NCBI GenBank assembly: GCA_021845595.1
Contig: JAJZVV010000003.1
Location: 62,001-126,000 of the forward strand
DNA from: Pseudomonadota bacterium
GTDB lineage: Bacteria > Pseudomonadota > Alphaproteobacteria > Acetobacterales > Acetobacteraceae
Direction: 5' to 3'
Length of the DNA stretch: 64,000 nt
Below, piece by piece: positions 1-64,000 of this stretch. Numbering within the stretch: the stretch's first letter is position 1; each line of letters starts with the position of its first letter. The notes under the pieces are model-generated. The model had not been told where the DNA came from. It searched no databases and worked only from the letters and a program-made list of their open reading frames with translations. The position numbers were made by a program, and so were the translations under genes.

Positions 1-558
1 GGCGATGGCGTTGACGCGGATGCCGTGGCGCGCCCACTCCACCGCCAGCACCCGGGTCAGGTGCACGAGCCCGGCCTTGCTGGCGTTGTAGGCGGCGACC
101 CCGGGCGCGACGCGGCTGCCGACGATGGAGGCGACGTTGACGATGCTGCCCGGGCGCTTGGCCGCGACCAGGCGCTCGGCGGCGGTGCGGGCGACGAGGA
201 AGGCGCCGCGCAGGTTCACGTCCATCACCGCGTCCCATTCCGGACCGGAAATGTCGAGCGCGCGCTTCACCGGCGCGACGCCGGCGTTGTTGACGACGAT
301 GTCGCACACGCCGCTGGCGTCGATCGCGGCGAAGGCGGCGACGATCGAGGCCTCGTCGGCGACGTCCATCGCCACCGCCCGGGCGCGCGGGCCGAGGCGC
401 GTCGCCGCGTGCTCGATCTGCGCCACGCGCCGCGCCGCCAGCACCACCTCGGCGCCGGCGGCGTGCAGCATTTCGGCGAAATGCAGCCCCAGCCCGCCCG
501 AGGCGCCGGTGACGAGGGCGCGCCGGCCGGCGAGCGAGAAAAGAGTGGCGGCGTCCAT
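1..558 (-). CDS. SDR family oxidoreductase (partial, C-terminus outside window)
   Basis: This is the first 186 codons of a short-chain dehydrogenase/reductase; the reading frame leaves the window without a stop. The start is fixed by ATG at 558 with an AAGGAG-like site 7-12 bases upstream. Near residue 17 the Rossmann motif TGASGGLG is visible, followed by NNAG (strand beta-4), the catalytic Ser region NVASIVG, and Tyr-x3-Lys in the form YNASK. These are classical SDR NAD(P)H-binding and active-site elements. The enzyme should reduce a carbonyl or oxidise an alcohol in the cytoplasm. The substrate cannot be told from sequence. It lies just downstream of the MprF-like gene on the same strand, about 34 bases away, so it may share its transcript. 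Confidence 0.9.
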   Translation of the reverse strand, partial: MDAATLFSLAGRRALVTGASGGLGLHFAEMLHAAGAEVVLAARRVAQIEHAATRLGPRARAVAMDVADEASIVAAFAAIDASGVCDIVVNNAGVAPVKRALDISGPEWDAVMDVNLRGAFLVARTAAERLVAAKRPGSIVNVASIVGSRVAPGVAAYNASKAGLVHLTRVLAVEWARHGIRVNAIA

Positions 559-592
559 TGCGGTCTCCTTTCGGTTCATCCCGTGGGCGGGG

Positions 593-2623
593 TCACGCCG
601 TGGGTTCCAGCCGGCGGCCTGGCATCTCGGCGAGCAGCGGCAGCAGCAGCGCGAGGTCGCCGTCGGGGCGGCAGACGAGGTAGTGCCGCGCCGCGCCCGA
701 GGCCGGCGCCTCGCCCTCCGACAGCGGCAGCCCGTCGGCGCCGAGCGGGAAGGCGGCCAGCCCGATATCGGCATAGACCTGCAGCAGCGCCGGGCCGGTG
801 CCATGGATCGCCGGGTGCAGCCCCTCCTGCTCGGCGAGATCGCGCAGCCGCCAGATCGCCGAAACCCGGTCGCTTTCCGCCCCGGACGGATCGCCCAGCC
901 CGAGCAGCACCCGCCCGCCGCGACGGAACGGGATGGCGGCCTTCTCGGCCTCGCCCCAGACCATGCCGTCCGCGCGCACCGGCGGGTCGCCGCCGAGCGC
1001 GGCGAAGCGCAGCCGCGTCTCCGGCCCCCAGGCGATCCAGGCGACGCGGCCGGGGCGTATCAGCCGCCAGATGGCGATGGCCCCGACCAGCACCGACAGC
1101 GCCACGCTGGCGCGCAGCGAGTTCGGCACCTTCGGCGACAGCACGATCTGCCACCACGAGCCGGGCAGCGTGCCGCGCACATGCTTCTCGAACGCCGCCA
1201 GGGTCAGCACGCAGACGACGAGGCCGAGCAGCGGCACCGCGGAGGAGAGTTCGAGCGGGCCGGCGAGCAGCCGGGCGTGGCGATAGAACGCGCGGCGATA
1301 GGGGGCGATGACGAAGGTGGCGAGGATCAGCCCGCCCGGCACCCAGGGCCCGTCGCCGCGGGCGGCGGTGAAGGCGGCGCCGGCGAGCAGCATCACGACG
1401 GTCGCCCCCCAGGCGAGGGTGACGCGGTGCGCGAGCCCGATCGCCAGCACCAGCAGCGCGGCGCCGAGCAGCGAGGGGACGAATTCGCCGGCCTCCGTCG
1501 CCACCACCGCGATGTCGCGGTCGAGCCAGGAGAAATCCGGCCGGATGGCGAGCGCGCCGAGGGAGAGCAGCATCGCCCCGCACAGCGCCACCGCGCCGGT
1601 GGCGGCGGCGACGGCGAAGTCCGGCTCGCTCCAGCGCCCGACCGCGGGCAGCGCGCCGCGCCGCGAAGCCGGGCGCAGCCAGTCGCGGCTGCTCAGCAGC
1701 ACCTCGTTGCCGGCGAACATCGCGCCCGCCAGGAACAGCGGAATGACGTAGTAGTAGAGCCGGAAGATTAGGATCGCGCCGACGATCTGCGGCGCCTCCA
1801 GATAGGGCGACAGGCCGAGCAGCATGGCGCCGTCGAAGACGCCGATGCCGCCGGGCAGGCTGGCCAGCAGCCCGGCCGAGTAGGAGGCGAGATAGACCGC
1901 GAGCAGGCGCAGGAAGCTCAGCCCCGGCGCCGCCGGCAGCAGCGCGTAGAAAATCGCCGCCGTGACCGCGACGTCGGCGGTGGCGAGCAGCACCTGCAGG
2001 ATCGCCATGCGCGCGCCGGGCAGTTCCACCATCTGGCCGAACAGGCGGATCTGGCCCACCGCGCGCGCGAGCGTGACGTAGCCGACGACGACCGCGACCA
2101 TCGCGCCGCCGGTGGCGTAGAGCGCCGCGTCCGGCACCCGCCCGCCGAAGAACGGCACCGCCGCCGGCTCGCCGATCAGGATCGCCCCGCCCAGCACCAT
2201 CCCGCCGAGGCCGAAGGTGAGGCTGCAGAAGCCGATCACCTTGCCGATCTGCATCGGCGACAGCCCCCAATGGGCATAGAGCCGATAGCGCACCGCCGCG
2301 CCCGAAACCGCCGCGAACCCGAGATTGTGCGCCAGCGCATAGGCGCAGAACGAGGCGAAGGCGACGCGCGGGTAGGACACTTTCTGCCCGGCGTAGAGCG
2401 TGCCCAGCCGGTCGTAGAAGGTCAGCACCCCGTAGGCCAGCAGGGCGAACCCGGCAGCGTGCCAGCGCGCGCGCGTCGGGATGGCGTGCAGGGCGGCGGT
2501 GATGTCGTCGAGCTTGAGGTGGCGATACTCGCGCTGGACGACATAGACCGCGCCGATCAGCAGCAGCACGCCGAGCACCGCCGGGGCGTGCCGCAGCCAG
2601 GGACGCATTCGCTCCCGCGCCAA
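593..2623 (-). CDS. MprF-like integral membrane protein with truncated lysyl-PG synthase domain
   Basis: This 676-residue protein has a long N-terminal membrane region (roughly residues 10-530, many hydrophobic segments) of the lysylphosphatidylglycerol synthase/UPF0104 type. Motifs such as SLPGGIGVFDG near residue 265 are typical of that fold. After it comes a soluble stretch (about 545-660) matching only the beginning of the MprF C-terminal synthase domain, including the pattern LGDPSG and a following WRLRDLAEQEG helix. Full MprF proteins are around 840 residues and have two GNAT folds; the second, which carries most of the catalytic pocket, is absent here. No in-frame continuation exists before the next gene. 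In MprF the membrane part flips lysyl-PG and the soluble part makes it from Lys-tRNA. The gene starts 8 bases after lysK, which fits a link to Lys-tRNA. It may be a flippase with a vestigial synthase; activity is uncertain. Confidence 0.8.
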   Translation of the reverse strand: MARERMRPWLRHAPAVLGVLLLIGAVYVVQREYRHLKLDDITAALHAIPTRARWHAAGFALLAYGVLTFYDRLGTLYAGQKVSYPRVAFASFCAYALAHNLGFAAVSGAAVRYRLYAHWGLSPMQIGKVIGFCSLTFGLGGMVLGGAILIGEPAAVPFFGGRVPDAALYATGGAMVAVVVGYVTLARAVGQIRLFGQMVELPGARMAILQVLLATADVAVTAAIFYALLPAAPGLSFLRLLAVYLASYSAGLLASLPGGIGVFDGAMLLGLSPYLEAPQIVGAILIFRLYYYVIPLFLAGAMFAGNEVLLSSRDWLRPASRRGALPAVGRWSEPDFAVAAATGAVALCGAMLLSLGALAIRPDFSWLDRDIAVVATEAGEFVPSLLGAALLVLAIGLAHRVTLAWGATVVMLLAGAAFTAARGDGPWVPGGLILATFVIAPYRRAFYRHARLLAGPLELSSAVPLLGLVVCVLTLAAFEKHVRGTLPGSWWQIVLSPKVPNSLRASVALSVLVGAIAIWRLIRPGRVAWIAWGPETRLRFAALGGDPPVRADGMVWGEAEKAAIPFRRGGRVLLGLGDPSGAESDRVSAIWRLRDLAEQEGLHPAIHGTGPALLQVYADIGLAAFPLGADGLPLSEGEAPASGAARHYLVCRPDGDLALLLPLLAEMPGRRLEPTA

Positions 2624-2631
2624 GGCCGGGC

Positions 2632-4224
2632 TCAGGCCGCCGCGGCGCGCGACAGCGCCGTCTCGATCAGCGCGATGGTTTCGGCGACGCCGTAGATGGC
2701 GATGAAATTGCCGAACCGCGGCCCTTCCGCCTGGCCGAGCAGCACCTGGTAGAGGCAGCCGAACCAGGCTTTCAGGTCGGCCAGCGCGTGGCGTTTGCCG
2801 ACCTCGTAGACCAGGGTCTGCAACTCCGCCGCGCCGACGTCGCGCGGCAGCAGGGCGAGGCTGGCGGCGAGATCCTGGAGCGCCGCGCGCTCGGTCGGGT
2901 CGGGGTCGCGATAGCGCTTCGCCGGGCGGACGAAATCATGGAAATAGGCGATCGCGTGCTCGACCAGCCGGGCCAGGAACGGCATCGTGTCCGGGGCCGC
3001 GCCGGGCTCGTAGCGGCGGATGAAGCCCCAGAGGATATCCGGCGTCTCGGCGTTCACCACCGAGGCGAGGTTGAGCAGCATGGCGAAGGTGAGCGGGCTG
3101 CCATCGGCCTCGGCGACGCGCCCGGCGGTGATGTGCCAGGCCGGATTGGCCTTCCGCTCCGCCTCCTCCTGGCCGCGCGCGCGCTCGAGATTGGCGAGAT
3201 AATCGTCCACCGCGCGCGGAATGACATCGAAATAGAGCCGCTTGGCCCGCGGCGGGGCGGTGAACATGAACTGCGCCAGGCTCTCCGGCGGCGCGTAGCG
3301 CAGCCAATCCTCGACCGACAGCCCGTTGCCCTTGGATTTGCTGATCTTCTGCCCGTTCTCGTCGAGAAACAGCTCGTAGGTGTAGCCGATCGGCGGCGCC
3401 GAGCCGAGGATGCGGCAGATCTGGCCGGAGAGGCGGACGCTGTCGATCAGATCCTTGCCCGACATCTCGTAATCGACGCCGAGCGCGTACCAGCGCATCG
3501 CCCAGTCCGCCTTCCATTGCAGCTTGCAGGCGCCGCCGGTGACCGGGGTCTCGAACGCGGCGCCGTCCGCGGGATCGCGCCAGACCACGGTGCCGGCGTC
3601 GCGGTCGGTGCGCTCGATGCGCACCTGCATCACCTGGCCGGTAACGGGGTGGATCGGCAGGATCGGCGAGTAGGTCGCCCGCCGCTCCGGCCCGAGGGTG
3701 GGCAGGATCACCGCGACGACCTCGTCATGGACTTCGAGTAGGCGCAGCAGCGCGGCATCGAACCGGCCGGAGGTGTAATATTCGGTGGCGGAGGCGAATT
3801 CGTATTCGAACCCGAAACGGTCCAGGAACCCGCGCAGGCGTGCGTTGTTGTGCGCGCCGAAGCTCTCATGCGTGCCGAACGGGTCGGGGATGCGGGTCAG
3901 CGGCTTGCCGAGATGGGCGGCGAGCATGTCCCGGTTCGGGACGTTGTCCGGCACCTTGCGCAGCCCGTCCATGTCGTCGCTGAAGGCGAGCAGGCGCGCG
4001 GCGATGCCGGTGAGGTCGGTGAACGCCCGCCGCACCCAGCTGGTGCGCGCGACCTCGCCGAAGGTGCCGATGTGCGGCAGCCCGGACGGGCCGTAGCCGG
4101 TCTCGAACAGCGCCGCGCGCGGGCGGGGGGCGGCGGCGAGGCGGGTGGCCAGCTTCTGCGCTTCCTCGAACGGCCATGCTTTCGGCACGCCGGCCGCCGT
4201 TTCGCTCGGTGCTCGCGGTTCCAT
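2632..4224 (-). CDS. lysK: Lysine--tRNA ligase, class I
   Basis: The product (530 residues) charges tRNA-Lys with lysine in the cytoplasm. It is the class I form used by many alphaproteobacteria and archaea, not the common class II LysRS. The HIGH-type signature is PHIGTF (His at residue 51) and the KMSKS-type loop is KISKS at residues 293-297; a C-terminal helical anticodon-binding region follows. The open frame extends upstream to 4587, but that part runs through the divergent helicase gene and is low-complexity Pro/Arg/Ala, so I chose ATG 4224, from which the family N-terminus begins. The start is only 23 bases from the divergent helicase start. The MprF-like gene follows 8 bases downstream, so the two are very probably co-transcribed. 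Confidence 0.96.
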
Positions 4225-4247
4225 CCGGCGCAAGCTAGGAAGGGGGG

Positions 4248-7085
4248 ATGGCTTGGTCAATCGCCGCCGCAACGGTTTCGCTCGCCGAGTCGCCCGCGCT
4301 GCTGGCTCGGCCCGGCCGCGCCCTGCTCCGCCTCGCCGACGGCGCGATCCTGACGCTGCCCCCACAGGCGGCGGCGGCAAGGCTCGCCGCGCTGCCGCCG
4401 CCGCTCGTCGTGCATGCGCCGGCCACCTTCCGTCGCCTCGGCATTCCCGCCCGGCCGTGTCTGGACCTGCTGGAATTGTTCGCCTTCGCCCTGCCGGCGA
4501 CGGCGGCGGCGCCGACGCCGCGCGGGCTGGCGCTGGCGCTGGAGCTGGACCCGCCGGCCGGCGCCGAGGCGGAAGCCGAGGTGGCACTGCTGGGCGAGAT
4601 CGCCGCCGCCCTGCTCGGGCGGCTGGCCGCGGGGCGGCGGCTGGAGCGCAACCGCGACGCCGCGCCGCTCGCCCGGCGCATGGGGCTCGCCGGCTGGGGC
4701 TGGGCGCCGCTGGCCGCCGCCGCCCTCGGCGCCGCCGACGCCGCGCCCGGCGCCGAGGCCTTGCGCGTCTGGCGCCGGCTGCCGGAATGGGAGGAGGGCG
4801 CGCCGCCGCCGCCGCCCGGGGCGCATCCGGTGGAACCGGCGGAAGCGCGCCGGCGGCTGGCCGCCATCCTCGGCGCTGCCGCCGAGCAGCGTCCCGGCCA
4901 GGCCGATTATGCCGCCGCCGCCGCCGCCGCCTTCGCCCCCCGCGCGCGCCGCGGCGAGCCGGCCCTGGTGCTCGCCGAGGCCGGCACCGGCACGGGCAAG
5001 ACCCTGGGCTACATCGCGCCGGCGAGCCTGTGGGCCGAGCGCAATCGGTTCCCGGTCTGGATCAGCACCTTCACCCGCCATCTGCAGCGCCAGATCGATG
5101 CCGAGCTGGGCCGCCTGTTCCCCGACCCGGCCGAGCGGCGGCGGCGCACCGTGATCCGCAAGGGGCGGGAGAATTATCTCTGCCTGCTCAATCTGGAGGA
5201 GGCGGTGGGCGCGGCGCTCGCCGGCGCCGAGCCGGCGGCGGTGATCCCGCTCGGGCTGGTGGCGCGCTGGGCGCTGGCCAGCGCCGATGGCGACATCGAG
5301 GGCGGCGACCTGCCGGGCTGGTTCGCCGAGCTGTTCGGCCGCGGCGTCACCGCCGCGCTGGCGGACCGGCGCGGCGAGTGCATCCACTCGGCCTGCCCGC
5401 ACTGGCGGCGCTGCTTCGTCGAACACGGCGTGCGCCGCGCCCGCACCGCCGATCTGGTGGTGGCGAACCACGCGCTGGTGATGGTGCAGGCCGCCTACGA
5501 CCGCAACTGGGGCGGCGGGCTCGACGATGCCGCCGTGCCGCTGCGCTATGTCTTCGACGAGGGCCACCAGATTTTCGACGCCGCCGACAGCGCCTTCTCG
5601 GCCGAGATTTCCGGCGCCGAGACCGCCGAACTGCGGCGCTGGCTGCTCGGCGCCGAGGGCGGGCGTTCGCGCGCCCGGGGCCTGCGCCGGCGGCTGGAGG
5701 AGCTCGTCGCCGCCCGCCCGGAGCTGGAGGCGCCGCTCGGCGCCGCGCTGCAGGCGGCGCGCGCGCTGCCGGCGCCGGGCTGGAGCCAGCGGCTGAGCGG
5801 CATCGCCCCCGAACTCGGCGGGCTCGATGCCGGGCAGCCCAACCCGGCGGAGGCGTTCCTCGCCCTGCTGCGCCGCCAGGTGCTCGCCCGCAGCCCGGAT
5901 GCCGAAGCGCCGGGCGCCGGCTCGCCGGAGGCCGATCTGCACCCGGTGCTGGCGGAGCTGCCGGCCGCCGCCGAGCGTCTGGCCCGCGCCCTGTCGCGCC
6001 TCGCCGAGCCGCTGAAAATGCTGCGCGAACGGCTCGCCGCGCGGCTCGACGCCGAGGCCGAGACGCTCGACGAGGCCGCCCGCACCCGCATCGAGGCCGC
6101 CTGCCGGATGCTCGCCCGCCGCGCCCTGGATCCGCTCGCCGCCTGGACCGCGATGCTCGAATCGGTGCTGGCGCCGCCGCCCGAACCCGGCACACGGCCG
6201 GTGCATGTCCAGTTCCTGCGGCTCGACCGCACCGGCGGCGTGGAGCGCGACGTCGCGCTGTGCCGCCACTGGCTCGACCCGACCATCCCCTTCGCCGCCG
6301 CCCTGGCCGCGCCGGCGCACGGGCTGCTGGTGACCTCGGCGACGCTGCGCGACGGCGGCACCGCGGATCCGCTCGCCGCCTGGGAGGCGGCGGAGGCGCG
6401 GGTCGGCGCGGTGCATCTGCCCGCCCCGGCGATCCGCGTCGCCGTCGCCAGCCCGTTCGACTATGCGGCGCAGACCCGCGCCTTCGTCGTCACCGACCTG
6501 CCGCTGGGCGATCTCGATGCGCTGGCCGGCGCCTACCGGGCGCTGTTCCTCGCCGCCGGCGGCGGCGGGCTCGGCCTGTTCACCGCCATCCGCCGCCTGG
6601 TCGCGGTGCATGGCCGGATCGCCGCGCCGCTGGAGGCGGCGGGGATTCCGCTGCTGGCCCAGCATGTCGATGCCATGCACAACGCGACGCTGGTCGACAT
6701 CTTCCGCACCGAGGAGGCGAGCTGCCTGCTCGGCACCGATGCGATGCGCGACGGCGTGGACGTGCCCGGCCGGGCGCTGCGCCTGGTGGTGTTCGAGAAG
6801 GTGCCGTGGCCGCGGCCGGACATTCTGCACCGCGAGCGGCGCATCCATCTGTCCGGCGGCGCACCGGCTTCGTTCGACGATCGCCTCGCCCGGCTGCGGC
6901 TGCGCCAGGCCTTCGGGCGGCTGATCCGGCACGGGGACGATCGCGGCGTGTTCGTGCTGCTCGACCGGCGCACGCCGTCGCGCCTGCTCGCCGCCTTTCC
7001 TCCCGGCGTGCTGGTCCGCCGCGTCGGGCTGGCCGAGGCGGTCGCGGCGACGCGGACGTTCCTCGCCGCCGGGGGCCCGGCTTGA
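4248..7085 (+). CDS. ATP-dependent DNA helicase, DinG/XPD (Fe-S) type
   Basis: This 945-residue superfamily 2 helicase has Walker A GTGTGKT at residues 246-252 and a DEGH box at 437-440 (the DEAH variant). Four cysteines (C312, C378, C383, C389) lie between these motifs at the position of the XPD/DinG 4Fe-4S cluster. The C-terminal half carries the ligand-binding motif VTSATL and a final [11 protein letters not shown] segment (motif VI). The family unwinds DNA 5'-3' during repair or replication-block removal. About 230 N-terminal residues are alanine-rich and poorly conserved, a usual feature of alphaproteobacterial members. ATG 4248 follows a purine-rich AGGGGGG site. It diverges from lysK with a 23-base gap, so its promoter must overlap the lysK leader or coding DNA. 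Confidence 0.93.
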
Positions 7086-7141
7086 TCTCGGCGCCGGGTT
7101 CGCGCACCGTCGCCCCATTCGTTGCGCAGGAGAACCCGCTG

Positions 7142-7561
7142 ATGCTCGCCCGTACCGGCCTTGATGCCCAGGAGGCGCTGGTCTGCACCATGGTCCTGGT
7201 GGCCGCGGCGCATGGCGGCATCACCGACCGCGAGATCGGCGTCATGGCCGCGCTGGTGCAGACCCTGCCGGCCTTCGAGCATTTCTCCGCCGAACGGCTG
7301 GAGGCGGCGACGGACGCGGCGGTGAACCTGCTGCGCGAGGAGGACGGGCTGAACCACGCCGGGCGGCTGATCCGCGAGGCGCTGGGCGGGCGGCTGCGCG
7401 AGACCGCCTACGCGCTGGCCTGCGAGGTCGTCGCCGCCGACCGGCTGGCGCATCAGGAGACGCTGCGCATGCTCGAATTCGTGCGCGAGACGCTGGAACT
7501 CGAGCCGCTGGTGACGGCAGCGATCGAGCGCGGCATTCGCGCCCGCCAGCAGCGCGTCTGA
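7142..7561 (+). CDS. TerB family (tellurite-resistance-like) protein
   Basis: This small all-alpha protein of 139 residues has the shape of the TerB/DjlA-N fold: an N-terminal helix with [12 protein letters not shown] near residue 20, then several amphipathic helices and [12 protein letters not shown] near residue 100, a repeat of the acidic metal-binding-like pattern. Members are cytoplasmic and have been tied to tellurite resistance and stress complexes, but stand-alone copies are mostly uncharacterised. No other ter gene is nearby, so a tellurite role is not supported by context. It lies 56 bases after the helicase and 2 bases before pncC, suggesting co-transcription. Confidence 0.8.
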
Positions 7562-7563
7562 CC

Positions 7564-8046
7564 GTGCCCCTTCCCGGCGAGGCGGCGGCGGAACGGCTGC
7601 TCGCGGCGGCGCGGGCGCGCGGACGCCGGCTGGCCACCGCCGAAAGCTGCACCGGCGGGATGATCGCCGCCGCGCTGACCGCCATCGCCGGCTCCAGCGA
7701 CGTGTTCGATCGCGGCTTCGTCACCTATTCCAACGAAGCCAAGACCGACATGCTCGGGGTGCCGGCGGCGCTGATCGGCGCCCATGGCGCGGTCAGCGAG
7801 GACGTGGCGCTGGCCATGGCGGCCGGCGCGCTGGCCCGCTCGCAGGCCGATTTCGCCGTCGCCGTCACCGGCGTCGCCGGCCCCGGCGGCGGCACGGCGG
7901 CGAAACCGGTCGGGCTGGTCTGGTTCGGCCTCGCCGGCGGCGGGGCGATGCGGGCCGAGCAGCGCCTGTTCCAGGGCGACCGCGCCAGCGTTCGCGCCGC
8001 CACGGTGGAGGCGGCGCTGGCCCTGCTCGCCGCCGCGCTGGGCTGA
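7564..8046 (+). CDS. pncC: Nicotinamide-nucleotide amidohydrolase (CinA C-terminal domain)
   Basis: The product of 160 residues matches the stand-alone CinA C-terminal domain, which deamidates NMN to nicotinate mononucleotide in pyridine-nucleotide recycling. Clear signatures are AESCTGG at residues 26-32, with the nucleophile-bearing Ser, and GVAGPGGG around residue 100 followed by the conserved KPVGLVW. The start is GTG at 7564, only 2 bases after the TerB-like stop; no better start is available in frame. The N-terminal CinA (MoeA-like) domain is absent, as in E. coli PncC. Confidence 0.93.
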
Positions 8047-8112
8047 TCGCGACGGCCCTTTGGCGCCGGCGGTGAAATCTGGCAGGCTGGCGCGAAATCA
8101 GGGAGGACTGCG

Positions 8113-9648
8113 ATGCGGACAACGAGGCTGGCGGCGACCATCGCCATCGTCATGGCCGCGGGTGGGGCGCCGTGTGGCAGCGCGGTCGCGGCCGAATGCG
8201 GCGCGCTGGCCGGGATGCGGGTCGCGGATGGGCGGGTGATCGCCGCCACCCCGGTGAACCCGCCCTTCACCATCGTCTCGCCCTACCGGTCCGAGCCGGC
8301 CGAGGTCGCCGTGCCGTTCTGCCGGGTCCAGGGCGTGCTCCGCCCGAGCGAGGATTCGGACATCCGCTTCGAGGTCTGGCTGCCGCCGCCCGGGGCCTGG
8401 AACGGGCGCTACGAGGGTGTCGGCAATGGCGGGTTCGCGGGATCGCTGATCTATACCGGCATGGCCAATGCGCTGGCCGGCGGCTACGCCGTCTCCGCCA
8501 CCGATACCGGGCACGGCGCCGACGGCACCGATGCGCGCTGGGCGATCGGCCATCCCGAGAAAGTGATCGATTTCGGCGAGCGCTCCATTCACGTCACCGC
8601 CATCGCCGCCAAGGCGGTGATCGCCGCCTATTACGGCCGTGCCGCCGAGCGCGCCTATTTCAGCGGCTGCTCCGATGGCGGGCGCGAGGCGCTGGTCGAG
8701 GCCGAGCGCTACCCGGACGATTACGACGGCATCGTCGCCGGCGCGCCGGCCAATGCCTGGGTCAAGCTGGTGACGACGGCGATGTGGAACGAGACGGCCC
8801 TGGCCGCCGAACCGGGCAGCGCCATTCCGCCGGACAAGCTGGCGGTGATTTCCCACGCCGTGCATGCGGCCTGCCACGCCACCGGCGGCGTGGTCGGCGC
8901 GCCGGAGCAGTGCCGTTTCGACCCCGCCACGCTGGCCTGCCCGCCCGGGGGCGAGGGCGGCGCCTGCCTGAGCCGGCCGCAGATCGCCGCGCTCGACAAA
9001 ATCTATGGCGGGCCGCGCGACGCCGCCGGCCACCCGGTATTCCCCGGCTTCGCGCCGGGGGGCGAGGAGGGGCCGGCGGGCTGGGCGCTGTGGATCACCG
9101 GCCGGCCCGGCCAGGCGCCGCTGCAGCTGCAGTTCGGTACCGGGTTCTATTCCGGCATGGTCTACGAGGATCCGACCTGGACCCTGAAGCGGTTCGATCT
9201 CGGGCCCGATCTCGCCGCCGCCGCCGCCAAGCTCGGCGCCGTGCTCGATGCCACCGATCCCGATCTCTCGCGCTTCCGCGCCCATGGCGGCAAGCTGATC
9301 ACCTATCATGGCTGGTACGACGCGGCGATCCCGCCGCAGAATTCGGTCGATTTCCTCGCCGCGGTGCAGGCGAAGAACGGCGGCGCGGCGGCGACCGACG
9401 GGTTCTACCGGCTGTTCATGATGCCGGGCATGGGCCATTGCCGCGGCGGGCCGGGCGAGGACGCGATCGGCGGCGTGTTCGGTCCCTCCGCGCCGGTGCG
9501 TGACGCGACGCATGACGTGGTCGAGGCGCTGGCGCGCTGGGTCGAGCAGGGCGTGGCGCCGGAGAAGCTGGTGGCGAGCGCCTACGCCCACGGCCAGCCG
9601 AGCCAGGGGGTCGCCAGCGAGCGCGTGCTCACGCCGTATGGGCGCTGA
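8113..9648 (+). CDS. Tannase/feruloyl esterase family hydrolase, secreted
   Basis: This 511-residue alpha/beta hydrolase starts with a signal peptide: a basic n-region, a hydrophobic core, and a probable cleavage near AVAAE at about residue 26. The nucleophile elbow is GCSDGGR with Ser187 flanked by Cys186; family members use GCSxGGR and a neighbouring disulfide. Later the catalytic Asp lies in HGWYDAAI and the His in GMGHCRGG, where the second Cys of the disulfide is also seen. Tannase-family enzymes hydrolyse ester bonds of hydroxycinnamates or gallates, and some act on plasticiser-type aromatic esters; the substrate here is unknown. It is exported, so it likely acts in the periplasm or outside. 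The DUF1345 gene overlaps its stop codon. Confidence 0.92.
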   Translation: MRTTRLAATIAIVMAAGGAPCGSAVAAECGALAGMRVADGRVIAATPVNPPFTIVSPYRSEPAEVAVPFCRVQGVLRPSEDSDIRFEVWLPPPGAWNGRYEGVGNGGFAGSLIYTGMANALAGGYAVSATDTGHGADGTDARWAIGHPEKVIDFGERSIHVTAIAAKAVIAAYYGRAAERAYFSGCSDGGREALVEAERYPDDYDGIVAGAPANAWVKLVTTAMWNETALAAEPGSAIPPDKLAVISHAVHAACHATGGVVGAPEQCRFDPATLACPPGGEGGACLSRPQIAALDKIYGGPRDAAGHPVFPGFAPGGEEGPAGWALWITGRPGQAPLQLQFGTGFYSGMVYEDPTWTLKRFDLGPDLAAAAAKLGAVLDATDPDLSRFRAHGGKLITYHGWYDAAIPPQNSVDFLAAVQAKNGGAAATDGFYRLFMMPGMGHCRGGPGEDAIGGVFGPSAPVRDATHDVVEALARWVEQGVAPEKLVASAYAHGQPSQGVASERVLTPYGR

Positions 9649-10333
9649 GCCGGCCGCCATGGCCGCCGGCCGCATCGCCCTGGTGGCGCGCGCGCTGCGG
9701 GCGCGGCCGCGTCTGCTCGCCGGCGTGCTCGCCGGGGCGGCGGCCGGCCTCGTCCTGCCCGCCAGCGTGCCGCCGCTGGCGCGTGCCATCGTCGCCTGGG
9801 ATCTCGGCGTGGTGCTGTTCCTGGTGCTCGCCGCGCATCTCTTCACCGCCGAGCGCGACCGCACGCTGCCCGAGGACGCGGCGGCGCAGGAGGAAGGGGA
9901 GTGGACCATCTTCGCCGTCACGCTCGGCGCCGTGGTGGCGAGCTTCGCCGCCATCATCGGCGAATTCTCCACCACCAAGGAGATCCCGGCGACGGTGCGC
10001 GGGCTGCATATCCTGCTCGTCGTGGTGACGCTGCTGGTCTCGTGGCTGCTGACCCACACGCTGTTCGCCATGCGCTATGCCCATGAATTCTACCAGCGCA
10101 CCGCCGACGGCAGCGGCATCGACGGCGGGCTGGAATTTCCCGGCACGACGACGCCGGGCTACTGGGACTTTTTCTACTTCTCGCTCGTCCTCGGCATGAC
10201 GTTCCAGGTCTCGGACGTGCAGATCAGTTCGGCCAAGCTGCGCGGCGTGGCGACCGTGCACGGGCTGCTGAGCTTTCTGTTCAACACCGTGATCCTGGCC
10301 CTGTCGGTCAATATCGGGGCGAGCCTGCTGTGA
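9638..10333 (+). CDS. DUF1345 family inner-membrane protein
   Basis: The protein (231 residues from ATG 9638, or 224 from ATG 9659) has about five hydrophobic segments. It carries the DUF1345 hallmarks: a WDLGVVLFLVLA segment, a central TMxxH-like part ending LLTHTLFAMRYAHEFY, and TPGYWDFFYFSLVLGMTFQVSDVQ. Function is not known for the family. The upstream ATG overlaps the esterase stop by 11 bases, which favours translational coupling. The downstream acyl-CoA ligase follows after 10 bases, so esterase, DUF1345 and ligase may form one transcript. Confidence 0.85.
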   Translation: MGAEPAAMAAGRIALVARALRARPRLLAGVLAGAAAGLVLPASVPPLARAIVAWDLGVVLFLVLAAHLFTAERDRTLPEDAAAQEEGEWTIFAVTLGAVVASFAAIIGEFSTTKEIPATVRGLHILLVVVTLLVSWLLTHTLFAMRYAHEFYQRTADGSGIDGGLEFPGTTTPGYWDFFYFSLVLGMTFQVSDVQISSAKLRGVATVHGLLSFLFNTVILALSVNIGASLL

Positions 10334-10343
10334 GGGTGAAACC

Positions 10344-11993
10344 ATGCTCGGGCTGATGCAGCATTATCCGCTGATGATCTCCTCGCTGATCACCCACGCC
10401 GCGCGCCATCACGGGCACGCGGAAGTGGTCTCCAACATGGGCGGCGCGGCGCTGCATCGCACCAACTATGCCGGCATCGAACGGCGCGCGCGCCGGCTGG
10501 CGCGCGTGCTCGCCGCGCTCGGCGTCGGCTTCGGCGATCGCGTCGCCACCCTGGCCTGGAACGACTACCGTCATCTCGAACTCTATTACGGCGTCTCCGG
10601 CACCGGCGCGGTGTGCCATACCGTCAATCCGCGGCTTTCGGCGGAGGATATCGGCTTCATCATGGCCGATGCCGGGGACGGCGTGGTCTTCGCCGACCCC
10701 GGCTTCGCCGCGTTGCTCGCGGCCGTCGTGCCTGCGGTGCGCGGCACGGTGCGCGACGTGGTGCTGCTCACCGACGAGGCCGGGATGGTCGATGTCGCGC
10801 TCGCCCCGGGCATGCGCCTGCATTGCTACGAGACGCTGATGGCGGCGGCGGACGAGGATTACGACTGGCCGGCCTTCGACGAGAACACGGCCAGCGCGCT
10901 GTGCTACACCTCCGGCACCACGGGGCGGCCGAAGGGCGTGCTCTACAGCCATCGCTCGACGATGCTGCACACCTACGCCGCCAACACGCCGGACGTGTTC
11001 GGCCTGCGCGCGGTGGACCGGGTTCTGCCGGGCGCGTCGATGTATCACGCCTGCGCCTGGGGACTGCCCTATTGCGCGACCATGGTCGGCGCGGGGTTGG
11101 TTCTGCCCGGGCGCCATCTCGACGGCGCCAGCCTGCACCGCATGCTGGAGGCCGAGCGCATCACGCTCACCGCCGGCGTGCCGACGATCTGGCTCGGCCT
11201 GCTCGCGCATCTGCAATCGACCGGCGCCCGGCTGACCCAGGTCAAGCGCATGCTGGTCGCCGGGTCCGCGCTGCCGCGCGTACTGATCGAGGCGTTCACG
11301 CCGATGGGCATCAATGTCGAGCAGGGCTGGGGCATGACCGAGACCAGCCCGATCGTCACCTACAACGCGCCGACGCCGGCCAGCGCCGCGCTCGACGGCG
11401 AGGCGGCGATCCGCCAGCGGCTGAAGCAGGGCCGCGCCGCCTGCGGCACGGACATGAAGATCGTCGACGCCGAAGGCCGCGAACTGCCGTGGGACGGCAA
11501 GGCGTTCGGCGATTTCCTGGTGCGCGGGCACTGGGTGTGCCGCGAATATCTCAATCGCGGCGCCGAGGGCGCGGCCGATGCCGAGGGCTGGCTGCTCACC
11601 GGCGATGTCTGCACCATCGATGCCGATGGCTGCGCCGAGATCGTCGATCGCTCCAAGGACGTGATCAAGTCGGGTGGCGAGTGGATCAGCTCGATCACGC
11701 TGGAGAATCTCGCCGTTTCCCACCCTGCCGTCGCCGAGGCGGCGATCATCGGCGCGCGCCATCCGAAATGGCAGGAGCGGCCGCTGCTGCTGGTGGTGCC
11801 GCGCGCCGGCATGCGCGTCGAACCGGCCGACGTGCTCGCCGTGTTCGAGGGCAAGGTCGCGAAATGGTGGCTGCCGGACGCCGTGGTCGTGGTCGAAGAC
11901 CTGCCGCACACGGCGACCGGCAAGCTGAACAAGCTGGCGCTGCGCGCGCGCTGGCAGAATTATCTGGTGCAGCAGGCCGGCCCCACAACCTGA
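10344..11993 (+). CDS. Fatty-acid/carboxylate--CoA ligase (AMP-forming)
   Basis: The 549-residue enzyme belongs to the ANL superfamily and joins a carboxylic acid to CoA through an acyl-AMP. The AMP-binding P-loop [11 protein letters not shown] lies near residue 190. The A5 motif is [10 protein letters not shown] near 330, the hinge Asp-Arg is in [17 protein letters not shown], and the C-terminal catalytic Lys is in [10 protein letters not shown]. The overall pattern, including [14 protein letters not shown], is closest to the AlkK-like medium/long-chain family. It precedes a permease and then the dehydrogenase, SDR and kinase described below, so it is a good candidate to activate the acid that this module degrades (inference). 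Confidence 0.93.
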
Positions 11994-12033
11994 CAGGGTT
12001 GGCGCAGCCGCGGCGCGCGGCTATCGCTCCGGC

Positions 12034-13254
12034 ATGGGTTCCGACCTCACGCGCGCCGCCGCGGTCCTGATCTTTGTCATCACCTACGCGGTTCTGGCGG
12101 TGGGAAGGCTGCCCGGCTTCCGCATCGACCGGCCGGCGGCGGCCTTCCTCGGCGCGGCGCTGATGGTGGCCTTCGGCGGCATCGGCCTGGCGGAGGCCTG
12201 GCGCGCCATCGACATGGACACGCTGGCGCTGCTGCTCGGCATGATGGTGGTGGTGGCGGCCCTGACCCGTGCCGGCGCCTTCCGCCTCGTCGTGGCCTGG
12301 GCGGTGACGCGGGCCCGCCATCCGCTGCTGCTGCTCGCCGCCATCGTGCTCGCCAGCGGCCTGGTCTCGGCCTTCCTGGTCAATGACACGGTCTGCCTCG
12401 TGCTGACGCCGTTGGTGCTCGATCTCGTCGCCCGCCTGCGCCGCCGCCCGGTGCCCTATCTGCTGGCCATCGCCATGGCCGCGAACATCGGCAGCACGGC
12501 GACGATCACCGGCAACCCGCAGAACATGATCATCGGCAGCCTCTCGCACATTCCGTACGGCGCTTTCACCCGGGCGCTGGCGCCGGTCGCCGGCGTGGGG
12601 CTGGTGCTGACGGTGGCGCTGATCGCGCTCGTCTGGCGGGAGGAATTCTTCACCGCCGGGCCGCTGCGCGCCACGCCGGCGCCGGTGCATGCCTCCGGGC
12701 CGCTGGTGCGGCTTTCGGTGATGGTGACGGGGGCGATGGTGGCGGGCTTCTTCGCCGGCGTTCCGCCTGCCATCGTCGCCGTGCTGGGCGGCGCGCTGCT
12801 GGTGCTGGTCTCGCGCACCAAGCCGGAGAAATTCTACGCCGGCATCGACGGCACGCTGCTGCTGATGTTCGCCGGCCTGTTCATCATCGTCGCCGGGATG
12901 GAGCGGGCGGTGCTGTCGCCGGCGCTGCTCGGCGCGGTGGCGGGGCTCGGGCTCGACCGCGCCTGGGTGCTCACCCTGCTCACCGCCGCGCTCTCCAACG
13001 TGGTGAGCAACGTGCCGGCGGTGCTGGTGCTGCGCCCCTTCATCGCGCATCTGTCGGACCCCGAGCGCGCCTGGCTGGTGGTGGCGATGGCCTCGACGCT
13101 GGCCGGCAATCTGACCCTGCTCGGGTCGGTGGCGAACCTCATCGTCGCGCAGCAGGCGCGCCTCGGTGGCGTCCATATCGGGTTCCGCGCCTACGCCGTG
13201 GTCGGCGTGCCGCTGACCGTGCTCACCCTCGCCGCCGGCGTGCTGCTGCTCTGA
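12034..13254 (+). CDS. SLC13/ArsB-NhaD-type anion permease
   Basis: A polytopic inner-membrane protein (406 residues, about 10-11 hydrophobic segments) of the ion transporter superfamily. The two inverted halves each carry the characteristic re-entrant motif: the first is [15 protein letters not shown] near residue 115, with [12 protein letters not shown] near 160; the second is [15 protein letters not shown] near 330, with [14 protein letters not shown] near 360. These are the SNT/NxP-like signatures of CitMHS/DASS and ArsB/NhaD carriers. The transported ion cannot be read from sequence. It sits 40 bases after the CoA ligase and before the acyl-CoA dehydrogenase, so organic-acid uptake is an attractive guess. 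Confidence 0.88.
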
Positions 13255-13321
13255 TACCCCCCCTTTTCCGCCGCGCGTCGGGCTTCTAGGGTTGGCGGAA
13301 GAGCATGGAGGAGATGGTCCG

Positions 13322-14548
13322 GTGGAATTCGCATACACGGATAAGGTGAACGCGCTCCGCGCCCGGGTGCAGGCGTTCATGGACGAGCACGTCTACCCGA
13401 ACGAGGCCACCTACAAGGCCCAGATGGCCGCGGCCAAGGACCGCTGGCAGCCGGTGCCGATCGTCGACCAGCTCAAGCCGCTGGCGCACGCCGCCGGGCT
13501 GTGGAACCTGTTCCTGCCCCATTCGGAGCATGGCGCCGGCCTGACCAACCTGGAATACGCGCCGCTGGCCGAGATCATGGGCCGGGTGCAGTGGTCGTCC
13601 GAGGTGTTCAACTGCTCGGCCCCCGATACCGGCAACATGGAGACCATCGACCGCTACGGCACGGCGGAGCACAAGAAGCAGTGGCTGACGCCGCTGCTGG
13701 AGGGAAAGATCCGGTCCGCCTTCTGCATGACCGAGCCGGAAGTCGCGTCCTCGGATGCGACCAACATCCAGACCTCGATCCGCCGTGATGGCGACGACTA
13801 CGTCATCAACGGGCGCAAATGGTGGTCGTCCGGCACCGGCGATCCGCGCTGCAAGATTCTCATCGTCATGGGCAAGACGGATCCGCACAACCCGGACAAG
13901 CATCGCCAGCAATCGATGATCCTCGTGCCGGCCGACACCAAGGGCATCGAGATCAAGCGCATGCTGCCGGTGTTCGGCTTCGACGATGCGCCGCACGGCC
14001 ATGGCGAGGTGATTTTCCGCGACGTTCGCGTGCCGGCCTCGAACATTCTGCTCGGTGAGGGCCGCGGCTTCGAGATCGCGCAGGGGCGCCTCGGGCCGGG
14101 CCGCATCCATCATTGCATGCGCACCATCGGCCTCGCCGAGCGCGCGCTGGAAATGACCTGCAAGCGCGCGCTGGACCGCCACGTGTTCGGCCGCGCGCTC
14201 GCCGATCAGGGCGTGATGATCGAGCGCATCGCCAACATGCGCATCATGATCGAGCAGTCCCGCCTGCTGGTGCTGCACGCGGCGTGGAAGATGGACACCG
14301 TCGGCAACAAGGAAGCGCGGCGGGAGATCGCGGCGATCAAGGTGGCGGTGCCGAACATGGCCTGCCAGGTGATCGACTGGGCGGTGCAGGCCTTCGGCGC
14401 CGGCGGCGTGACCGAGGATTACGGGCTGGCCGAGATGTACAAGACGGCGCGCACGATGCGCATCGTCGACGGCCCGGACGAAGTGCACCGCCACCAGCTC
14501 GGCCGCCTGGAACTGGCGAAATACCGGCCGGCGCGGCCGAACATGTGA
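13322..14548 (+). CDS. Acyl-CoA dehydrogenase, ACAD10/11 type
   Basis: The 408-residue flavoenzyme shows strong resemblance to the dehydrogenase domain of ACAD11 and of bacterial LvaC-like proteins: [14 protein letters not shown] near residue 105, [15 protein letters not shown] near 140, [14 protein letters not shown] near 170, [20 protein letters not shown] near 260 and [11 protein letters not shown] near the end. The start is GTG 13322, preceded at 8 bases by GGAGGAG; ATGs at 13305 and 13314 are out of frame, and a TTG at 13292 is too far. ACAD11-like proteins act on phosphorylated 4-hydroxyacyl-CoAs rather than on simple acyl-CoAs. The partner kinase, fused to this domain in animals, is encoded separately two genes downstream. 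Confidence 0.93.
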
Positions 14549-14559
14549 GGACGAGCGCC

Positions 14560-15339
14560 ATGTCCCTGTTCGATCTCACCGGCAAGGTCGCCATCGTCAC
14601 CGGCTCGTCGCGCGGCATCGGGCGTGCGATCGCCGAACGGCTTGCCGAGCACGGTGCGCGTGTCGTCGTCTCCTCGCGCAAGGCGGAGGCGTGCGAGCCG
14701 GTGGCGGCTGCGATCCGTGCCAAGGGCGGGCAGGCGATCGTCGTGCCGTGCCATATCGGCCACAAGGACCAGCTGCAGGCGCTGGTCGAGCGCACCAAGG
14801 CCGAGTGGGGCGGCATCGACGTGCTGGTGTGCAACGCCGCGCTGAACCCGTATTTCGGCCCCTCCGCCGGCATTCCGGACGAAGCCTATGACCGCATCAT
14901 GGGCGCCAACGTGCGCAGCAATTTCTGGCTGTGCAACATGGCGCTGCCGGGCATGGCGGCGCGCGGCGGCGGATCGGTGATCATCGTCTCCTCGATCGCC
15001 GGGCTGCGCGGCACGCCGCTGCTCGCCGTCTATGGCCTGTCCAAGGCCGCCGACATGCAGATGGCGCGCAACATCGCCGTCGAGTGGGGGCCGAAGAACA
15101 TCCGCGCCAACTGCATCGCGCCGGGGCTGGTGCGCACCGATTTCGCGCGCGCGCTGTGGGAAAATCCTGAACTGGAGAAGAAGCGCTCGCGCGAGACCCC
15201 GCTGCTGCGCATCGGCGAGCCGGACGAGATCGCCGGCGCGGCGGTGTTTCTGGCCTCGCCGGCCGGGTCCTTCATGACCGGCCAGTCCATCGTCATCGAT
15301 GGCGGGGTGACGATCGGTTCGCCGAACAGCGCGGAATAG
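14560..15339 (+). CDS. SDR family oxidoreductase
   Basis: A classical SDR of 259 residues: TGSSRGIGRA for cofactor binding near residue 15, NAAL in place of NNAG near 90, IVSSIAG with the catalytic Ser near 143, YGLSK with Tyr and Lys near 157, and a C-terminal FMTGQSIVIDGG. It lies 11 bases after the acyl-CoA dehydrogenase and 7 bases before the kinase, so the three are surely one operon. In the lva pathway of Pseudomonas putida an SDR reduces a 4-keto acyl-CoA to the 4-hydroxy form; that would fit this context, but it is inferred from neighbours rather than from residues. Confidence 0.92.
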   Translation: MSLFDLTGKVAIVTGSSRGIGRAIAERLAEHGARVVVSSRKAEACEPVAAAIRAKGGQAIVVPCHIGHKDQLQALVERTKAEWGGIDVLVCNAALNPYFGPSAGIPDEAYDRIMGANVRSNFWLCNMALPGMAARGGGSVIIVSSIAGLRGTPLLAVYGLSKAADMQMARNIAVEWGPKNIRANCIAPGLVRTDFARALWENPELEKKRSRETPLLRIGEPDEIAGAAVFLASPAGSFMTGQSIVIDGGVTIGSPNSAE

Positions 15340-15346
15340 CGGGCCG

Positions 15347-16405
15347 ATGGTGGCGGAGGGGGCGCCGGAGCTCGTTCCGGTCCTGCCCAATCATCGCTTC
15401 GACGAGGCGGCGCTCGCGGCCTATCTGCGCGGCCGTCTCGGCGGTTTCGCCGGCGACCTGGTCGTGCGCCAGTTCCAGGGCGGGCAGTCCAACCCGACCT
15501 TTCATCTCGCGGCGGGCGGGCACGCGTTCGTCCTGCGCAAGAAGCCGCCGGGCAAGCTGCTGCCCTCGGCGCACGCGGTCGATCGCGAATATGCCGTGCT
15601 CGCTGCGCTCGCGGGCTCGGATGTGCCGGTGCCGCGCGTGCATCTGCTGTGCACGGACGAAGCCGTGATCGGGCAGATGTTCTACGTCATGGACTACGTC
15701 CCCGGCCGCGTCTTCGCCGACCGCGCCATTCCCGGCGCGACCCCGGCGGACCGCGCGGCGATGTATGACGACATGAACCGCATCCTCGCGCGCCTGCATC
15801 GGGTCGATTGGCGCGCCGCCGGGCTCGGCGGGTTCGGCCGGCCGGAAAACTACTTCGCGCGCCAGATCGCGCGCTGGTCGAAGCAGTACGAAGCCTCGCG
15901 CACCGAGGACGTGCCGGCGATGGAGCGGCTGATGCGCTGGCTCGCCGAAACGACGCCGCCGGCCGACGAAGCGGTGATCGTGCACGGCGATTTCCGCCTC
16001 GGCAATCTTCTGTTCCACCCCACCGAGCCGCGCGTTCTGGCAGTTCTGGACTGGGAACTTTCGACCATCGGCCATCCGCTGGCCGATCTCGCCTACAATG
16101 TCCTCACCTACCGCCTGCCGGAGAGCGCCGGCGGCGCGCCGGAGGCGGATCTCGTCGCGCTCGGCATTCCGGCCGAGGCCGATTATGTCGCGCGCTATGT
16201 CCAGCGCGTCGGCCGCGCCGATGCCGCGACCCTCGAATACGCGATCGTCTTCGCCATGTTCCGCCTCGCCGCCATCGTCGCCGGCGTGTATCGCCGCGCG
16301 CTCGACGGCAACGCAGCCGATGCGCGCGCGCTCGAACGCGGCGTGGTGTTCCGCGAAGTTGCCGAGCGCGCCTGGGCTTATGCGCAGGCGCTCGGTGCCC
16401 GCTGA
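15347..16405 (+). CDS. APH-fold kinase, ACAD10/11 N-domain type (probable 4-hydroxyacyl-CoA kinase)
   Basis: This 352-residue protein has the aminoglycoside phosphotransferase fold. Visible motifs are FQGGQSNPTF (the G-rich loop), FVLRKKPPGKLLPSAH with the ATP-binding Lys, IVHGDFRLGNLLFH with the catalytic Asp and Asn near residue 215, and LDWELSTIGHPLADLA with the metal-binding Asp. The same strings are characteristic of the kinase domain of ACAD10/ACAD11 and of LvaA. Such kinases phosphorylate the 4-hydroxy group of acyl-CoAs. It does not look like an antibiotic-resistance enzyme. It closes the ligase-permease-dehydrogenase-SDR-kinase run; the small LvaB-type subunit found in the Pseudomonas operon is not seen here. 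Confidence 0.9.
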   Translation: MVAEGAPELVPVLPNHRFDEAALAAYLRGRLGGFAGDLVVRQFQGGQSNPTFHLAAGGHAFVLRKKPPGKLLPSAHAVDREYAVLAALAGSDVPVPRVHLLCTDEAVIGQMFYVMDYVPGRVFADRAIPGATPADRAAMYDDMNRILARLHRVDWRAAGLGGFGRPENYFARQIARWSKQYEASRTEDVPAMERLMRWLAETTPPADEAVIVHGDFRLGNLLFHPTEPRVLAVLDWELSTIGHPLADLAYNVLTYRLPESAGGAPEADLVALGIPAEADYVARYVQRVGRADAATLEYAIVFAMFRLAAIVAGVYRRALDGNAADARALERGVVFREVAERAWAYAQALGAR

Positions 16406-16441
16406 AGCGCGATGCTGCCGGCGCTGCTGTTCGGCGGCTGA

Positions 16442-16855
16442 TCAGCGATAGCGGCCGTGGCGCTGCAGCACCTCGATGCGGTAGCCGTCGGGGTCGGTGA
16501 GGAAGAAGAAGCGCGCCAGCAGCGTGCCGTCGCGGCGGAATTCCTTGAGCGGCTCGGGGGCGATGCCGGCTTCGGTGAGGCGGGCGTGTTCGGCGTCGAG
16601 ATCATCGACGGCGACGGCGATGTGGCCGTAGCCGTCGCCGCGCGTGTAGGGCTCGTGGCGGTCGTGGTTGATGGTCAGTTCCAGCTCGAACGGGCTCTCC
16701 GGGCTCTTCATGTAGACCAGGGTGAAGCCTTCGAACCCCATGCGCTCGGCGATCTCGAGCCCGAGCGCCTCGCGATAGAAGGCGACCGAGCGCGCCTCGT
16801 CGAGCACGCGGATCATCGAGTGGATCGGCTTGGCCACGGCCTTGGGCTCCTTCAT
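16442..16855 (-). CDS. gloA: Lactoylglutathione lyase (glyoxalase I)
   Basis: The product (137 residues) has two beta-alpha-beta-beta-beta modules of the vicinal-oxygen-chelate fold. Metal-ligand positions are apparent: His in IHSMIRV, Glu in ELELTINHD, His in [11 protein letters not shown] and Glu in [10 protein letters not shown]. It isomerises the methylglyoxal-glutathione hemithioacetal to S-lactoylglutathione in the cytoplasm. I chose ATG 16855 because the family N-terminus ([11 protein letters not shown]) begins soon after; ATG 16879 would add eight residues and cannot be excluded. No good ribosome site precedes either. It lies just downstream of tRNA-Ala on the same strand. Confidence 0.93.
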
Positions 16856-16921
16856 GGATGGGATCGTGATGGATGGCATCGCCGCGGCGCACGCAGCGCC
16901 GGCGCGCGGCGGTGGCGGGAG

Positions 16922-16997
16922 TGGTGGAGCTGAGGGGAATCGAACCCCTGACCTCCTCATTGCGAACGAGGCGCTCTCCCAACTGAGCTACAGCCCC
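16922..16997 (-). tRNA. tRNA-Ala (anticodon CGC)
   Basis: Read on the minus strand, the 76 bases fold into a standard cloverleaf with a 7-bp acceptor stem that includes the G3:U70 wobble pair, the identity element for alanyl-tRNA synthetase. The D stem is GCTC/GAGC, the anticodon stem CCTCG/TGAGG encloses the loop TTCGCAA giving anticodon CGC, and the T arm contains GTTCGATTC. The CCA end is encoded at 16922-16924. It sits between rlmH and gloA on the same strand. Confidence 0.96.
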
Positions 16998-17037
16998 TCC
17001 CGAGGCGGGCGGAATGTGCGCATGCGCGCCTGCCAAG

Positions 17038-17493
17038 TCAAGCTGTGTCGCCGCGATGGTAGGGGTGGCCGGCGAGGATGCTCTGGGCCCGGTAGAGCTG
17101 CTCGGCGAGCATCGGGCGGACGAGAAAATGCGGCCAGGTCAGTGGTCCGAGCGAGAGACGGCACGCGGCGCGGGCGCGCACCGGCGCGTCCAGCCCGGCG
17201 GCGCCGCCGATGAGGAAGCACGGTGTGCGCCCCTGCGCGCGCCAGGCGGCCAGCAGGCGGGCCAGACCTTCGCTGTCAGGCATCTCTCCGGCCGGGTCCA
17301 GCGCCACGGCGAAGGCGTCCGGGCCGAGCGCGGCGAGAATCGCCAGTCCCTCGCGCCGCCGTGCCGCCGCGTCGCCGCCGCCGCCTTCGGGGATTTCCGT
17401 CAGCGCCAGCCCCGGGCGCAGCCGCGCCGTATAGCGGGCGAACAGGTCCGCTTCCGGACCGCGGCGCAGGCGGCCGACGGCGATCAGCCGCAT
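17038..17493 (-). CDS. rlmH: 23S rRNA pseudouridine-1915 N3-methyltransferase
   Basis: RlmH is a small SPOUT methyltransferase that modifies Psi1915 in helix 69 of 23S rRNA. The 151-residue product begins [14 protein letters not shown], has the central [15 protein letters not shown], and carries the SAM-binding knot [10 protein letters not shown] near residue 105, then [24 protein letters not shown] and a C-terminal HPYHRG; these are the family hallmarks. ATG 17493 gives the usual N-terminus; ATG 17517 would add eight residues. In many alphaproteobacteria rlmH directly follows rsfS; here rsfS is about 13 kb away on the other strand. Confidence 0.95.
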
Positions 17494-17621
17494 CGTCGTC
17501 GAAGCCGGTCGGGTCATGGCCGGCAGAAATGGGCTTCGGCCGCGGCGGCGGCAAGGATAGATAGGGCCAGCCGGACGAGCGCCCCGCTGCGTGCCGGGGG
17601 CGGATGCCCAAGGAGGATGTC

Positions 17622-18416
17622 ATGGATGCAGCTCCCGATCTCGCCGAACCCCTGTTGCGCCGCGATGCCGATGGCGTCGCCTGGCTGACGCTGAACCGGC
17701 CGGCCCAGCGCAACGCCCTGTCGATCGGCCTGATGACCGCGCTGGAACAGGCGATCGCCGCCATCGCCGCCGATGCCTCGGTGAAGGTCGTCGTCCTCGG
17801 CGGCGCCGGGCCGGCGTTCTGCGCCGGGCATGACCTCCGGGAAATGCGCGCCGAGCCGAAACGCGAGGCCTATGCGGCGCTGTTCACCCAGTGCTCGCGG
17901 CTGATGACGGCGATCGTCCGCCTGCCCAAGCCGGTGATCGCGCGGGTGCACGGGGTCGCCACCGCCGCCGGCTGCCAGCTCGTCGCCAGCTGCGATCTCG
18001 CCCTCGCCGCCGAGACCGCGCGGTTCGCCACGCCGGGGGTGAATATCGGCCTGTTCTGCTCGACCCCGATGGTCGCCCTGTCGCGCGCCGTGCCGCGCAA
18101 GATGGCGATGGAAATGCTGCTCACCGGCGAGCTGGTCCCGGCCGCGCGGGCGCGCGAGATCGGGCTGGTCAACCGCGTCGTGCCGGAGGCCGCGCTCGAT
18201 GCCGAAACCGCGGCGCTGGCCGCGCAGATCGCCGCCAAGAGCCCGCTGACGCTGGCGATCGGCAAGGAGGCGTTCTACCGGCAAGTGGAAATGGACCTCG
18301 ATGCCGCCTACGGCTACGCCGCCGAGGTCATGACCCGCAACATGCTGACGCGCGACGCCGAGGCGGGGATCGACGCGTTCCTCGGCAAGCGCCAGCCGGT
18401 TTGGACCGGCACCTGA
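17622..18416 (+). CDS. Enoyl-CoA hydratase family protein (ECHDC3-like)
   Basis: A 264-residue crotonase-fold protein. The oxyanion-hole segments are AFCAGHDLREM near residue 60 and GVATAAGCQLVASCDLALA near 110; FATPGVNIGLFCSTPMVALSR and RKMAMEMLLTG follow. This string set is typical of the ECHDC3 branch, whose exact substrate is not settled; the Glu expected for hydratase activity in the second segment is not obvious, so it might not be a classical hydratase. ATG 17622 is supported by AGGAGG five bases upstream; the earlier ATG at 17604 overlaps that site. Its TGA abuts the stop of the convergent small-protein gene. Confidence 0.88.
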   Translation: MDAAPDLAEPLLRRDADGVAWLTLNRPAQRNALSIGLMTALEQAIAAIAADASVKVVVLGGAGPAFCAGHDLREMRAEPKREAYAALFTQCSRLMTAIVRLPKPVIARVHGVATAAGCQLVASCDLALAAETARFATPGVNIGLFCSTPMVALSRAVPRKMAMEMLLTGELVPAARAREIGLVNRVVPEAALDAETAALAAQIAAKSPLTLAIGKEAFYRQVEMDLDAAYGYAAEVMTRNMLTRDAEAGIDAFLGKRQPVWTGT

Positions 18417-18773
18417 TCAGTTCCCCGGCGAACCGCCGTCGTCGCGCAGCAGGTCCGGCGCCTTCGGGCCGCGCAGCGGGCGGTCGCCCTCGCCGGCGAG
18501 CAGGTCCGACGACGGATCCCCGCGCAGGATGTCGTGGGGCATCGGCGGATCGCCCGGCGAGCAGATCGTGCCCTCCGCCGGCACCCCGTCGAGCCCGAGC
18601 AGGGCCATGCCGCCGCCGGGCAGGCCGGGTTGCGCCGGCAGCATGGGCATGATCTGGATCGGCACCCGGTCCGGCCCCGCCGGCTCGGTCGGACAGTCCG
18701 CGGGCGCCGGCGGCTGGGCGAGCGCGACGGCGGGCGGTGACGCGAGCAGCAGGAGGACCAGGGCGCGGCGCAT
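18417..18773 (-). CDS. Small secreted protein of unknown function downstream of hpnN
   Basis: The 118-residue product starts with a clear signal peptide (two Arg, then a Leu/Ala core, cleavage likely after LAQ near residue 20). The mature part is proline- and glycine-rich with two cysteines, and ends in an acidic/polar tail. I do not recognise a domain. It follows hpnN by 23 bases on the same strand, so it is probably exported from the same operon and might serve the hopanoid or envelope pathway; this is only context. Its stop codon abuts that of the convergent hydratase gene as a TGATCA palindrome at 18414-18419. Confidence 0.65.
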   Translation of the reverse strand: MRRALVLLLLASPPAVALAQPPAPADCPTEPAGPDRVPIQIMPMLPAQPGLPGGGMALLGLDGVPAEGTICSPGDPPMPHDILRGDPSSDLLAGEGDRPLRGPKAPDLLRDDGGSPGN

Positions 18774-18796
18774 CGGCGAAGCCTGCGCCGGCGCCG

Positions 18797-21388
18797 TTAA
18801 CGGCGGGTTGCCGGGCGCAGCCAGCCGAGCAGAGCGGGCAGGAAGGCGAAAGTGCCGATCAGCGTGCAGAACAGGCTGAGCAGCAGCAGCTTGCCCATGG
18901 ACGCGGTGCCGGGATGGCCGGACAGGGCCAGCGCGCCGAACGCGGAGCCCGTGGTCAGCGCCGAGAACAGCACCGCCCGCGCCGTCGCCGAGCCGAGGAA
19001 CAGGCGCGCGCCGGCCCGCCAGTTCATCACGAAATAGATGTTGAACGAGACGCCGACGCCGAGCAGCAGCGGCAGCGCGATGATGTTGGCGAAGTTCAGC
19101 GGCAGCGGCAGCAGCACCGCGGCCAGCGCCACCAGTAGCGCCGAGACCAGCAGGCTCGCCAGCACCAGCGCCGCATCCACGACGCGCCGCAGCGCCAGGA
19201 GGAGGATGACGGCGATCGCGACCAGCGCGCCGAGCGTGGCGGCGCGGAAGGCGTGCAGGATGGTGGCGCTGGTATCGACGATGGACACCGCCGCGCCACC
19301 GGCCTCCGGCGCGACGCCGCGCACCGCGCTCACCAGCCGGCTCAGCCCGGCGCTGCTGCGGTTCGCCGCGTTGCCCAGAACCTGGATGCGCACCTGTCCC
19401 TGCGCCGTCACCCAGTCCCGCCGGATTTCCGGCGGCAGGTCGGCGAGGGTCACGGGGCGGGCGGAAAGCGCGGTGCGCAGCCCGTCCAGCTCGGCGGGCA
19501 GGAAGCGGGTCAGCGCCGCGTTCATGGCGAGGAGGGTCGGGTCCGGCGCCCCCTCCAGCCGGTGCAGCGCGGCGGCGAGCGGGGCGAGCGCCGCGCCTTG
19601 CGGGCCCTTCGCGACGGCGGGATCGAGCTGGGCCAGGGTCATGCGCAGCGCCTGGCGGATATCGGTCGCGGTGATCGGCTCCGCGCTCGGCGCCGCCGCC
19701 AGGGTGGGCGCGAGAATGGCCGCGGCGTCGGCGATCAGGGCGAGCTTCGCCGTCTGGTCCTCGGGCACGAAGCTGGCCTCGGTCAGCACCTGACCCACCG
19801 GCGCCAGCGCTTTCAGCTTCGGCACCAGCGCCTCGGCGTCCTTGAACGACGGCACCAGGATGTCGATGCCGTACGGGTTGGTGAGCGGGTTGTCGATCAG
19901 GTCGTGCAGGGTGCGCATCGCCTCGGTATCGGCGTTCTTGGTGTGCAGCGGATCGCCGTCGAATTGCAGATGCGGCAGGGCGAACGCGCCGGCGAGCGCG
20001 GCGAGCAGGATGGCGGCCAGCACCGGCAGCCGGGCGCGGCCCAGCGCCGCGTCCGCCGCCAGGCCGCCGGGCAGCCCCACCTCGGCCTGCTCGGCCGGCG
20101 GGCGGAACAGGGTGAGCGCGGCGGGCAGGACGGTGAGGGTGCAGGCGAAGGCGATGATCATGCCGCTGCCGGCGATCAGGCCGAGCTCGGCGACGCCGCG
20201 GAAATCGGTCGGCACGAAGGCATAGAACCCGGCGGCGGTGGCCGTCGCGGCGACCAGGATCTGCGGCCCGACGCGGCGGATCGTCGCCGCCATGGCGGCC
20301 GGCGGATCGCCCAGGCCGAGCCGCATCTCGCGGAAGCGGACGCTGAACTGGATGGCGAAATCGACGGCGATGCCGACGAAGAGGATGGCGAAGGCGACCG
20401 AGATCAGGTTCAGCGTGCCCACCGCCAGGGCGGCGAAGCCGGCGGTGATGCTGAACCCGGCGGCCAGCGTCAGCAGGATCGGCACGATCAGCCGCCAGGA
20501 GCGGACGGCGAGGAACAGCCAGAGCGTGATCAGCGCCACGCTGCCGAGCGTGCCGGCGACCATGCCCTGGGCGACGGTGGCGAATTCCTCGTCGGCCAGC
20601 GCGACCGGGCCGGTGATGCGCACCCGCGCCTGGCCCGTGCGGACGAATTCCAGCCCGGCCGCCGCCCGCCGTACCGCGTCGCTCGCCGCCCGGCCGGGCT
20701 CCAGCGCGCCGTAATCGAGCACCGGCTGGGCCAGGACGAAGCGGTAGCGGCCGGCGAGATCGGCTTCGCTGCCGCTGATCAGGCGCTGCCAGGAGAGCGG
20801 CACCTTGTGGCCGGCGGCGGCGGCGTCGAGCGTCGCGGCGAAGCCCTTGAGCGAGGGCACATAGGGGCCGAGGTCCGCCTCGCCGCGCTGCACGCCGATG
20901 CCGAGCAGCGAGAGCGCCGCGAACAGGCCGCGCGCCGTCGGGTCCGGGGCGAGCTGGCCGAGAAACGGCTGGGCGTCGATCACCCGGTCGAGCAGCGACC
21001 CGAGGTCCTTCTTGTCCAGGAACAGCATGCCCTCGCGGGCGAAATAGGCCGAGGCGTCGGGGCGGCGGACGTCGCGCAGGTGCGCGCTGTCCTGCGCCAG
21101 AGCGCCGGTGAGCGCGGCGGCGGTGGCCTCGGCCTCCTCGGGCAGGTCGGCGTCGATCACCATCACCAGCAGGTCGGTCGATTGCGGGAAAGCGCGATCG
21201 AGCGCGATCTGGCGCTGCCGCCACGGCAGGGTTTCGGCGAACAGCCGGTCGGTGTCGCTGCTCAGCGCCAGGTGGAACACCGCGTAGGTGCCGGCGAGGG
21301 CGGCGAGGGCGAGGGTGGCGAACAGAATCGCGGGCGCGAGGCGCTGGGTGCGCGCCAGCAGCGCGTCGAGACGGAGCGAGAGCGACAT
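18797..21388 (-). CDS. hpnN: Hopanoid transporter HpnN (MMPL/RND family)
   Basis: This 863-residue inner-membrane protein has the two-fold RND layout: one N-terminal membrane helix (about 18-38), a large periplasmic domain (about 40-265), five to six helices (about 270-440), a second periplasmic domain, and a second helix bundle near the C-terminus. The motif GIAVDFAIQFSVRFRE in the first bundle is the MMPL signature; LLLGVGVSFNIYFVMNW is its counterpart in the second. HpnN moves hopanoids from the cytoplasmic to the outer membrane. No other hopanoid gene lies in the window. It diverges from the methyltransferase gene with a 99-base gap. Confidence 0.88.
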   Translation of the reverse strand: MSLSLRLDALLARTQRLAPAILFATLALAALAGTYAVFHLALSSDTDRLFAETLPWRQRQIALDRAFPQSTDLLVMVIDADLPEEAEATAAALTGALAQDSAHLRDVRRPDASAYFAREGMLFLDKKDLGSLLDRVIDAQPFLGQLAPDPTARGLFAALSLLGIGVQRGEADLGPYVPSLKGFAATLDAAAAGHKVPLSWQRLISGSEADLAGRYRFVLAQPVLDYGALEPGRAASDAVRRAAAGLEFVRTGQARVRITGPVALADEEFATVAQGMVAGTLGSVALITLWLFLAVRSWRLIVPILLTLAAGFSITAGFAALAVGTLNLISVAFAILFVGIAVDFAIQFSVRFREMRLGLGDPPAAMAATIRRVGPQILVAATATAAGFYAFVPTDFRGVAELGLIAGSGMIIAFACTLTVLPAALTLFRPPAEQAEVGLPGGLAADAALGRARLPVLAAILLAALAGAFALPHLQFDGDPLHTKNADTEAMRTLHDLIDNPLTNPYGIDILVPSFKDAEALVPKLKALAPVGQVLTEASFVPEDQTAKLALIADAAAILAPTLAAAPSAEPITATDIRQALRMTLAQLDPAVAKGPQGAALAPLAAALHRLEGAPDPTLLAMNAALTRFLPAELDGLRTALSARPVTLADLPPEIRRDWVTAQGQVRIQVLGNAANRSSAGLSRLVSAVRGVAPEAGGAAVSIVDTSATILHAFRAATLGALVAIAVILLLALRRVVDAALVLASLLVSALLVALAAVLLPLPLNFANIIALPLLLGVGVSFNIYFVMNWRAGARLFLGSATARAVLFSALTTGSAFGALALSGHPGTASMGKLLLLSLFCTLIGTFAFLPALLGWLRPATRR

Positions 21389-21487
21389 GGCGCCTGCCTA
21401 ATCGACTTTCCAGCGCCGCACAAACGGCAGAAGCGGTTGACCGGCACCGCGGGTTGCGCCGAATCTCGGCCGGCGAAGGAGGCGCCG

Positions 21488-22618
21488 ATGATGACCGAGC
21501 CCAGCCACGACCCGCTCCGACGGCCGCCGTTCCGGGCGGACCATGTCGGCAGCCTGCTGCGCCCGCCGCGTCTGCGCGAGGCCCGTGCCGCCCGCGCTGC
21601 CGGACGGATCGACGCCGCGGCGCTGCGGGCGGTCGAGGACGAATGCATCCTCGCCGCGATCCGCCAGCAGGAAGCGATCGGCCTGCGCGCCGCCACCGAC
21701 GGCGAATTCCGCCGCGCCTACTGGCATTTCGACTTCGTCGCCGGGCTCGAAGGGGTCGAGCTCTACGAGCCGGAGCAGAAAGTGCAGTTCAAGGGCGCGA
21801 CGCTGCCGCACGCGCTGCGGGTGAACGGGCGCATCGGCTGGCGCCGGCCGGTGATGATCGAGGATTTCCGCTTCGTCGCCGGGCACGTGACGACGGCGAT
21901 GGCGAAGCAGACCATCCCGTCGCCGAGCGTGGTGCATTTCCGCGGCGGGCGGCGCGCCATCGATGCGGCGGTCTATCCCGACCTCGATCAGTTCTTCGCC
22001 GATCTCGGCACCGCCTATCGCGACGCGGTCCACGCCTTCGCCGCCGCCGGCTGCCGCTATCTCCAGCTCGACGAGGTCAACATCGCCTATCTCTGCGACC
22101 CCGAGCAGATCGCCGGCCTGCGCGCGCGCGGCGAGCATGTGGAAGGGCTGCTCGACATCTACGCCGAGATGATCAATCGCGCGATCGCCGACCGGCCGGC
22201 GGACATGGTGGTTTCGATGCATCTCTGCCGCGGCAATTTCCGCTCGACCTGGGCGGCGGCGGGTGGCTACGAGCCGGTGGCCGAGACGCTGTTCAACCGC
22301 ATCGGCGCCGATGCCTATTTCCTCGAATACGACACCGACCGCGCCGGCGGGTTCGAGCCGCTGCGCTTCGTCCCGCGGGGCGAGAAGCGCGTCGTGCTCG
22401 GCCTGGTCACCAGCAAGACCGGCGCGATGGAGGCCAAGGACGAACTCAAGCGCCGCATCGACGAGGCGGCCCGATATCTGCCGCTGGACCAGCTCGCGCT
22501 CAGCCCGCAATGCGGGTTCGCCTCCACCGAGGAGGGAAACCTCCTCACCGAAGCGCAGCAATGGGCCAAGCTGCGCCTGTGCGTGGAGGTGGCGGAGGAG
22601 GTCTGGGGCGGGGTCTAG
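21488..22618 (+). CDS. MetE C-terminal-like methyltransferase (cobalamin-independent methionine synthase family)
   Basis: The 376-residue protein corresponds to the catalytic (C-terminal) barrel of MetE, without the N-terminal half; total MetE is about 750 residues. It starts RADHVGSLLRPPRLREARA, and has QLDEVNIAY, MHLCRGNFR with the zinc ligands His and Cys, EYDTDRAGGFEPLRF, and LSPQCGFASTEEGN with the second zinc Cys. Such short homologues are widespread and may transfer a methyl group from unusual donors or act on other thiols; they cannot be assumed to make methionine with methyl-folate. ATG 21488 follows AAGGAGG by five bases. Its TAG at 22616-22618 lies inside the palindromic repeat that follows. 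Confidence 0.88.
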   Translation: MMTEPSHDPLRRPPFRADHVGSLLRPPRLREARAARAAGRIDAAALRAVEDECILAAIRQQEAIGLRAATDGEFRRAYWHFDFVAGLEGVELYEPEQKVQFKGATLPHALRVNGRIGWRRPVMIEDFRFVAGHVTTAMAKQTIPSPSVVHFRGGRRAIDAAVYPDLDQFFADLGTAYRDAVHAFAAAGCRYLQLDEVNIAYLCDPEQIAGLRARGEHVEGLLDIYAEMINRAIADRPADMVVSMHLCRGNFRSTWAAAGGYEPVAETLFNRIGADAYFLEYDTDRAGGFEPLRFVPRGEKRVVLGLVTSKTGAMEAKDELKRRIDEAARYLPLDQLALSPQCGFASTEEGNLLTEAQQWAKLRLCVEVAEEVWGGV

Positions 22619-22678
22619 AGCAACGTCCGATCAGACTGAACCGCCTCGCGGTCAGTCTGATCGGGCAAAGTTGCTCTA
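22614..22678. repeat. TCTAGAGC-headed palindromic repeat, copy 1
   Basis: An imperfect inverted repeat with arms TAGAGCAAC (22616-22624) and GTTGCTCTA (22670-22678), plus an inner pair CCGATCAGACTGA / TCAGTCTGATCGG around a short GC-rich loop. It could form a long hairpin on either strand. It contains the TAG stop codon of the MetE-like gene. It looks like a REP-type intergenic element; family unknown. Confidence 0.85.
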
Positions 22679-22689
22679 ATCATGTGGTT

Positions 22690-22742
22690 TCTAGAGCACG
22701 ACCGTCCGATCGGATGATTCCATCCGATCGGACCGTGCTCTA
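22690..22742. repeat. TCTAGAGC-headed palindromic repeat, copy 2
   Basis: A second inverted repeat with arms TAGAGCACG (22692-22700) and CGTGCTCTA (22734-22742) and a near-perfect inner stem GTCCGATCGGATG / CATCCGATCGGAC with a four-base loop. It shares the flanking words GGTTTCTAGAGC and CGATC with its neighbours but the sequences of the arms differ, so the hairpin shape is kept rather than the exact bases. Confidence 0.85.
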
Positions 22743-22751
22743 GCCATTATG

Positions 22752-22762
22752 GTTTCTAGAGC
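22752..22762. repeat. Partial third copy of the TCTAGAGC repeat head
   Basis: The words GTTTCTAGAGC recur here after ATTATG, as in the stretch before copy 2 (ATCATGTGGTTTCTAGAGC). The downstream arm is not present; GC-rich unrelated sequence follows. It may be a decayed or truncated third unit. Confidence 0.55.
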
Positions 22763-23060
22763 GCGCCGCGCCGCGGCGTGATCGGCCGGATGCCGCGGAT
22801 GCCTCGCCGCCCGACCGGCGTCCCGCCATGCCGGACGCCGTCCCCCGGTATTTTCCCGAAAACGAGGCGTGGCCCAACGGCTGGCGCCGAGCCAGGCGGC
22901 CCAAAAAAATTGATCTGGATCATGGTTCGAACAATCTGTTTACGGAATATTACCAATCGGTCCGGCGATGGGCCAGGTGGTGGGTGGCGACGGCGGCCTT
23001 CGGGCGGTGCCGAGGGCGCCATCGCCCGGCGGAGCGTCCGGCCCGCAAGGAGGAGCAATC
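22763..23060 (+). promoter_or_regulatory. Gene-free leader with AT-rich patch before the PEP-CTERM gene
   Basis: About 300 bases hold no credible gene. A clearly AT-richer patch at about 22902-22965 (runs of A, then AATATTACC) stands out from the GC-rich surroundings and probably includes the promoter of the PEP-CTERM gene; I see TTGATC at 22910-22915 but no good -10 box at the usual distance. The gene's ribosome site is AAGGAGG around 23048, shortly before ATG 23061. Confidence 0.35.
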
Positions 23061-24719
23061 ATGAGAACCAAACTGGGATTTTCAGCCTGCATGCCGGCCG
23101 GTCTGGCGCTGCCGCTCGCCGTCGGGGCGGCGCTGCTGCCGCACGCGGCGTCGGCGACGCCGATGCTGACCTGGGAGACGGTCGTCAACAACGCGATGAT
23201 CGCACCCACCTCCACCCCCCAGTCGAAGACCGCCTATTATTTCAGCTACAACCAGCCGGCGGTGAACACATCGGGCGAGGTCGCCTTCCGCGCTCGCGCC
23301 AAGCCGATCAGCGGCGGCGGTGGCGGTGGCGGCGGCGGTGGGGGCGGCGGCACGGTGCAGGGCGTCTACACCCGTGACATGGGCCAGACCGGGTCCACCA
23401 TCCAGGTGCTGGCCGACAACAAGGGGACCGTGGTGCCGGCGCCGAACACCACCGGGGCGACGTTCGTGGAGTTCCCCTCGGTGCCGCGCATCGACCAGGG
23501 TTCGAACACGGTCACGTTCCGCGGCCAGTCCCAGCCGGTCTACACGCTGCCCGATGGCACGAAGACCGGCACTTCGGGCGTCTTCACCAATCCCGGCGGG
23601 ACGCTGATCACCGGGGTCAATCAGCTCGGTGACGCCGGCTTCACCCAGTTCCAGGTGCCGAATACCCCGGCGGGCACCGGCTTCGACCAGTTCCCCGGCG
23701 CCCCCGCCTCCGCCGATGGTTCGGCGCTGGTGTTCAAGGGCAACTACACGGTGAACGGCGTCGGCGACACCGGTGTGTTCTACCGCAACACCGCCAGCCC
23801 GACGGCGCCGGTGGTGGCGATCGCGCAGAGCGGCGAGGCCATTCCCGGTGGCGGCGGCGCCACCTTCGGCTCCACCGCGCCGCCCTCCGCAGCGCAGGGC
23901 AAGGTCGTGTTCACCGGCTACAACAACGAGGCGGCGCCGACGGTGGGCGGCATCTATATCGCGCCGCTCACGCCCAGCCCCACGCTCACCCCGCTGGTCA
24001 GCATCGGCCAGGCCGTTCCCGGCGTCGCCGGCCAGACCTTCACCAATTTCGGTGAAGCGCTGTCGTTCGACGGCAAGAATGTCGGCTTCTGGGGCTCGTG
24101 GGGCACCGCGACGATGACCGTGCACATGACCTGCCCGACCGAGGGCAACGCCGCCCGCGCGGCCTACTGCCTGCAGCAATACCCGAACGGGGTGACCCTC
24201 ACCGAGCCGAAAAACCAGGGCATCTTCGTGGTCGACAGCACCACCGGCCAGATCAAGATGATCGCCCAGACCGGCCAGAACGGCTTCACCGACTTCCTGT
24301 CGTGGAACTTCTCCGGCGCCGTGCCGGGGACCAGCACGGACGCGGAGCCGGCGCGCTGGCGCAGCTCGGCCTATGTTTCGTCGGTCGGCGACAACGTCGT
24401 GTTCCTCGGCCAGAAATCGGCGGTCGACGGGCTTTACGCCGGGCTCGATTCGCAGCCGGGCCTGCAGACGCTGCTCGACACCACCTACAGCGGCCAGTCG
24501 GTGGATTCGGCCGCGCCGAGCGGATCGGTGATCTCCTCGATCGGGCTGGAGCGGGACGGCTACCGCAATGGCTGGCTGGCGATCACCGTCAGCATGCTGG
24601 ATCCGGTCACGGCCGAGAGCTGGGCGGGCATCTACGTCGCCAATGTGCCCGAGCCCGGCACGCTGGCGCTGCTCGGCAGCTTCCTCGTCGCCTTCGGTGC
24701 CGCCCGCCGCCGCACTTGA
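23061..24719 (+). CDS. PEP-CTERM anchored secreted protein with NxxGxxAF-type repeats
   Basis: The 552-residue product has a signal peptide (cleavage near ASATP at about residue 33) and ends with a PEP-CTERM sorting signal: VPEPGTL, a hydrophobic stretch and a final Arg-rich tail. Between them lie several copies of a loose repeat of the kind [N/D]xxGxxxF, for example [28 protein letters not shown] and DGKNVGFWG, about 60-90 residues apart, as in choice-of-anchor repeat proteins. A run of 13 glycines (about residues 85-97) interrupts the first repeat. Such proteins are exported, processed by an exosortase and tied to exopolysaccharide or biofilm. No exosortase gene is in the window. The start has AAGGAGG upstream. 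Confidence 0.88.
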
Positions 24720-24743
24720 CCGCGCGGCGGCGCACGGTATAAG
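24716..24743 (+). promoter_or_regulatory. Sigma-70-type promoter for the rplU operon
   Basis: TTGACC at 24716-24721 and TATAAG at 24738-24743 are separated by 16 bases. The -35 box overlaps the stop codon of the PEP-CTERM gene. A GC-rich leader of about 90 bases with several possible hairpins follows before rplU, which could bind L21 or slow transcription; that role is speculative. Confidence 0.6.
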
Positions 24744-24831
24744 CGCCCCTTCCTTGGCGGCCGGGGCTCCGGCGGCCCCGGTGTGGCATGCGGATGTTGC
24801 ATGCGCCGGCCGAGTTTTGGGACCAAGATCG

Positions 24832-25146
24832 ATGTTCGCAGTCATCCGCACCGGCGGCAAACAATACCGCGTCACGCCGAACGCCGTGCTCAAGGTCGAG
24901 AAGCTGGAGGCCGAGCCGGGCGGCACGGTCACCTTCACCGACGTGCTCGCCCTCGGCGCGGACGGCAGCCTGACGCTCGGGGCGCCGACCATCCAGGGCG
25001 CCTCCGTCACCGCTACCGTCATCGCCCAGGACCGGCTGGACAAGGTGATCATCTTCAAGAAGCGCCGGCGGCAGAACAGCCGGCGCAAGCAGGGCCATCG
25101 TCAGCACGTCACCGTGCTGCGCGTGGCGGCGATCAACGCGGCCTGA
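24832..25146 (+). CDS. rplU: 50S ribosomal protein L21
   Basis: The 104-residue product binds 23S rRNA in the large subunit. It begins [14 protein letters not shown], the family signature, and has the basic segment [16 protein letters not shown] near residue 75 followed by TVLRV. Length is typical. It heads the operon rplU-rpmA, with the promoter-like TTGACC/TATAAG 89 bases upstream. rpmA follows after 22 bases. Confidence 0.97.
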
Positions 25147-25168
25147 GCCCGCGGCAGGAGAGACAGAC

Positions 25169-25441
25169 ATGGCCCACAAGAAAGCCGGCGGCTCCTCGCG
25201 CAACGGGCGCGATACCGAAGGCCGCCGCCTCGGCGTGAAGAAGTCCGGCGGGCAGAGCGTCGTCGCCGGCAACATCATCATCCGCCAGCGCGGCACCAAG
25301 GTGCGCGCCGGGCGCAATGTCGGCGTCGGCCGCGACCATACGCTGTTCGCGCTGGTCGATGGCCGGGTCGAGTTCACGCGCAAGAGCGAGGGGCGCGTGC
25401 ATGTTTCGGTCACCCCGCCGGCCGCCGCCGCCGCCGAATAG
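25169..25441 (+). CDS. rpmA: 50S ribosomal protein L27
   Basis: L27 (90 residues) reaches into the peptidyl-transferase centre with its N-terminal tail. Family hallmarks are [36 protein letters not shown] and [15 protein letters not shown]. The N-terminus has no extra cleavable peptide as in Firmicutes. A Pro-Ala tail closes the protein. A terminator-like hairpin follows about 27 bases downstream. Confidence 0.97.
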
Positions 25442-27630
<2,189 letters not shown>

Positions 27631-27640
27631 GGGGCGCGGG

Positions 27641-27669
27641 TTTACACGCCGGGAGGCGGCCCTGATACT
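27641..27669 (+). promoter_or_regulatory. Possible sigma-70 promoter before the ABM-domain gene pair
   Basis: TTTACA (27641-27646) and GATACT (27664-27669) are 17 bases apart, just after the proB stop and about 48 bases before the first ABM gene. The boxes match consensus at 5/6 and 4/6 positions. It could give the two inserted genes their own expression. Confidence 0.45.
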
Positions 27670-27716
27670 CGCCGCCGGTGCCGCGGGCATCTTTCATCGA
27701 GGGAGGAAACACGGAC

Positions 27717-28160
27717 ATGCGGAAACTGATTCTCGGGGCGGCGGCGGCGGCGATGCTGGCCGGGGCGCCGATGGCGCGCGCGGCGGTGCATTCGGCGCCC
27801 GCGAGCAAGGAAGTCTACTGGGTGCTCAGCGTCGAGGTCGCGGACGGCAAGCTCGATGATTTCAAGGCGCTGGTGCACAAGATCGTCGCCACCGTGAGCA
27901 AGGCCGAGCCCGGCGCGCTCGAATACGAGTGGAACGTCGGCGCCGACGGCAAGAGCGTGCAGATCGTCGAGCGCTACCGCAACTCCGCTGCCGTGGTCAC
28001 GCACATCAACAATTTCGGCAAGGCCTTCGCCAAGGACTTCCTGGCGCTGGTGAAGCCGACCGCGTTCGTGGTCTATGGCCCGGCCGACGAGGCGGCGAAG
28101 AAGGCGCTCGCCGGGTTCAACCCGGTCTATATGACGACGTTCGACGGTTTCACCCGCTGA
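27717..28160 (+). CDS. Secreted antibiotic-biosynthesis-monooxygenase (ABM) domain protein, copy A
   Basis: The 147-residue product has a signal peptide (cleavage near ARAAV at about residue 23) and one ABM-like ferredoxin-fold domain: VYWVLSVEVADGKLDDFKAL, EPGALEYEW, and VQIVERYRNSAAVVTH. ABM proteins are small oxygenases or haem/quinol-related enzymes, but exported copies have no settled role. ATG 27717 is preceded by GGGAGGA. The next gene is a close paralogue with the same closing string TSFDGFTR/TTFDGFTR, so this is a tandem duplication between proB and proA. Confidence 0.8.
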   Translation: MRKLILGAAAAAMLAGAPMARAAVHSAPASKEVYWVLSVEVADGKLDDFKALVHKIVATVSKAEPGALEYEWNVGADGKSVQIVERYRNSAAVVTHINNFGKAFAKDFLALVKPTAFVVYGPADEAAKKALAGFNPVYMTTFDGFTR

Positions 28161-28171
28161 ACCGGCCGCTG

Positions 28172-28199
28172 CCGGCGCCGCCGCGCATGGCGGCGCCGG
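28172..28199. repeat. Inverted repeat between the two ABM genes
   Basis: Perfect 11-bp arms CCGGCGCCGCC and GGCGGCGCCGG enclose a 6-base loop. There is no T-run, so it is not a standard terminator; it may stabilise the upstream message or reduce read-through. Confidence 0.6.
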
Positions 28200-28233
28200 A
28201 TCCTGGCCGAGGCGGTTTGCCTGCGAGGAACCG

Positions 28234-28680
28234 ATGCGCACACGCATTCTCCGCCTGATCGCCGCTGCCCTGTGGCTCGGCGCCGGCATCGCGCCGGCGG
28301 GCGCGGAGCAGTCCGCGGTCGGCAGCCATGAGGTCTACTGGGTCCGGTTCGCCGAGGTGCAGCCGGAGAAGATGGACGAGTTCAAGGCGCTGATCGGCCG
28401 CCTCGTCGCCACCGTGCGGGCCAACGAGCCCGGCGCGCTGGCGTTCGAATGGCACGTCGCCGATGACGGCCGCACCGTGCAGGTGCTCGAGCGCTACCGC
28501 GATTCCGATGCCGTGGTCGCGCATTTCGCCGATGTCGCCAAGACCTTCGGGCCGAGCTTGAGGGCGTTGAGCCGGACCACCGCGTTCTATGTCTATGGCG
28601 CGCCGAACGAGGCGGTGAAGACGCTTCTCGCCGGGCTGCATCCGACCTATCTGACCAGTTTCGACGGGTTCACGCGCTGA
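28234..28680 (+). CDS. Secreted ABM-domain protein, copy B
   Basis: A 148-residue paralogue of copy A. It has its own signal peptide (RILRLIAAALWLGAGIAPAGA, about residues 4-24) and the same domain with EVYWVRFAEVQPEKMDEFKAL, EPGALAFEW and VQVLERYRDSDAVVAHF. The two copies align over their whole length but differ at many positions, so the duplication is not recent. A GCGAGGAA ribosome site precedes ATG 28234. proA begins 10 bases after its stop. Confidence 0.8.
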   Translation: MRTRILRLIAAALWLGAGIAPAGAEQSAVGSHEVYWVRFAEVQPEKMDEFKALIGRLVATVRANEPGALAFEWHVADDGRTVQVLERYRDSDAVVAHFADVAKTFGPSLRALSRTTAFYVYGAPNEAVKTLLAGLHPTYLTSFDGFTR

Positions 28681-28690
28681 GGCGGATGCC

Positions 28691-29971
28691 ATGACCATCA
28701 TCCACGACCAGGCCGGCATCCACGACCAGGCGGGACGGTGGCTGCGCGAGGCCGGGGGGGCGGCGCGGGCCGCCGCCGCTGCGCTCGCCCGCGCCGGGGC
28801 GGCGGCGCGCGACGCGGCACTGCGCGCCGCCGCCGCCGCGCTCCGCGCCGACCGGGCGGCAATCCTCGCCGCCAACGAGGCCGATCTGGCGGGATTCTCC
28901 GGCACCGACGCCTTCCGCGACCGGCTCACCCTGACGCCGGAGCGCATCGAGGCGATGGCGCGCGGGCTGGAGGAGATCGCCGACCTGCCGGACCCGCTGG
29001 CGCGCGTGCTCGCCGAGTGGACCCGGCCGAACGGGCTCGTCATCCAGCGCATTCCCCAGCCCATCGGCGTCATCGGCATGATCTACGAGAGCCGCCCCAA
29101 CGTCGGCGCCGATGCCGCCGGCATCTGCCTGAAATCCGCCAACGCGGTGATCCTGCGCGGCGGTTCCGAGAGCTTCGCCAGCGCCGGGGCGATCCAGGCC
29201 GCCATCGCCGCCGGCATCGCGGAGGCCGGGCTGCCGGCGGCCGCGGTGCAGGTGGCGCCGGGGACCGACCGCGCCTATGTCGCCGCCATGCTCGGCGGGG
29301 CGGGGGCGATCGACCTCATCATTCCGCGCGGTGGCCGCGGCCTGGTCGAGCGCGTGCAGGCCGAGGCGCGGGTGCCGGTGCTGGCCCACGCCGAGGGGCT
29401 CTGCCACACCTATGTCCACGCGGCCGCCGAGCCGGCGATGGCGCGGCGCGTGCTGGCCAACGCCAAGATGCGCCGCACCGGCATCTGCGGCGCCACCGAG
29501 ACGCTGCTGATCGACGCCGCGATCGCGCCCGCGCTGCTGCCGCTGCTGGTCGCCGATCTCGCCGCGCTCGGCTGCGCCTTCCGCGCCGATGACCGCGCGC
29601 GCGCCATCGTGCCCTCGCTGCCGCCGGCCGGCGCGGCGGATTTCGACACCGAGTGGCTGGACGCGATCCTGTCGGTGAAACTGGTCGACGGGCTGGACGA
29701 CGCCCTCGCCCACATCGCGCGCCACGGCAGCGAACATACCGACGCCATCATCACCGCGGACGCGGCGGTGGCCGAGCGGTTCCTGGCCGGTCTCGACAGC
29801 GCGGTCGGCATGTGGAACGCCTCGACCCAGTTCTGCGACGGCGGCGAATTCGGCTTCGGCGCGGAGATCGGCATCGCCACCGGGCGGGTGCATGCCCGCG
29901 GCCCGGTTGGGCCGGAACAGTTGACGACCTTCCGCTACGTCGTCCGCGGCAGCGGACAGATCCGGCCCTGA
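28691..29971 (+). CDS. proA: Glutamate-5-semialdehyde dehydrogenase
   Basis: ProA (426 residues) reduces gamma-glutamyl phosphate to glutamate semialdehyde, which cyclises toward proline. It is an aldehyde-dehydrogenase-fold enzyme; visible family signatures are IGVIGMIYESRPNVGADA near residue 120, LILRGGSES, IIPRGGRGL near 215, the catalytic Cys in RTGICGATETLLID near 265 and NASTQFCDGGEFGFGAEIGI near 375. Its partner proB lies upstream, separated by the two ABM genes; nadD follows after 68 bases. Confidence 0.97.
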   Translation: MTIIHDQAGIHDQAGRWLREAGGAARAAAAALARAGAAARDAALRAAAAALRADRAAILAANEADLAGFSGTDAFRDRLTLTPERIEAMARGLEEIADLPDPLARVLAEWTRPNGLVIQRIPQPIGVIGMIYESRPNVGADAAGICLKSANAVILRGGSESFASAGAIQAAIAAGIAEAGLPAAAVQVAPGTDRAYVAAMLGGAGAIDLIIPRGGRGLVERVQAEARVPVLAHAEGLCHTYVHAAAEPAMARRVLANAKMRRTGICGATETLLIDAAIAPALLPLLVADLAALGCAFRADDRARAIVPSLPPAGAADFDTEWLDAILSVKLVDGLDDALAHIARHGSEHTDAIITADAAVAERFLAGLDSAVGMWNASTQFCDGGEFGFGAEIGIATGRVHARGPVGPEQLTTFRYVVRGSGQIRP

Positions 29972-30039
29972 GCCGGCCCCGCGCGCGCGACGATCGCGCC
30001 CTGGCGGCGCCGCTGCCGCGGTTCGGCGACCAGCGGCGC

Positions 30040-30606
30040 ATGCGCGTCGGCCTGCTCGGCGGTTCGTTCAACCCGGGCCATGACGGGCACCGCCACGTGG
30101 CGGAGATGATGCGGCGCCGGCTCCGCCTGACCCAGGTCTGGCTGCTGGTCTCGCCCGGCAACCCGCTGAAGCCGGTGCGGGGCATGCGGCGGCTGGAGGA
30201 GCGCCTGGCCTCGGCGCGGGCGATCGCCGATGGCCGGCGGGTCGTCGCCTCGGCGATCGAGGCCACGCTCGGGACCCGCTTCACGCTCGATACGCTGCGC
30301 GCGCTGCGCCGGCGCTTTCCGCGGGTGCGCTTCGTCTGGCTGATGGGCGCGGACAATCTCGTCCAGCTGCCGCGCTGGCGTGGCTGGCGGAGGCTGGCGC
30401 GGCTGGTTCCCTTTGCGGTGCATCCGCGCGCCACCTACAATCACGCCGCCCTGGCCGGGCAGGCGGCGCGGCTGTTGCGGCGGGGGTTGCGTCCGCTGCG
30501 CGCGGCGTCGCGTCTCGCGCTGGCGCGGCCGCCGTGCTGGGTCTTCCTGCCCGCGCGCCACCACCCGGCTTCGGCGACGGCGCTGCGCGCCGCCGGCCTG
30601 GCCTGA
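30040..30606 (+). CDS. nadD: Nicotinate-nucleotide adenylyltransferase
   Basis: NadD adenylates nicotinate mononucleotide in NAD synthesis. The 188-residue product has the nucleotidyltransferase motif GGSFNPGHDGH at residues 7-17 (family form GxFxPxHxGH) and WLMGADNLVQLPRW near residue 103; the usual SSTxIR motif near the end is replaced by HHPASATALRA, a common alphaproteobacterial form. ATG 30040 is the first clean start; members of related species sometimes begin about 10 residues earlier. Confidence 0.93.
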   Translation: MRVGLLGGSFNPGHDGHRHVAEMMRRRLRLTQVWLLVSPGNPLKPVRGMRRLEERLASARAIADGRRVVASAIEATLGTRFTLDTLRALRRRFPRVRFVWLMGADNLVQLPRWRGWRRLARLVPFAVHPRATYNHAALAGQAARLLRRGLRPLRAASRLALARPPCWVFLPARHHPASATALRAAGLA

Positions 30607-30646
30607 ACACGGAGAACGCCCCATCGCCCGCAAACCCCCGATCTCG

Positions 30647-31147
30647 ATGCCGGACGCGCCGCCCAAGCGGCGCCGCCGCACCGCCGCCGCTCCCCTCCCG
30701 ACCACGCCGGGCACGCCGCGCAAGAAGGCGGTGGCCGCCGGACCGCGCGCACCGCGCCGCAGCCGTGCCGGCGCCGCGCCGGAGGCGGCCGAACTCGACC
30801 GGCTGCAGGCGCTGATCGCCGAGAGCCTGGACGCCGACAAGGCCGAGGACATCGTCACCATCGATCTCGCCGGGCGCGCCGCCTTCGCCGACCGCATGAT
30901 CATCGCCACCGGCCTGGCCGACCGGCAGATCACCGCCATGGCCTCCCATCTGCAGGAGAAGCTGCACCAGGCCGGCATCCGGCGGGTGCAGATCGAAGGC
31001 GCCGGCGGGTCGGACTGGGTGCTGCTCGATGCCGGCGACATCGTCGTGCATCTGTTCAAGCCGGCCGCGCGCGCCCTCTACCGGCTCGAATCGATGTGGG
31101 GCGCGGAACTCGACGAGACCGCGCCGGACGCGTCCGAGGCCGGCTGA
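30647..31147 (+). CDS. rsfS: Ribosomal silencing factor RsfS
   Basis: RsfS binds L14 and keeps 50S subunits from joining 30S when nutrients are scarce. The 166-residue protein has the family core LIAESLDADKAEDIVTIDL, ADRMIIATGLADRQ, and GSDWVLLDAGDIVVHLF near residue 125. About 45 residues at the N-terminus are basic and Pro/Ala-rich and are not part of the usual domain. It follows nadD by 40 bases, the standard order. Its stop lies in one arm of a hairpin shared with the convergent FAH gene. Confidence 0.93.
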   Translation: MPDAPPKRRRRTAAAPLPTTPGTPRKKAVAAGPRAPRRSRAGAAPEAAELDRLQALIAESLDADKAEDIVTIDLAGRAAFADRMIIATGLADRQITAMASHLQEKLHQAGIRRVQIEGAGGSDWVLLDAGDIVVHLFKPAARALYRLESMWGAELDETAPDASEAG

Positions 31148-31163
31148 TCGGTCACCCGATCAG
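31144..31163. terminator. Hairpin carrying the stop codons of two convergent genes
   Basis: CTGATCGG (31144-31151) and CCGATCAG (31156-31163) form a perfect 8-bp stem with loop TCAC. The rsfS stop (TGA) lies in the left arm and the FAH-family stop (TCA on plus) in the right arm. There is no T-run, so terminator function is only possible. Confidence 0.5.
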
Positions 31164-32335
31164 AGCAGGCCGCGCCGGGCGAGATTGTCCATCAGCGCCC
31201 GCACGCCGAAGGTCCAGGGTGGCGCGGCGTCGCTGTGGGTGACGCGGTTGACCAGGGCGCCGAGCGCGGCGGCGCTGATCGTCACCACGTCGCCCGGCTT
31301 GTGGGTGAAGCCGGCGCCGCCGCGCAGCGCGGTCGGGGCGAACATGGTGCCGAGGAACAGCACGAACCCGTCCGGATACTGGTGGGTCGCGCCGATGGTC
31401 TGACGGACCAGGTCCTCCGGGTCGCGGCTGATGCGGCGCATCGAACTGGTGCCGTTCAGCACGAACCCGTCCTCGCCCTCCACCCGCAGCGCCACGTCCG
31501 CCGCGCGCACGTCGTCGAGGGAGAAGGTGGCGTCGAACAGGCGCATGAACGGGCCGATCGCGGTCGAGGCGTTGTTGTCCTTCGCCTTGCCCAGCAGCAG
31601 CGCGCTGCGGCCCTCGAAGTCGCGCAGATTGACGTCGTTGCCGAGGGTGGCGCCGACGATCCGGCCGACGGAGGAGACGGCGAGCACGATTTCAGGCTCG
31701 GGGTTGTTCCAGGCCGAGCGCGGATGGATGCCGATATCGGCGCCGAAGCCCACGGCCGAGAGCGGCTGCGCCTTGGTGAACACCTCCGCGTCCGGCCCCA
31801 GTCCGACCTCGAGATATTGCGACCAGAGGCCACGCGCCGCGAGCGCGGTGCGCAGCCGCTCGGCCTCCGCCGAGCCGGGCCGGATGGCGCCGAGATCGGC
31901 GCCGATCTCGCGCGCCAGCGCCGCGCGGGCGCCTTCCGCCGCCGCCGGATCGCCCTTCGCCTGCTCCTCGACCACGCGTTCGAGCAGACTTTCCGCGAAC
32001 GTCACCCCCGCGGCCTTGATCGCCTGCAGATCGACCGGCGCCAGCAGCCAGGGCGCGGCGGGGTCGCGCTGGTTTGGGTCGCTGTTGGCGAGCAGGGTGG
32101 CGGCATCGCCGAGCCGGTCGCCAAGCGCCAGCCCGTGCACGAATCCGGCGGGATCGTCGTGATCGAACAGCGCGGAGAGGGTGGCGGCGTGGTGGCTGAT
32201 GTCGAACACGCCGTCCCGGCGCACCACCACCACTGCCGGCCCGCCATCGGGGCCGGGAATCCAGGCGCGGCCGACCAGGGTGCCGACATAGCCGTCCGCC
32301 GGCGGCGCATAGCGGCTGATCAGGGTCTGCGTCAT
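31160..32335 (-). CDS. Fumarylacetoacetate hydrolase family protein
   Basis: The 391-residue enzyme has an FAH-fold C-terminal half. Strings seen are VGFGADIGIHPRSAWNNPEPEIVLA with likely metal-binding Glu residues, ATLGNDVNLRDFEGRSALLLGKAKDNN, AIGPFMRLFD and LNGTSSMRRISRDPEDLV. The long N-terminal region and this pattern resemble 2-keto-3-deoxy-sugar-acid dehydratases of the pentose oxidative pathways, but also other FAH members that act on 2-oxo acids, so the substrate is open. ATG 32335 gives a normal N-terminus; a longer start adds 25 residues without similarity. No neighbouring sugar gene is adjacent. Confidence 0.85.
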   Translation of the reverse strand: MTQTLISRYAPPADGYVGTLVGRAWIPGPDGGPAVVVVRRDGVFDISHHAATLSALFDHDDPAGFVHGLALGDRLGDAATLLANSDPNQRDPAAPWLLAPVDLQAIKAAGVTFAESLLERVVEEQAKGDPAAAEGARAALAREIGADLGAIRPGSAEAERLRTALAARGLWSQYLEVGLGPDAEVFTKAQPLSAVGFGADIGIHPRSAWNNPEPEIVLAVSSVGRIVGATLGNDVNLRDFEGRSALLLGKAKDNNASTAIGPFMRLFDATFSLDDVRAADVALRVEGEDGFVLNGTSSMRRISRDPEDLVRQTIGATHQYPDGFVLFLGTMFAPTALRGGAGFTHKPGDVVTISAAALGALVNRVTHSDAAPPWTFGVRALMDNLARRGLL

Positions 32336-32486
32336 TGCCTGGCTTTCTCCCCTCGCTGCCGGTGAACGCCGCCCGTCCGGAGCCGGCTTCGCCTCGGATT
32401 GTTGCGTCACAGCGGCGGCAAATGCAATTTCACCCCTTCCGTCGCCCCGACCCGGGGCGTCGCCGGCGGCATCCGGCGCGGCGGAT

Positions 32487-32996
32487 TCAGGGGGAGTGCA
32501 CGCGGGCGGAAGGCTCGGCCGACGCGTCCTGCGCCAGGGCCACTTGGTTCTGGGCCGCGTAGCGGAACCCCATGGGATCGTCGATGTAGGGGAACGGCTC
32601 CTTCGTGCCGCCGGTTCCGATGATGCTCAATGTCCCATACCGAAGGATTCGCCCGAGAATTCCCTGGTCGACATAAAGGCCCTCCACTTGCCTGAGGAAT
32701 ATTTCGAGGGATTTCCTGCGGATAAAGCCAGTTTTGATGATAATGCGCTTGTCCGTCACCGCGAATTCAGATGTCGCCCGCTTGATATAGAAGCCGAGCA
32801 AAGAAATTATGAAAAATGCCATCAATAGAATGACAATCATTTCCCTGCGTTCATTTATGTTAATGGCATTGTAGAAGAAATAAACAACCAAGGCGGCGAT
32901 CAAGTATAGAAAGGACTGTGCATAGATCCACGCGGTGATGCGCGTCCTGTAGACGATTCGTTCGTGGGGCAGCAAGTGCGTATCCACATAACTCAC
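32487..32996 (-). CDS. Bacterial PH-domain membrane protein, AT-rich
   Basis: The 169-residue protein has two adjacent hydrophobic helices (about 25-42 and 53-68) followed by a bacterial pleckstrin-homology domain: SEFAVTDKRIIIKTGFIRRKSLEIFL, then VEGLYVDQGILGRILRYGTLSIIGTGG. It is of the YdbS/YdbT-like type; biochemical role unknown. The start is GTG at 32996 with AAGGGG about 10 bases upstream. The DNA is conspicuously AT-richer than all neighbours and uses codons such as ATA, AAA and TTT that are rare here, while the last 40 codons return to the local composition. This points to recent acquisition. Confidence 0.82.
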   Translation of the reverse strand: MSYVDTHLLPHERIVYRTRITAWIYAQSFLYLIAALVVYFFYNAININERREMIVILLMAFFIISLLGFYIKRATSEFAVTDKRIIIKTGFIRRKSLEIFLRQVEGLYVDQGILGRILRYGTLSIIGTGGTKEPFPYIDDPMGFRYAAQNQVALAQDASAEPSARVHSP

Positions 32997-33129
32997 GGGA
33001 GAAACCCCTTACCGGTTGCGCCCAAACGACGGGGACATGCGGTCATGACGCCGGGTATCCGGCGGCGGACTGGACAGACGGGCACCGCATACCCAGAGTG
33101 CTTCGCAATCGGGGCATACCAATCGTGCT

Positions 33130-34350
33130 TCAGCCCAGGAGATGCCCGAAGCGCGCCGCCTTGGTGGCGAGATAGCGGTCGTTGACCCCGTTCGGTGGCA
33201 CGACATGGCCCTCGCGGCCGGCGACCTCGATGCCGCAGGCGGCGAGGCCGGCAACCTTGGCGGGGTTGTTCGTCAGCAGCCGCACCCGCTTGATGCCGAG
33301 CCGCTCGAGCAGGGTGGCGGCGATGCGGAACCGCCGCTCGTCCGGCTCCCAGCCGAGCGCGCGGTTGGCATCGAGCGTGTCCAGGCCGCGATCCTGCAGC
33401 GCATAGGCGCGCAGCTTGTTGACCAGGCCGATGCCGCGGCCCTCCTGGGCGAGATAGAGCAGGACGCCGGCGCCTTCGGCCGCCATGCGGCGGATCGCGC
33501 CGCGCAGCTGCGGCCCGCAGTCGCAGCGCAGGCTGCCGAGCAGGTCGCCGGTGAAGCAGGCCGAGTGCAGACGCACCAGGGGCGCGGGCTGCGCCGCCGG
33601 ATCGCCGATGATGATGGCGAGATGCTCGGCGCTGCTCTCGGCTGCGCGGAAGGCGACGATTCGGGCATCCGGCGCGTCCTCGAGCGGGATCGCGGCTTCG
33701 GCCACCGGCTGCATCGCCGCCGCCAGCGCGTCCGGGTAGGCCGCGAGGTCGGCTTCGTGCACGACCGGCACGCGCGGCTCCGCCGCGGCCACGGCTGGGG
33801 CGGCGAGCACTGCCGGCAGCAGGCGCGCGAACTTCGCGAGCGCGACCGCGGCGGCCGCGCCCGCGGGCGGCGGCTCGCGCCTCAAACCAGGCGGGATGCC
33901 CTGCGGCGCCAGCGGGTTGGCGAGACGCTGCAGATTGGCCGCCGTCAGCGCCGGCAGATGGAGCGCGGCCGGTGCCGCCGCGGCATCGGCCGGCGAAGGG
34001 CCGAGCAGCGACGCCGCCCGGCTCGGCGCCAGCAGCAGCAGCGCCGGCCCGGCGGCGAGCGCGGCCAGCGCATCGAGCCCCGCCGCGGTAGCGGTTTCGG
34101 CGGCCAGCAGGATCAGCGCCCTGCCGCCCTCGGCCGGGCCCGCATCGAGCCGCACGGTGCCGCCCGACCGCAGCTCCGCGGCGGCGCGCTGGACGCGGCG
34201 CAGGCCGGGCGCGGCGTCCGCCCCGTCGGTCGCGTTGGGCCCGGTCGCGTTGGGCCCGGTCGCGTTGGGCCCGGTCGCGTTGGGCCCGGTCGGGTTGGGT
34301 CCCGTCGGATTGGGCGCTGGCGCTTCTGTCATCATGGTAGGACTGTTCAT
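33130..34350 (-). CDS. ribA: GTP cyclohydrolase II with degenerate RibB-like N-terminal region
   Basis: The C-terminal half is GTP cyclohydrolase II, first step of riboflavin synthesis: HSACFTGDLLGSLRCDCG holds the three zinc cysteines, YLAQEGRGIGLVNKLRAY follows, then LTNNPAKVAGLAACGI. The N-terminal 200 residues keep the general size and order of a DHBP synthase domain but lack its acidic active-site signature (DDEDRENEGD type), so only the RibA half should be active. An N-terminal tail contains a 15-bp coding repeat giving GPNAT units. Several starts are possible (ATG 34350, 34335 or 34332, or GTG 34353); none has a good ribosome site. Confidence 0.88.
   Translation of the reverse strand: MNSPTMMTEAPAPNPTGPNPTGPNATGPNATGPNATGPNATDGADAAPGLRRVQRAAAELRSGGTVRLDAGPAEGGRALILLAAETATAAGLDALAALAAGPALLLLAPSRAASLLGPSPADAAAAPAALHLPALTAANLQRLANPLAPQGIPPGLRREPPPAGAAAAVALAKFARLLPAVLAAPAVAAAEPRVPVVHEADLAAYPDALAAAMQPVAEAAIPLEDAPDARIVAFRAAESSAEHLAIIIGDPAAQPAPLVRLHSACFTGDLLGSLRCDCGPQLRGAIRRMAAEGAGVLLYLAQEGRGIGLVNKLRAYALQDRGLDTLDANRALGWEPDERRFRIAATLLERLGIKRVRLLTNNPAKVAGLAACGIEVAGREGHVVPPNGVNDRYLATKAARFGHLLG
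34231..34305. repeat. 15-bp tandem repeat inside ribA (coding minisatellite)
   Basis: Four exact units of CGCGTTGGGCCCGGT occupy 34231-34290. One diverged unit follows (34291-34305) and a further decayed one after it. In the ribA frame each unit adds five residues (TGPNA type), so changes in copy number keep the frame and alter only the length of the N-terminal tail. Confidence 0.9.
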
Positions 34351-34595
34351 CACGGCTGATCTGGCGGCTCCGGTTCAGGCGGCCCGCAGCGGGGGACGAC
34401 CCGGGTTAACAGCTCCTCCCCGTCGCTGAGCAAAACGGATATATATGGAGTCCAAGGGCCGCTTGTCGCGGCGGGGAGGCAGATTCTTTGGTCGCGGCGC
34501 ATTCCATCCGACGTAAGACAAGGTGCAGCATGCCACAGCGTGACCGCGGCGGGCAGAGATCGGGCGTGCGGCAACGGGCGCGCCGAGCCTGACGC
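34351..34595. promoter_or_regulatory. Divergent intergenic region between ribA and the response regulator
   Basis: The 245-base gap separates two divergent genes and should hold both promoters. The run TATATAT (34440-34446) is the only AT-rich stretch, and would sit about 90 bases upstream of ribA. I see no clean -35/-10 pair, no FMN-riboswitch-like conserved boxes, and no gene. Confidence 0.3.
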
Positions 34596-35309
34596 ATGCC
34601 TGGTGAACAATCCATCCTCCTGGTCGATGACGACCGTGCCCTGCGTACGATCCTGGCCGAACAACTGGCGCTCGATGGCGAGTTCCGGGTCTTCGAGGCG
34701 GCGAGCATCGCCGAGGCGGAGCGGCTGCTGGAACGGGAAGCGGGCTTCGATGCCATCCTCCTCGATGTCAGCCTGCCCGATGGTGACGGGCGCGAGTTCT
34801 GCCTGCGCCTGCGCCGGGCAGGCATGCGCGCGCCGGTGATCATGCTCACCGGCCTCGGGGACGAGTCCGACATCGTCCGCGGCTTCGATCTCGGTGCCAA
34901 CGACTATGTCGCCAAGCCGTTCCGCCTCGCCGAGCTCCTCGCCCGGCTGCGCGCCCATATGCGCAGCTACGCCAACAGCGAGGACGCGGTGTTCCGCATC
35001 GGGCCCTACAGCTTCCAGCCCGGCGCCAAGCTGCTGCAGGATGCCAGCGGCAGCAAGCGCATCCGCCTCACCGAGAAGGAGGCGGCGATCCTCAAATTCC
35101 TCATCCGCGCCGGCACCCGTCCGGTGCCACGGCAGGTGCTGCTCAACGAGGTCTGGGGCTACAACGCCGCGGTGACGACGCACACGCTGGAGACGCACAT
35201 CTACCGCCTGCGCCAGAAGATCGAACCGGACCCGACCCAGTCGCGCCTGCTGCTCACCGAGGATGGCGGCTACCGGCTCGACCCCGAGGGCTGCGCCGGG
35301 CGCGACTGA
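34596..35309 (+). CDS. OmpR-family response regulator (orphan)
   Basis: The 237-residue protein has a receiver domain (VDDD acidic pocket near residue 11, phospho-acceptor Asp in ILLDVSLPDGDG near 54, Thr in MLTGLGDESD near 85, Lys in YVAKPF near 105) and a C-terminal winged-helix DNA-binding domain (KRIRLTEKEAAILKFL and THTLETHIYRLRQKIE). It should be phosphorylated by a histidine kinase and bind DNA as a dimer. No kinase gene is in the window, so it is an orphan in this context. Targets are unknown. Its stop abuts that of the convergent alcohol dehydrogenase gene. Confidence 0.93.
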   Translation: MPGEQSILLVDDDRALRTILAEQLALDGEFRVFEAASIAEAERLLEREAGFDAILLDVSLPDGDGREFCLRLRRAGMRAPVIMLTGLGDESDIVRGFDLGANDYVAKPFRLAELLARLRAHMRSYANSEDAVFRIGPYSFQPGAKLLQDASGSKRIRLTEKEAAILKFLIRAGTRPVPRQVLLNEVWGYNAAVTTHTLETHIYRLRQKIEPDPTQSRLLLTEDGGYRLDPEGCAGRD

Positions 35310-36299
35310 TCAGGCCCCGGTCAGCAGCACCGCCGCGCCGCTGAGCCGCCCCTCACGCAGGGCGGCGAGCGCCTCGTTCGCCTGACGCAGCGGGAACGGC
35401 ACGGTCTCGACGCGCACCGGGACGCGTGGGGCGAGGGCGAGGAATTCGTCGCCGTCGCGCCGGGTCAGATTGGCGACCGAACGCAGCACCCGCTCCTGCC
35501 ACAGCAGCCGGTAGGGGAAGGCGGGGATGTCGCTCATGTGGATGCCGCCGGTAACCACCACCCCGCCCGGGCGGACGGCGGCCAGCGCGGCGGGAACGAG
35601 CGCGCCGACGGGGGCGAAGATCAGCGCCGCGTCCAGCGCCTCGGGCGGCGGCTGATCGGCGTCGCCCGCCCAGCCGCCGGTGATGCGGCGGGCAAAATCC
35701 TGCGCCGCGCGATCCCCGGGGCGCGTGAACGCGAAAATCTCGCTGCCCTCGAACCGCGCCACCTGGGCGGCGATGTGGGCAGCGGCGCCGAAACCGTAGA
35801 AGCCGAGCCGCGCGGCCGGGCCGGCCATGCGCAGCGTGCGGTAGCCGATCAGCCCGGCGCAGAGCAAGGGCGCCGCCGCGGCGTCGCCGTAGCCGCCATC
35901 GAGCGGGAAGCAGTAGCGCGCGTCCGCCACCGTATACTCGGCATAGCCGCCGTCGATCTGATAGCCGGTGAAGCGCGCCTCGGGGCACAGATTCTCCGCT
36001 CCGCGGCGGCAATAGGCGCAGTGGCCGCAGGTCCAGCCGAGCCACGGCACGCCGACGCGCTGGCCGGGCGCGAAGCCCGCGACCCCGGCGCCGCATTCGG
36101 TCACCCGGCCGACGATCTCGTGGCCCGGGATCAGCGGCAGCTTCGCGTCCGGCAGCTCGCCATCGACGATATGCAGGTCGGTCCGGCAGACGGCGCAGGC
36201 GAGGACGCGGATCAGCACCTGGCCCGGTCCCGGCCGCGGCACCGGCAGCGTCTCCGCCCGCAGCGCCTCGCCCGGCCGGTGCAGCCGCATCGCCAGCAT
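35310..36299 (-). CDS. Zinc-dependent alcohol dehydrogenase family protein
   Basis: This 329-residue MDR enzyme has catalytic-zinc ligands Cys in ACAVCRTDLH near residue 38 and His in PLIPGHEIVG near 60, and the structural-zinc loop CGHCAYCRRGAENLC near 90-104. The Rossmann motif is GFYGFGAAAH near 166, replacing the usual GxGxxG. The group that reads AGLIGYRTLRMAG and ends with VFPLRQANEAL-like strings oxidises or reduces simple alcohols/aldehydes, with NADPH or NADH. It is convergent with the response regulator. Confidence 0.9.
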   Translation of the reverse strand: MLAMRLHRPGEALRAETLPVPRPGPGQVLIRVLACAVCRTDLHIVDGELPDAKLPLIPGHEIVGRVTECGAGVAGFAPGQRVGVPWLGWTCGHCAYCRRGAENLCPEARFTGYQIDGGYAEYTVADARYCFPLDGGYGDAAAAPLLCAGLIGYRTLRMAGPAARLGFYGFGAAAHIAAQVARFEGSEIFAFTRPGDRAAQDFARRITGGWAGDADQPPPEALDAALIFAPVGALVPAALAAVRPGGVVVTGGIHMSDIPAFPYRLLWQERVLRSVANLTRRDGDEFLALAPRVPVRVETVPFPLRQANEALAALREGRLSGAAVLLTGA

Positions 36300-36451
36300 G
36301 GCCCGCGCTCCATTTCGCTGCCCGGCCCGGGGCGTTCAGGGGCAAAGTCTAGACATCATCGGCGCCCGGCGGAAGCGGCGGGCATCGCCGCGGGCTTGAT
36401 CCCGGGCGCGGAACACGCGAGCCTGCGGCCTTCGGAAAGGGTTGGCGGCGA

Positions 36452-38314
36452 ATGGAGCTCAAGCGCGAACACCATATCAACATCTGGTACATCGTGCTCG
36501 CCGTGCTGGCCGTGCTGTCGATCCATGACTGGCTGGGGCTGCGCGCCGATGTCGAGATCCTGCCGTACAGCCGGTTCGAGGACCTGCTGCACCAGGGCCA
36601 GCTCGATGATCTCGTCGTCGGCACCGAGCATATCACCGGCCGGCTGAAGAACGCGCCGGCGGGCAAGCCCGCCCGGTTCAGCACCGTGCGCGTCGATCCC
36701 GCGATCGCCGACAGCCTCACGGCGGCGAAGGTCAGTTTTTCCGGCGAGCCGGGGCCCGGCCTGCTCGCCAGCGTGCTCGGCTGGTTCGCGCCCACGCTGG
36801 TGTTCCTGCTGCTGTGGTTCTGGCTGATCCGCCCGATGGGCGCCGGCGGCATGGGCTCGGGGCTGATGTCGGTCGGGCGCTCGCGCGCCAAGATCTATGT
36901 CGAGAGCGAGGTCGGCGTGAAGTTCGACGACGTCGCCGGTGTCGACGAGGCCAAGGAGGAGCTGAAGGAGGTCGTCGAGTTCCTCCAGGCGCCGGAGAAA
37001 TATGGCCGGCTCGGCGCGCACATCCCCAAGGGGGTCCTGCTCGTCGGCCCGCCGGGCACGGGCAAGACGCTGCTCGCCCGCGCCGTGGCGGGCGAGGCCA
37101 AGGTGCCGTTCTTTTCCATTTCCGGCTCCGAATTCGTCGAGATGTTCGTCGGCGTCGGCGCGGCCCGCGTGCGCGACCTGTTCGAGCAGGCGCGCGCCAA
37201 GGCGCCGGCGATCATTTTCATCGACGAGATCGACAGTCTCGGCCGCGCCCGCACCGGCTTCATGCCCGGCGGCGGGCACGACGAGAAGGAGCAGACCCTC
37301 AACCAGCTGCTCGCCGAACTCGACGGGTTCGACCCGACCAGCGGCATCGTCCTGCTCGGCGCCACCAACCGGCCCGAGACGCTGGACCCGGCGCTGCTGC
37401 GCCCCGGCCGGTTCGACCGCCAGGTGCTGGTCGACCGGCCGGACAAGAAGGGCCGCGTCGACATCCTCAAAATCTACATCCGCAAGATCAAGCTCGCGCC
37501 GGAGGTGTCGGTGGACAGCGTGGCGGCGCTGACGCCGGGCTTCACCGGCGCCGACCTCGCCAATCTCGTCAACGAGGCGGCGATCGTGGCGACGCGGCGC
37601 GGTGCGGACCTGGTGACGGAGCCGGATTTCGTCCAGGCGATCGAGCGCATCGTCGCCGGGCTGGAGAAGCGCAACCGCCTGCTCAATCCGCACGAGCGCG
37701 AAGTGGTGGCGCACCACGAACTCGGCCACGCCATCGTCTCCATGGCCCTGCCGGGCACCGACAAGGTGCAGAAAATCTCCATCATCCCGCGCGGCATCGG
37801 CGCGCTCGGCTACACGCTGCAGCGCCCGACCGAGGACCGGTTCCTGATGGATCGCTCCGAACTGATCGACCGCATGACCGTGCTGCTCGGCGGGCGGGCG
37901 GCGGAGAGCCTGATCTTTCCCGAAGTCTCCACCGGCGCGGCGGACGATCTGGCCCGCGCCACCGATATCGCGCGCAGCATGGTGGCGCGGTTCGGCATGG
38001 ACCGGACGCTGGGACAGGTCGCCTACGAGCCCGAGCGCCAGCGCATGGTGGGCGCGCCGCCGGGGATGGATTGGGAGCCGCGCCATTTCGGCGAGAGCAC
38101 CGCCTCGGCCATCGACGGCGCCATCCGCTCCCTGATCGAGGAGGCGTTCGCCCGCGCGCGCGCGATTCTGGGCGAGAATCTGCCGCTGCTGAAAGAGACC
38201 GCGGTCGCGCTGCTGCAGAAGGAGACGCTCGCCGGCGCCGATCTGGAGGCGCTGGACGCGCGTGTGCACGGCGTCGGCGGTTCCTCCCACGCGCCGCCGG
38301 CCGCGGCGCAGTGA
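36452..38314 (+). CDS. ftsH: FtsH-family ATP-dependent zinc metalloprotease
   Basis: The 620-residue membrane AAA+ protease has two transmembrane segments (about 10-27 and 107-127) flanking a short periplasmic domain. The AAA module has Walker A GPPGTGKT at 199-206, Walker B IIFIDEID and the SRH with RPGRFDRQ. The zinc-binding HELGH is at 422-426. It degrades membrane and short-lived cytosolic proteins. The C-terminus is short and Pro/Ala-rich. The gene stands alone, without tilS or folP neighbours, and the sequence looks like an extra FtsH rather than the standard copy, but this cannot be proved from one window. Confidence 0.93.
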
Positions 38315-38336
38315 CCGCGGGACGGGCGCGGACGGC

Positions 38337-39101
38337 TCAGCCGGCGGGCTCGCGGACGCGTGGCGCCGACGGCGTCTCCGTCCCGGAGAGCATGCGCCAG
38401 GTGCCGCAGACGAGCACCTCGCTCGGGCGGAAGCGGGCCTTGTAGCTCATTTTCGGGCTCTCGGCGACCCAGTAGCCGAGATAGGCATAGTCCAGCCCGA
38501 GCTGGCGCGCGCGCTCCACCAGCCACAGCACCATGTAGGTGCCGAGCGAGCGGGCGGAGAGCTCGGGTGCGAAGAAGCTGTAGACGGCCGAGAGCCCGTC
38601 GCCGAGCCGGTCGGTGAGGCAGGCACCGACCAGGCGGTCGTCGGCGTCGCGGAACTCGACGACGAAGGTCTCGATCGGCGTGTCCTCGACCATGGCGCGA
38701 TAGTCGTAGAAGCTCATCGTCGCCATGTCGCCGTCGCCGTGGCGGGCCTGCTGGTAGCGCTGGAACAGCTGGAACTGCTCGGCGGTGGCGCGCGGCGGCA
38801 CCTCGAATCCGTCGATCAGCGCGTTGGCGCGCAGGATCCGCCGCTGCGTCCGGTCCGGCTGGAAGCGGGCCACCGGGATGCGGATCGGCACGCAGGCCTG
38901 GCAGCCCGGGCAGACCGGCGCGTAGGCAATGTTGTGGCTGCGCCGGAAGCCGGCGCGCGACAGGCGGTCATGCAGTTTCTCGGCGTCGGGACCGGTGATC
39001 TCGGTGACCACCTTTCGCTCCGTCCGCCCCTCGACATAGGGGCAGGGCAGCGGCGCGGTGGTGTAGAAGAATTGCGGGCGACGCGGGGCCTTGTATGTCA
39101 T
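38337..39101 (-). CDS. bpt: Aspartate/glutamate leucyltransferase
   Basis: Bpt adds Leu to proteins starting with Asp or Glu, marking them for ClpS/ClpAP decay (bacterial N-end rule). The 254-residue product has the ATE-type N-terminus FFYTTAPLPCPYVEGRTERK, the cysteine pair of APVCPGCQACVPIRIPV, and the C-terminal YLGYWVAESPKMSYKARFRP. These match the family throughout. It is convergent with ftsH (22-base gap) and downstream of the acylase gene; no clpS is in view. Confidence 0.95.
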   Translation of the reverse strand: MTYKAPRRPQFFYTTAPLPCPYVEGRTERKVVTEITGPDAEKLHDRLSRAGFRRSHNIAYAPVCPGCQACVPIRIPVARFQPDRTQRRILRANALIDGFEVPPRATAEQFQLFQRYQQARHGDGDMATMSFYDYRAMVEDTPIETFVVEFRDADDRLVGACLTDRLGDGLSAVYSFFAPELSARSLGTYMVLWLVERARQLGLDYAYLGYWVAESPKMSYKARFRPSEVLVCGTWRMLSGTETPSAPRVREPAG

Positions 39102-39175
39102 TTGCGTGGATCCGCGCGCATGTTCATCCCGCTTCGGCGTCCGGTCAATGCGCTCCGCGCTGGTGGCGCGGCGGC

Positions 39176-41500
39176 TCAGGGCAACAGGCTGACGGTTGCT
39201 TCGACGCGCTGCGGGGTCGGGCCGAGCGTCAGCGTCGCACCGTCGCGCCAGCGCGCCATGAGATCGGTGGCGTGGCGGCTGAGCGGGTTGCCGGACTGGC
39301 CGGGTGTGACGATGAAGCGCGAGCGATCGAGGTCAGCGAGATCGTAGGCGCCGCGATAGGCCGCCCCGTGCACGGCATCGAAGCTCTCCGCGCCGAAGCC
39401 GGCGCGCTGCACTGTGCTGTCGTCGCCGCCATCCTCGATCCGGGCCGTGGTCAGGTCGCCGATCAGCGGCAGCGTCCGCAGTAGCGCATTGGCGAACACC
39501 GCCTGGTGCGCGGCGCCCCAGTGCCAGGCATGGGGATCGTCGCCATAGCGGCCGGCGAGCCGGGCCATCGTCGCGGCCAGGGTCTCGGACAGCATCGGCG
39601 TGCAGTCGCCGCCGCACCAGCCGGCGCCCTCGGGCGAAAGGACGAAGGCGGTGAATTCCAGATTTGGCGAGGCCCGGCTGGACACAGGCAGGCCGGCGCG
39701 GCGCATCACCGCGTCGTGGAAAATGTCGAGCCAGGCGTTGAAGATCAGCGGCTCCGGCCGGTCGCGCGCCATGTGCCCGTCCCAGGCCTGCAGCATCCCG
39801 AGCGCCATGGCCGACAGGCCGGCCGTGGCCGGCACGCCGCGCAGCCGCGGCAGCAGCGCGGCGGCATAGACGCTGGTCTCGTCGGTCTGCATCGCCGCGA
39901 ACGACTCGACGGTGAAGCGGTCGCCCGCCGTCAGCAGGGCGCGGATGCGCCGCGCGCGCCAGTCGCCGAACCAGTTGGTGCCGAGGAACACGCCCGACCC
40001 CGCCGGTGCCGGCCGCTCATTGGCGTTCACCAGCCGCCCGCTCGGCGGATCGACGATGTGCGGCAGCGCGTCGCCGGAGGCGAAGCCGGTCCAGTCATGC
40101 GCGCCGTCGGCGCCGGCGGCGGGCAGCAGGCCCTCGGGGGCGCGGCGGATCGGAATGCGCCCGGTCATGAACAGCCCGATATGCTCATGATCGGCGACCA
40201 GCAGGTTCTGCACCGGCGCGGTGATCAGCGCCGCGGCGCGCCCGGCCTCGGCGACGTCGCGCGCCCGGTCGAGCGCCAGCAGTCCGGCCGCGGAGCTGTC
40301 GTTCGGCGCCAGGTTGGCCATCGCGACCGCCAGGACGGTGCTGTCGCGTGCGGTGCCGTCCCCGGCGGTGAGGTCGCTGATCACCGGGCCGTGGCGCGTC
40401 GCACGGACGGTGAAGACCACGTCCGGCCCGCCGCGGACGCGGATGCGCTCCTCGCGCACGCCGTAGGGAAGCGGCCCGTCGGGGCCGAGATAGTGGCCGG
40501 GATCGACCGGCGTCTCGACGAAAATGTCCTGCACGTCGGCGCCGGTATTGGTGAAGGTCCAGGCGATGTGGGCGTTGCGGCCGATGACCAGGAACGGCGC
40601 GCCCGGCGCGGTGGCGCCGGCGAGCACGCCGGCCGGGGTCTCGATCCGCGCCAGGTACCAAAGTCCGGGCTGGCCGAAGCTGAGATGCGGATCCCCGGCG
40701 AGCAGCGGCGCGCCCGAGCCGCTGTGGCGGGCATCGACGGCCCATTCATTCGAGGCGGTGGAGGGCAGGGTGAACGGGGCCGGGAAGGCGGGCAGCGCGC
40801 GCAGCAGCGCGCCCGCGGCATCGGCATGGCGGACGTCGAGCGCGGCGTCGGGCGGCAGAGGGCCCGCCGCCGGCCAGAGCTCGGCGAGCGCCTTGGCCGA
40901 GAGGTGCGGCGCGAGCTCCATCCGCGCCAGCTCGGCGTCGTAATCCATCGACAGCCACAGGCCCATGTATTTCGCCCACAGCATGGAATCGGTCGGCGCC
41001 CACGGCTCCGGCGCGCCGATCAGCAGGAATTCCGGGGCGGCGAAGCGCCCGCGCGCGGCGATCCAGGCGTTGACGCCGCGCGCGTAGGCATCCAGCACCG
41101 CGCGCGTATCAGCCGGCAGGATGGCGTAGTCGGCCAGCGCGGCCTGGCTCAGCCCGAGCGTGCGCATGGTCCGGTCGAGCCGGACCGCGCGCGGCCCGGC
41201 GATCTCGGCCAGCCGCCCGGAGACGGCGCGGCGCATCAGCTCCATCTGCGCCATGCGCGCGCGGGCGTGGACATAGCCGAGCGCGGCGGCGGCGTCGGTT
41301 TCGGAGCCGGCGCGGATGCGGGCGACGCCGTCCTGGTCGAACGTGACGTCCACCGGCGCGGCGAGGCCGGGAATGCGCACGCGCGCGCTGTCCGGCGGCA
41401 GGGTCAGCCACAGCAGCCCGGCCGTCCCCGCGGCGGCGAGCAGCACGAGCACGGCGGCTGCGGCGAGCAGCCGGCGGAGGAGGCGGGCGAAACGGCGCAT
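39176..41500 (-). CDS. Penicillin acylase family (Ntn hydrolase) protein
   Basis: The 774-residue precursor begins with a basic segment and a membrane-spanning signal (about 8-32). It has an alpha-chain region with DGVARIRAGSETDAAAALGYVHARARMAQME, and the autoprocessing site and N-terminal nucleophile Ser250 in STASNEWAVD. Downstream are HLSFGQPGLWYLARI and VIGRNAHIAWTFTNTGADVQDIF. Members cleave amide bonds of penicillins, cephalosporins, or acyl-homoserine lactones after self-cleavage. Substrate cannot be fixed from motifs. The gene lies 71 bases downstream of a lactonase-like gene on the same strand, suggesting co-transcription. Confidence 0.92.
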   Translation of the reverse strand: MRRFARLLRRLLAAAAVLVLLAAAGTAGLLWLTLPPDSARVRIPGLAAPVDVTFDQDGVARIRAGSETDAAAALGYVHARARMAQMELMRRAVSGRLAEIAGPRAVRLDRTMRTLGLSQAALADYAILPADTRAVLDAYARGVNAWIAARGRFAAPEFLLIGAPEPWAPTDSMLWAKYMGLWLSMDYDAELARMELAPHLSAKALAELWPAAGPLPPDAALDVRHADAAGALLRALPAFPAPFTLPSTASNEWAVDARHSGSGAPLLAGDPHLSFGQPGLWYLARIETPAGVLAGATAPGAPFLVIGRNAHIAWTFTNTGADVQDIFVETPVDPGHYLGPDGPLPYGVREERIRVRGGPDVVFTVRATRHGPVISDLTAGDGTARDSTVLAVAMANLAPNDSSAAGLLALDRARDVAEAGRAAALITAPVQNLLVADHEHIGLFMTGRIPIRRAPEGLLPAAGADGAHDWTGFASGDALPHIVDPPSGRLVNANERPAPAGSGVFLGTNWFGDWRARRIRALLTAGDRFTVESFAAMQTDETSVYAAALLPRLRGVPATAGLSAMALGMLQAWDGHMARDRPEPLIFNAWLDIFHDAVMRRAGLPVSSRASPNLEFTAFVLSPEGAGWCGGDCTPMLSETLAATMARLAGRYGDDPHAWHWGAAHQAVFANALLRTLPLIGDLTTARIEDGGDDSTVQRAGFGAESFDAVHGAAYRGAYDLADLDRSRFIVTPGQSGNPLSRHATDLMARWRDGATLTLGPTPQRVEATVSLLP

Positions 41501-41541
41501 GGTTCACCATCGCCCGCCGGTTAACGCTTGGAAAGGCCCGA

Positions 41542-41583
41542 TCTCAGGCACCCGGTCTCAGGCACCCGGTCTCAGGCAATCGG
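41542..41583. repeat. 14-bp tandem repeat across the stop of the lactonase-like gene
   Basis: Two exact units TCTCAGGCACCCGG (41542-41569) and a third, diverged one TCTCAGGCAATCGG (41570-41583). Read on the minus strand, each holds GCCTGA, which is the last sense codon and the stop of the upstream gene. The duplication therefore runs from the gene end into the gap before the acylase. Confidence 0.85.
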
Positions 41584-42366
41584 CGGCAGATCCAGCCGGA
41601 CCGTGTCGGTGGTGCCGGGAACGGCGGGGAAGCGGCGCAGCACCAGCGGATCGTGGCCGGGGATGATATGGTCCGGACCGTCGGCCAGCGCCTCGACGAT
41701 GCGGTAGCCCTCCATCATCCGGGTCAGATCCGCGAGGATCGGGAACGGGCTGCGGCCGCGGATATTCTCCCAGAAATGCGTCGCATCGGCGGCGAGCACG
41801 ACCATGCCGCGCTGGGTCGGCACGCGGACCACCTGCAGCCCGCCGGAATGGCCGCCGACCAGATGCACCGAGACGCCGGGCGCGATGGTGCCGTTGCCGT
41901 CGTGGAACTCCATGCGCCCGCTGTAGACATGGCGCAGTGCGTCGACGACGTGGTCGAACTCCATCGGCATGCGCAGCACCTGGTGACACATGCACCGGCC
42001 GGTGCAGTAGGCCATTTCGGCGTCCTGGATGTGGAAGCGGGCCTTGGGAAACAGGCCGAAATTGCCGGCATGGTCGTAGTGCATGTGGCTGAGCACGACG
42101 GTCTCGACCTGATCGGCGGCGATGCCGATCTCGGCCAGCGCCGCGGCCGGCGAACGCGTCAGGGGCCGTGCGCGTCGCGCCGCCGTGGCCGGGTCGAAGC
42201 CGGTGTCGAGCACGATCACGCGCCCCTCGCCACGGATCGCCCACACGTAATAGTCGATCGGCATCGGGGTCTCGTGCGCGTCGGTGAAGATGAAGTTCTC
42301 GCGCCGCTTGCGCTCGCCATTGGTGGCATAGCGCAGGGCGAAAATCTCGTAGTGCGGCGTTGTCAT
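41572..42366 (-). CDS. N-acyl-homoserine-lactonase-like metallo-beta-lactamase fold hydrolase
   Basis: This 264-residue MBL-fold protein has the HxHxDH zinc motif SHMHYDHAGN (H94, H96, D98, H99) plus later His/Asp ligands in LVGGHSGGLQ, LAADATHFW and IIPGHDPLV. The N-terminus IFALRYATNGERKRRENF and DTGFDP belong to the family annotated as N-acyl homoserine lactonase. Those enzymes open lactone rings. Since many relatives are unstudied, the substrate is uncertain; it could be another lactone or ester. ATG 42366 is the first in frame after the RND gene. Confidence 0.87.
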   Translation of the reverse strand: MTTPHYEIFALRYATNGERKRRENFIFTDAHETPMPIDYYVWAIRGEGRVIVLDTGFDPATAARRARPLTRSPAAALAEIGIAADQVETVVLSHMHYDHAGNFGLFPKARFHIQDAEMAYCTGRCMCHQVLRMPMEFDHVVDALRHVYSGRMEFHDGNGTIAPGVSVHLVGGHSGGLQVVRVPTQRGMVVLAADATHFWENIRGRSPFPILADLTRMMEGYRIVEALADGPDHIIPGHDPLVLRRFPAVPGTTDTVRLDLPPIA

Positions 42367-42421
42367 GGCTCGGGTGTCCCCCCTGTTTGGTGGTCGATCG
42401 CGATCAGCATGCCCGCCCGGA

Positions 42422-45400
42422 TCAGTCACCGCCAGCCACGGTGAAGCGGCCGAAGCGCCAGGCCAGGATCGGCAGCACCAGCAGGTTCAGCGCCATGGAG
42501 CTGAACAGGCCGCCGAGGATCACCAGCGCCATCGGCCCCTCGATCTCCCGCCCCGGATCGCCCATGCCGATGACCAGCGGCGACAGGCCGAGCGCGGTGA
42601 CGATCGAGGTCATGAGGATCGGCGCCAGCCGGTCCGCGGCGCCGCGCACCGCCGTCGCCGCCCCCCAGCGCAGCCCGTCGGCGCCGACCAGGTGCTCGTA
42701 GTGCGAGATCATCATGATGGCGTTGCGGATGGTGATGCCGAACAGGGTCACGAAGCCGACCAGCGCGCCCAGGGTGAGCACGCCGCCGGAGACGAACACG
42801 GCGAGCACGCCGCCGACCAGCGCGAACGGCAGGTTGGTCAGGATCAGCGCGACGTTGCGCGCCTCGCGCGTCACCACCCACAGCAGCATCACCGCGAGGA
42901 TGCCGGCGAGCGTGGCATGGATGATGAGGTCGCGCTGCGAGCGCGCCTCGGCCTCGGCGGTGCCGGCGAACTCGACATAGGTGCCGGGCGGCAGCGTCAC
43001 CTCGGCGGCGATGCGGCGCCTGGCCGCGGCGACGAACCCGGCGACATCGCCGCCGGTGACGTTCGCGGTCACGCTCTGCACCCGGCGCGCGCCCTCGTGG
43101 CGCAGCGTGTAGCGCCCCTCGCTGGTGTCGATCGCCGCCACCTGGCGCAGCATCACCGTGCCGCCGCGCGGGGAGCGCAGCGGCAGCTCGCCGAGCCGCG
43201 CCGGGTCGGCGCGCAGCCGCGGCTCCAGCACCGCGACCACGTCGAGCACGCGGTTGCCCTCGTAGACCTGGCCGACCACCTCGCCCTGATAGGCGGCACG
43301 CACGAGATCGAGCACGCCCACGGCGTCGAGCCCGAACCGGCGCAGTGCCGCGTCATCGAGCCGGATCGTCAGCCGCGGCGCGCCGGGCGGGGCGAGGAGC
43401 TGGACGTCGGCGGCGTTCGGCAGCCCGGCGAGCAGGTGCGCCACGGCGCCGGCGGCGCGGTCCATGGCATCGAGGTCGCGGCCGAACACGTTCACCACCA
43501 CCGCGGCGGTGTAGCCCGACAGCGTCTCCTCGATGCGTTCGGTGAGAAACGGGGTGATGGCGGAATTGACGCCGACGAACCCGGCCAGCGCGGCGCGGAT
43601 CGCCCGCCGCGCCGCCTCGGCCTCCGCGCCGGACAGTCCGGGGTGGAGATCGACGTCGAATTCGCTGTATTCCGGCCCCCACGTATCCTCCGAAAGCTCC
43701 GCCCGCCCGATCCGCTGGGCGATGGTGCGTACCACCGGCAGCGCCGCCAGCGCGCCGCTGACGCGCGCGCCGAGCCGGAGCGATTCGGCGATCGAGGTGC
43801 CAGGCAGCGCCGCCATGTGCACGACGAGATGGCCCTCGTTCAGCTCCGGCAGGAAGGCGGCGCCGAACAGCGGCAGCACCGCGATCCCGGCGGCGGTGAA
43901 GATGCCCGCGCCGGCGAGCACGAGCCTGGCGTGGCGCATGGCGCCGAGCAGCAGCCGCCGATAGAGCCGCCGCAGCACGCGGATCACCGGCGGCTCGCCC
44001 GCCCGCGCCTCGCGCCGCACCAGGAGCAGCATCGCCAGCGCCGGCGTGACCACGACCGCGACCACCAGGGAGGCCAGGATGGCGAGGATATAGGCCAGGC
44101 CCAGCGGGGCGAAGAAGCGCCCGGCCAGGCCGGGCAGGGTCAGGATCGGCAGGAACACGAGGATGACGATGAAGGTGGCGTAGACCACCGCCCCGCGCAC
44201 CTCCAGCGACGCGTCCAGCACCACCCGCGCGGCGGGGCGCGGCGCGGCGGCCTGGCGGTTCTCGCGCAGGCGGCGGACGATGTTCTCGACATCGATGACC
44301 GCATCGTCCACCACCTCGCCGATGGCGATGGCCAATCCGCCCAGCGTCATGGTGTTCAGCGTCACGCCGAACCAGGTCAGCACCATCACCGCGGCGAGCA
44401 GCGAGAGCGGAATGGCGAGGCACGAGATCGCCGCCGTGCGCAGGTCGAAGAGGAACAGGAACAGCACCACGATCACCAGCACCCCGCCCAGGATCAGCGA
44501 GGCGCTGACATTGCTCAGCGCGGCGTGGATGAAGTCCGCCGGGCGGAACAGGTCGTCGTGCAGGGTGATGCCGCGACGGGCGAGATCCGCGCGCAAACCG
44601 GCCAGCGCGCGCACCACCCGCGCCGTGACCTCGATCGTGTTGGCGCCATACTGGGCGGAGACGACGACGACGACGCCGGGACGGCCCATGATGCTGGCGC
44701 CGCCGAAGGCCGCCTCCGGCGCGCGGGCGACGGCGGCGACGTCGCCGAGCGTGACGCTGCCCGCGGCGGTGGCCGCCAGGACGCGCGCGGAGAGCGCCTC
44801 CGCGCTCGCCGCCTGGCCCTGGGTTTCCAGCACCAGGCGCTGGTTCGGCGTGTCGATGAAGCCGGCGCCCCGCATCGCCGTCGCCTGCCGCGCCGCCGCC
44901 AGCGCCTCGTCGAGCCCGATGCCGTGGTCCATCAGCGCCGCGGGCCGGAGCTGGATCTGCAGCGATTCGCGCTCGCCGCCGAACACCGCCGCGTTGGCCA
45001 CGCCCGGCACGGCGAGCAGGCGCGGCCGCAGCGTCCAGTCCGCCGCGCGGCGCAGCTCCATCGGCGAGACCGGGCCGGTCAGGCCGAGGATCAGCACCGT
45101 GCTGGTCGAGGAGGCGAGCGGCGAGAGGCTCGGCGGCGGGATGCCCGGCGGCAGCTGGCGCGTCGCCGCGGTGAGCCGCTCGGCGACCAGCTGGCGGTCG
45201 CGATAGAGGTCGCTCGCCGGATCGAACACGACGCTGACGACGGAGAGCCCCTGGATCGAGGTCGAGCGCAGCCCCTGCACCCCCGGGGCGCCGTTCAGCG
45301 CGTCCTCGATCGGCTGCGTCACCAGGGTTTCGACCTGCTCGGGGGCCAGCCCGGGCGCCTCGGTCTGGATGCCGACCTGGGCCGGGGCGAATTCCGGGAA

Positions 45401-45544
45401 CACGTCGTAGCGCGCGCCGAGCAGCACATCGGTGCCGTAGGCCAGCAGCAGCAGGGCGAGGGCGGCGATGATGCCGCGCAGGCGGATGGCGAGCGCGATC
45501 AGGGCCGCCTGCGGCCCGCGCGGCGCCGGCGTGGCCGCGCTCAC
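42422..45544 (-). CDS. Efflux RND transporter permease, CusA/CzcA (heavy-metal) type
   Basis: The 1040-residue inner-membrane pump has the usual two repeats of helices and large periplasmic loops. Examples are FPEFAPAQVGIQTEAPGLAPEQVE near the start, ALNGAPGVQGLRSTSIQGLS, GEVVDDAVIDVENIVRRL with the proton-relay Asp near residue 400, FLPELNEGHLVVHMAALPGTS, and the last helix bundle near the end. Metal-type RND pumps share this pattern. A CusA methionine ladder is not obvious, so the substrate (metal or organic) is open. The start is GTG 45544, ten bases after the adaptor stop. It ends the three-gene efflux operon. Confidence 0.9.
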   Translation of the reverse strand: MSAATPAPRGPQAALIALAIRLRGIIAALALLLLAYGTDVLLGARYDVFPEFAPAQVGIQTEAPGLAPEQVETLVTQPIEDALNGAPGVQGLRSTSIQGLSVVSVVFDPASDLYRDRQLVAERLTAATRQLPPGIPPPSLSPLASSTSTVLILGLTGPVSPMELRRAADWTLRPRLLAVPGVANAAVFGGERESLQIQLRPAALMDHGIGLDEALAAARQATAMRGAGFIDTPNQRLVLETQGQAASAEALSARVLAATAAGSVTLGDVAAVARAPEAAFGGASIMGRPGVVVVVSAQYGANTIEVTARVVRALAGLRADLARRGITLHDDLFRPADFIHAALSNVSASLILGGVLVIVVLFLFLFDLRTAAISCLAIPLSLLAAVMVLTWFGVTLNTMTLGGLAIAIGEVVDDAVIDVENIVRRLRENRQAAAPRPAARVVLDASLEVRGAVVYATFIVILVFLPILTLPGLAGRFFAPLGLAYILAILASLVVAVVVTPALAMLLLVRREARAGEPPVIRVLRRLYRRLLLGAMRHARLVLAGAGIFTAAGIAVLPLFGAAFLPELNEGHLVVHMAALPGTSIAESLRLGARVSGALAALPVVRTIAQRIGRAELSEDTWGPEYSEFDVDLHPGLSGAEAEAARRAIRAALAGFVGVNSAITPFLTERIEETLSGYTAAVVVNVFGRDLDAMDRAAGAVAHLLAGLPNAADVQLLAPPGAPRLTIRLDDAALRRFGLDAVGVLDLVRAAYQGEVVGQVYEGNRVLDVVAVLEPRLRADPARLGELPLRSPRGGTVMLRQVAAIDTSEGRYTLRHEGARRVQSVTANVTGGDVAGFVAAARRRIAAEVTLPPGTYVEFAGTAEAEARSQRDLIIHATLAGILAVMLLWVVTREARNVALILTNLPFALVGGVLAVFVSGGVLTLGALVGFVTLFGITIRNAIMMISHYEHLVGADGLRWGAATAVRGAADRLAPILMTSIVTALGLSPLVIGMGDPGREIEGPMALVILGGLFSSMALNLLVLPILAWRFGRFTVAGGD

Positions 45545-45554
45545 GCCGTCGGCC

Positions 45555-46640
45555 TCACGGCTGCTCACCCTCGTCGCCGAGCTGGATCTGGGTGCGGAAT
45601 TCCTCCGAAAGCAGCGCCTGCGCGCCGGTCCCGGCCAGTTCCACGACGCTCTGGCCGGGCAGCGGATTGGCGATGACGTAGCCGCCCGCTTGCGGCGATT
45701 CGGTGGTGACGGCGCGGCGGGCGAAGCGGTCCGGGCCGGTGCGCAGATAGATCCAGGCCTGGCCGCGCCACCAGACGACGGCGTCCGCAGGCACCAGCAC
45801 GGCGTCGGCGAGCGGTTCGCCGGGCAGGCGCAGGACCAGGCTCGTGCCCGGCAGCAGGTCGCGCGCCGCGGCGGCGGCATAGAGCAGGGCGGTGCCCTGC
45901 AGGCGCGGGTCCGCGCGCGCGGCGGGGGCGAGCAGGTGCAGCTCGCGTTCGGGCGCGGTGGTGATCCAGGCGCGCGGCGGCGGGCCGGACCGCGGCAGGG
46001 CGACGCCCTCCGGCACGGTCGCCAGCACCAGCCGGTCCTCGCCGGCGATCAGCCGCCGGGCGGGCGCGTCCTCGGCGAAGACCGCGCGGGCCAGTGTCCC
46101 GCCCCAGTCCTGGAGCGCGGTGTCCTCGAGCCCGCGCAGCGCCGCCTCGGCCTGGGCGAGCGCCGCCTCGGCGGCGTGGAATTCGGCCTCCGCCGCTTCC
46201 ATCGTCGCCTCGGAGACGTTGCGCTGCTCGCCATAGAGCTTGCGCGCGCGCTGGAAGGCGGCGCGGGCCATGGCCAGCCGCGCCGACGCGGCGCTGCGCT
46301 GCGCCACCGCGCCGGCATGGCTGGCCGCCAGCGCGGCGAGCGGGGCGGCATCGAGCACGCTGCCATAGGCGCTGAGCCAGCGCGGCGCCGTCGCGGGGGT
46401 GAGGCGGAGGATGACGATGCCGTTGCGCCGCCGCGCCTCGGCGTCGAGCGTCAGCGGCCGCGGCTCGCCGCTCGCCGCCTCGGGGTGGGACGGGGCACGC
46501 GCCGGCGCATCGTCATCGTCCCGGCCGGCCCCGCCGGTCGCGAGCAGGCCCCAGCCCAGCAGGCCGCCGAGCAGGGCGAGCGCGGCCAGAAGCGCCAGCG
46601 CGGCGAGGCGCGCGCGGCGGGGGCGGCGGCGTCCGCTCAT
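45555..46640 (-). CDS. Efflux RND periplasmic adaptor subunit (HlyD/MFP family)
   Basis: The 361-residue product has a signal-anchor helix (about 11-31), a linker, an alpha-helical hairpin (about 110-175; AALAQAEAALRGLEDT) and beta-barrel-type segments with DAVLVPADAVVWWRGQAWIYL and VTTESPQAGGYV near the C-terminus. It connects the inner pump to the outer-membrane channel. No methionine- or histidine-rich metal site is apparent. ATG 46640 is 13 bases after the outer-membrane gene stop; the longer frame upstream overlaps that gene and is not used. Confidence 0.88.
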   Translation of the reverse strand: MSGRRRPRRARLAALALLAALALLGGLLGWGLLATGGAGRDDDDAPARAPSHPEAASGEPRPLTLDAEARRRNGIVILRLTPATAPRWLSAYGSVLDAAPLAALAASHAGAVAQRSAASARLAMARAAFQRARKLYGEQRNVSEATMEAAEAEFHAAEAALAQAEAALRGLEDTALQDWGGTLARAVFAEDAPARRLIAGEDRLVLATVPEGVALPRSGPPPRAWITTAPERELHLLAPAARADPRLQGTALLYAAAAARDLLPGTSLVLRLPGEPLADAVLVPADAVVWWRGQAWIYLRTGPDRFARRAVTTESPQAGGYVIANPLPGQSVVELAGTGAQALLSEEFRTQIQLGDEGEQP

Positions 46641-46653
46641 GGCTGCGGTTCCG

Positions 46654-48018
46654 TCATGGTCCGGCCATCGCCGCGCGCGGGTTCGTCTCCGGGTCGGGCG
46701 CGGTGGACGCGGGGCCGAGCAGCGGCACCTGCAGCGCGTCCTCGAGCGCGCCGGCCGCCTGATGCTCTCCGGCGAGGGCATCGAGCCAGCCCTGGCGGAC
46801 GAGGCCACGCTCGACCTCGGCGGCGAGCAGCGCCGGCCGATCGGCCGCGCCGGCGGCGACGGCGCGGGCCTGGGCCGCGACGCGCTCATCCTGCTCGCGC
46901 AGCAGGGCGCTCGCGTCCGCCAGTCCCCGTTCGGCGGCGCGCGCCCCGGCGGTCGCCTGCTCGATCTCGCCCAGGATCCGCGCCTGCAGCGCCACCATCC
47001 TGGCGGCGGCGGCGTCGCGCCGGGCCAGCGCCTCGCCGATGCGCCCCTGGTTCTGGTTGAGGATCGGCAGCTCGAACGTCGGCGCCACGGCGAAGGCGCC
47101 GACGCCCTGGTACCAATTGTAGCCCGGCCCGAGCGTGAGATTGGGAAAGCGATTGGCCAGCTCGATGCCGAGCGCGGCCTGCGCGGCGTCGAGCTCGGCC
47201 AGGCGCGCGCGCAGGTCCGCCCGTCCGGTCAGCGCCGCGCGCCGGCCGGCGCCCTCGGCGCGGCCGAGATCGGGGGCGACGGGATGATCGAAGGCATCGA
47301 GCGCCAGGTTCTGCCCGTCCAGCGCGCGCACCGGCACGCCGATGGCGCGCGCCAGCCGGGCCACCGCCTCCGCCTCGGCGCGGGCGGCATCGCTCTCGGC
47401 CAGCCGGACCTGGTCCAGCGCCATGCGCTCGCGCGCCACCTCGGGCGCAGCGGCGTCGCCGGCGCTCAGCCGGCGCTGCATCTCGGCCACCAGCGCCGCC
47501 TGCCGGCCGGCGCGCTCGGCCAGCAGGGCGCCGCGCCGGCGAGCCGCCCAGAGATCGAGCAGGGCGGCGCGGACCCCGGCGCGGACCTGCCAAGCCGCGG
47601 CATCCAGATCCGCGCGCGCCGCCTGGGCGAGGCGGTCCGCCGCGGCGATGCGCCCGCTGCGCTTGCCGGCCGTCTCGATCACGGCGCTGACCACGCCGCC
47701 GAACAGCCATGGCGGCGGCACGAACGAAACGCTCGGGTTCGGCCGCTCGGCCGCGGTCACGGTGCCGGCGCGCGCCACGGCGAGCTGGCTGCGGGCGAGG
47801 TCGAGATCGGGATGGAAATAGAGCGCGGCGAGGCTGAGGCTGGCGAGCGTCCAGGGCGGCGGCGCCGGCGCGCCGTCCAGCCGGCGGGCGGCGGCGAGGA
47901 ACTCGGCCAGGCGCGGATCGTCGAGCCGGCGCTGTTCGAGCGTGGACAGGCTGGCGTCCGGCGAGGCCGGCGGCCCGGGCGGGGCCGCGCAGGCGGCGAG
48001 GACGGCACAGGCCAGCAC
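46654..48018 (-). CDS. TolC-family outer-membrane efflux protein (lipoprotein)
   Basis: A protein of about 455 residues with two TolC-type repeats of long helices. Seen strings are AAERPNPSVSFVPPPW, AAADRLAQAARADLDAAAWQVRAGVRAALLDLWAARRRG and the second copy FPNLTLGPGYNWYQGVGAFAVAPTFELPILNQNQGRIGEAL. The N-terminus holds a lipobox, LAAC. The start is doubtful: GTG 48018 gives only ten residues before the lipobox Cys, whereas CTG 48048 would give a normal lipoprotein signal (MAARRS then hydrophobic). It forms the outer-membrane part of the pump encoded by the next two genes. Upstream is an inverted repeat at 48055-48101. Confidence 0.85.
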   Translation of the reverse strand: MLACAVLAACAAPPGPPASPDASLSTLEQRRLDDPRLAEFLAAARRLDGAPAPPPWTLASLSLAALYFHPDLDLARSQLAVARAGTVTAAERPNPSVSFVPPPWLFGGVVSAVIETAGKRSGRIAAADRLAQAARADLDAAAWQVRAGVRAALLDLWAARRRGALLAERAGRQAALVAEMQRRLSAGDAAAPEVARERMALDQVRLAESDAARAEAEAVARLARAIGVPVRALDGQNLALDAFDHPVAPDLGRAEGAGRRAALTGRADLRARLAELDAAQAALGIELANRFPNLTLGPGYNWYQGVGAFAVAPTFELPILNQNQGRIGEALARRDAAAARMVALQARILGEIEQATAGARAAERGLADASALLREQDERVAAQARAVAAGAADRPALLAAEVERGLVRQGWLDALAGEHQAAGALEDALQVPLLGPASTAPDPETNPRAAMAGP

Positions 48019-48054
48019 GGCGACGAGCGGGGAACGCCGAGCGGCCAGCTCATA

Positions 48055-48101
48055 CCAACGGCCGCGATCAATGACTCGTCGAGATGTCGAGCGGCCGTTG
48101 G
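48055..48101. repeat. Inverted repeat upstream of the efflux operon
   Basis: Perfect 11-bp arms CCAACGGCCGC (48055-48065) and GCGGCCGTTGG (48091-48101) enclose a 25-base loop that itself has TCGA-GATG-TCGA symmetry. It lies in the 157-base gap between the uronate dehydrogenase and TolC genes, close to the presumed start of the operon. It could be an operator, a mRNA hairpin or an intergenic repeat element. Confidence 0.75.
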
Positions 48102-48175
48102 CATGTTTTTGATTTGGCGCGCAGCCGCCACACCAACCCTGCGCGCGATACGGTCGGCCAAGGAGGCCGCCCGTA

Positions 48176-48979
48176 TCAGCCCTCGCGACGCGAATAGAAG
48201 TTCGCCGCATAGGCCCCGCCCTGGTAGCGCTCGCAGACCGGGTCGCCGCTGAGCTTGCCCGCGAGCTGGGCGGCGAAGACGTCGGCGCTGTCCTCCGGCT
48301 GCCAGCCGAGCCGCGCCCGCGCGTCCCGACCCCAGAAGCTGCGCGCATTGTTCGACGCGCCCCAGATCACCGCGAGGTCGGTGCGTTCGGCCAGAACCGC
48401 CCGTTCCATCAGCCGCACCAGGTCGGCATAGGAGAGCCAGGTGGCGAGCATGCGGGCATCGACCGGCTCGGGGAAGCAGGAGCCGATGCGCACCAGCACG
48501 CTCTCGACGCCGTGCTTGTGCCAGTAGAGCCGGCCCATCAGCTCGCCGTAGGCCTTGGACAGGCCGTAATAGCAATCCGGCTCGAAGGCGCAGTCCTCGT
48601 CCAGCCGCTCGCTGCGTTCGTGGAAGCCGATACTGTGGTTCGACGAGGCGAAGACCACGCGCGCGCGCTCGCGCCGCGCCGCTTCATAGATGTGATACAG
48701 GCCGCGCAGGTTGGGGCCGAACACCTCCTCGAACGGGCGGTCGATGGAAATGCCGCCGAAATGCAGGATCGTGCCGCAGCCTTCGGCCAGCCGCAGCAGG
48801 GCGACGCCGTCGTTGAGATCCGCCGCCTCGAACCGCGCGCCTGCCGGCAGCGGGTCCGGGAACGGCGCGATATCCGTCAGGCGCAGGCTCCAGCCCTTGG
48901 CGCCGAGGCCGCGTGCGATCTGCCGCCCGAGGGCGCCGGAGGCACCGGTCAGGAGCACGGGGCGGGCTGGGCTGGTCAT
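48176..48979 (-). CDS. udh: NAD-dependent uronate dehydrogenase-like epimerase/dehydratase family protein
   Basis: The 267-residue extended-SDR enzyme starts VLLTGASGALGRQIARGL (NAD-binding). It has ASSNHSIGF near the catalytic Ser, YYGLSKAYGE with Tyr and Lys, and the strongly diagnostic IRIGSCFPEP-like VRIGSCFPEPVDARMLATWLS. This matches uronate dehydrogenase, which oxidises galacturonate or glucuronate to the aldarolactone. No other uronate genes are nearby; the substrate is inferred from similarity. ATG 48979 has GGAGG seven bases upstream. The efflux operon follows after 157 bases. Confidence 0.87.
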   Translation of the reverse strand: MTSPARPVLLTGASGALGRQIARGLGAKGWSLRLTDIAPFPDPLPAGARFEAADLNDGVALLRLAEGCGTILHFGGISIDRPFEEVFGPNLRGLYHIYEAARRERARVVFASSNHSIGFHERSERLDEDCAFEPDCYYGLSKAYGELMGRLYWHKHGVESVLVRIGSCFPEPVDARMLATWLSYADLVRLMERAVLAERTDLAVIWGASNNARSFWGRDARARLGWQPEDSADVFAAQLAGKLSGDPVCERYQGGAYAANFYSRREG

Positions 48980-49119
48980 GATGGATCCTCCGCTGCTTTG
49001 GACGCAGGGGAGGCATGCGCGCGCGCCTTCGTCAAGTCGCGCGACGACGGCAAAGCGCGCTTGATCTTCCGGCCATCCGCGCGGCAGTCTGGCGCGTGGA
49101 AAACCGAGGAGGATCCAAG

Positions 49120-49164
49120 ATGAACGCAAGTCTCCGCGTGGGTTGTCCAAGCACGGGCCAGTAA
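49120..49164 (+). CDS. Possible 14-residue leader peptide before the amidase
   Basis: A short frame, ATG 49120 to TAA 49162-49164, encodes MNASLRVGCPSTGQ and is preceded by GAGGAGG (49106-49112) seven bases upstream, a far better ribosome site than the amidase has. The amidase ATG begins four bases after its stop. Translation of this peptide could bring ribosomes to the amidase start or regulate it. It is too short to be tested by homology. Confidence 0.45.
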   Translation: MNASLRVGCPSTGQ

Positions 49165-49168
49165 AGCG

Positions 49169-50521
49169 ATGCGCACGATCCAGACGGCGGCGGCGGCGCT
49201 GGCGGCGGGCGAGACCACCGCGCGTGCGCTGGTCGAGACCTGCCTCGAACGAATCGCAGCCCCGGGCGGACAGGGCGCGCTCACCTTCGTGCGCGTTCAC
49301 GCCGAGCCGGCCCGCGCCATGGCGACGGCGATCGATGCGCTGCGCCGCGCCGGGCGCGCGCCGTCGCCCTTCGCCGGCATTCCGATCAGTCTCAAGGACC
49401 TGTTCGACATCGAGGGCGAGCCGACCCCGGCCGGCTCACGCGTGCTCGCCGATGCCGCGCCCGCGAGCTGCCATGCCCCCGTCGTCGCCCGCCTGCTCGC
49501 CGCCGGGATGATCCCGGTCGGGCGCACCAACATGGCCGAGTTCGCCTATTCCGGCCTCGGCCCCAACCCGCATTTCGGCACGCCGCTGAGCCCGTGGGAC
49601 CGCGCCGGGCGGCGGGTGCCGGGCGGCAGTTCCTCCGGCGCCGCGGTCTCGGTCGCGGACGGCATGGCGATCGGTGCGATCGGCACCGACACCGGCGGGT
49701 CCTGCCGCATTCCCGCGGCGTTCTGCGGCGTCACCGGCGCCAAGCCGACGGCGCGGCGGATCCCGCGCGAGGGCGCGCTGCCGCTCTCGACCACGCTCGA
49801 TTCGATCGGCCCCCTGGCCAATTCGGTCGCCTGCTGCGCCATTCTGGACGCGGTGATGGCCGGCGAGACGCCGGCCGCGCCAGTGGGGCTGCCAGTGGCG
49901 CTGCCGTTGGCGGGGCTGCGGCTCGGGCTGCCCGAGACGGTGGCGTGCGAGGCGCTGGACGCCGACGTGGCCCGCGCCTTCGAGCGGGCGCTGCACCGGC
50001 TGGAAGCGGCCGGAGCGCGCATCGTCCGCCGCCGCTTCACCGCCTTCGATCTGATCGGCGAGGTCACCGCCAAGGGCGGCTTCTCCGCCGCCGAATCGTT
50101 CGCCTGGCACCGCGACCTGCTGGCGCGGGCCGGCGCCGGCTACGACCCGAGGGTGCGCGTGCGCATCGAGCGCGGGGGCGAGCAGAGCGCGGCGGACTAT
50201 CTCGGCCTCATCGCCGCGCGGGCCCGGATGATCGCGCGCATGGACGCGGAGACCGCCGATCTCGATGCGGTGGTGATGCCGACGGTGCCGATCGTGCCGC
50301 CGCGGCTCGATGAGCTGGCCGAGGACGAGGCCTATTACCGGATCAACATGCAGTCCCTGCGCAACACCTCGATCGTCAATCTGCTCGACCGCTGCGCCGT
50401 CAGCCTGCCCTGCCAGGCGCCGGACGAGCCGCCGGTCGGGTTCATGGTCATCGGCGAGACCATGGGCGATGCGCGCCTGTTCCGCCTCGCCGCGGCGATC
50501 GAGGCGGCGCTTAGGACTTAG
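49169..50521 (+). CDS. Amidase (amidase-signature family)
   Basis: The 450-residue enzyme has the Ser-Ser-Lys triad: Lys in PISLKDLFDIEG near residue 75, the glycine-serine segment VPGGSSSGAAVSVADGMA near 150, and the nucleophile Ser in GTDTGGSCRIPAAFCG near 175. Members hydrolyse amides (including indoleacetamide, allophanate-like and malonamide-like substrates); the exact one cannot be told. There is no GatC/B neighbour, so it is not GatA. The C-terminal end overlaps the convergent dehydrogenase gene by 11 bases. A 14-codon frame lies just before it. Confidence 0.92.
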   Translation: MRTIQTAAAALAAGETTARALVETCLERIAAPGGQGALTFVRVHAEPARAMATAIDALRRAGRAPSPFAGIPISLKDLFDIEGEPTPAGSRVLADAAPASCHAPVVARLLAAGMIPVGRTNMAEFAYSGLGPNPHFGTPLSPWDRAGRRVPGGSSSGAAVSVADGMAIGAIGTDTGGSCRIPAAFCGVTGAKPTARRIPREGALPLSTTLDSIGPLANSVACCAILDAVMAGETPAAPVGLPVALPLAGLRLGLPETVACEALDADVARAFERALHRLEAAGARIVRRRFTAFDLIGEVTAKGGFSAAESFAWHRDLLARAGAGYDPRVRVRIERGGEQSAADYLGLIAARARMIARMDAETADLDAVVMPTVPIVPPRLDELAEDEAYYRINMQSLRNTSIVNLLDRCAVSLPCQAPDEPPVGFMVIGETMGDARLFRLAAAIEAALRT

Positions 50522-51419
50522 CGGGGAGGGGGATCCCGGCGAGCGCCTGCCAGACGCGAATGACGAAGGCGTCGTCCTTGCCGCCCTGGCCGTTGGCGGC
50601 GGCGGCGAGGAACAGCTGGTGGGCGCTGGCGGCGAGCGGCAGGGGGAAGGTGAGCGCGCGGGCCTGATCGAGCACGATGCCGAGGTCCTTGACGAAGATG
50701 TTCACCGCCGAGAGCGGCGTGTCGTCGCCGGCGAGGATGTGCGGCACGCGGTTCTGCCACATCCACGAACTGCCGGCGGAGGTGGAGATGACGTCGTAGA
50801 GCGTCTGCGGGTCCGCCCCGGCGCGGATGCCCAGCGCCATCGCCTCGGCGGCGGCGGCGATGTGCACCCCGGCGAGGAGCTGGTTGACCATTTTCACCGT
50901 CGATCCGACGCCGATCTCCGCGCCGAGCCGCCAGACCTTGGCCGCGATCGCCGCCAGCACCGGCTCGGCGCCGGCGAAGGCCGCCTCGCTGCCGGAGGCC
51001 ATCACCGTCATCGTTCCCGCCCGCGCGCCGGCGGCGCCGCCGGAGACCGGGGCATCGAGCATGACGAGTCCGGCGGCGGCGAGCTTCTCGCCCGTCGCCC
51101 GCGCCGCCGCGGGGGCGACGGTGGCCGAGCAGATCACCACGGTGCCGGCCGCGAGGTGCCCGGCGCAGCCCTCGGCGCCGAACAGCACCGTCTGCACCTG
51201 GGCATCGTTGACCACCAGGACGATGACGGCGGCGAGGTCGGCGGGCAGCGCCGCGGGGCTGGCGAGCGCGGTGCCACCGGCGGCGGCCAGCTCGGCGCGG
51301 GCGGTGGCGCTGATGTCGCAGCCAAACACCGCGAATCCCTTGCGCGTCAGGTTCAGGGCCACGCCCATGCCCATCGAGCCGAGCCCGATCACGCCCACCC
51401 GCGTTTGTCCTGCGCTCAT
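50511..51419 (-). CDS. Beta-hydroxyacid dehydrogenase, L-threonate dehydrogenase (LtnD)-like
   Basis: The 302-residue NAD(P)-enzyme has the N-terminal Rossmann motif GVIGLGSMGMGVALNL, substrate loop APVSGGAAGARAGTM near residue 125 and catalytic Lys in KMVNQLLAGVHIAAAAEAMAL near 175. The continuation GSSWMWQNRVPHILAGDD and SAVNIFVKDLGIVLDQAR is characteristic of the threonate dehydrogenase branch, rather than 3-hydroxyisobutyrate dehydrogenase. No OtnK/OtnC-type partner is visible, so the pathway is not confirmed. It is convergent with the amidase (11-base overlap). Confidence 0.85.
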   Translation of the reverse strand: MSAGQTRVGVIGLGSMGMGVALNLTRKGFAVFGCDISATARAELAAAGGTALASPAALPADLAAVIVLVVNDAQVQTVLFGAEGCAGHLAAGTVVICSATVAPAAARATGEKLAAAGLVMLDAPVSGGAAGARAGTMTVMASGSEAAFAGAEPVLAAIAAKVWRLGAEIGVGSTVKMVNQLLAGVHIAAAAEAMALGIRAGADPQTLYDVISTSAGSSWMWQNRVPHILAGDDTPLSAVNIFVKDLGIVLDQARALTFPLPLAASAHQLFLAAAANGQGGKDDAFVIRVWQALAGIPLPAKS

Positions 51420-51461
51420 GCTGCTCTCCTCACGCTGCTCTGTCTGGTTGCGGCTGATCGG

Positions 51462-52022
51462 TCATTTCGCGGCGTGTGCCAAGGCGTCCAGGTCGGTCTT
51501 CAGCCCCGGCAGCGCACCCGCGGCCAGCGCCTTGACGTCCGGGTCGGCGCTCTGGCTCGCCGCCGTGAAGAGCGAGACCAGCCGCTCCTGGTGCGGGCCG
51601 ATCGCGTCCAGGAACGCGCGGTCGAACGCGTCGGGCTTGGCGGTGGCCAGCATCTGCTGGGCCAGAAGATCGTCCTGGCCGAGCTCGGCGGGGGGGACGA
51701 CATCCTTGACCGAGGCCAGGGCGCGCAGCTTGGCGTTGGTGGCGTCGCTCGCCTTTGTGATCTGCTGGGCGAGGTCGCGCAGGCGCGCGGTGCGGGCGTG
51801 GGTGCTCGCGACCCGGCTCAGCGCGCCGGTGGCGATCAGTTCGCTGCTCGCATCGGTGATGAAGGCGGTATCGCGCGGCCCGACGCTCTGTGGCGGGGCG
51901 ACGGGCATGGGAGGTGGCGGCGGGGCGGCGGGGCCGAATGGCTGCATCGGCCCGCATGCGGCGAGCGCGAGGAAAAGCGTGACGGCAGCAGCGGAAATGG
52001 GCGGCAAGGCGGGATGGGGCAT
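51462..52022 (-). CDS. DUF4142 family lipoprotein
   Basis: The 186-residue precursor has a lipoprotein signal (hydrophobic core then LALAAC, lipidated Cys at about residue 23) and a proline-rich linker. A helical DUF4142 domain follows: DTAFITDASSELIATGALSRVASTHAR and LRDLAQQITKASDATNAKL, ending with HQERLVSLFTAASQSADPDVKALA. The domain is ferritin-like in fold and function is unknown. It lies 42 bases after LtnD-like dehydrogenase on the same strand. Confidence 0.85.
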   Translation of the reverse strand: MPHPALPPISAAAVTLFLALAACGPMQPFGPAAPPPPPMPVAPPQSVGPRDTAFITDASSELIATGALSRVASTHARTARLRDLAQQITKASDATNAKLRALASVKDVVPPAELGQDDLLAQQMLATAKPDAFDRAFLDAIGPHQERLVSLFTAASQSADPDVKALAAGALPGLKTDLDALAHAAK

Positions 52023-52046
52023 GTCACTCTCGCGGCTGTGTGAAGC

Positions 52047-53003
52047 TCAGAAGGGCGCGGCCTGGCGGAAACGGTCCACGGCCGCGATCAGCGCGCGGCG
52101 CGTTCCGGGTTCGAGGGCCGAGTGTCCGGCGTCGGGGATCAGCGACAGCCGGGCGCCGGGCCAGGCGGCGGCCAGATCGAAGGCGGTGCGCGGCGGACAG
52201 ATCATGTCGTAGCGGCCCTGGACGATCTCGGCGCGGATCCCATCCAGGCGATGCATGTGCCCGAGCAGGCCCTCGGGCGGAAGAAAGAGGTTATGGGCGA
52301 AGTAATGCGCCTCGATCCGTGCCAGCCCGAGCGCGCTGCGTTCCTGGGCGAAGGCCGTCACCGTTTCCGGGCTGGGCAGCAAGGTGCTGCACGCCCCCTC
52401 ATAGATCGACCAGGCCCGGGCGGCGGGCAGGTGCACGGACGGGGACGGGTCGGTCAGGCGGCGCAGATAGGCCGCGAGCGGGTCGGCGCGCTCAGCCTCC
52501 GGCAGGAAGCCGAGGAAGGCCGCCTGCGCCTCCGGGAACACGCGGCCCAGCCCGTGCAGGAACCACTCCACCTCCTCCGCGCGGCCGAGAAAAATGCCGC
52601 GCAGGACGCAGCCGGCGACGCGCTCGGGGTGTTCCTGGGCATAGGCCAAGGCCAGCGTCGAGCCCCAGGAGCCGCCGAACAGCAGCCAGCGCTCGATGCC
52701 GAGATGGCGCCGCAGCGTCTCGATGTCGGCGACCAGATGCGCGGTGGTGTTGGCGGCGAGGCTGCCGAGCGGGGTGGAACGGCCGGCGCCGCGCTGGTCG
52801 AAAATCACCACGCGCCAGGAGTCGGGGTCGAAGAAGCGCCGGTGCACCGCCCCGGCGCCGGCGCCGGGGCCGCCGTGCAGGAACAAAGCCGCGGGGGCAC
52901 GTGGATTGCCGACCTGCTCCCAATACATCACATGGCCGTCCGAGAGCGGAAGGAAGCCGCTCTCGTAGGGTCCGATCTCGGGAAAGAGGTCACCGCGTGG
53001 CAT
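52047..53003 (-). CDS. pip: Proline iminopeptidase
   Basis: Pip releases N-terminal proline from peptides. The 318-residue alpha/beta hydrolase has HGGPGAGAGAVHRRFFDP near the oxyanion hole, VVIFDQRGAGRSTPLGS, and the nucleophile elbow GGSWGSTLALAYAQEHPE (Ser near residue 107). Later come Asp in VQGRYDMICPP and His in IPDAGHSALEPG. All are diagnostic. I chose ATG 53003; GTG 53021 would add six residues. It diverges from the DUF423 gene with a gap of 79 bases. Confidence 0.94.
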   Translation of the reverse strand: MPRGDLFPEIGPYESGFLPLSDGHVMYWEQVGNPRAPAALFLHGGPGAGAGAVHRRFFDPDSWRVVIFDQRGAGRSTPLGSLAANTTAHLVADIETLRRHLGIERWLLFGGSWGSTLALAYAQEHPERVAGCVLRGIFLGRAEEVEWFLHGLGRVFPEAQAAFLGFLPEAERADPLAAYLRRLTDPSPSVHLPAARAWSIYEGACSTLLPSPETVTAFAQERSALGLARIEAHYFAHNLFLPPEGLLGHMHRLDGIRAEIVQGRYDMICPPRTAFDLAAAWPGARLSLIPDAGHSALEPGTRRALIAAVDRFRQAAPF

Positions 53004-53082
53004 GGTGGCGAAGTCTGGCACGCCGCGCCGGTTTGCGGAACCGGGCCGGGGCGGCGCGGTCGTCGGTGGATGGGAGCGAGGG

Positions 53083-53466
53083 ATGGTGGCGGGTGTTCTG
53101 CAGCGGCTCTGGGTCGGGCTGGCCGGCGTCGGCGGGGCGAGCGGTGTGGCGCTGGCAGCCTATGGCGCCCATGGCGGGCTGGAGGCGCATGCGGCGCGGC
53201 TGCTCGCCAGTGCGGTCGAGATGCAGCTCTGGCACGTGCTCGCTTTGCTGGCCGCCGCCTTGTGGAGCCCGCGCGGCGGCCCGCTCGCCCATCTCGCGGC
53301 CGCCGGGTTCGCCCTCGGCACGGCGCTGTTCTGCGCGACCGTCGCCGCCGGCGCGCTCGGCCTGCCGCGTTTCGGGCCGCTCGCGCCGGTCGGCGGCACG
53401 ATGCTGATGGCGAGTTGGGCTCTGCTCGCGGTTTCGGCGCTGCGCCCGGCGCGGCCCCCGGCCTGA
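53083..53466 (+). CDS. DUF423 family small membrane protein
   Basis: The 127-residue protein has about four hydrophobic helices and the DUF423 features: GVALAAYGAHGGLEAH near residue 22, [15 protein letters not shown] near 46 and LAPVGGTMLMASWALLAVSAL at the end. The family is widespread, in the inner membrane, and of unknown function. ATG 53083 is preceded by GGAGCGAGGG. A longer frame from 53002 lies inside the pip leader and is not used. Confidence 0.9.
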   Translation: MVAGVLQRLWVGLAGVGGASGVALAAYGAHGGLEAHAARLLASAVEMQLWHVLALLAAALWSPRGGPLAHLAAAGFALGTALFCATVAAGALGLPRFGPLAPVGGTMLMASWALLAVSALRPARPPA

Positions 53467-53584
53467 GCGAGGTGCGCGGATGAATTTTCGCCACCCGCGA
53501 CGGCGGGCATTTCCGCAGCCGGCGGAGGGGCTATAGTGGGCGTCGCGGAGGAGCACTTCACGGCTGCAACCGAAAGGACCGCAG

Positions 53585-54016
53585 ATGGCGACGCGACCGA
53601 AAACCCCCGACATCGATCCGATGAAGATGTTCGCCGATATGAAACTGCCGAACGTTCCCGACGTGGAGACGCTGCTCGGCACCTATCGGCGCAATATCGA
53701 AGTATTTTCGCAGGCCAACCGCGTCGCCCTGGAGGGCGCGCAGACCGTCGCGCGGCGCCATATGGAGATTCTCCAGCAGATGGTCTCGGAACTCGCCGAG
53801 ACGGTGAAGCTGATGAGCGAGGCGGACGCGCCGGCGTCGAAGGCGGCGAAGCAGGCCGAACTGCTCAAGCACGCCTACGAGCGCTCGATCGCCAACAGCA
53901 AGGAGCTGAGCGATCTCATCCAGCACGCCAACGCCGAGGCGCTCGGCCTGCTCAACCGGCGTTTCATGGAAGCGATGGACGAAGTGAAATCGCTGATGGA
54001 GAAGGCTGGAAAGTGA
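53585..54016 (+). CDS. Phasin family protein
   Basis: The 143-residue product is highly helical, without cysteine, and shows the phasin_2-type pattern: KMFADMKLPNVPDVETLLGTYRRNIEVFSQANRVALEGAQTVARRHMEILQQM, then a C-terminal amphipathic segment ending in AMDEVKSLMEKAGK. Phasins coat polyhydroxyalkanoate granules or membranes and control granule size. No PHA synthase is in the window. A weak TATAGT box (about 53532) may be part of its promoter. Confidence 0.88.
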   Translation: MATRPKTPDIDPMKMFADMKLPNVPDVETLLGTYRRNIEVFSQANRVALEGAQTVARRHMEILQQMVSELAETVKLMSEADAPASKAAKQAELLKHAYERSIANSKELSDLIQHANAEALGLLNRRFMEAMDEVKSLMEKAGK

Positions 54017-54101
54017 CCGGCACGCCGGCGCGGGCTCCGCGTCGCGCCGGCGATCACGCGGCCGCCCTCGGGGGCGGTGGGGCGAGGGCCGGCGCCGCGC
54101 C

Positions 54102-54752
54102 ATGAACGGCTCGGCGTCGCGGCGCTACGCCGTCAAGGAGATTTTCCTCACCCTGCAGGGCGAGGGCTGCAATGCCGGCCGGCCGGCGGTGTTCTGCCGC
54201 TTCGCCGGCTGCAACCTCTGGTCCGGTCGCGAGCGCGACCGTGCGCGCGCGGTGTGCGGGTTTTGTGACACGGATTTCCGCGGCACCGATGGCCTTGGCG
54301 GCGGGCGCTTCGCCGGCCCGGCGCCGCTTGCCGCCGCGATTTCCGCGCGCTGGCCGGCGGGCGCCCGCGGCCGCTTCGTCGTGCTCACCGGCGGCGAGCC
54401 GCTGCTGCAGGTGGACGCGGCGCTGATCGCGGCGCTGCACGCAGCGGGGTTCGAAATCGCGGTGGAGAGCAACGGCACCATCGCACCGCCGCCGGGGATC
54501 GACTGGCTGTGCATCAGCCCCAAGGCAGGGGCGGCGCTGGCGGTCGAACGGGGCGACGAGCTCAAGCTGGTCTATCCGCAGCCCGGCGCCGAGCCGGAAC
54601 GCTTCGCCGGGCTCGGCTTCCGCCACTTCCTGCTGCAGCCGATGGATGGGCCGGCGCGGGCGGCGAACACCGAGGCCGCCATCGCCTATTGCCTCGCTCA
54701 TCCACCCTGGCGGCTCAGCCTGCAGACGCACAAGCTGCTCGGCATTCCCTGA
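54102..54752 (+). CDS. queE: 7-carboxy-7-deazaguanine synthase
   Basis: QueE is a radical SAM enzyme that contracts the ring of carboxytetrahydropterin in 7-deazaguanine (queuosine) synthesis. The 216-residue product has EIFLTLQGEGCNAGRPAVF, then a CX14CX2C cluster motif (C37, C52, C55), the variant seen in the Burkholderia-type enzyme, and VLTGGEPLLQVD. The closing QTHKLLGIP is also typical. Other queuosine genes are not in the window. It follows the phasin gene by 85 bases. Confidence 0.95.
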   Translation: MNGSASRRYAVKEIFLTLQGEGCNAGRPAVFCRFAGCNLWSGRERDRARAVCGFCDTDFRGTDGLGGGRFAGPAPLAAAISARWPAGARGRFVVLTGGEPLLQVDAALIAALHAAGFEIAVESNGTIAPPPGIDWLCISPKAGAALAVERGDELKLVYPQPGAEPERFAGLGFRHFLLQPMDGPARAANTEAAIAYCLAHPPWRLSLQTHKLLGIP

Positions 54753-54801
54753 CCGGGCCGCCGGCCTTAAGCTGCGGGAGAAGAATGGGGAGAAGACGGC
54801 G

Positions 54802-55422
54802 ATGCTGACGCTCTGGGGACGGGCCAATTCCAGCAATGTGATGAAGGTGATCTGGCTCCTCGAAGAGCTCGGGCTGCCGTATGAGCGCATCGACGCCGGC
54901 GGCAATTTCGGCCGGACGACGACGCCCGAATACCGCGCCATGAACCCGACCGGCCTCGTTCCCACCCTGGTCGACGGCGACTTCACGCTCTGGGAGAGCA
55001 ACGCGATCCTGCGCTATCTCTGCGACGCCTATGCGTCGGAGAGCCCGTTCTGGCCGCAGGCGCCGCGCGCGCGCGCCAATGTCGATCGCTGGATGGACTT
55101 CCTGTTCACCCTGGGCCGGCCGCAGACGGTCGTGTTCTGGGGCCTGGTGCGCACGCCGCCGGAGCGGCGCGACCATGCGGCGATCGAGACCGCGATCTCC
55201 GAAGCCGGCCGGCTGTGGTCCATCCTCGATGCCGAACTGGCGCATCATCCGTTCCTCGCCGGGGACACGCTGACGCTGGCGGACATGGCCTATGGCCCGC
55301 ATCTGCACCGCTGGTTCTGGTTCCCGATCGAGCGGCCGGCGGCGCCGCACCTGCGCGCCTGGTACGAACGGCTGCTGGCCCGGCCGGCCTATGCCCGCCA
55401 TCTCGCGGCCACGCCGACGTAA
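54802..55422 (+). CDS. Glutathione S-transferase family protein
   Basis: The 206-residue protein has a thioredoxin-like N-domain (LTLWGRANSSNVMKVIWLLEELGLPYE; the Ser/Asn cluster near residue 10 is the likely GSH-activating site), with the cis-Pro in GLVPTLVDGD and ESNAILRYLC. A helical C-domain follows with AGDTLTLADMAYGPHLHRW. It should conjugate or reduce with glutathione in the cytoplasm; substrate unknown. ATG 54802 is preceded by GGGGAGAAGACGG. It is convergent with the next gene. Confidence 0.92.
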   Translation: MLTLWGRANSSNVMKVIWLLEELGLPYERIDAGGNFGRTTTPEYRAMNPTGLVPTLVDGDFTLWESNAILRYLCDAYASESPFWPQAPRARANVDRWMDFLFTLGRPQTVVFWGLVRTPPERRDHAAIETAISEAGRLWSILDAELAHHPFLAGDTLTLADMAYGPHLHRWFWFPIERPAAPHLRAWYERLLARPAYARHLAATPT

Positions 55423-55437
55423 GCGGCGCCGGCGCGC

Positions 55438-56634
55438 TCAGAACAGTTCGTAGCGCAGCGAGAGCGAGCCGGTGACGAACGGCACCGGCCCGGTCGGGGT
55501 TTTGGCGCCGGGGAGCTTGCTGTTCGCCTCCTCGCCGGCGCCGAGTGTGCCATAGACGCTCCAGCCCTTGCCGAGCTTGAGGTCGCCGCTCGCGCCAGCG
55601 GAAAAATCGAACGGCGACTGGGTCTTGGTGAGATCCGTCGAGACACTGGGCTTCCAGACGACCGACAGCGGCACGCCGAGGGTCAGCCCGGCCCGCTTCA
55701 AAGTATAGAGCGAGACGCCGGCGGAGACCTGGCCGGTAAAGCTCGTGGACGCAGCATATCCGGGCTCGCTCGTGTGGGAGAGGCCGAGCGCGGCGCCGAA
55801 GGTCGGCGTCAGCCAGTTGCCGAAGAGCCCGTGGCTCGGCGCGAAGGCGATGCCGACACTGAGCCCCCCCTTCTCGATCGCCGCCCGGCCCGCGGGGAAC
55901 AGCACCTGATAGGAGGCCAGGGTGGGCTGAAACTTTACCGTCCCGCCGGACGCTGCCGCCGGAGCCGCCGTGGTCGCCGCCACGGGCGGTGTCGCTGTCG
56001 GGGTGGCTGCCGGGGATGCTGTCGGTGTTGCTGCCGGTGTCGCTGCCGGTGTTGCTGCCGGTGTCGCTGCCGGGGTTGCTGTCGCTGTCGCTGGGGCCGT
56101 CGCCGGGGCTTGCGGGGCGATGCCGTCGAGCCAGACCTGCAGCGCACGCTCGGCAAGGGCCTGGCTTTGCGCCGCGGCCGTGCTCGCCTCCGACTGGAGC
56201 GTCTGCGCCTCGCTCAGCCAGAACAGGAAGAGCGGCTCGTTGCCGTCCATCCGTGCCGCGCGCGCCAGATCGAATGCCTGCTCCCGCTCGCTGAGCAGCC
56301 GCGTGACCCGGCGGGTCGCGTCCTCGCTCGCTCTGGCGAGGCTGTCGCCGGATCGGGAGGAGCCGGACTGGGAGACGGACCCCGCGCCGGCCTGTCGCGC
56401 GCCCTCCGAGCTATCCGTTGCCGCGTCGGCCGGGAGCCGCCGCAGCACCGGTGCCTCGGCCGCCTGCCGGGCCGTCAGGCTGCGGACGAGGGCGAGCGGC
56501 TGGGGCGTGACGAGCGAGGCGGAGCGGGCTGGCAGCAGCGCCGTCCTGGCCGGCGCCCGGAAATCGGCGCCGGCGAGACCGGGGAGGGCCGGGCGCAGGG
56601 CCTGGACGCGAGATGTGGCGGATCCGGATGTCAT
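55438..56634 (-). CDS. Unrecognised protein with Ala-Thr-Pro repeats and beta-barrel-like C-terminus
   Basis: The 398-residue protein matches no family I know. The N-terminal part (1-95) is Ala/Arg/Leu-rich. Residues of about 95-175 look helical, with SEREQAFDLARAARMDGNEPLFLFWLSEAQTLQ. Then comes a run of ATPA/ATPT units (about 180-220) coded by 12-bp repeats. From about 235, alternating beta-type strands such as GLSVGIAFAPSHGLF and GYAASTSFTGQVSAGVSLYTL end in SLSLRYELF, whose final Phe resembles an outer-membrane beta-signal. No ordinary signal peptide is seen. ATG 56634 has GGAGGG upstream. Confidence is for the gene, not a function. Confidence 0.6.
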   Translation of the reverse strand: MTSGSATSRVQALRPALPGLAGADFRAPARTALLPARSASLVTPQPLALVRSLTARQAAEAPVLRRLPADAATDSSEGARQAGAGSVSQSGSSRSGDSLARASEDATRRVTRLLSEREQAFDLARAARMDGNEPLFLFWLSEAQTLQSEASTAAAQSQALAERALQVWLDGIAPQAPATAPATATATPAATPAATPAATPAATPTASPAATPTATPPVAATTAAPAAASGGTVKFQPTLASYQVLFPAGRAAIEKGGLSVGIAFAPSHGLFGNWLTPTFGAALGLSHTSEPGYAASTSFTGQVSAGVSLYTLKRAGLTLGVPLSVVWKPSVSTDLTKTQSPFDFSAGASGDLKLGKGWSVYGTLGAGEEANSKLPGAKTPTGPVPFVTGSLSLRYELF

Positions 56635-56726
56635 CGTTCCCTCCACCAGGCCGACGGTTTGCCCGCAGCCGGTTCACGGTGCGCGATGTTTGATCCGCCT
56701 GCAATATGTTTGCGCTGGCGCCGCGA

Positions 56727-58073
56727 TCAGCCCGACTCCAGCACGCCGAGAAAGCCCTGCGCCCAGCGGGCGGCGCTGGTCGCCGTGACCGCGGCAGCCA
56801 GCGTTTGCCACCGGGCCCGGCGCTCGTCGGGCTCCATGGCGAGCGCGGCGGCGATCGCCTCGGCGATCTCGTCCGGGTCGTGGGGGTTGACCAGGATCGC
56901 GGCGTCGAGATCGTCGGCGGCGCCGGCGAAGCGGGACAGGACCAGGACGCCCGGATCCTCCGGGTCCTGCGCGGCGACATATTCCTTGGCGACCAGGTTC
57001 ATGCCGTCGCGCAGCGGCGTCACCAGGCCGACGCGGGCGAGGCGCTGGAACCCGGCCAGGGTGGGGCGGGCCAGGCCGCGCGTCAGGTAGCGCAGCGGTG
57101 TGCCGTCGAACTCGGCATATTCGGCGTTGATGCGCCCGGCCAGCTCGTCCAGCTCCCGCCGCAGCGCCCGGTACTGGGTCACGTCGCCGCGGGAGACCGG
57201 GGCGATCTGCAGCATCGTCACCCGATCGCGGTGTTCGGGGAAGCGGCGCAGCAACTGCTCGAAGCCGCGCAGCCGCTCGGGCAGGCCCTTGGAATAGTCG
57301 AGCCGGTCGATGCCGAGGATCAGCGCGCGCTGGCCCAGGCTTTCGGCGAGCCGCCGCGCCTCCGGGCCCTGGGCCTGCCGGCGCGCCGTGCGCGCCTGGC
57401 TTTCGGCGTCGATGCCGGCCGGGAACACGCCGATCCGTGGGCGGATGCCCCGCGCGTCCAGCATTTCGGCGAGGAACCCGGCATCCTGGCGGGTCTGCAC
57501 GCCGATCAGGTCATAGGCGGCAAAATCCGCGAGCAGCGCGTCGGCCTGCGGCAGGGCGGTGAACAGGGCCGGGGGCGGGAGCGGCACATGGAGAAAGAAT
57601 CCGAGCCGGCCGGTCCATGGCGTCTGGCCGCTACCCGCCACCCGGCGCAGCGCGGCGCCGAACGGGATCAGGTGATAATCATGCACCCACACCGTGTCGT
57701 CGGCGCGCAGCAGGGGCGCGAGCAGGCGGGCGAAGCGCTCGTTCACCGCGCGGTAGGCGGCGAATTCGTCGCGGCGGAACTCGGCCAGGCCGAGGCGGAA
57801 ATGCAGCAGCGGCCAGAGCATGCCGTTGGCGAAGCCGCGATAGTAGCCGCGATACTCGCCCGGCGAGAGGTCGGCCAGGGCGAACCCGGTGTGCGCGCGC
57901 GCTCCGAGGCGTGGCATGTCGGCCGGAGCCTCGGTGATCTCGCCGGACCAGCCGAACCAGAGCAGCTCGCGCCGCAGGCGCGCCTCGCGCAGCGCCACCG
58001 CCAGCCCTCCGGCCTGGGCGGCGCCACGGCGCGGGGTGGGGACGCGGTTGGCGACGACGACCAGCCGGCTCAT
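56727..58073 (-). CDS. otsA: Alpha,alpha-trehalose-phosphate synthase (UDP/ADP-glucose-forming)
   Basis: OtsA makes trehalose-6-phosphate from glucose-6-phosphate and a nucleotide-glucose. The 448-residue GT20 enzyme begins RLVVVANRVP, has VWVHDYHLIPFGAALR near residue 130, FFLHVPLPPP, and IDRLDYSKGLPERLRGFEQLL near 240. It then has LVTPLRDGMNLVAKEYVAAQ near 345, all family signatures. Its ATG overlaps the otsB stop by four bases, so otsB-otsA are translationally coupled, with otsB first. The final codons lie about 90 bases from the unknown gene on the same strand. Confidence 0.96.
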   Translation of the reverse strand: MSRLVVVANRVPTPRRGAAQAGGLAVALREARLRRELLWFGWSGEITEAPADMPRLGARAHTGFALADLSPGEYRGYYRGFANGMLWPLLHFRLGLAEFRRDEFAAYRAVNERFARLLAPLLRADDTVWVHDYHLIPFGAALRRVAGSGQTPWTGRLGFFLHVPLPPPALFTALPQADALLADFAAYDLIGVQTRQDAGFLAEMLDARGIRPRIGVFPAGIDAESQARTARRQAQGPEARRLAESLGQRALILGIDRLDYSKGLPERLRGFEQLLRRFPEHRDRVTMLQIAPVSRGDVTQYRALRRELDELAGRINAEYAEFDGTPLRYLTRGLARPTLAGFQRLARVGLVTPLRDGMNLVAKEYVAAQDPEDPGVLVLSRFAGAADDLDAAILVNPHDPDEIAEAIAAALAMEPDERRARWQTLAAAVTATSAARWAQGFLGVLESG

Positions 58074-58870
58074 TCCCGGTCCCGATCGGGCGTGCCCTGG
58101 CTGCCCGCCCGACCGTCCGGCGCCGCGGCCATCGCGGCGAGCCATGCGCGCACTCCGGCCGGGCCGGCGAACCAATCGCCGACCAGCAGCCCGACCCCGC
58201 CTGCCGCGATCGCCGCCGCGATCGCATCGCGGTCGGTGACATCGTCGCCGACATAGACCGGCGTGCGGCCGGCAAACGGCGGCACGGCGAGCAGGGCGCG
58301 CAGCGCGGCCCCCTTGTCGACGCCGATGGGGCGGATCTCCCAGGCGAGTTCGGCCGGCATCAGTTCGAAGCGCCGCTCGCTGCCGGCAAGCAGGGCCGCC
58401 AGGGCGTCATGCAGCGCCGGCCCCGCCGCCGGCGCGCGGCGGAAATGCAGCACGAAGCCCCGCCGTTTGCGCTCGAGGAGCACGCCGGGATGGGCGCCGG
58501 CCAGGCGCTCGGCGGCATCCAGCCAGGACCGCGGCGGCTCCGGCAGGTCCGGCCGCAGGATGGGCCCGTCCGGGACGAGGCGCATCGCGGCGCCGTGCTC
58601 GCCGGCCACCGCGGTCGCGATCCCCGGCAGCAGCGCGTCCACCTGCTCGACCGGGCGGCCGGAGACGATGGCCAGCGCCCCGCCGAGGCGGGCGCGCAGG
58701 CGCAGCAGCGTCTGCGGCAGGGCTGGCGGCACCACGACCGCATCCGGCGTCGGCGCGAAATCGATCAGCGTGCCGTCGAGATCGAGCATCAGCGCCGCGC
58801 TTGCGAACGGCGGCAGCGACGGCGGTGTCGCGGCGGCTCCCGCGGTTTTTTCCTCCTTCTGGCGCGCCAT
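58070..58870 (-). CDS. otsB: Trehalose-6-phosphate phosphatase
   Basis: OtsB removes the phosphate to release trehalose. The 266-residue HAD phosphatase has DLDGTL with the nucleophile Asp near residue 30, AIVSGRP near 72, the Lys in IRPIGVDKGAALRAL near 200 and VYVGDDVTDRDA near 222 (motif IV). ATG 58870 gives a usual length; an in-frame start at 58906 adds twelve residues. Trehalose genes in this order suggest osmotic or desiccation stress tolerance. Confidence 0.94.
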   Translation of the reverse strand: MARQKEEKTAGAAATPPSLPPFASAALMLDLDGTLIDFAPTPDAVVVPPALPQTLLRLRARLGGALAIVSGRPVEQVDALLPGIATAVAGEHGAAMRLVPDGPILRPDLPEPPRSWLDAAERLAGAHPGVLLERKRRGFVLHFRRAPAAGPALHDALAALLAGSERRFELMPAELAWEIRPIGVDKGAALRALLAVPPFAGRTPVYVGDDVTDRDAIAAAIAAGGVGLLVGDWFAGPAGVRAWLAAMAAAPDGRAGSQGTPDRDRE

Positions 58871-58953
58871 CCCGGTTCTTGGTCCTGATCCGGCGCTGGC
58901 TGTCAAGCGGCGACCGGCGATCCGCGGCAGGTGCGGCGGCGGCTCGGGCGCGG

Positions 58954-59331
58954 TCAGGGCCAGGATCTGGTGCGGTGGGCCTCCTGAGCGTCGGTCAGTT
59001 TATTCGGCCCGTCGGCCACGCCGGGCGGCGGGTCCGGCAGCACGGCGGCGCTGGTCCAGCAATCGACCCGGCCGATCGAGCGGGTGCAGTAGGGCAGCGG
59101 CCCCGGGGGCGGTTCGATCGGGCGGCAATAGCTCTTGCCTTGGTCGAGCCGGACGATGGAGCAGTCCCGCCCGGTCAGGCTCGACCAGATCAGGTCGAGC
59201 ACGTCGCGCTGGAAGATCATCACGCTCGCCACCTCGATCGGCGCCGCCACCGCGAAGGGCTCGGGCGGCACCGTGCAGGCGGACTCCAGCAGGAGGGCGG
59301 CGAGCAGGATCGATCGGTGGACGGGCCGCAT
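58954..59331 (-). CDS. Small lipoprotein of unknown function
   Basis: The 125-residue precursor has a lipoprotein signal (hydrophobic segment then LLLESAC; predicted lipidated Cys19) and a mature part with conserved-looking CSIVRLDQGKSYCR, YCTRSIGRVDCW and a PPGV tail; five cysteines, four in pairs spaced so as to form disulfides. No domain is recognised. It lies 83 bases upstream of otsB on the same strand and diverges from the YfgM-like gene. Confidence 0.72.
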   Translation of the reverse strand: MRPVHRSILLAALLLESACTVPPEPFAVAAPIEVASVMIFQRDVLDLIWSSLTGRDCSIVRLDQGKSYCRPIEPPPGPLPYCTRSIGRVDCWTSAAVLPDPPPGVADGPNKLTDAQEAHRTRSWP

Positions 59332-59470
59332 CGGCGCATCCTGCCGGACCGGGATGAAGGGATGGTTGCGATCGCCGCCGCTTGGGCGTTTTCACCGGCG
59401 CCGAAAACCCTCTATGGTCCGCGCCCGCCGGGCCATCCGTGCACCGGCGATCGGCGAGGGGTGATACTGC

Positions 59471-60136
59471 GTGGTCGATATCTTCGACGAAGTTGACGAA
59501 GATCTGCGCGCCGAACGGCTGCAGAAGCTGCTGGTCCGCTATGGCTCCTGGCTCGGTGGCGCCGTGCTGCTGGTGATCGCCGGCGCCGGCGCCTGGCAGG
59601 CATGGAAATGGAACCAGTTGCGTCAGGACCGCGCCGTTGCATCGGTCTATCTCGCCGCGATGCGCGACGCCGGCGAGCAGTCCGAACCGGTGGCCGCGCC
59701 CGATCCGAAGGCGGCGATCGCCGGCTTCGCCAAGGCGGCCGCGTCCGGCTCGCGCGGCTACCGGCCGCTGGCGGAGATGCAGGAAGCCGCTCTGCGGGCC
59801 GACACCGGGGATCTGCCGGGGGCGCTGGCGCTCTGGGACGCGGTCGCCGCCGATGCGGCGGCCTCCTCCTCCCTGCGCAGCCTCGCCAGCCTGCTCTGGG
59901 TGCAGCACCAGATCGACAAGGGCGACCCGTCGCTGCTGGCTGCGCGCCTCGCGCCGCTGATGAGCCCGGACAGTCCGTGGCGGCCGCTCGCGCAGGAGGC
60001 GCAGGCGCTGCTGGACCTGCGCCAGGGCAAGGCGAAGGAGGCCGAGGCCCTGTGGCAGGGGATGGCGCAGGACGTCAGCATCCCCACGGGGGTGCGTGAG
60101 CGCGCGAGCGCGATGCTGGCCCGGTTGGCGAACTGA
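59471..60136 (+). CDS. YfgM-like tetratricopeptide membrane protein
   Basis: The 221-residue protein has a short cytosolic N-terminus with VDEDLRAERLQKLLVRYG, one membrane segment (about 27-47) and a periplasmic region with degenerate TPR helices: AAIAGFAKAAA, YRPLAEMQEAALRADTGDLPGALALWDAVAADAA and SLASLLWVQHQIDKGD. It corresponds to YfgM, a partner of the Sec translocon and periplasmic chaperones. The order YfgM-BamB-Der is the conserved one. GTG 59471 is preceded by GAGGGGTG. bamB begins 22 bases after the stop. Confidence 0.87.
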   Translation: MVDIFDEVDEDLRAERLQKLLVRYGSWLGGAVLLVIAGAGAWQAWKWNQLRQDRAVASVYLAAMRDAGEQSEPVAAPDPKAAIAGFAKAAASGSRGYRPLAEMQEAALRADTGDLPGALALWDAVAADAAASSSLRSLASLLWVQHQIDKGDPSLLAARLAPLMSPDSPWRPLAQEAQALLDLRQGKAKEAEALWQGMAQDVSIPTGVRERASAMLARLAN

Positions 60137-60158
60137 GATGCGCGGGCAGGGGGGACGG

Positions 60159-61499
60159 ATGCGGGTGGCCCGCGCTGCCGGGCTCGGGCGTCGCGCATTG
60201 CTGCCGCTCGCGGCCGGCACGCTCGCCGGCTGCAGCCTGTTCGACAACATGTTCTCGAGCAACAAGACGGCGCTGCCGGGCAAGCGCGAGGATGTCGGCC
60301 GCGTCGAGCATGGGCTGGAGCCGCCCAAGGGCCGGCGGCCCGACGTCGTTCTGCCACAGGCGGTCACCAACGCAGCCTGGCCGCAGCCGGGCGGCAACCC
60401 GGCCCACAACATGGGCAATCTGCAGTGCGGCGCGGTGCTGCGGCATGGCTTCAGTGTCAGCCTCGGCGAGGGCGGCGGCTACCGGCGCAAGATCACCGCC
60501 ATTCCCGTCGTCGCCGGCGGGCGGATCTACACCATGGACAGCGCCGGCCTGATCCACGCTTTCGATGCCCACTCCGGCGGCGCGCTCTGGCAGTTCGATA
60601 CCAAGGGGAAGAACGAGCGCGGCACCAATGTCGGTGGCGGTCTCGCCGTGGCTGCGGGTCGGCTGCACGCCTCCACCGGCCGCGGCGACGTGATCGCGCT
60701 GGATGCCGTCAAGGGCGGCGTGGTCTGGCGCCGCACCCTCGATCTGCCGGTGCGCTCGAGCCCGATGATCGCCGATGGGCGGGTGTTCGTCGTCACCATC
60801 GGCCAGCGCCTGGTGGCGCTCGCCGCCGATGACGGGCGCGAACTCTGGTCGCACCAGGCGCGCGCCGTCGCCACCTCGGTGCTGGCTGCCCCGGCGCCGG
60901 CCTACGCCGCCGGGTTCGTCTTCGCCGGGTTCGGCTCCGGCGACGTCGCCGCGCTGCGCGCCGAGACGGGCGACGTGGTGTGGAGCGACAGCATTCCCGC
61001 CCTCGGCTCCCGGGACAGCGACATCGCCATCGCCGCCATCACCGCGATGCCGGTCACCGGTAACGGCCAGGTCTTCTTCTTCGGCCAGGGCGGACTGCTG
61101 ATCGCCGACGACCTGCATACCGGGCGGCGGCTGTGGGAGAAGGAAGTCGGCGGCGGGCAGACGCCGTGGATCGCCGGCGAGTGGCTGTTCCTCGTCACGC
61201 TGGATCAGCGCGCCGCGGCGGTGAACATCCGCACCGCCGAGGTCGCCTGGGTGCGTCAGTTGCCGCTCTATACCAACGTCAAGAAGGAGAGCGGCGCCAT
61301 CGCCTGGTTCGGCCCCGCGCTGCTCGGCGACCGGCTGGTGTTCGCCGGGACCAATGGTCGGGCGCTGTCGGTCAGCCCCTATACGGGCGAACTGCTCGGC
61401 GACGAGGCGCTCACCGCTCCGGCCGCGCTGCCGCCCATCGTCGCTGGTGGCACGCTCTACCTCGTCACGGACGACGGCGCGCTCACCGCGCTGCGCTGA
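60159..61499 (+). CDS. bamB: Outer-membrane assembly lipoprotein BamB (PQQ-like beta-propeller)
   Basis: The 446-residue precursor has a lipoprotein signal ending LAAGTLAGC and then eight beta-propeller blades. Each carries a form of the PQQ-repeat (for example GRIYTMDSAGLIHAFDAHSGGALWQF, GRLHASTGRGDVIALDAVKGGVVWRR and YLVTDDGALTALR at the end). BamB helps the BAM complex insert outer-membrane proteins. ATG 60159 is preceded by AGGGGGG; ATG 60138 is possible. Placement between YfgM-like and der agrees with the conserved cluster. Confidence 0.92.
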   Translation: MRVARAAGLGRRALLPLAAGTLAGCSLFDNMFSSNKTALPGKREDVGRVEHGLEPPKGRRPDVVLPQAVTNAAWPQPGGNPAHNMGNLQCGAVLRHGFSVSLGEGGGYRRKITAIPVVAGGRIYTMDSAGLIHAFDAHSGGALWQFDTKGKNERGTNVGGGLAVAAGRLHASTGRGDVIALDAVKGGVVWRRTLDLPVRSSPMIADGRVFVVTIGQRLVALAADDGRELWSHQARAVATSVLAAPAPAYAAGFVFAGFGSGDVAALRAETGDVVWSDSIPALGSRDSDIAIAAITAMPVTGNGQVFFFGQGGLLIADDLHTGRRLWEKEVGGGQTPWIAGEWLFLVTLDQRAAAVNIRTAEVAWVRQLPLYTNVKKESGAIAWFGPALLGDRLVFAGTNGRALSVSPYTGELLGDEALTAPAALPPIVAGGTLYLVTDDGALTALR

Positions 61500-61502
61500 C
61501 CA

Positions 61503-62891
61503 ATGCGTGCGCCGCCCGCCATCGCTCCCGCCCCCGCCAGCGCCCCCGCGCTGGTCATCGTCGGCCGGCCGAATGTCGGCAAATCGACCCTGTTCAACCG
61601 CCTGGTCGGACGGCGGCTGGCGATCGTCGCCGATACGCCCGGTGTGACCCGCGACGCCAAGGAGTTCGAGGCCGAGCTCGCCGGGCGGCGCGTCGTGGTC
61701 ATCGATACCGGGGGGCTGGAGGAAGCTGCCCCCGGCTCGCTCGCCGCGCGCATGCGCGCCGCCGCCGGCGCGGCGATGCGGCGGGCGGTGCTGGTGCTGT
61801 TCGTGGTCGACGCCCGCACCGGGGTGACGGCCGCGGACAGCGAAATCGCCGCGTGGCTGAGGCGCCAGAAGCGCCCGGTGCTGCTGGTTGCCAACAAGGC
61901 CGAGGGCCGGGCCGGGCACGCGGCGGCGCTGGAGGCGTATGCGCTCGGGCTGGGCGAGCCGATCGCCGTTTCCGCCGAGCATGGGAACGGGATCGACGAG
62001 CTGGCCGACGCGGTCGCGGCGGCGATTCCGGCCGAGGACGCGCCTGCCGAGGGGGAGGCCACCGAGGAGGCCGTGCCGACGCTGCGGCTGGCGATCGTCG
62101 GCCGGCCCAATGCCGGCAAATCCACGCTGCTCAACCGGCTGCTCGGCGAGGAGCGGGTCATCACCGGGCCCGAGCCCGGGCTGACCCGCGACGCCATCGC
62201 CGTGCGCATCGGCGATGGCGGCGGCGGGGTGATCGAGCTGGTCGACACCGCGGGCCTGCGCCGGCGCGCGCGCGTCGAGGCCGGGCTGGAGAGCATGTCG
62301 ACCTCGTCCTCGATCGAGGCGCTGAAGCGGGCGGAGCTGGTCGTGCTCGTGGTCGACGCCGCCGCGGGTCTGCACGACCAGGACCTGCAGATCGCCCGGC
62401 TGATCGAGCGCGAGGGGCGCGCCTGCGTCATCGCGCTGAACAAATGGGACGCCGTGGCCGACCGCGCCGCGACGCGGCGGGCGATCAACGACCGGCTGAC
62501 GACGAGCCTGGCGCAGCTGCGCGGGATCGAGGTGGTGACGCTCTCGGCCCTGAGCGGCGGCGGGCTGGAGGCGCTGCTGCCGGCGGTGCGGCGGGCGCAT
62601 GCGATCTGGAACCGAAGGGTGCCGACGGCGGAGCTCAATCGCTGGTTCGAGACCGCGCTGGCCCGGCACGCGCCGCCGATGGTCGACGGGCGGCGGCTGA
62701 AGCTGCGCTACATCACCCAGGCCAAGGCCCGGCCGCCGAGCTTCGTGGTGTTCGGGACCAGAGCCGAGCAGCTGCCGGAGGATTATCAGCGCTACCTGGT
62801 CAACGGGCTGCGCGAGACCTTCGATCTGCCGGGAACACCGATCCGGCTCCGCCTGCGCGGCACGCGCAACCCCTACGCCGAGGAACGCTGA
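61503..62891 (+). CDS. der: Ribosome biogenesis GTPase Der (EngA)
   Basis: Der is an essential GTPase for 50S assembly with two G domains in tandem. The 462-residue product has G1 of domain 1 GRPNVGKST (near residue 20), VIDTGGLEE and VANKAEG, and then G1 of domain 2 GRPNAGKST (near 202), ELVDTAGLRRR and ALNKWD. The C-terminal KH-like domain has KLRYITQAKARPPSFVVF near 400. It starts three bases after the bamB stop, so it is in the same transcript. Confidence 0.97.
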   Translation: MRAPPAIAPAPASAPALVIVGRPNVGKSTLFNRLVGRRLAIVADTPGVTRDAKEFEAELAGRRVVVIDTGGLEEAAPGSLAARMRAAAGAAMRRAVLVLFVVDARTGVTAADSEIAAWLRRQKRPVLLVANKAEGRAGHAAALEAYALGLGEPIAVSAEHGNGIDELADAVAAAIPAEDAPAEGEATEEAVPTLRLAIVGRPNAGKSTLLNRLLGEERVITGPEPGLTRDAIAVRIGDGGGGVIELVDTAGLRRRARVEAGLESMSTSSSIEALKRAELVVLVVDAAAGLHDQDLQIARLIEREGRACVIALNKWDAVADRAATRRAINDRLTTSLAQLRGIEVVTLSALSGGGLEALLPAVRRAHAIWNRRVPTAELNRWFETALARHAPPMVDGRRLKLRYITQAKARPPSFVVFGTRAEQLPEDYQRYLVNGLRETFDLPGTPIRLRLRGTRNPYAEER

Positions 62892-62899
62892 ACCCCGGC

Positions 62900-62928
62900 T
62901 TGCCGCGGTGGCCCCCGTGCGCTACACG
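62900..62928 (+). promoter_or_regulatory. Possible promoter before tRNA-Leu
   Basis: TTGCCG at 62900-62905 and TACACG at 62923-62928 are 17 bases apart, 21 bases before the tRNA. The -10 box is weak, but tRNA genes here need an independent start, as der ends only 58 bases upstream. Confidence 0.35.
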
Positions 62929-62949
62929 CCCCGCTTCACGGCCGCGCCT

Positions 62950-63034
62950 GCGGGCGTGGTGGAAGTGGTAGACACGCCAGATTTAGGTTCTGGTGGCGCA
63001 AGCCGTGGGGGTTCAAGTCCCTTCGCCCGCACCA
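62950..63034 (+). tRNA. tRNA-Leu (anticodon UAG)
   Basis: The 85 bases fold as a class II tRNA: acceptor stem GCGGGCG/CGCCCGC, D arm GTGGAAGTGGTAGAC, anticodon stem CCAGA/TCTGG with loop TTTAGGT (anticodon TAG, reading CUN), a long variable arm, and T arm with GTTCAAGTC. The CCA end is encoded (63032-63034). Confidence 0.96.
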
Positions 63035-63064
63035 GCGCCGCGCCAGCGAGGAGTTCAGACGTCA

Positions 63065-64000
63065 ATGCAGGTCACCGAGACGCTTTCCGACGGGCTTCGT
63101 CGCGGCTTTTCCGTGGTGATTCCCGCCGCCGATCTCGCCGGCCGGCATAGCGCTCGCCTGGCCGAGCTCGGCCGCACCCTCCGCCTGCCCGGGTTCCGGC
63201 CCGGCAAAGTGCCGCCGACGCTGGTGCGCCAGCGCTTCGGCGCCTCGGTCGGGTCCGAGGTGCTGCAGGAACGGCTGAACGAGGCCGCCCAGCAGGTGAT
63301 CAGCGACCGCGGGCTGCGGCCGGCGATGCAGCCCAAGCTGGACCTGCAGGGCGAGGCGCCGAAGCTCGCCACCGGCGGGGCCGCCGAGGATGTCGCCTTC
63401 ACGCTCGAGTTCGAGGTGCTGCCCGAGGTTACGCCGCCCGACTTCGCCGCCATCGCCCTGCCGAAACTCAAGGCCGAGGTGAGCGACGACGCGGTGGAGA
63501 CGGCGTTGGCCGAGATCGCCCGCCGCCAGCGCCAGCTCGTGGCCCCGGCCGAGCCGCGGCCCTCGCGGGTCGGGGATGTGCTGACCATCGATTTCACCGG
63601 CACCGTGGACGGTGCGCCCCTGCCCAACGGCTCCGGCAGCGGCGTCACCGCCGAGGTTGGCGGCGCCGGCTTCATCCCGGGCTTCACCGAGCAGCTCGAG
63701 GGGCTCTCGGTGGGCGAAAGCCGTACCATCGAGGCGACCTTCCCCGAGGATTACGGGGCCCGCGAGGTCGCCGGCAAGACGGCGAGCTTCGCCATCACCG
63801 TCACCGACCTGCGCGAGGCGCAGGTGCCGCCGGTGGACGAGGCGCTGGCCGAGAAGCTGGGGTTCGAGAATCTGGCCGAGGTGCGCGACACCGTGCGCCG
63901 GCAGATCCAGCGTGACTACGACCGCGCCTCGCGCCAGCGCCTGAAGCGGGCGCTGCTGGACGCGCTGGCCGAGCGCGTCGATTTCACCGTGCCGGAGTCG
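63065..64000 (+). CDS. tig: Trigger factor (partial, C-terminus outside window)
   Basis: Trigger factor is the ribosome-bound chaperone and prolyl isomerase. The first 312 residues are present. The N-terminal ribosome-binding domain has the L23-docking signature GFRPGKVP near residue 45. The FKBP-type PPIase domain (about 150-240) reads GDVLTIDFTGTVDGAPL and FIPGFTEQLEGLSVGESRTIEATFPEDYG. The helical substrate-binding C-domain begins after. It follows tRNA-Leu by 30 bases. The clpP/clpX genes usually downstream are outside the window. Confidence 0.96.
   Translation, partial: MQVTETLSDGLRRGFSVVIPAADLAGRHSARLAELGRTLRLPGFRPGKVPPTLVRQRFGASVGSEVLQERLNEAAQQVISDRGLRPAMQPKLDLQGEAPKLATGGAAEDVAFTLEFEVLPEVTPPDFAAIALPKLKAEVSDDAVETALAEIARRQRQLVAPAEPRPSRVGDVLTIDFTGTVDGAPLPNGSGSGVTAEVGGAGFIPGFTEQLEGLSVGESRTIEATFPEDYGAREVAGKTASFAITVTDLREAQVPPVDEALAEKLGFENLAEVRDTVRRQIQRDYDRASRQRLKRALLDALAERVDFTVPES

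Follow-up and report, generated by a model that had tools for sequence, protein, structure and literature searches.

The analyzed window, a 64,000-nucleotide stretch of an Acetobacteraceae contig, harbors between positions 10344 and 16405 five genes on the forward strand, whose products are predicted to represent, in this order, a DmdB-like AMP-forming acyl-CoA ligase (10344 to 11993), a CitMHS/ArsB-type permease (12034 to 13254), an LvaC-like dehydrogenase of the ACAD10/11 type (13322 to 14548), a short-chain dehydrogenase (SDR; 14560 to 15339), and an APH-fold kinase that clades with the ACAD11 kinase domain (15347 to 16405). The four intergenic gaps from ligase to kinase measure 40, 67, 11, and 7 bases. 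The existence of this cluster, as proposed in an initial annotation of the same DNA, was confirmed by the reading frames and their Pfam matches, and all six of the protein strings quoted in that annotation were found in the translations. The reading frame of the dehydrogenase opens at a TTG codon at position 13292, ahead of the start at 13322, while the SDR gene is nested in a longer frame opening at 14113. Four of the five cluster frames, with a third-position G+C content between 0.86 and 0.95, were retained by a crude codon-composition filter; the SDR frame was dropped by this filter, and its assignment rests on homology. A scan for promoters and terminators returned nothing above chance, no regulator was recognized among the 18 window frames scanned, and a literature search yielded no paper recognizable as being about this cluster.

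The dehydrogenase, which matches the Pfam families Acyl-CoA_dh_1, Acyl-CoA_dh_M, and Acyl-CoA_dh_N (130, 76, and 51 bits, respectively), shares 54% identity with mouse ACAD11 over 390 positions (476 bits), compared to 158 bits for the best ordinary acyl-CoA dehydrogenase (ACAD) of known structure, a medium-chain enzyme. The ACAD10/11-LvaC type was assigned through this direct comparison with ACAD11. Residues R256, R261, H264, R267, and D383 of the window dehydrogenase correspond to R626, R631, H634, R637, and D753 of ACAD11; the 4-phosphate-binding Arg/His/Arg set (R256, H264, and R267, the counterparts of R626, H634, and R637) is thus present, and D383 occupies the position of the catalytic aspartate, D753. 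The ACAD11 residues assigned to 4-phosphate binding or to the role of base in the available portion of PMC12440821 are found in all 94 distinct ACAD11-type frames compared (the window and mouse sequences included), whereas the nine further ACAD frames of this genome agree with them at none of the four special positions. No other ACAD11-type dehydrogenase gene was recovered from the genome, the window gene scoring 947 bits and the next match 142 bits. It is strongly supported by these sequence features that the encoded enzyme would remove the 4-phosphate from a 4-phosphoacyl-CoA with the aid of FAD, yielding a 2-enoyl-CoA.

The kinase matches Pfam APH with 185 bits and shares 45% identity with the kinase domain of mouse ACAD11 (283 bits) and 53% identity with 3dxp. 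In the kinase tree, these three form a single clade with support of 99/99; the separation from antibiotic kinases is by bit score only, not by tree. The Pfam APH label, a match of 48 bits to the NCBIfam APH(3') model (cut-off, 205), and the naming of products as aminoglycoside phosphotransferase and similar in public records could suggest that the protein is an antibiotic or small-molecule kinase which, by chance, neighbors a normal β-oxidation dehydrogenase. Such an explanation is considered very improbable, as specific antibiotic kinases reach at most 31 bits (macrolide Mph) against the 283 bits of ACAD11, the kinase clades with ACAD11 in the above tree, and the dehydrogenase has the catalytic aspartate as well as the Arg/His residues that bind phosphate. 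Chains deposited as aminoglycoside phosphotransferase or phosphotransferase-like scored 196 (9o56), 58 (9fsg), and 37 (6ef6) bits, and 9o56 was placed in a second clade of the kinase tree, termed T3. The initial annotation had stated that its reading would fall if the kinase grouped with choline or aminoglycoside kinases; an aminoglycoside kinase identity was rejected by bit score, and choline kinases were absent among the kinase matches in the searches behind that comparison.

The catalytic aspartate, the asparagine that follows it, the aspartate of the DWE motif, and two CoA-contacting arginines are all retained in the window kinase as D215, N220, D235, R80, and R172, respectively, and each of the 83 related kinases compared conserves these positions. 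The residue columns were aligned by motif, the PDB chain index differing from the published numbering, and the first arginine was paired with the published R86 through the description of that residue. Based on clade membership and these conserved residues, it is strongly supported that the kinase would phosphorylate the 4-hydroxyl of a 4-hydroxyacyl-CoA. For both proteins, the proposed ACAD10/11 type is borne out by the agreement of bit scores, specific residues, and kinase clade. According to the available portion of PMC11342911, human ACAD10/11 and a kinase and dehydrogenase of Burkholderia perform both steps. The catabolism of 4-hydroxyacyl-CoA, as originally suggested, remains the best reading of the kinase and dehydrogenase type and their specific residues, and the cluster is proposed to encode a split ACAD10/11-type pathway that would bring 4-hydroxy acids into β-oxidation, to which we assign a probability of roughly 0.78 with respect to the kinase and dehydrogenase steps; 4-oxo acids probably enter by the same pathway.

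Of 240 genomes sampled from the class Alphaproteobacteria, 81 contained close relatives of the kinase (E value below 1e-80), and an ACAD-SDR-kinase order was observed at 13 of 80 kinase loci, with a strong SDR match adjoining the kinase at 14. A ligase was located near the kinase at three of these loci, as was a permease (L001 to L003), neither being conserved together with the core. An ACAD11-type gene was absent within 2.5 kb of the kinase at 35 of the 80 loci, although 27 of these 80 extend no more than 3.7 kb from the kinase. Because of such loci, and because the genome itself holds a second kinase of the ACAD11 clade with no ACAD11-type dehydrogenase gene nearby, clade membership alone does not prove that a kinase is paired with such a dehydrogenase. 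Kinase and ACAD domains did not occur together in any of 817 annotated frames from 329 loci, and the separation of the two genes, to which the initial annotation had drawn attention, is therefore not special, split genes being the usual bacterial form. Long open frames of up to 772 amino acids were checked as candidate bacterial kinase-ACAD fusions, and no annotated frame matched both domains. With its kinases widespread and its ACAD-SDR-kinase module recurrent, the cluster is ordinary in kind; the kinase-dehydrogenase chemistry is already known, and it is the permease and ligase which appear to represent the lineage-specific parts. The ACAD10/11 reaction pair thus represents a common split module in bacteria, and its separate proteins would allow each half-reaction to be studied alone.

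Three kinase clades could be told apart, namely, the ACAD11 type, the T3 type (probably including LvaA), and a type linked to DUF6285, the putative LvaB family of the initial annotation. No DUF6285 gene was found in the genome, and each of the 49 DUF6285 occurrences inspected lay beside a kinase of this separate type. Because the window kinase sits in the ACAD11 kinase-domain clade, no LvaB-like partner is expected here; nor is one mentioned in the available passages on ACAD10/11 or the Burkholderia kinase. The apparent lack of LvaB, pointed out in the initial annotation, is accordingly no anomaly, given that DUF6285 is tied to another kinase type and that a lva cluster without lvaB has been published for Pseudomonas citronellolis (PMC6692424, as far as its available portion extends). 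With the three clades told apart, it can be tested directly why a small partner accompanies only some of these kinases.

Confidence in each of the roles proposed for the SDR, the ligase, and the permease is lower than for the kinase and dehydrogenase. In the proposed pathway, the permease would import the acid, a direction and substrate suggested by its position, and the ligase, judging by position and family, would form the CoA ester of a 4-oxo or 4-hydroxy acid. The SDR may interconvert 4-oxoacyl-CoA and 4-hydroxyacyl-CoA in an LvaD-like role, and following the predicted phosphorylation and phosphate elimination, ordinary β-oxidation would complete the breakdown. An enoyl-CoA hydratase encoded on the forward strand at 17604 to 18416, 1.2 kb downstream and outside the operon (Pfam ECH_1, 200 bits; NCBIfam PRK08139, 426 bits with a cut-off of 313), could accept the 2-enoyl-CoA. 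More speculatively, a tannase/feruloyl-esterase family protein encoded upstream on the same strand (8113 to 9648; Pfam Tannase, 356 bits), which occupies the same place in L001 with 80% identity, may supply the acid by hydrolyzing an ester or a lactone.

The ligase (Pfam AMP-binding, 237 bits) matches the NCBIfam 3-(methylthio)propionyl-CoA ligase model best, with 727 bits and thus under its cut-off of 822, and lies above the cut-off of the broad long-chain-fatty-acid--CoA ligase subfamily PRK06187 (533 versus 476 bits), its closest solved relative being 6ihk (542 bits). The permease (Pfam CitMHS, 223 bits) falls far under the cut-offs of the NCBIfam models MamN (88 bits) and ArsB (77 bits), and its only solved relative is an arsenical pump (32 bits). 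The SDR (Pfam adh_short_C2, 227 bits) is closest among solved structures to DHRS4 (210 bits) and exceeds the cut-off of an NCBIfam subfamily named glucose 1-dehydrogenase (271 versus 215), a subfamily which is broad and does not define specificity.

An alternative in which the dehydrogenase-SDR-kinase core handles 4-hydroxy acids in general or detoxifies them, such as those from oxidized lipids, while the ligase and permease serve another acid or ion, is a serious possibility to which we give somewhat less than an even chance, and one that is compatible with the core of the pathway proposed above. Ten loci (L004 to L008, L010, L012, L013, L016, and L018) hold the core without ligase or permease at the locus thresholds applied, permease relatives with 54 to 59% identity in genomes G058, G051, and G046 have no ACAD11-type gene in the surrounding 6 to 16 kb, and the permease type is common to ion pumps. 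However, the ligase and permease genes lie on the same strand as the core with gaps of only 40 and 67 bases, the same gene order is kept in L001, and both L046 and L077 carry a ligase of the same family (47 to 49% identity) next to an ACAD11-type gene. The permease, called unusual by the initial annotation, is indeed odd for a lva-like cluster, but with its presence at three of 80 loci it is better viewed as a lineage-specific neighbor. It is conceivable, if unlikely, that this Acetobacteraceae genus recruited the ArsB-type carrier and the DmdB-like ligase for the dedicated uptake and activation of a single 4-oxo or 4-hydroxy acid, which the tannase-family protein might release. If true, CitMHS/ArsB carriers and DmdB-like ligases would gain a role in 4-hydroxy-acid catabolism; we know of no such role in print for either.

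The kinase, dehydrogenase, SDR, and ligase classes are clustered in the window as in the lva operon of Pseudomonas putida, where they correspond to LvaA, LvaC, LvaD, and LvaE as described in the available portion of PMC6692424. In a true lva-type levulinate operon, the ligase would activate the acid and the SDR would reduce it, with phosphorylation and rearrangement then leading to acetyl-CoA and propionyl-CoA. The genome encodes PrpB (422 bits; cut-off, 354), a possible outlet for propionyl-CoA derived from a C5 acid; an exclusion of levulinate for want of such an outlet was consequently dropped, even though methylmalonyl-CoA mutase was not found in the genome. Levulinate as the dedicated substrate is nevertheless rather unlikely, as neither an LvaF/LvaG-type pair (DUF485 plus ActP symporter) nor an LvaR-type regulator is present among the 18 window frames scanned, the kinase belongs to the ACAD11 clade with 29 to 33% identity to two kinases of the T3 clade, and the sequence gives no reading of chain length. 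The gene order also differs from that of P. putida, in which LvaF/LvaG take the place of a CitMHS/ArsB-type permease. No operon nameable as the KT2440 lva operon was encountered in the searched Gammaproteobacteria, a two-genome order-level set, the phylum sample, or the plasmids. The levulinate cluster of P. citronellolis LA18T, in which, according to the same portion of PMC6692424, lvaB was likewise not found, carries a histidine-phosphatase gene by its kinase, an ActP-type transporter, and the divergent ligase LvaE2, none of which were recognized in the scanned window frames; T3 kinases were found near histidine-phosphatase-like frames, as in P. citronellolis.

Returning to the split ACAD10/11-type pathway, the window kinase and dehydrogenase retain the reported catalytic, CoA-contact, and phosphate-binding residues of mammalian ACAD10/ACAD11. 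There, kinase and ACAD domains form one chain, whereas in the window an SDR gene separates the genes of two individual proteins, and a ligase and a permease are encoded as neighbors. A module with the same dehydrogenase-SDR-kinase order is carried on a plasmid of Bosea sp. NBC_00550 (L194), with 64%, 59%, and 50% identity, respectively; unlike in the window cluster, genes for an SDR, a FadB-like protein, and a thiolase come next, and the annotation of the 17-kb region includes neither a CoA ligase nor a CitMHS permease.

The cluster at positions 10344 to 16405 of the window, harbored by a 3.6-Mb genome of 97% completeness, comprises five plus-strand genes encoding, in order, a CoA ligase (10344 to 11993), a permease (12034 to 13254), an acyl-CoA dehydrogenase (ACAD; 13322 to 14548), a short-chain dehydrogenase (SDR; 14560 to 15339), and a kinase (15347 to 16405). 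Their products carry AMP-binding, CitMHS, Acyl-CoA_dh, adh_short_C2, and APH Pfam domains, respectively, and the genes are separated by 40, 67, 11, and 7 bases. The cluster is a well-conserved bacterial ACAD10/11-type module, i.e., a known kind of system, whose only new aspect is the lineage-specific ligase and permease, with putative roles. A tannase/feruloyl-esterase family gene (8113 to 9648) and a DUF1345 membrane protein gene (9644 to 10333) precede the ligase on the same strand, and both are also kept in L001, a locus from the same genus, in which the tannase is the least conserved (80%) of the counterparts.

Among solved structures, the dehydrogenase most closely resembles 4hr3 (480 bits), mouse ACAD11 (8v3u, 476 bits; 8v3v, 474 bits), and 2wbi (ACAD11; 463 bits), the next match being a medium-chain ACAD at 158 bits; 212 of 390 positions are identical to mouse ACAD11. 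Residues R626, H634, R637, and D753 of ACAD11, with R631, are linked to the 4-phosphate and catalysis in the sections of PMC12440821 cited here. The equivalents of R626, R631, H634, R637, and D753 are R256, R261, H264, R267, and D383, respectively, and this set is unvarying across the 94 distinct frames of the ACAD11 type, a count that includes window and mouse and to which overlapping loci may contribute a gene twice. The genome has 13 further ACAD-like places, and none of the nine frames fetched from these has a match at R626, H634, R637, or D753, one frame being gapped at two of these four positions. A single ACAD11-type gene was found in this genome (947 bits versus 142 for the runner-up).

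The kinase scored 400 bits against 3dxp (53% identity), 283 and 279 bits against ACAD11 (45% identity across 319 positions), and 196 bits against 9o56, with 3ats (60 bits), 9fsg (58 bits), and 6ef6 (37 bits) more distant. Assignment as an antibiotic kinase was rejected, as specific antibiotic kinases score at most 31 bits versus 283 for ACAD11; the APH(3') NCBIfam model, which has a cut-off of 205 bits, yielded 48. R80 (beside the alphaC Glu), R172 (the second CoA-contact Arg), the catalytic D215, N220 following it, and D235 of the DWE motif are unvarying in all 83 kinases compared (those of 80 loci, the window, a paralogue from the same genome, and a Bosea plasmid). In a tree of 49 rows picked out of 109, of which four, including ACAD11, were flagged for unusual composition, the window kinase, ACAD11, 3dxp, and all 23 window-type rows fall on one side of a branch (99/99). 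The T3 clade with 9o56 (11 rows; 99/98) and the DUF6285-linked kinases (12 rows; 100/100) are separate, while one long T3 row, L239, falls outside its group. The split ACAD11-type module for 4-hydroxyacyl-CoA catabolism proposed in the initial annotation had thus been correctly spotted as to type, given the ACAD11 scores (476 and 283 bits), residues, and tree, and all six protein strings quoted there occur in the translations. The paralogue (G000:C42:102348-103298; L183:8190-9383), also of the ACAD11 clade, is 52% identical to the window kinase across residues 17 to 332, and the surrounding 18 kb that were read showed no ACAD11-type gene.

Of the 240 genomes sampled from the class, 99 have a relative of the kinase at an E value of <1e-20, and 81, the host included, have one at <1e-80. 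Among the best 80 of 93 kinase loci, an ACAD11-type gene lies within 2.5 kb in 45 and not in 35, a strong same-strand SDR within 1.5 kb in 14 (13 also with the ACAD11-type gene), a permease within 8 kb in 3, and a strong ligase within 9 kb in 3; the counts of loci with a given neighbor are lower bounds, because 27 loci stop within 3.7 kb of the kinase. L001 and L002 share the genus of the window. The permease, dehydrogenase, SDR, and kinase of L003 are 73 to 86% identical to those of the window, and its kinase nests beside the window kinase, although the record is titled Terriglobia (Acidobacteriota); the bin is probably mislabelled or mixed. Dehydrogenase relatives (E < 1e-60) were detected in 197 of 72,556 plasmid records. 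Five neighborhoods were read: one Bosea plasmid retains the dehydrogenase-SDR-kinase order (64%, 59%, and 50% identity, respectively), followed by SDR, FadB-like, and thiolase genes; Methylobacterium, Haematobacter, and second Bosea plasmids carry kinase and dehydrogenase arranged otherwise; and pHG1 has the dehydrogenase without an annotated kinase alongside.

Among NCBIfam models, the ligase comes nearest to 3-(methylthio)propionyl-CoA ligase (727 bits, where 822 would be required), and its 533 bits to a broad subfamily named long-chain-fatty-acid--CoA ligase exceed the 476 set as cut-off there; among solved structures, it closely resembles 6ihk (542 bits); L046 and L077 harbor a ligase of the same family (47 to 49% identity) divergently beside an ACAD11-type gene. 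DHRS4 is the top solved relative of the SDR (210 bits), which also scores above the threshold for a broad subfamily that bears the name glucose 1-dehydrogenase. The CitMHS/ArsB-type permease has counterparts with 94% identity in two genomes of the same genus and with 54 to 59% identity in three other genomes of the taxonomic family; near the latter three, no ACAD11-type gene was found in the 6 to 16 kb read.

The observed family, clade, residues, and gene order form the basis of the proposed pathway. An acid would be imported and CoA activated, the SDR would interconvert its 4-oxo and 4-hydroxy forms, the 4-hydroxyl would be phosphorylated, and FAD-dependent loss of phosphate would yield a 2-enoyl-CoA for beta-oxidation, perhaps via the hydratase gene at 17604 to 18416. 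As PrpB is present and no methylmalonyl-CoA mutase was found in this genome, propionyl-CoA from a C5 acid could exit by the methylcitrate route, provided that the other steps are encoded.

The initial annotation remarked on the lack of LvaB, which it took to be DUF6285-like, and a search of the genome returned no DUF6285 gene. Such a gene is present in 54 of the 240 class genomes, 7 of 274 Gammaproteobacteria, and 8 of the 42 genomes searched among those with kinase relatives (corresponding to 42 of the 80 loci); none of the 80 kinase loci contains one. At 19 DUF6285 places with wide flanks, the nearby or fused kinase scored 38 to 100 bits to the window kinase and 181 to 497 to the DUF6285-linked profile, which 8 of these places had helped to build; 30 further places, fetched out of 59 listed, gave 0 to 80 and 297 to 456 bits. 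At each of the two CoA-contact positions, Arg is found in only 1 of 12 DUF6285-linked kinases. DUF6285 therefore accompanies a different kinase type. As the cited portion of PMC6692424 reports lvaB missing from the P. citronellolis cluster, and the cited portions of PMC11342911 and PMC12440821 describe active ACAD10/11 and a Burkholderia kinase with no mention of an LvaB-like partner, the absence of such a partner here is expected.

DUF6285-linked kinases in L139, L146, L150, L151, and L152 adjoin divergent ACADs (211 to 242 bits to that of the window) with a complete R/R/H/R/D signature, seen in 5 of the 12 ACAD frames located near DUF6285; these are possibly a further phosphate-eliminating lineage whose kinase relies on DUF6285. 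Fusions of DUF6285 to its kinase (frames in L143, L144, L314, L317, L319, L320, L324, and L328) hint at a physical partnership. Histidine-phosphatase-like frames, picked by eye via the RHGQASF string without a profile, lie near T3-type kinases in L238, L244, and L295 and near the kinase in L289, L290, and L292; in this respect, the T3 loci would resemble the P. citronellolis lva cluster, for which a histidine phosphatase near the kinase is reported in the cited portion of PMC6692424. Elsewhere in the window, a large MMPL-family transporter gene occupies 18797 to 21388 on the minus strand (84 bits), and a phasin at 53585 to 54016 (Phasin_2, 62 bits) hints at polyhydroxyalkanoate granules.
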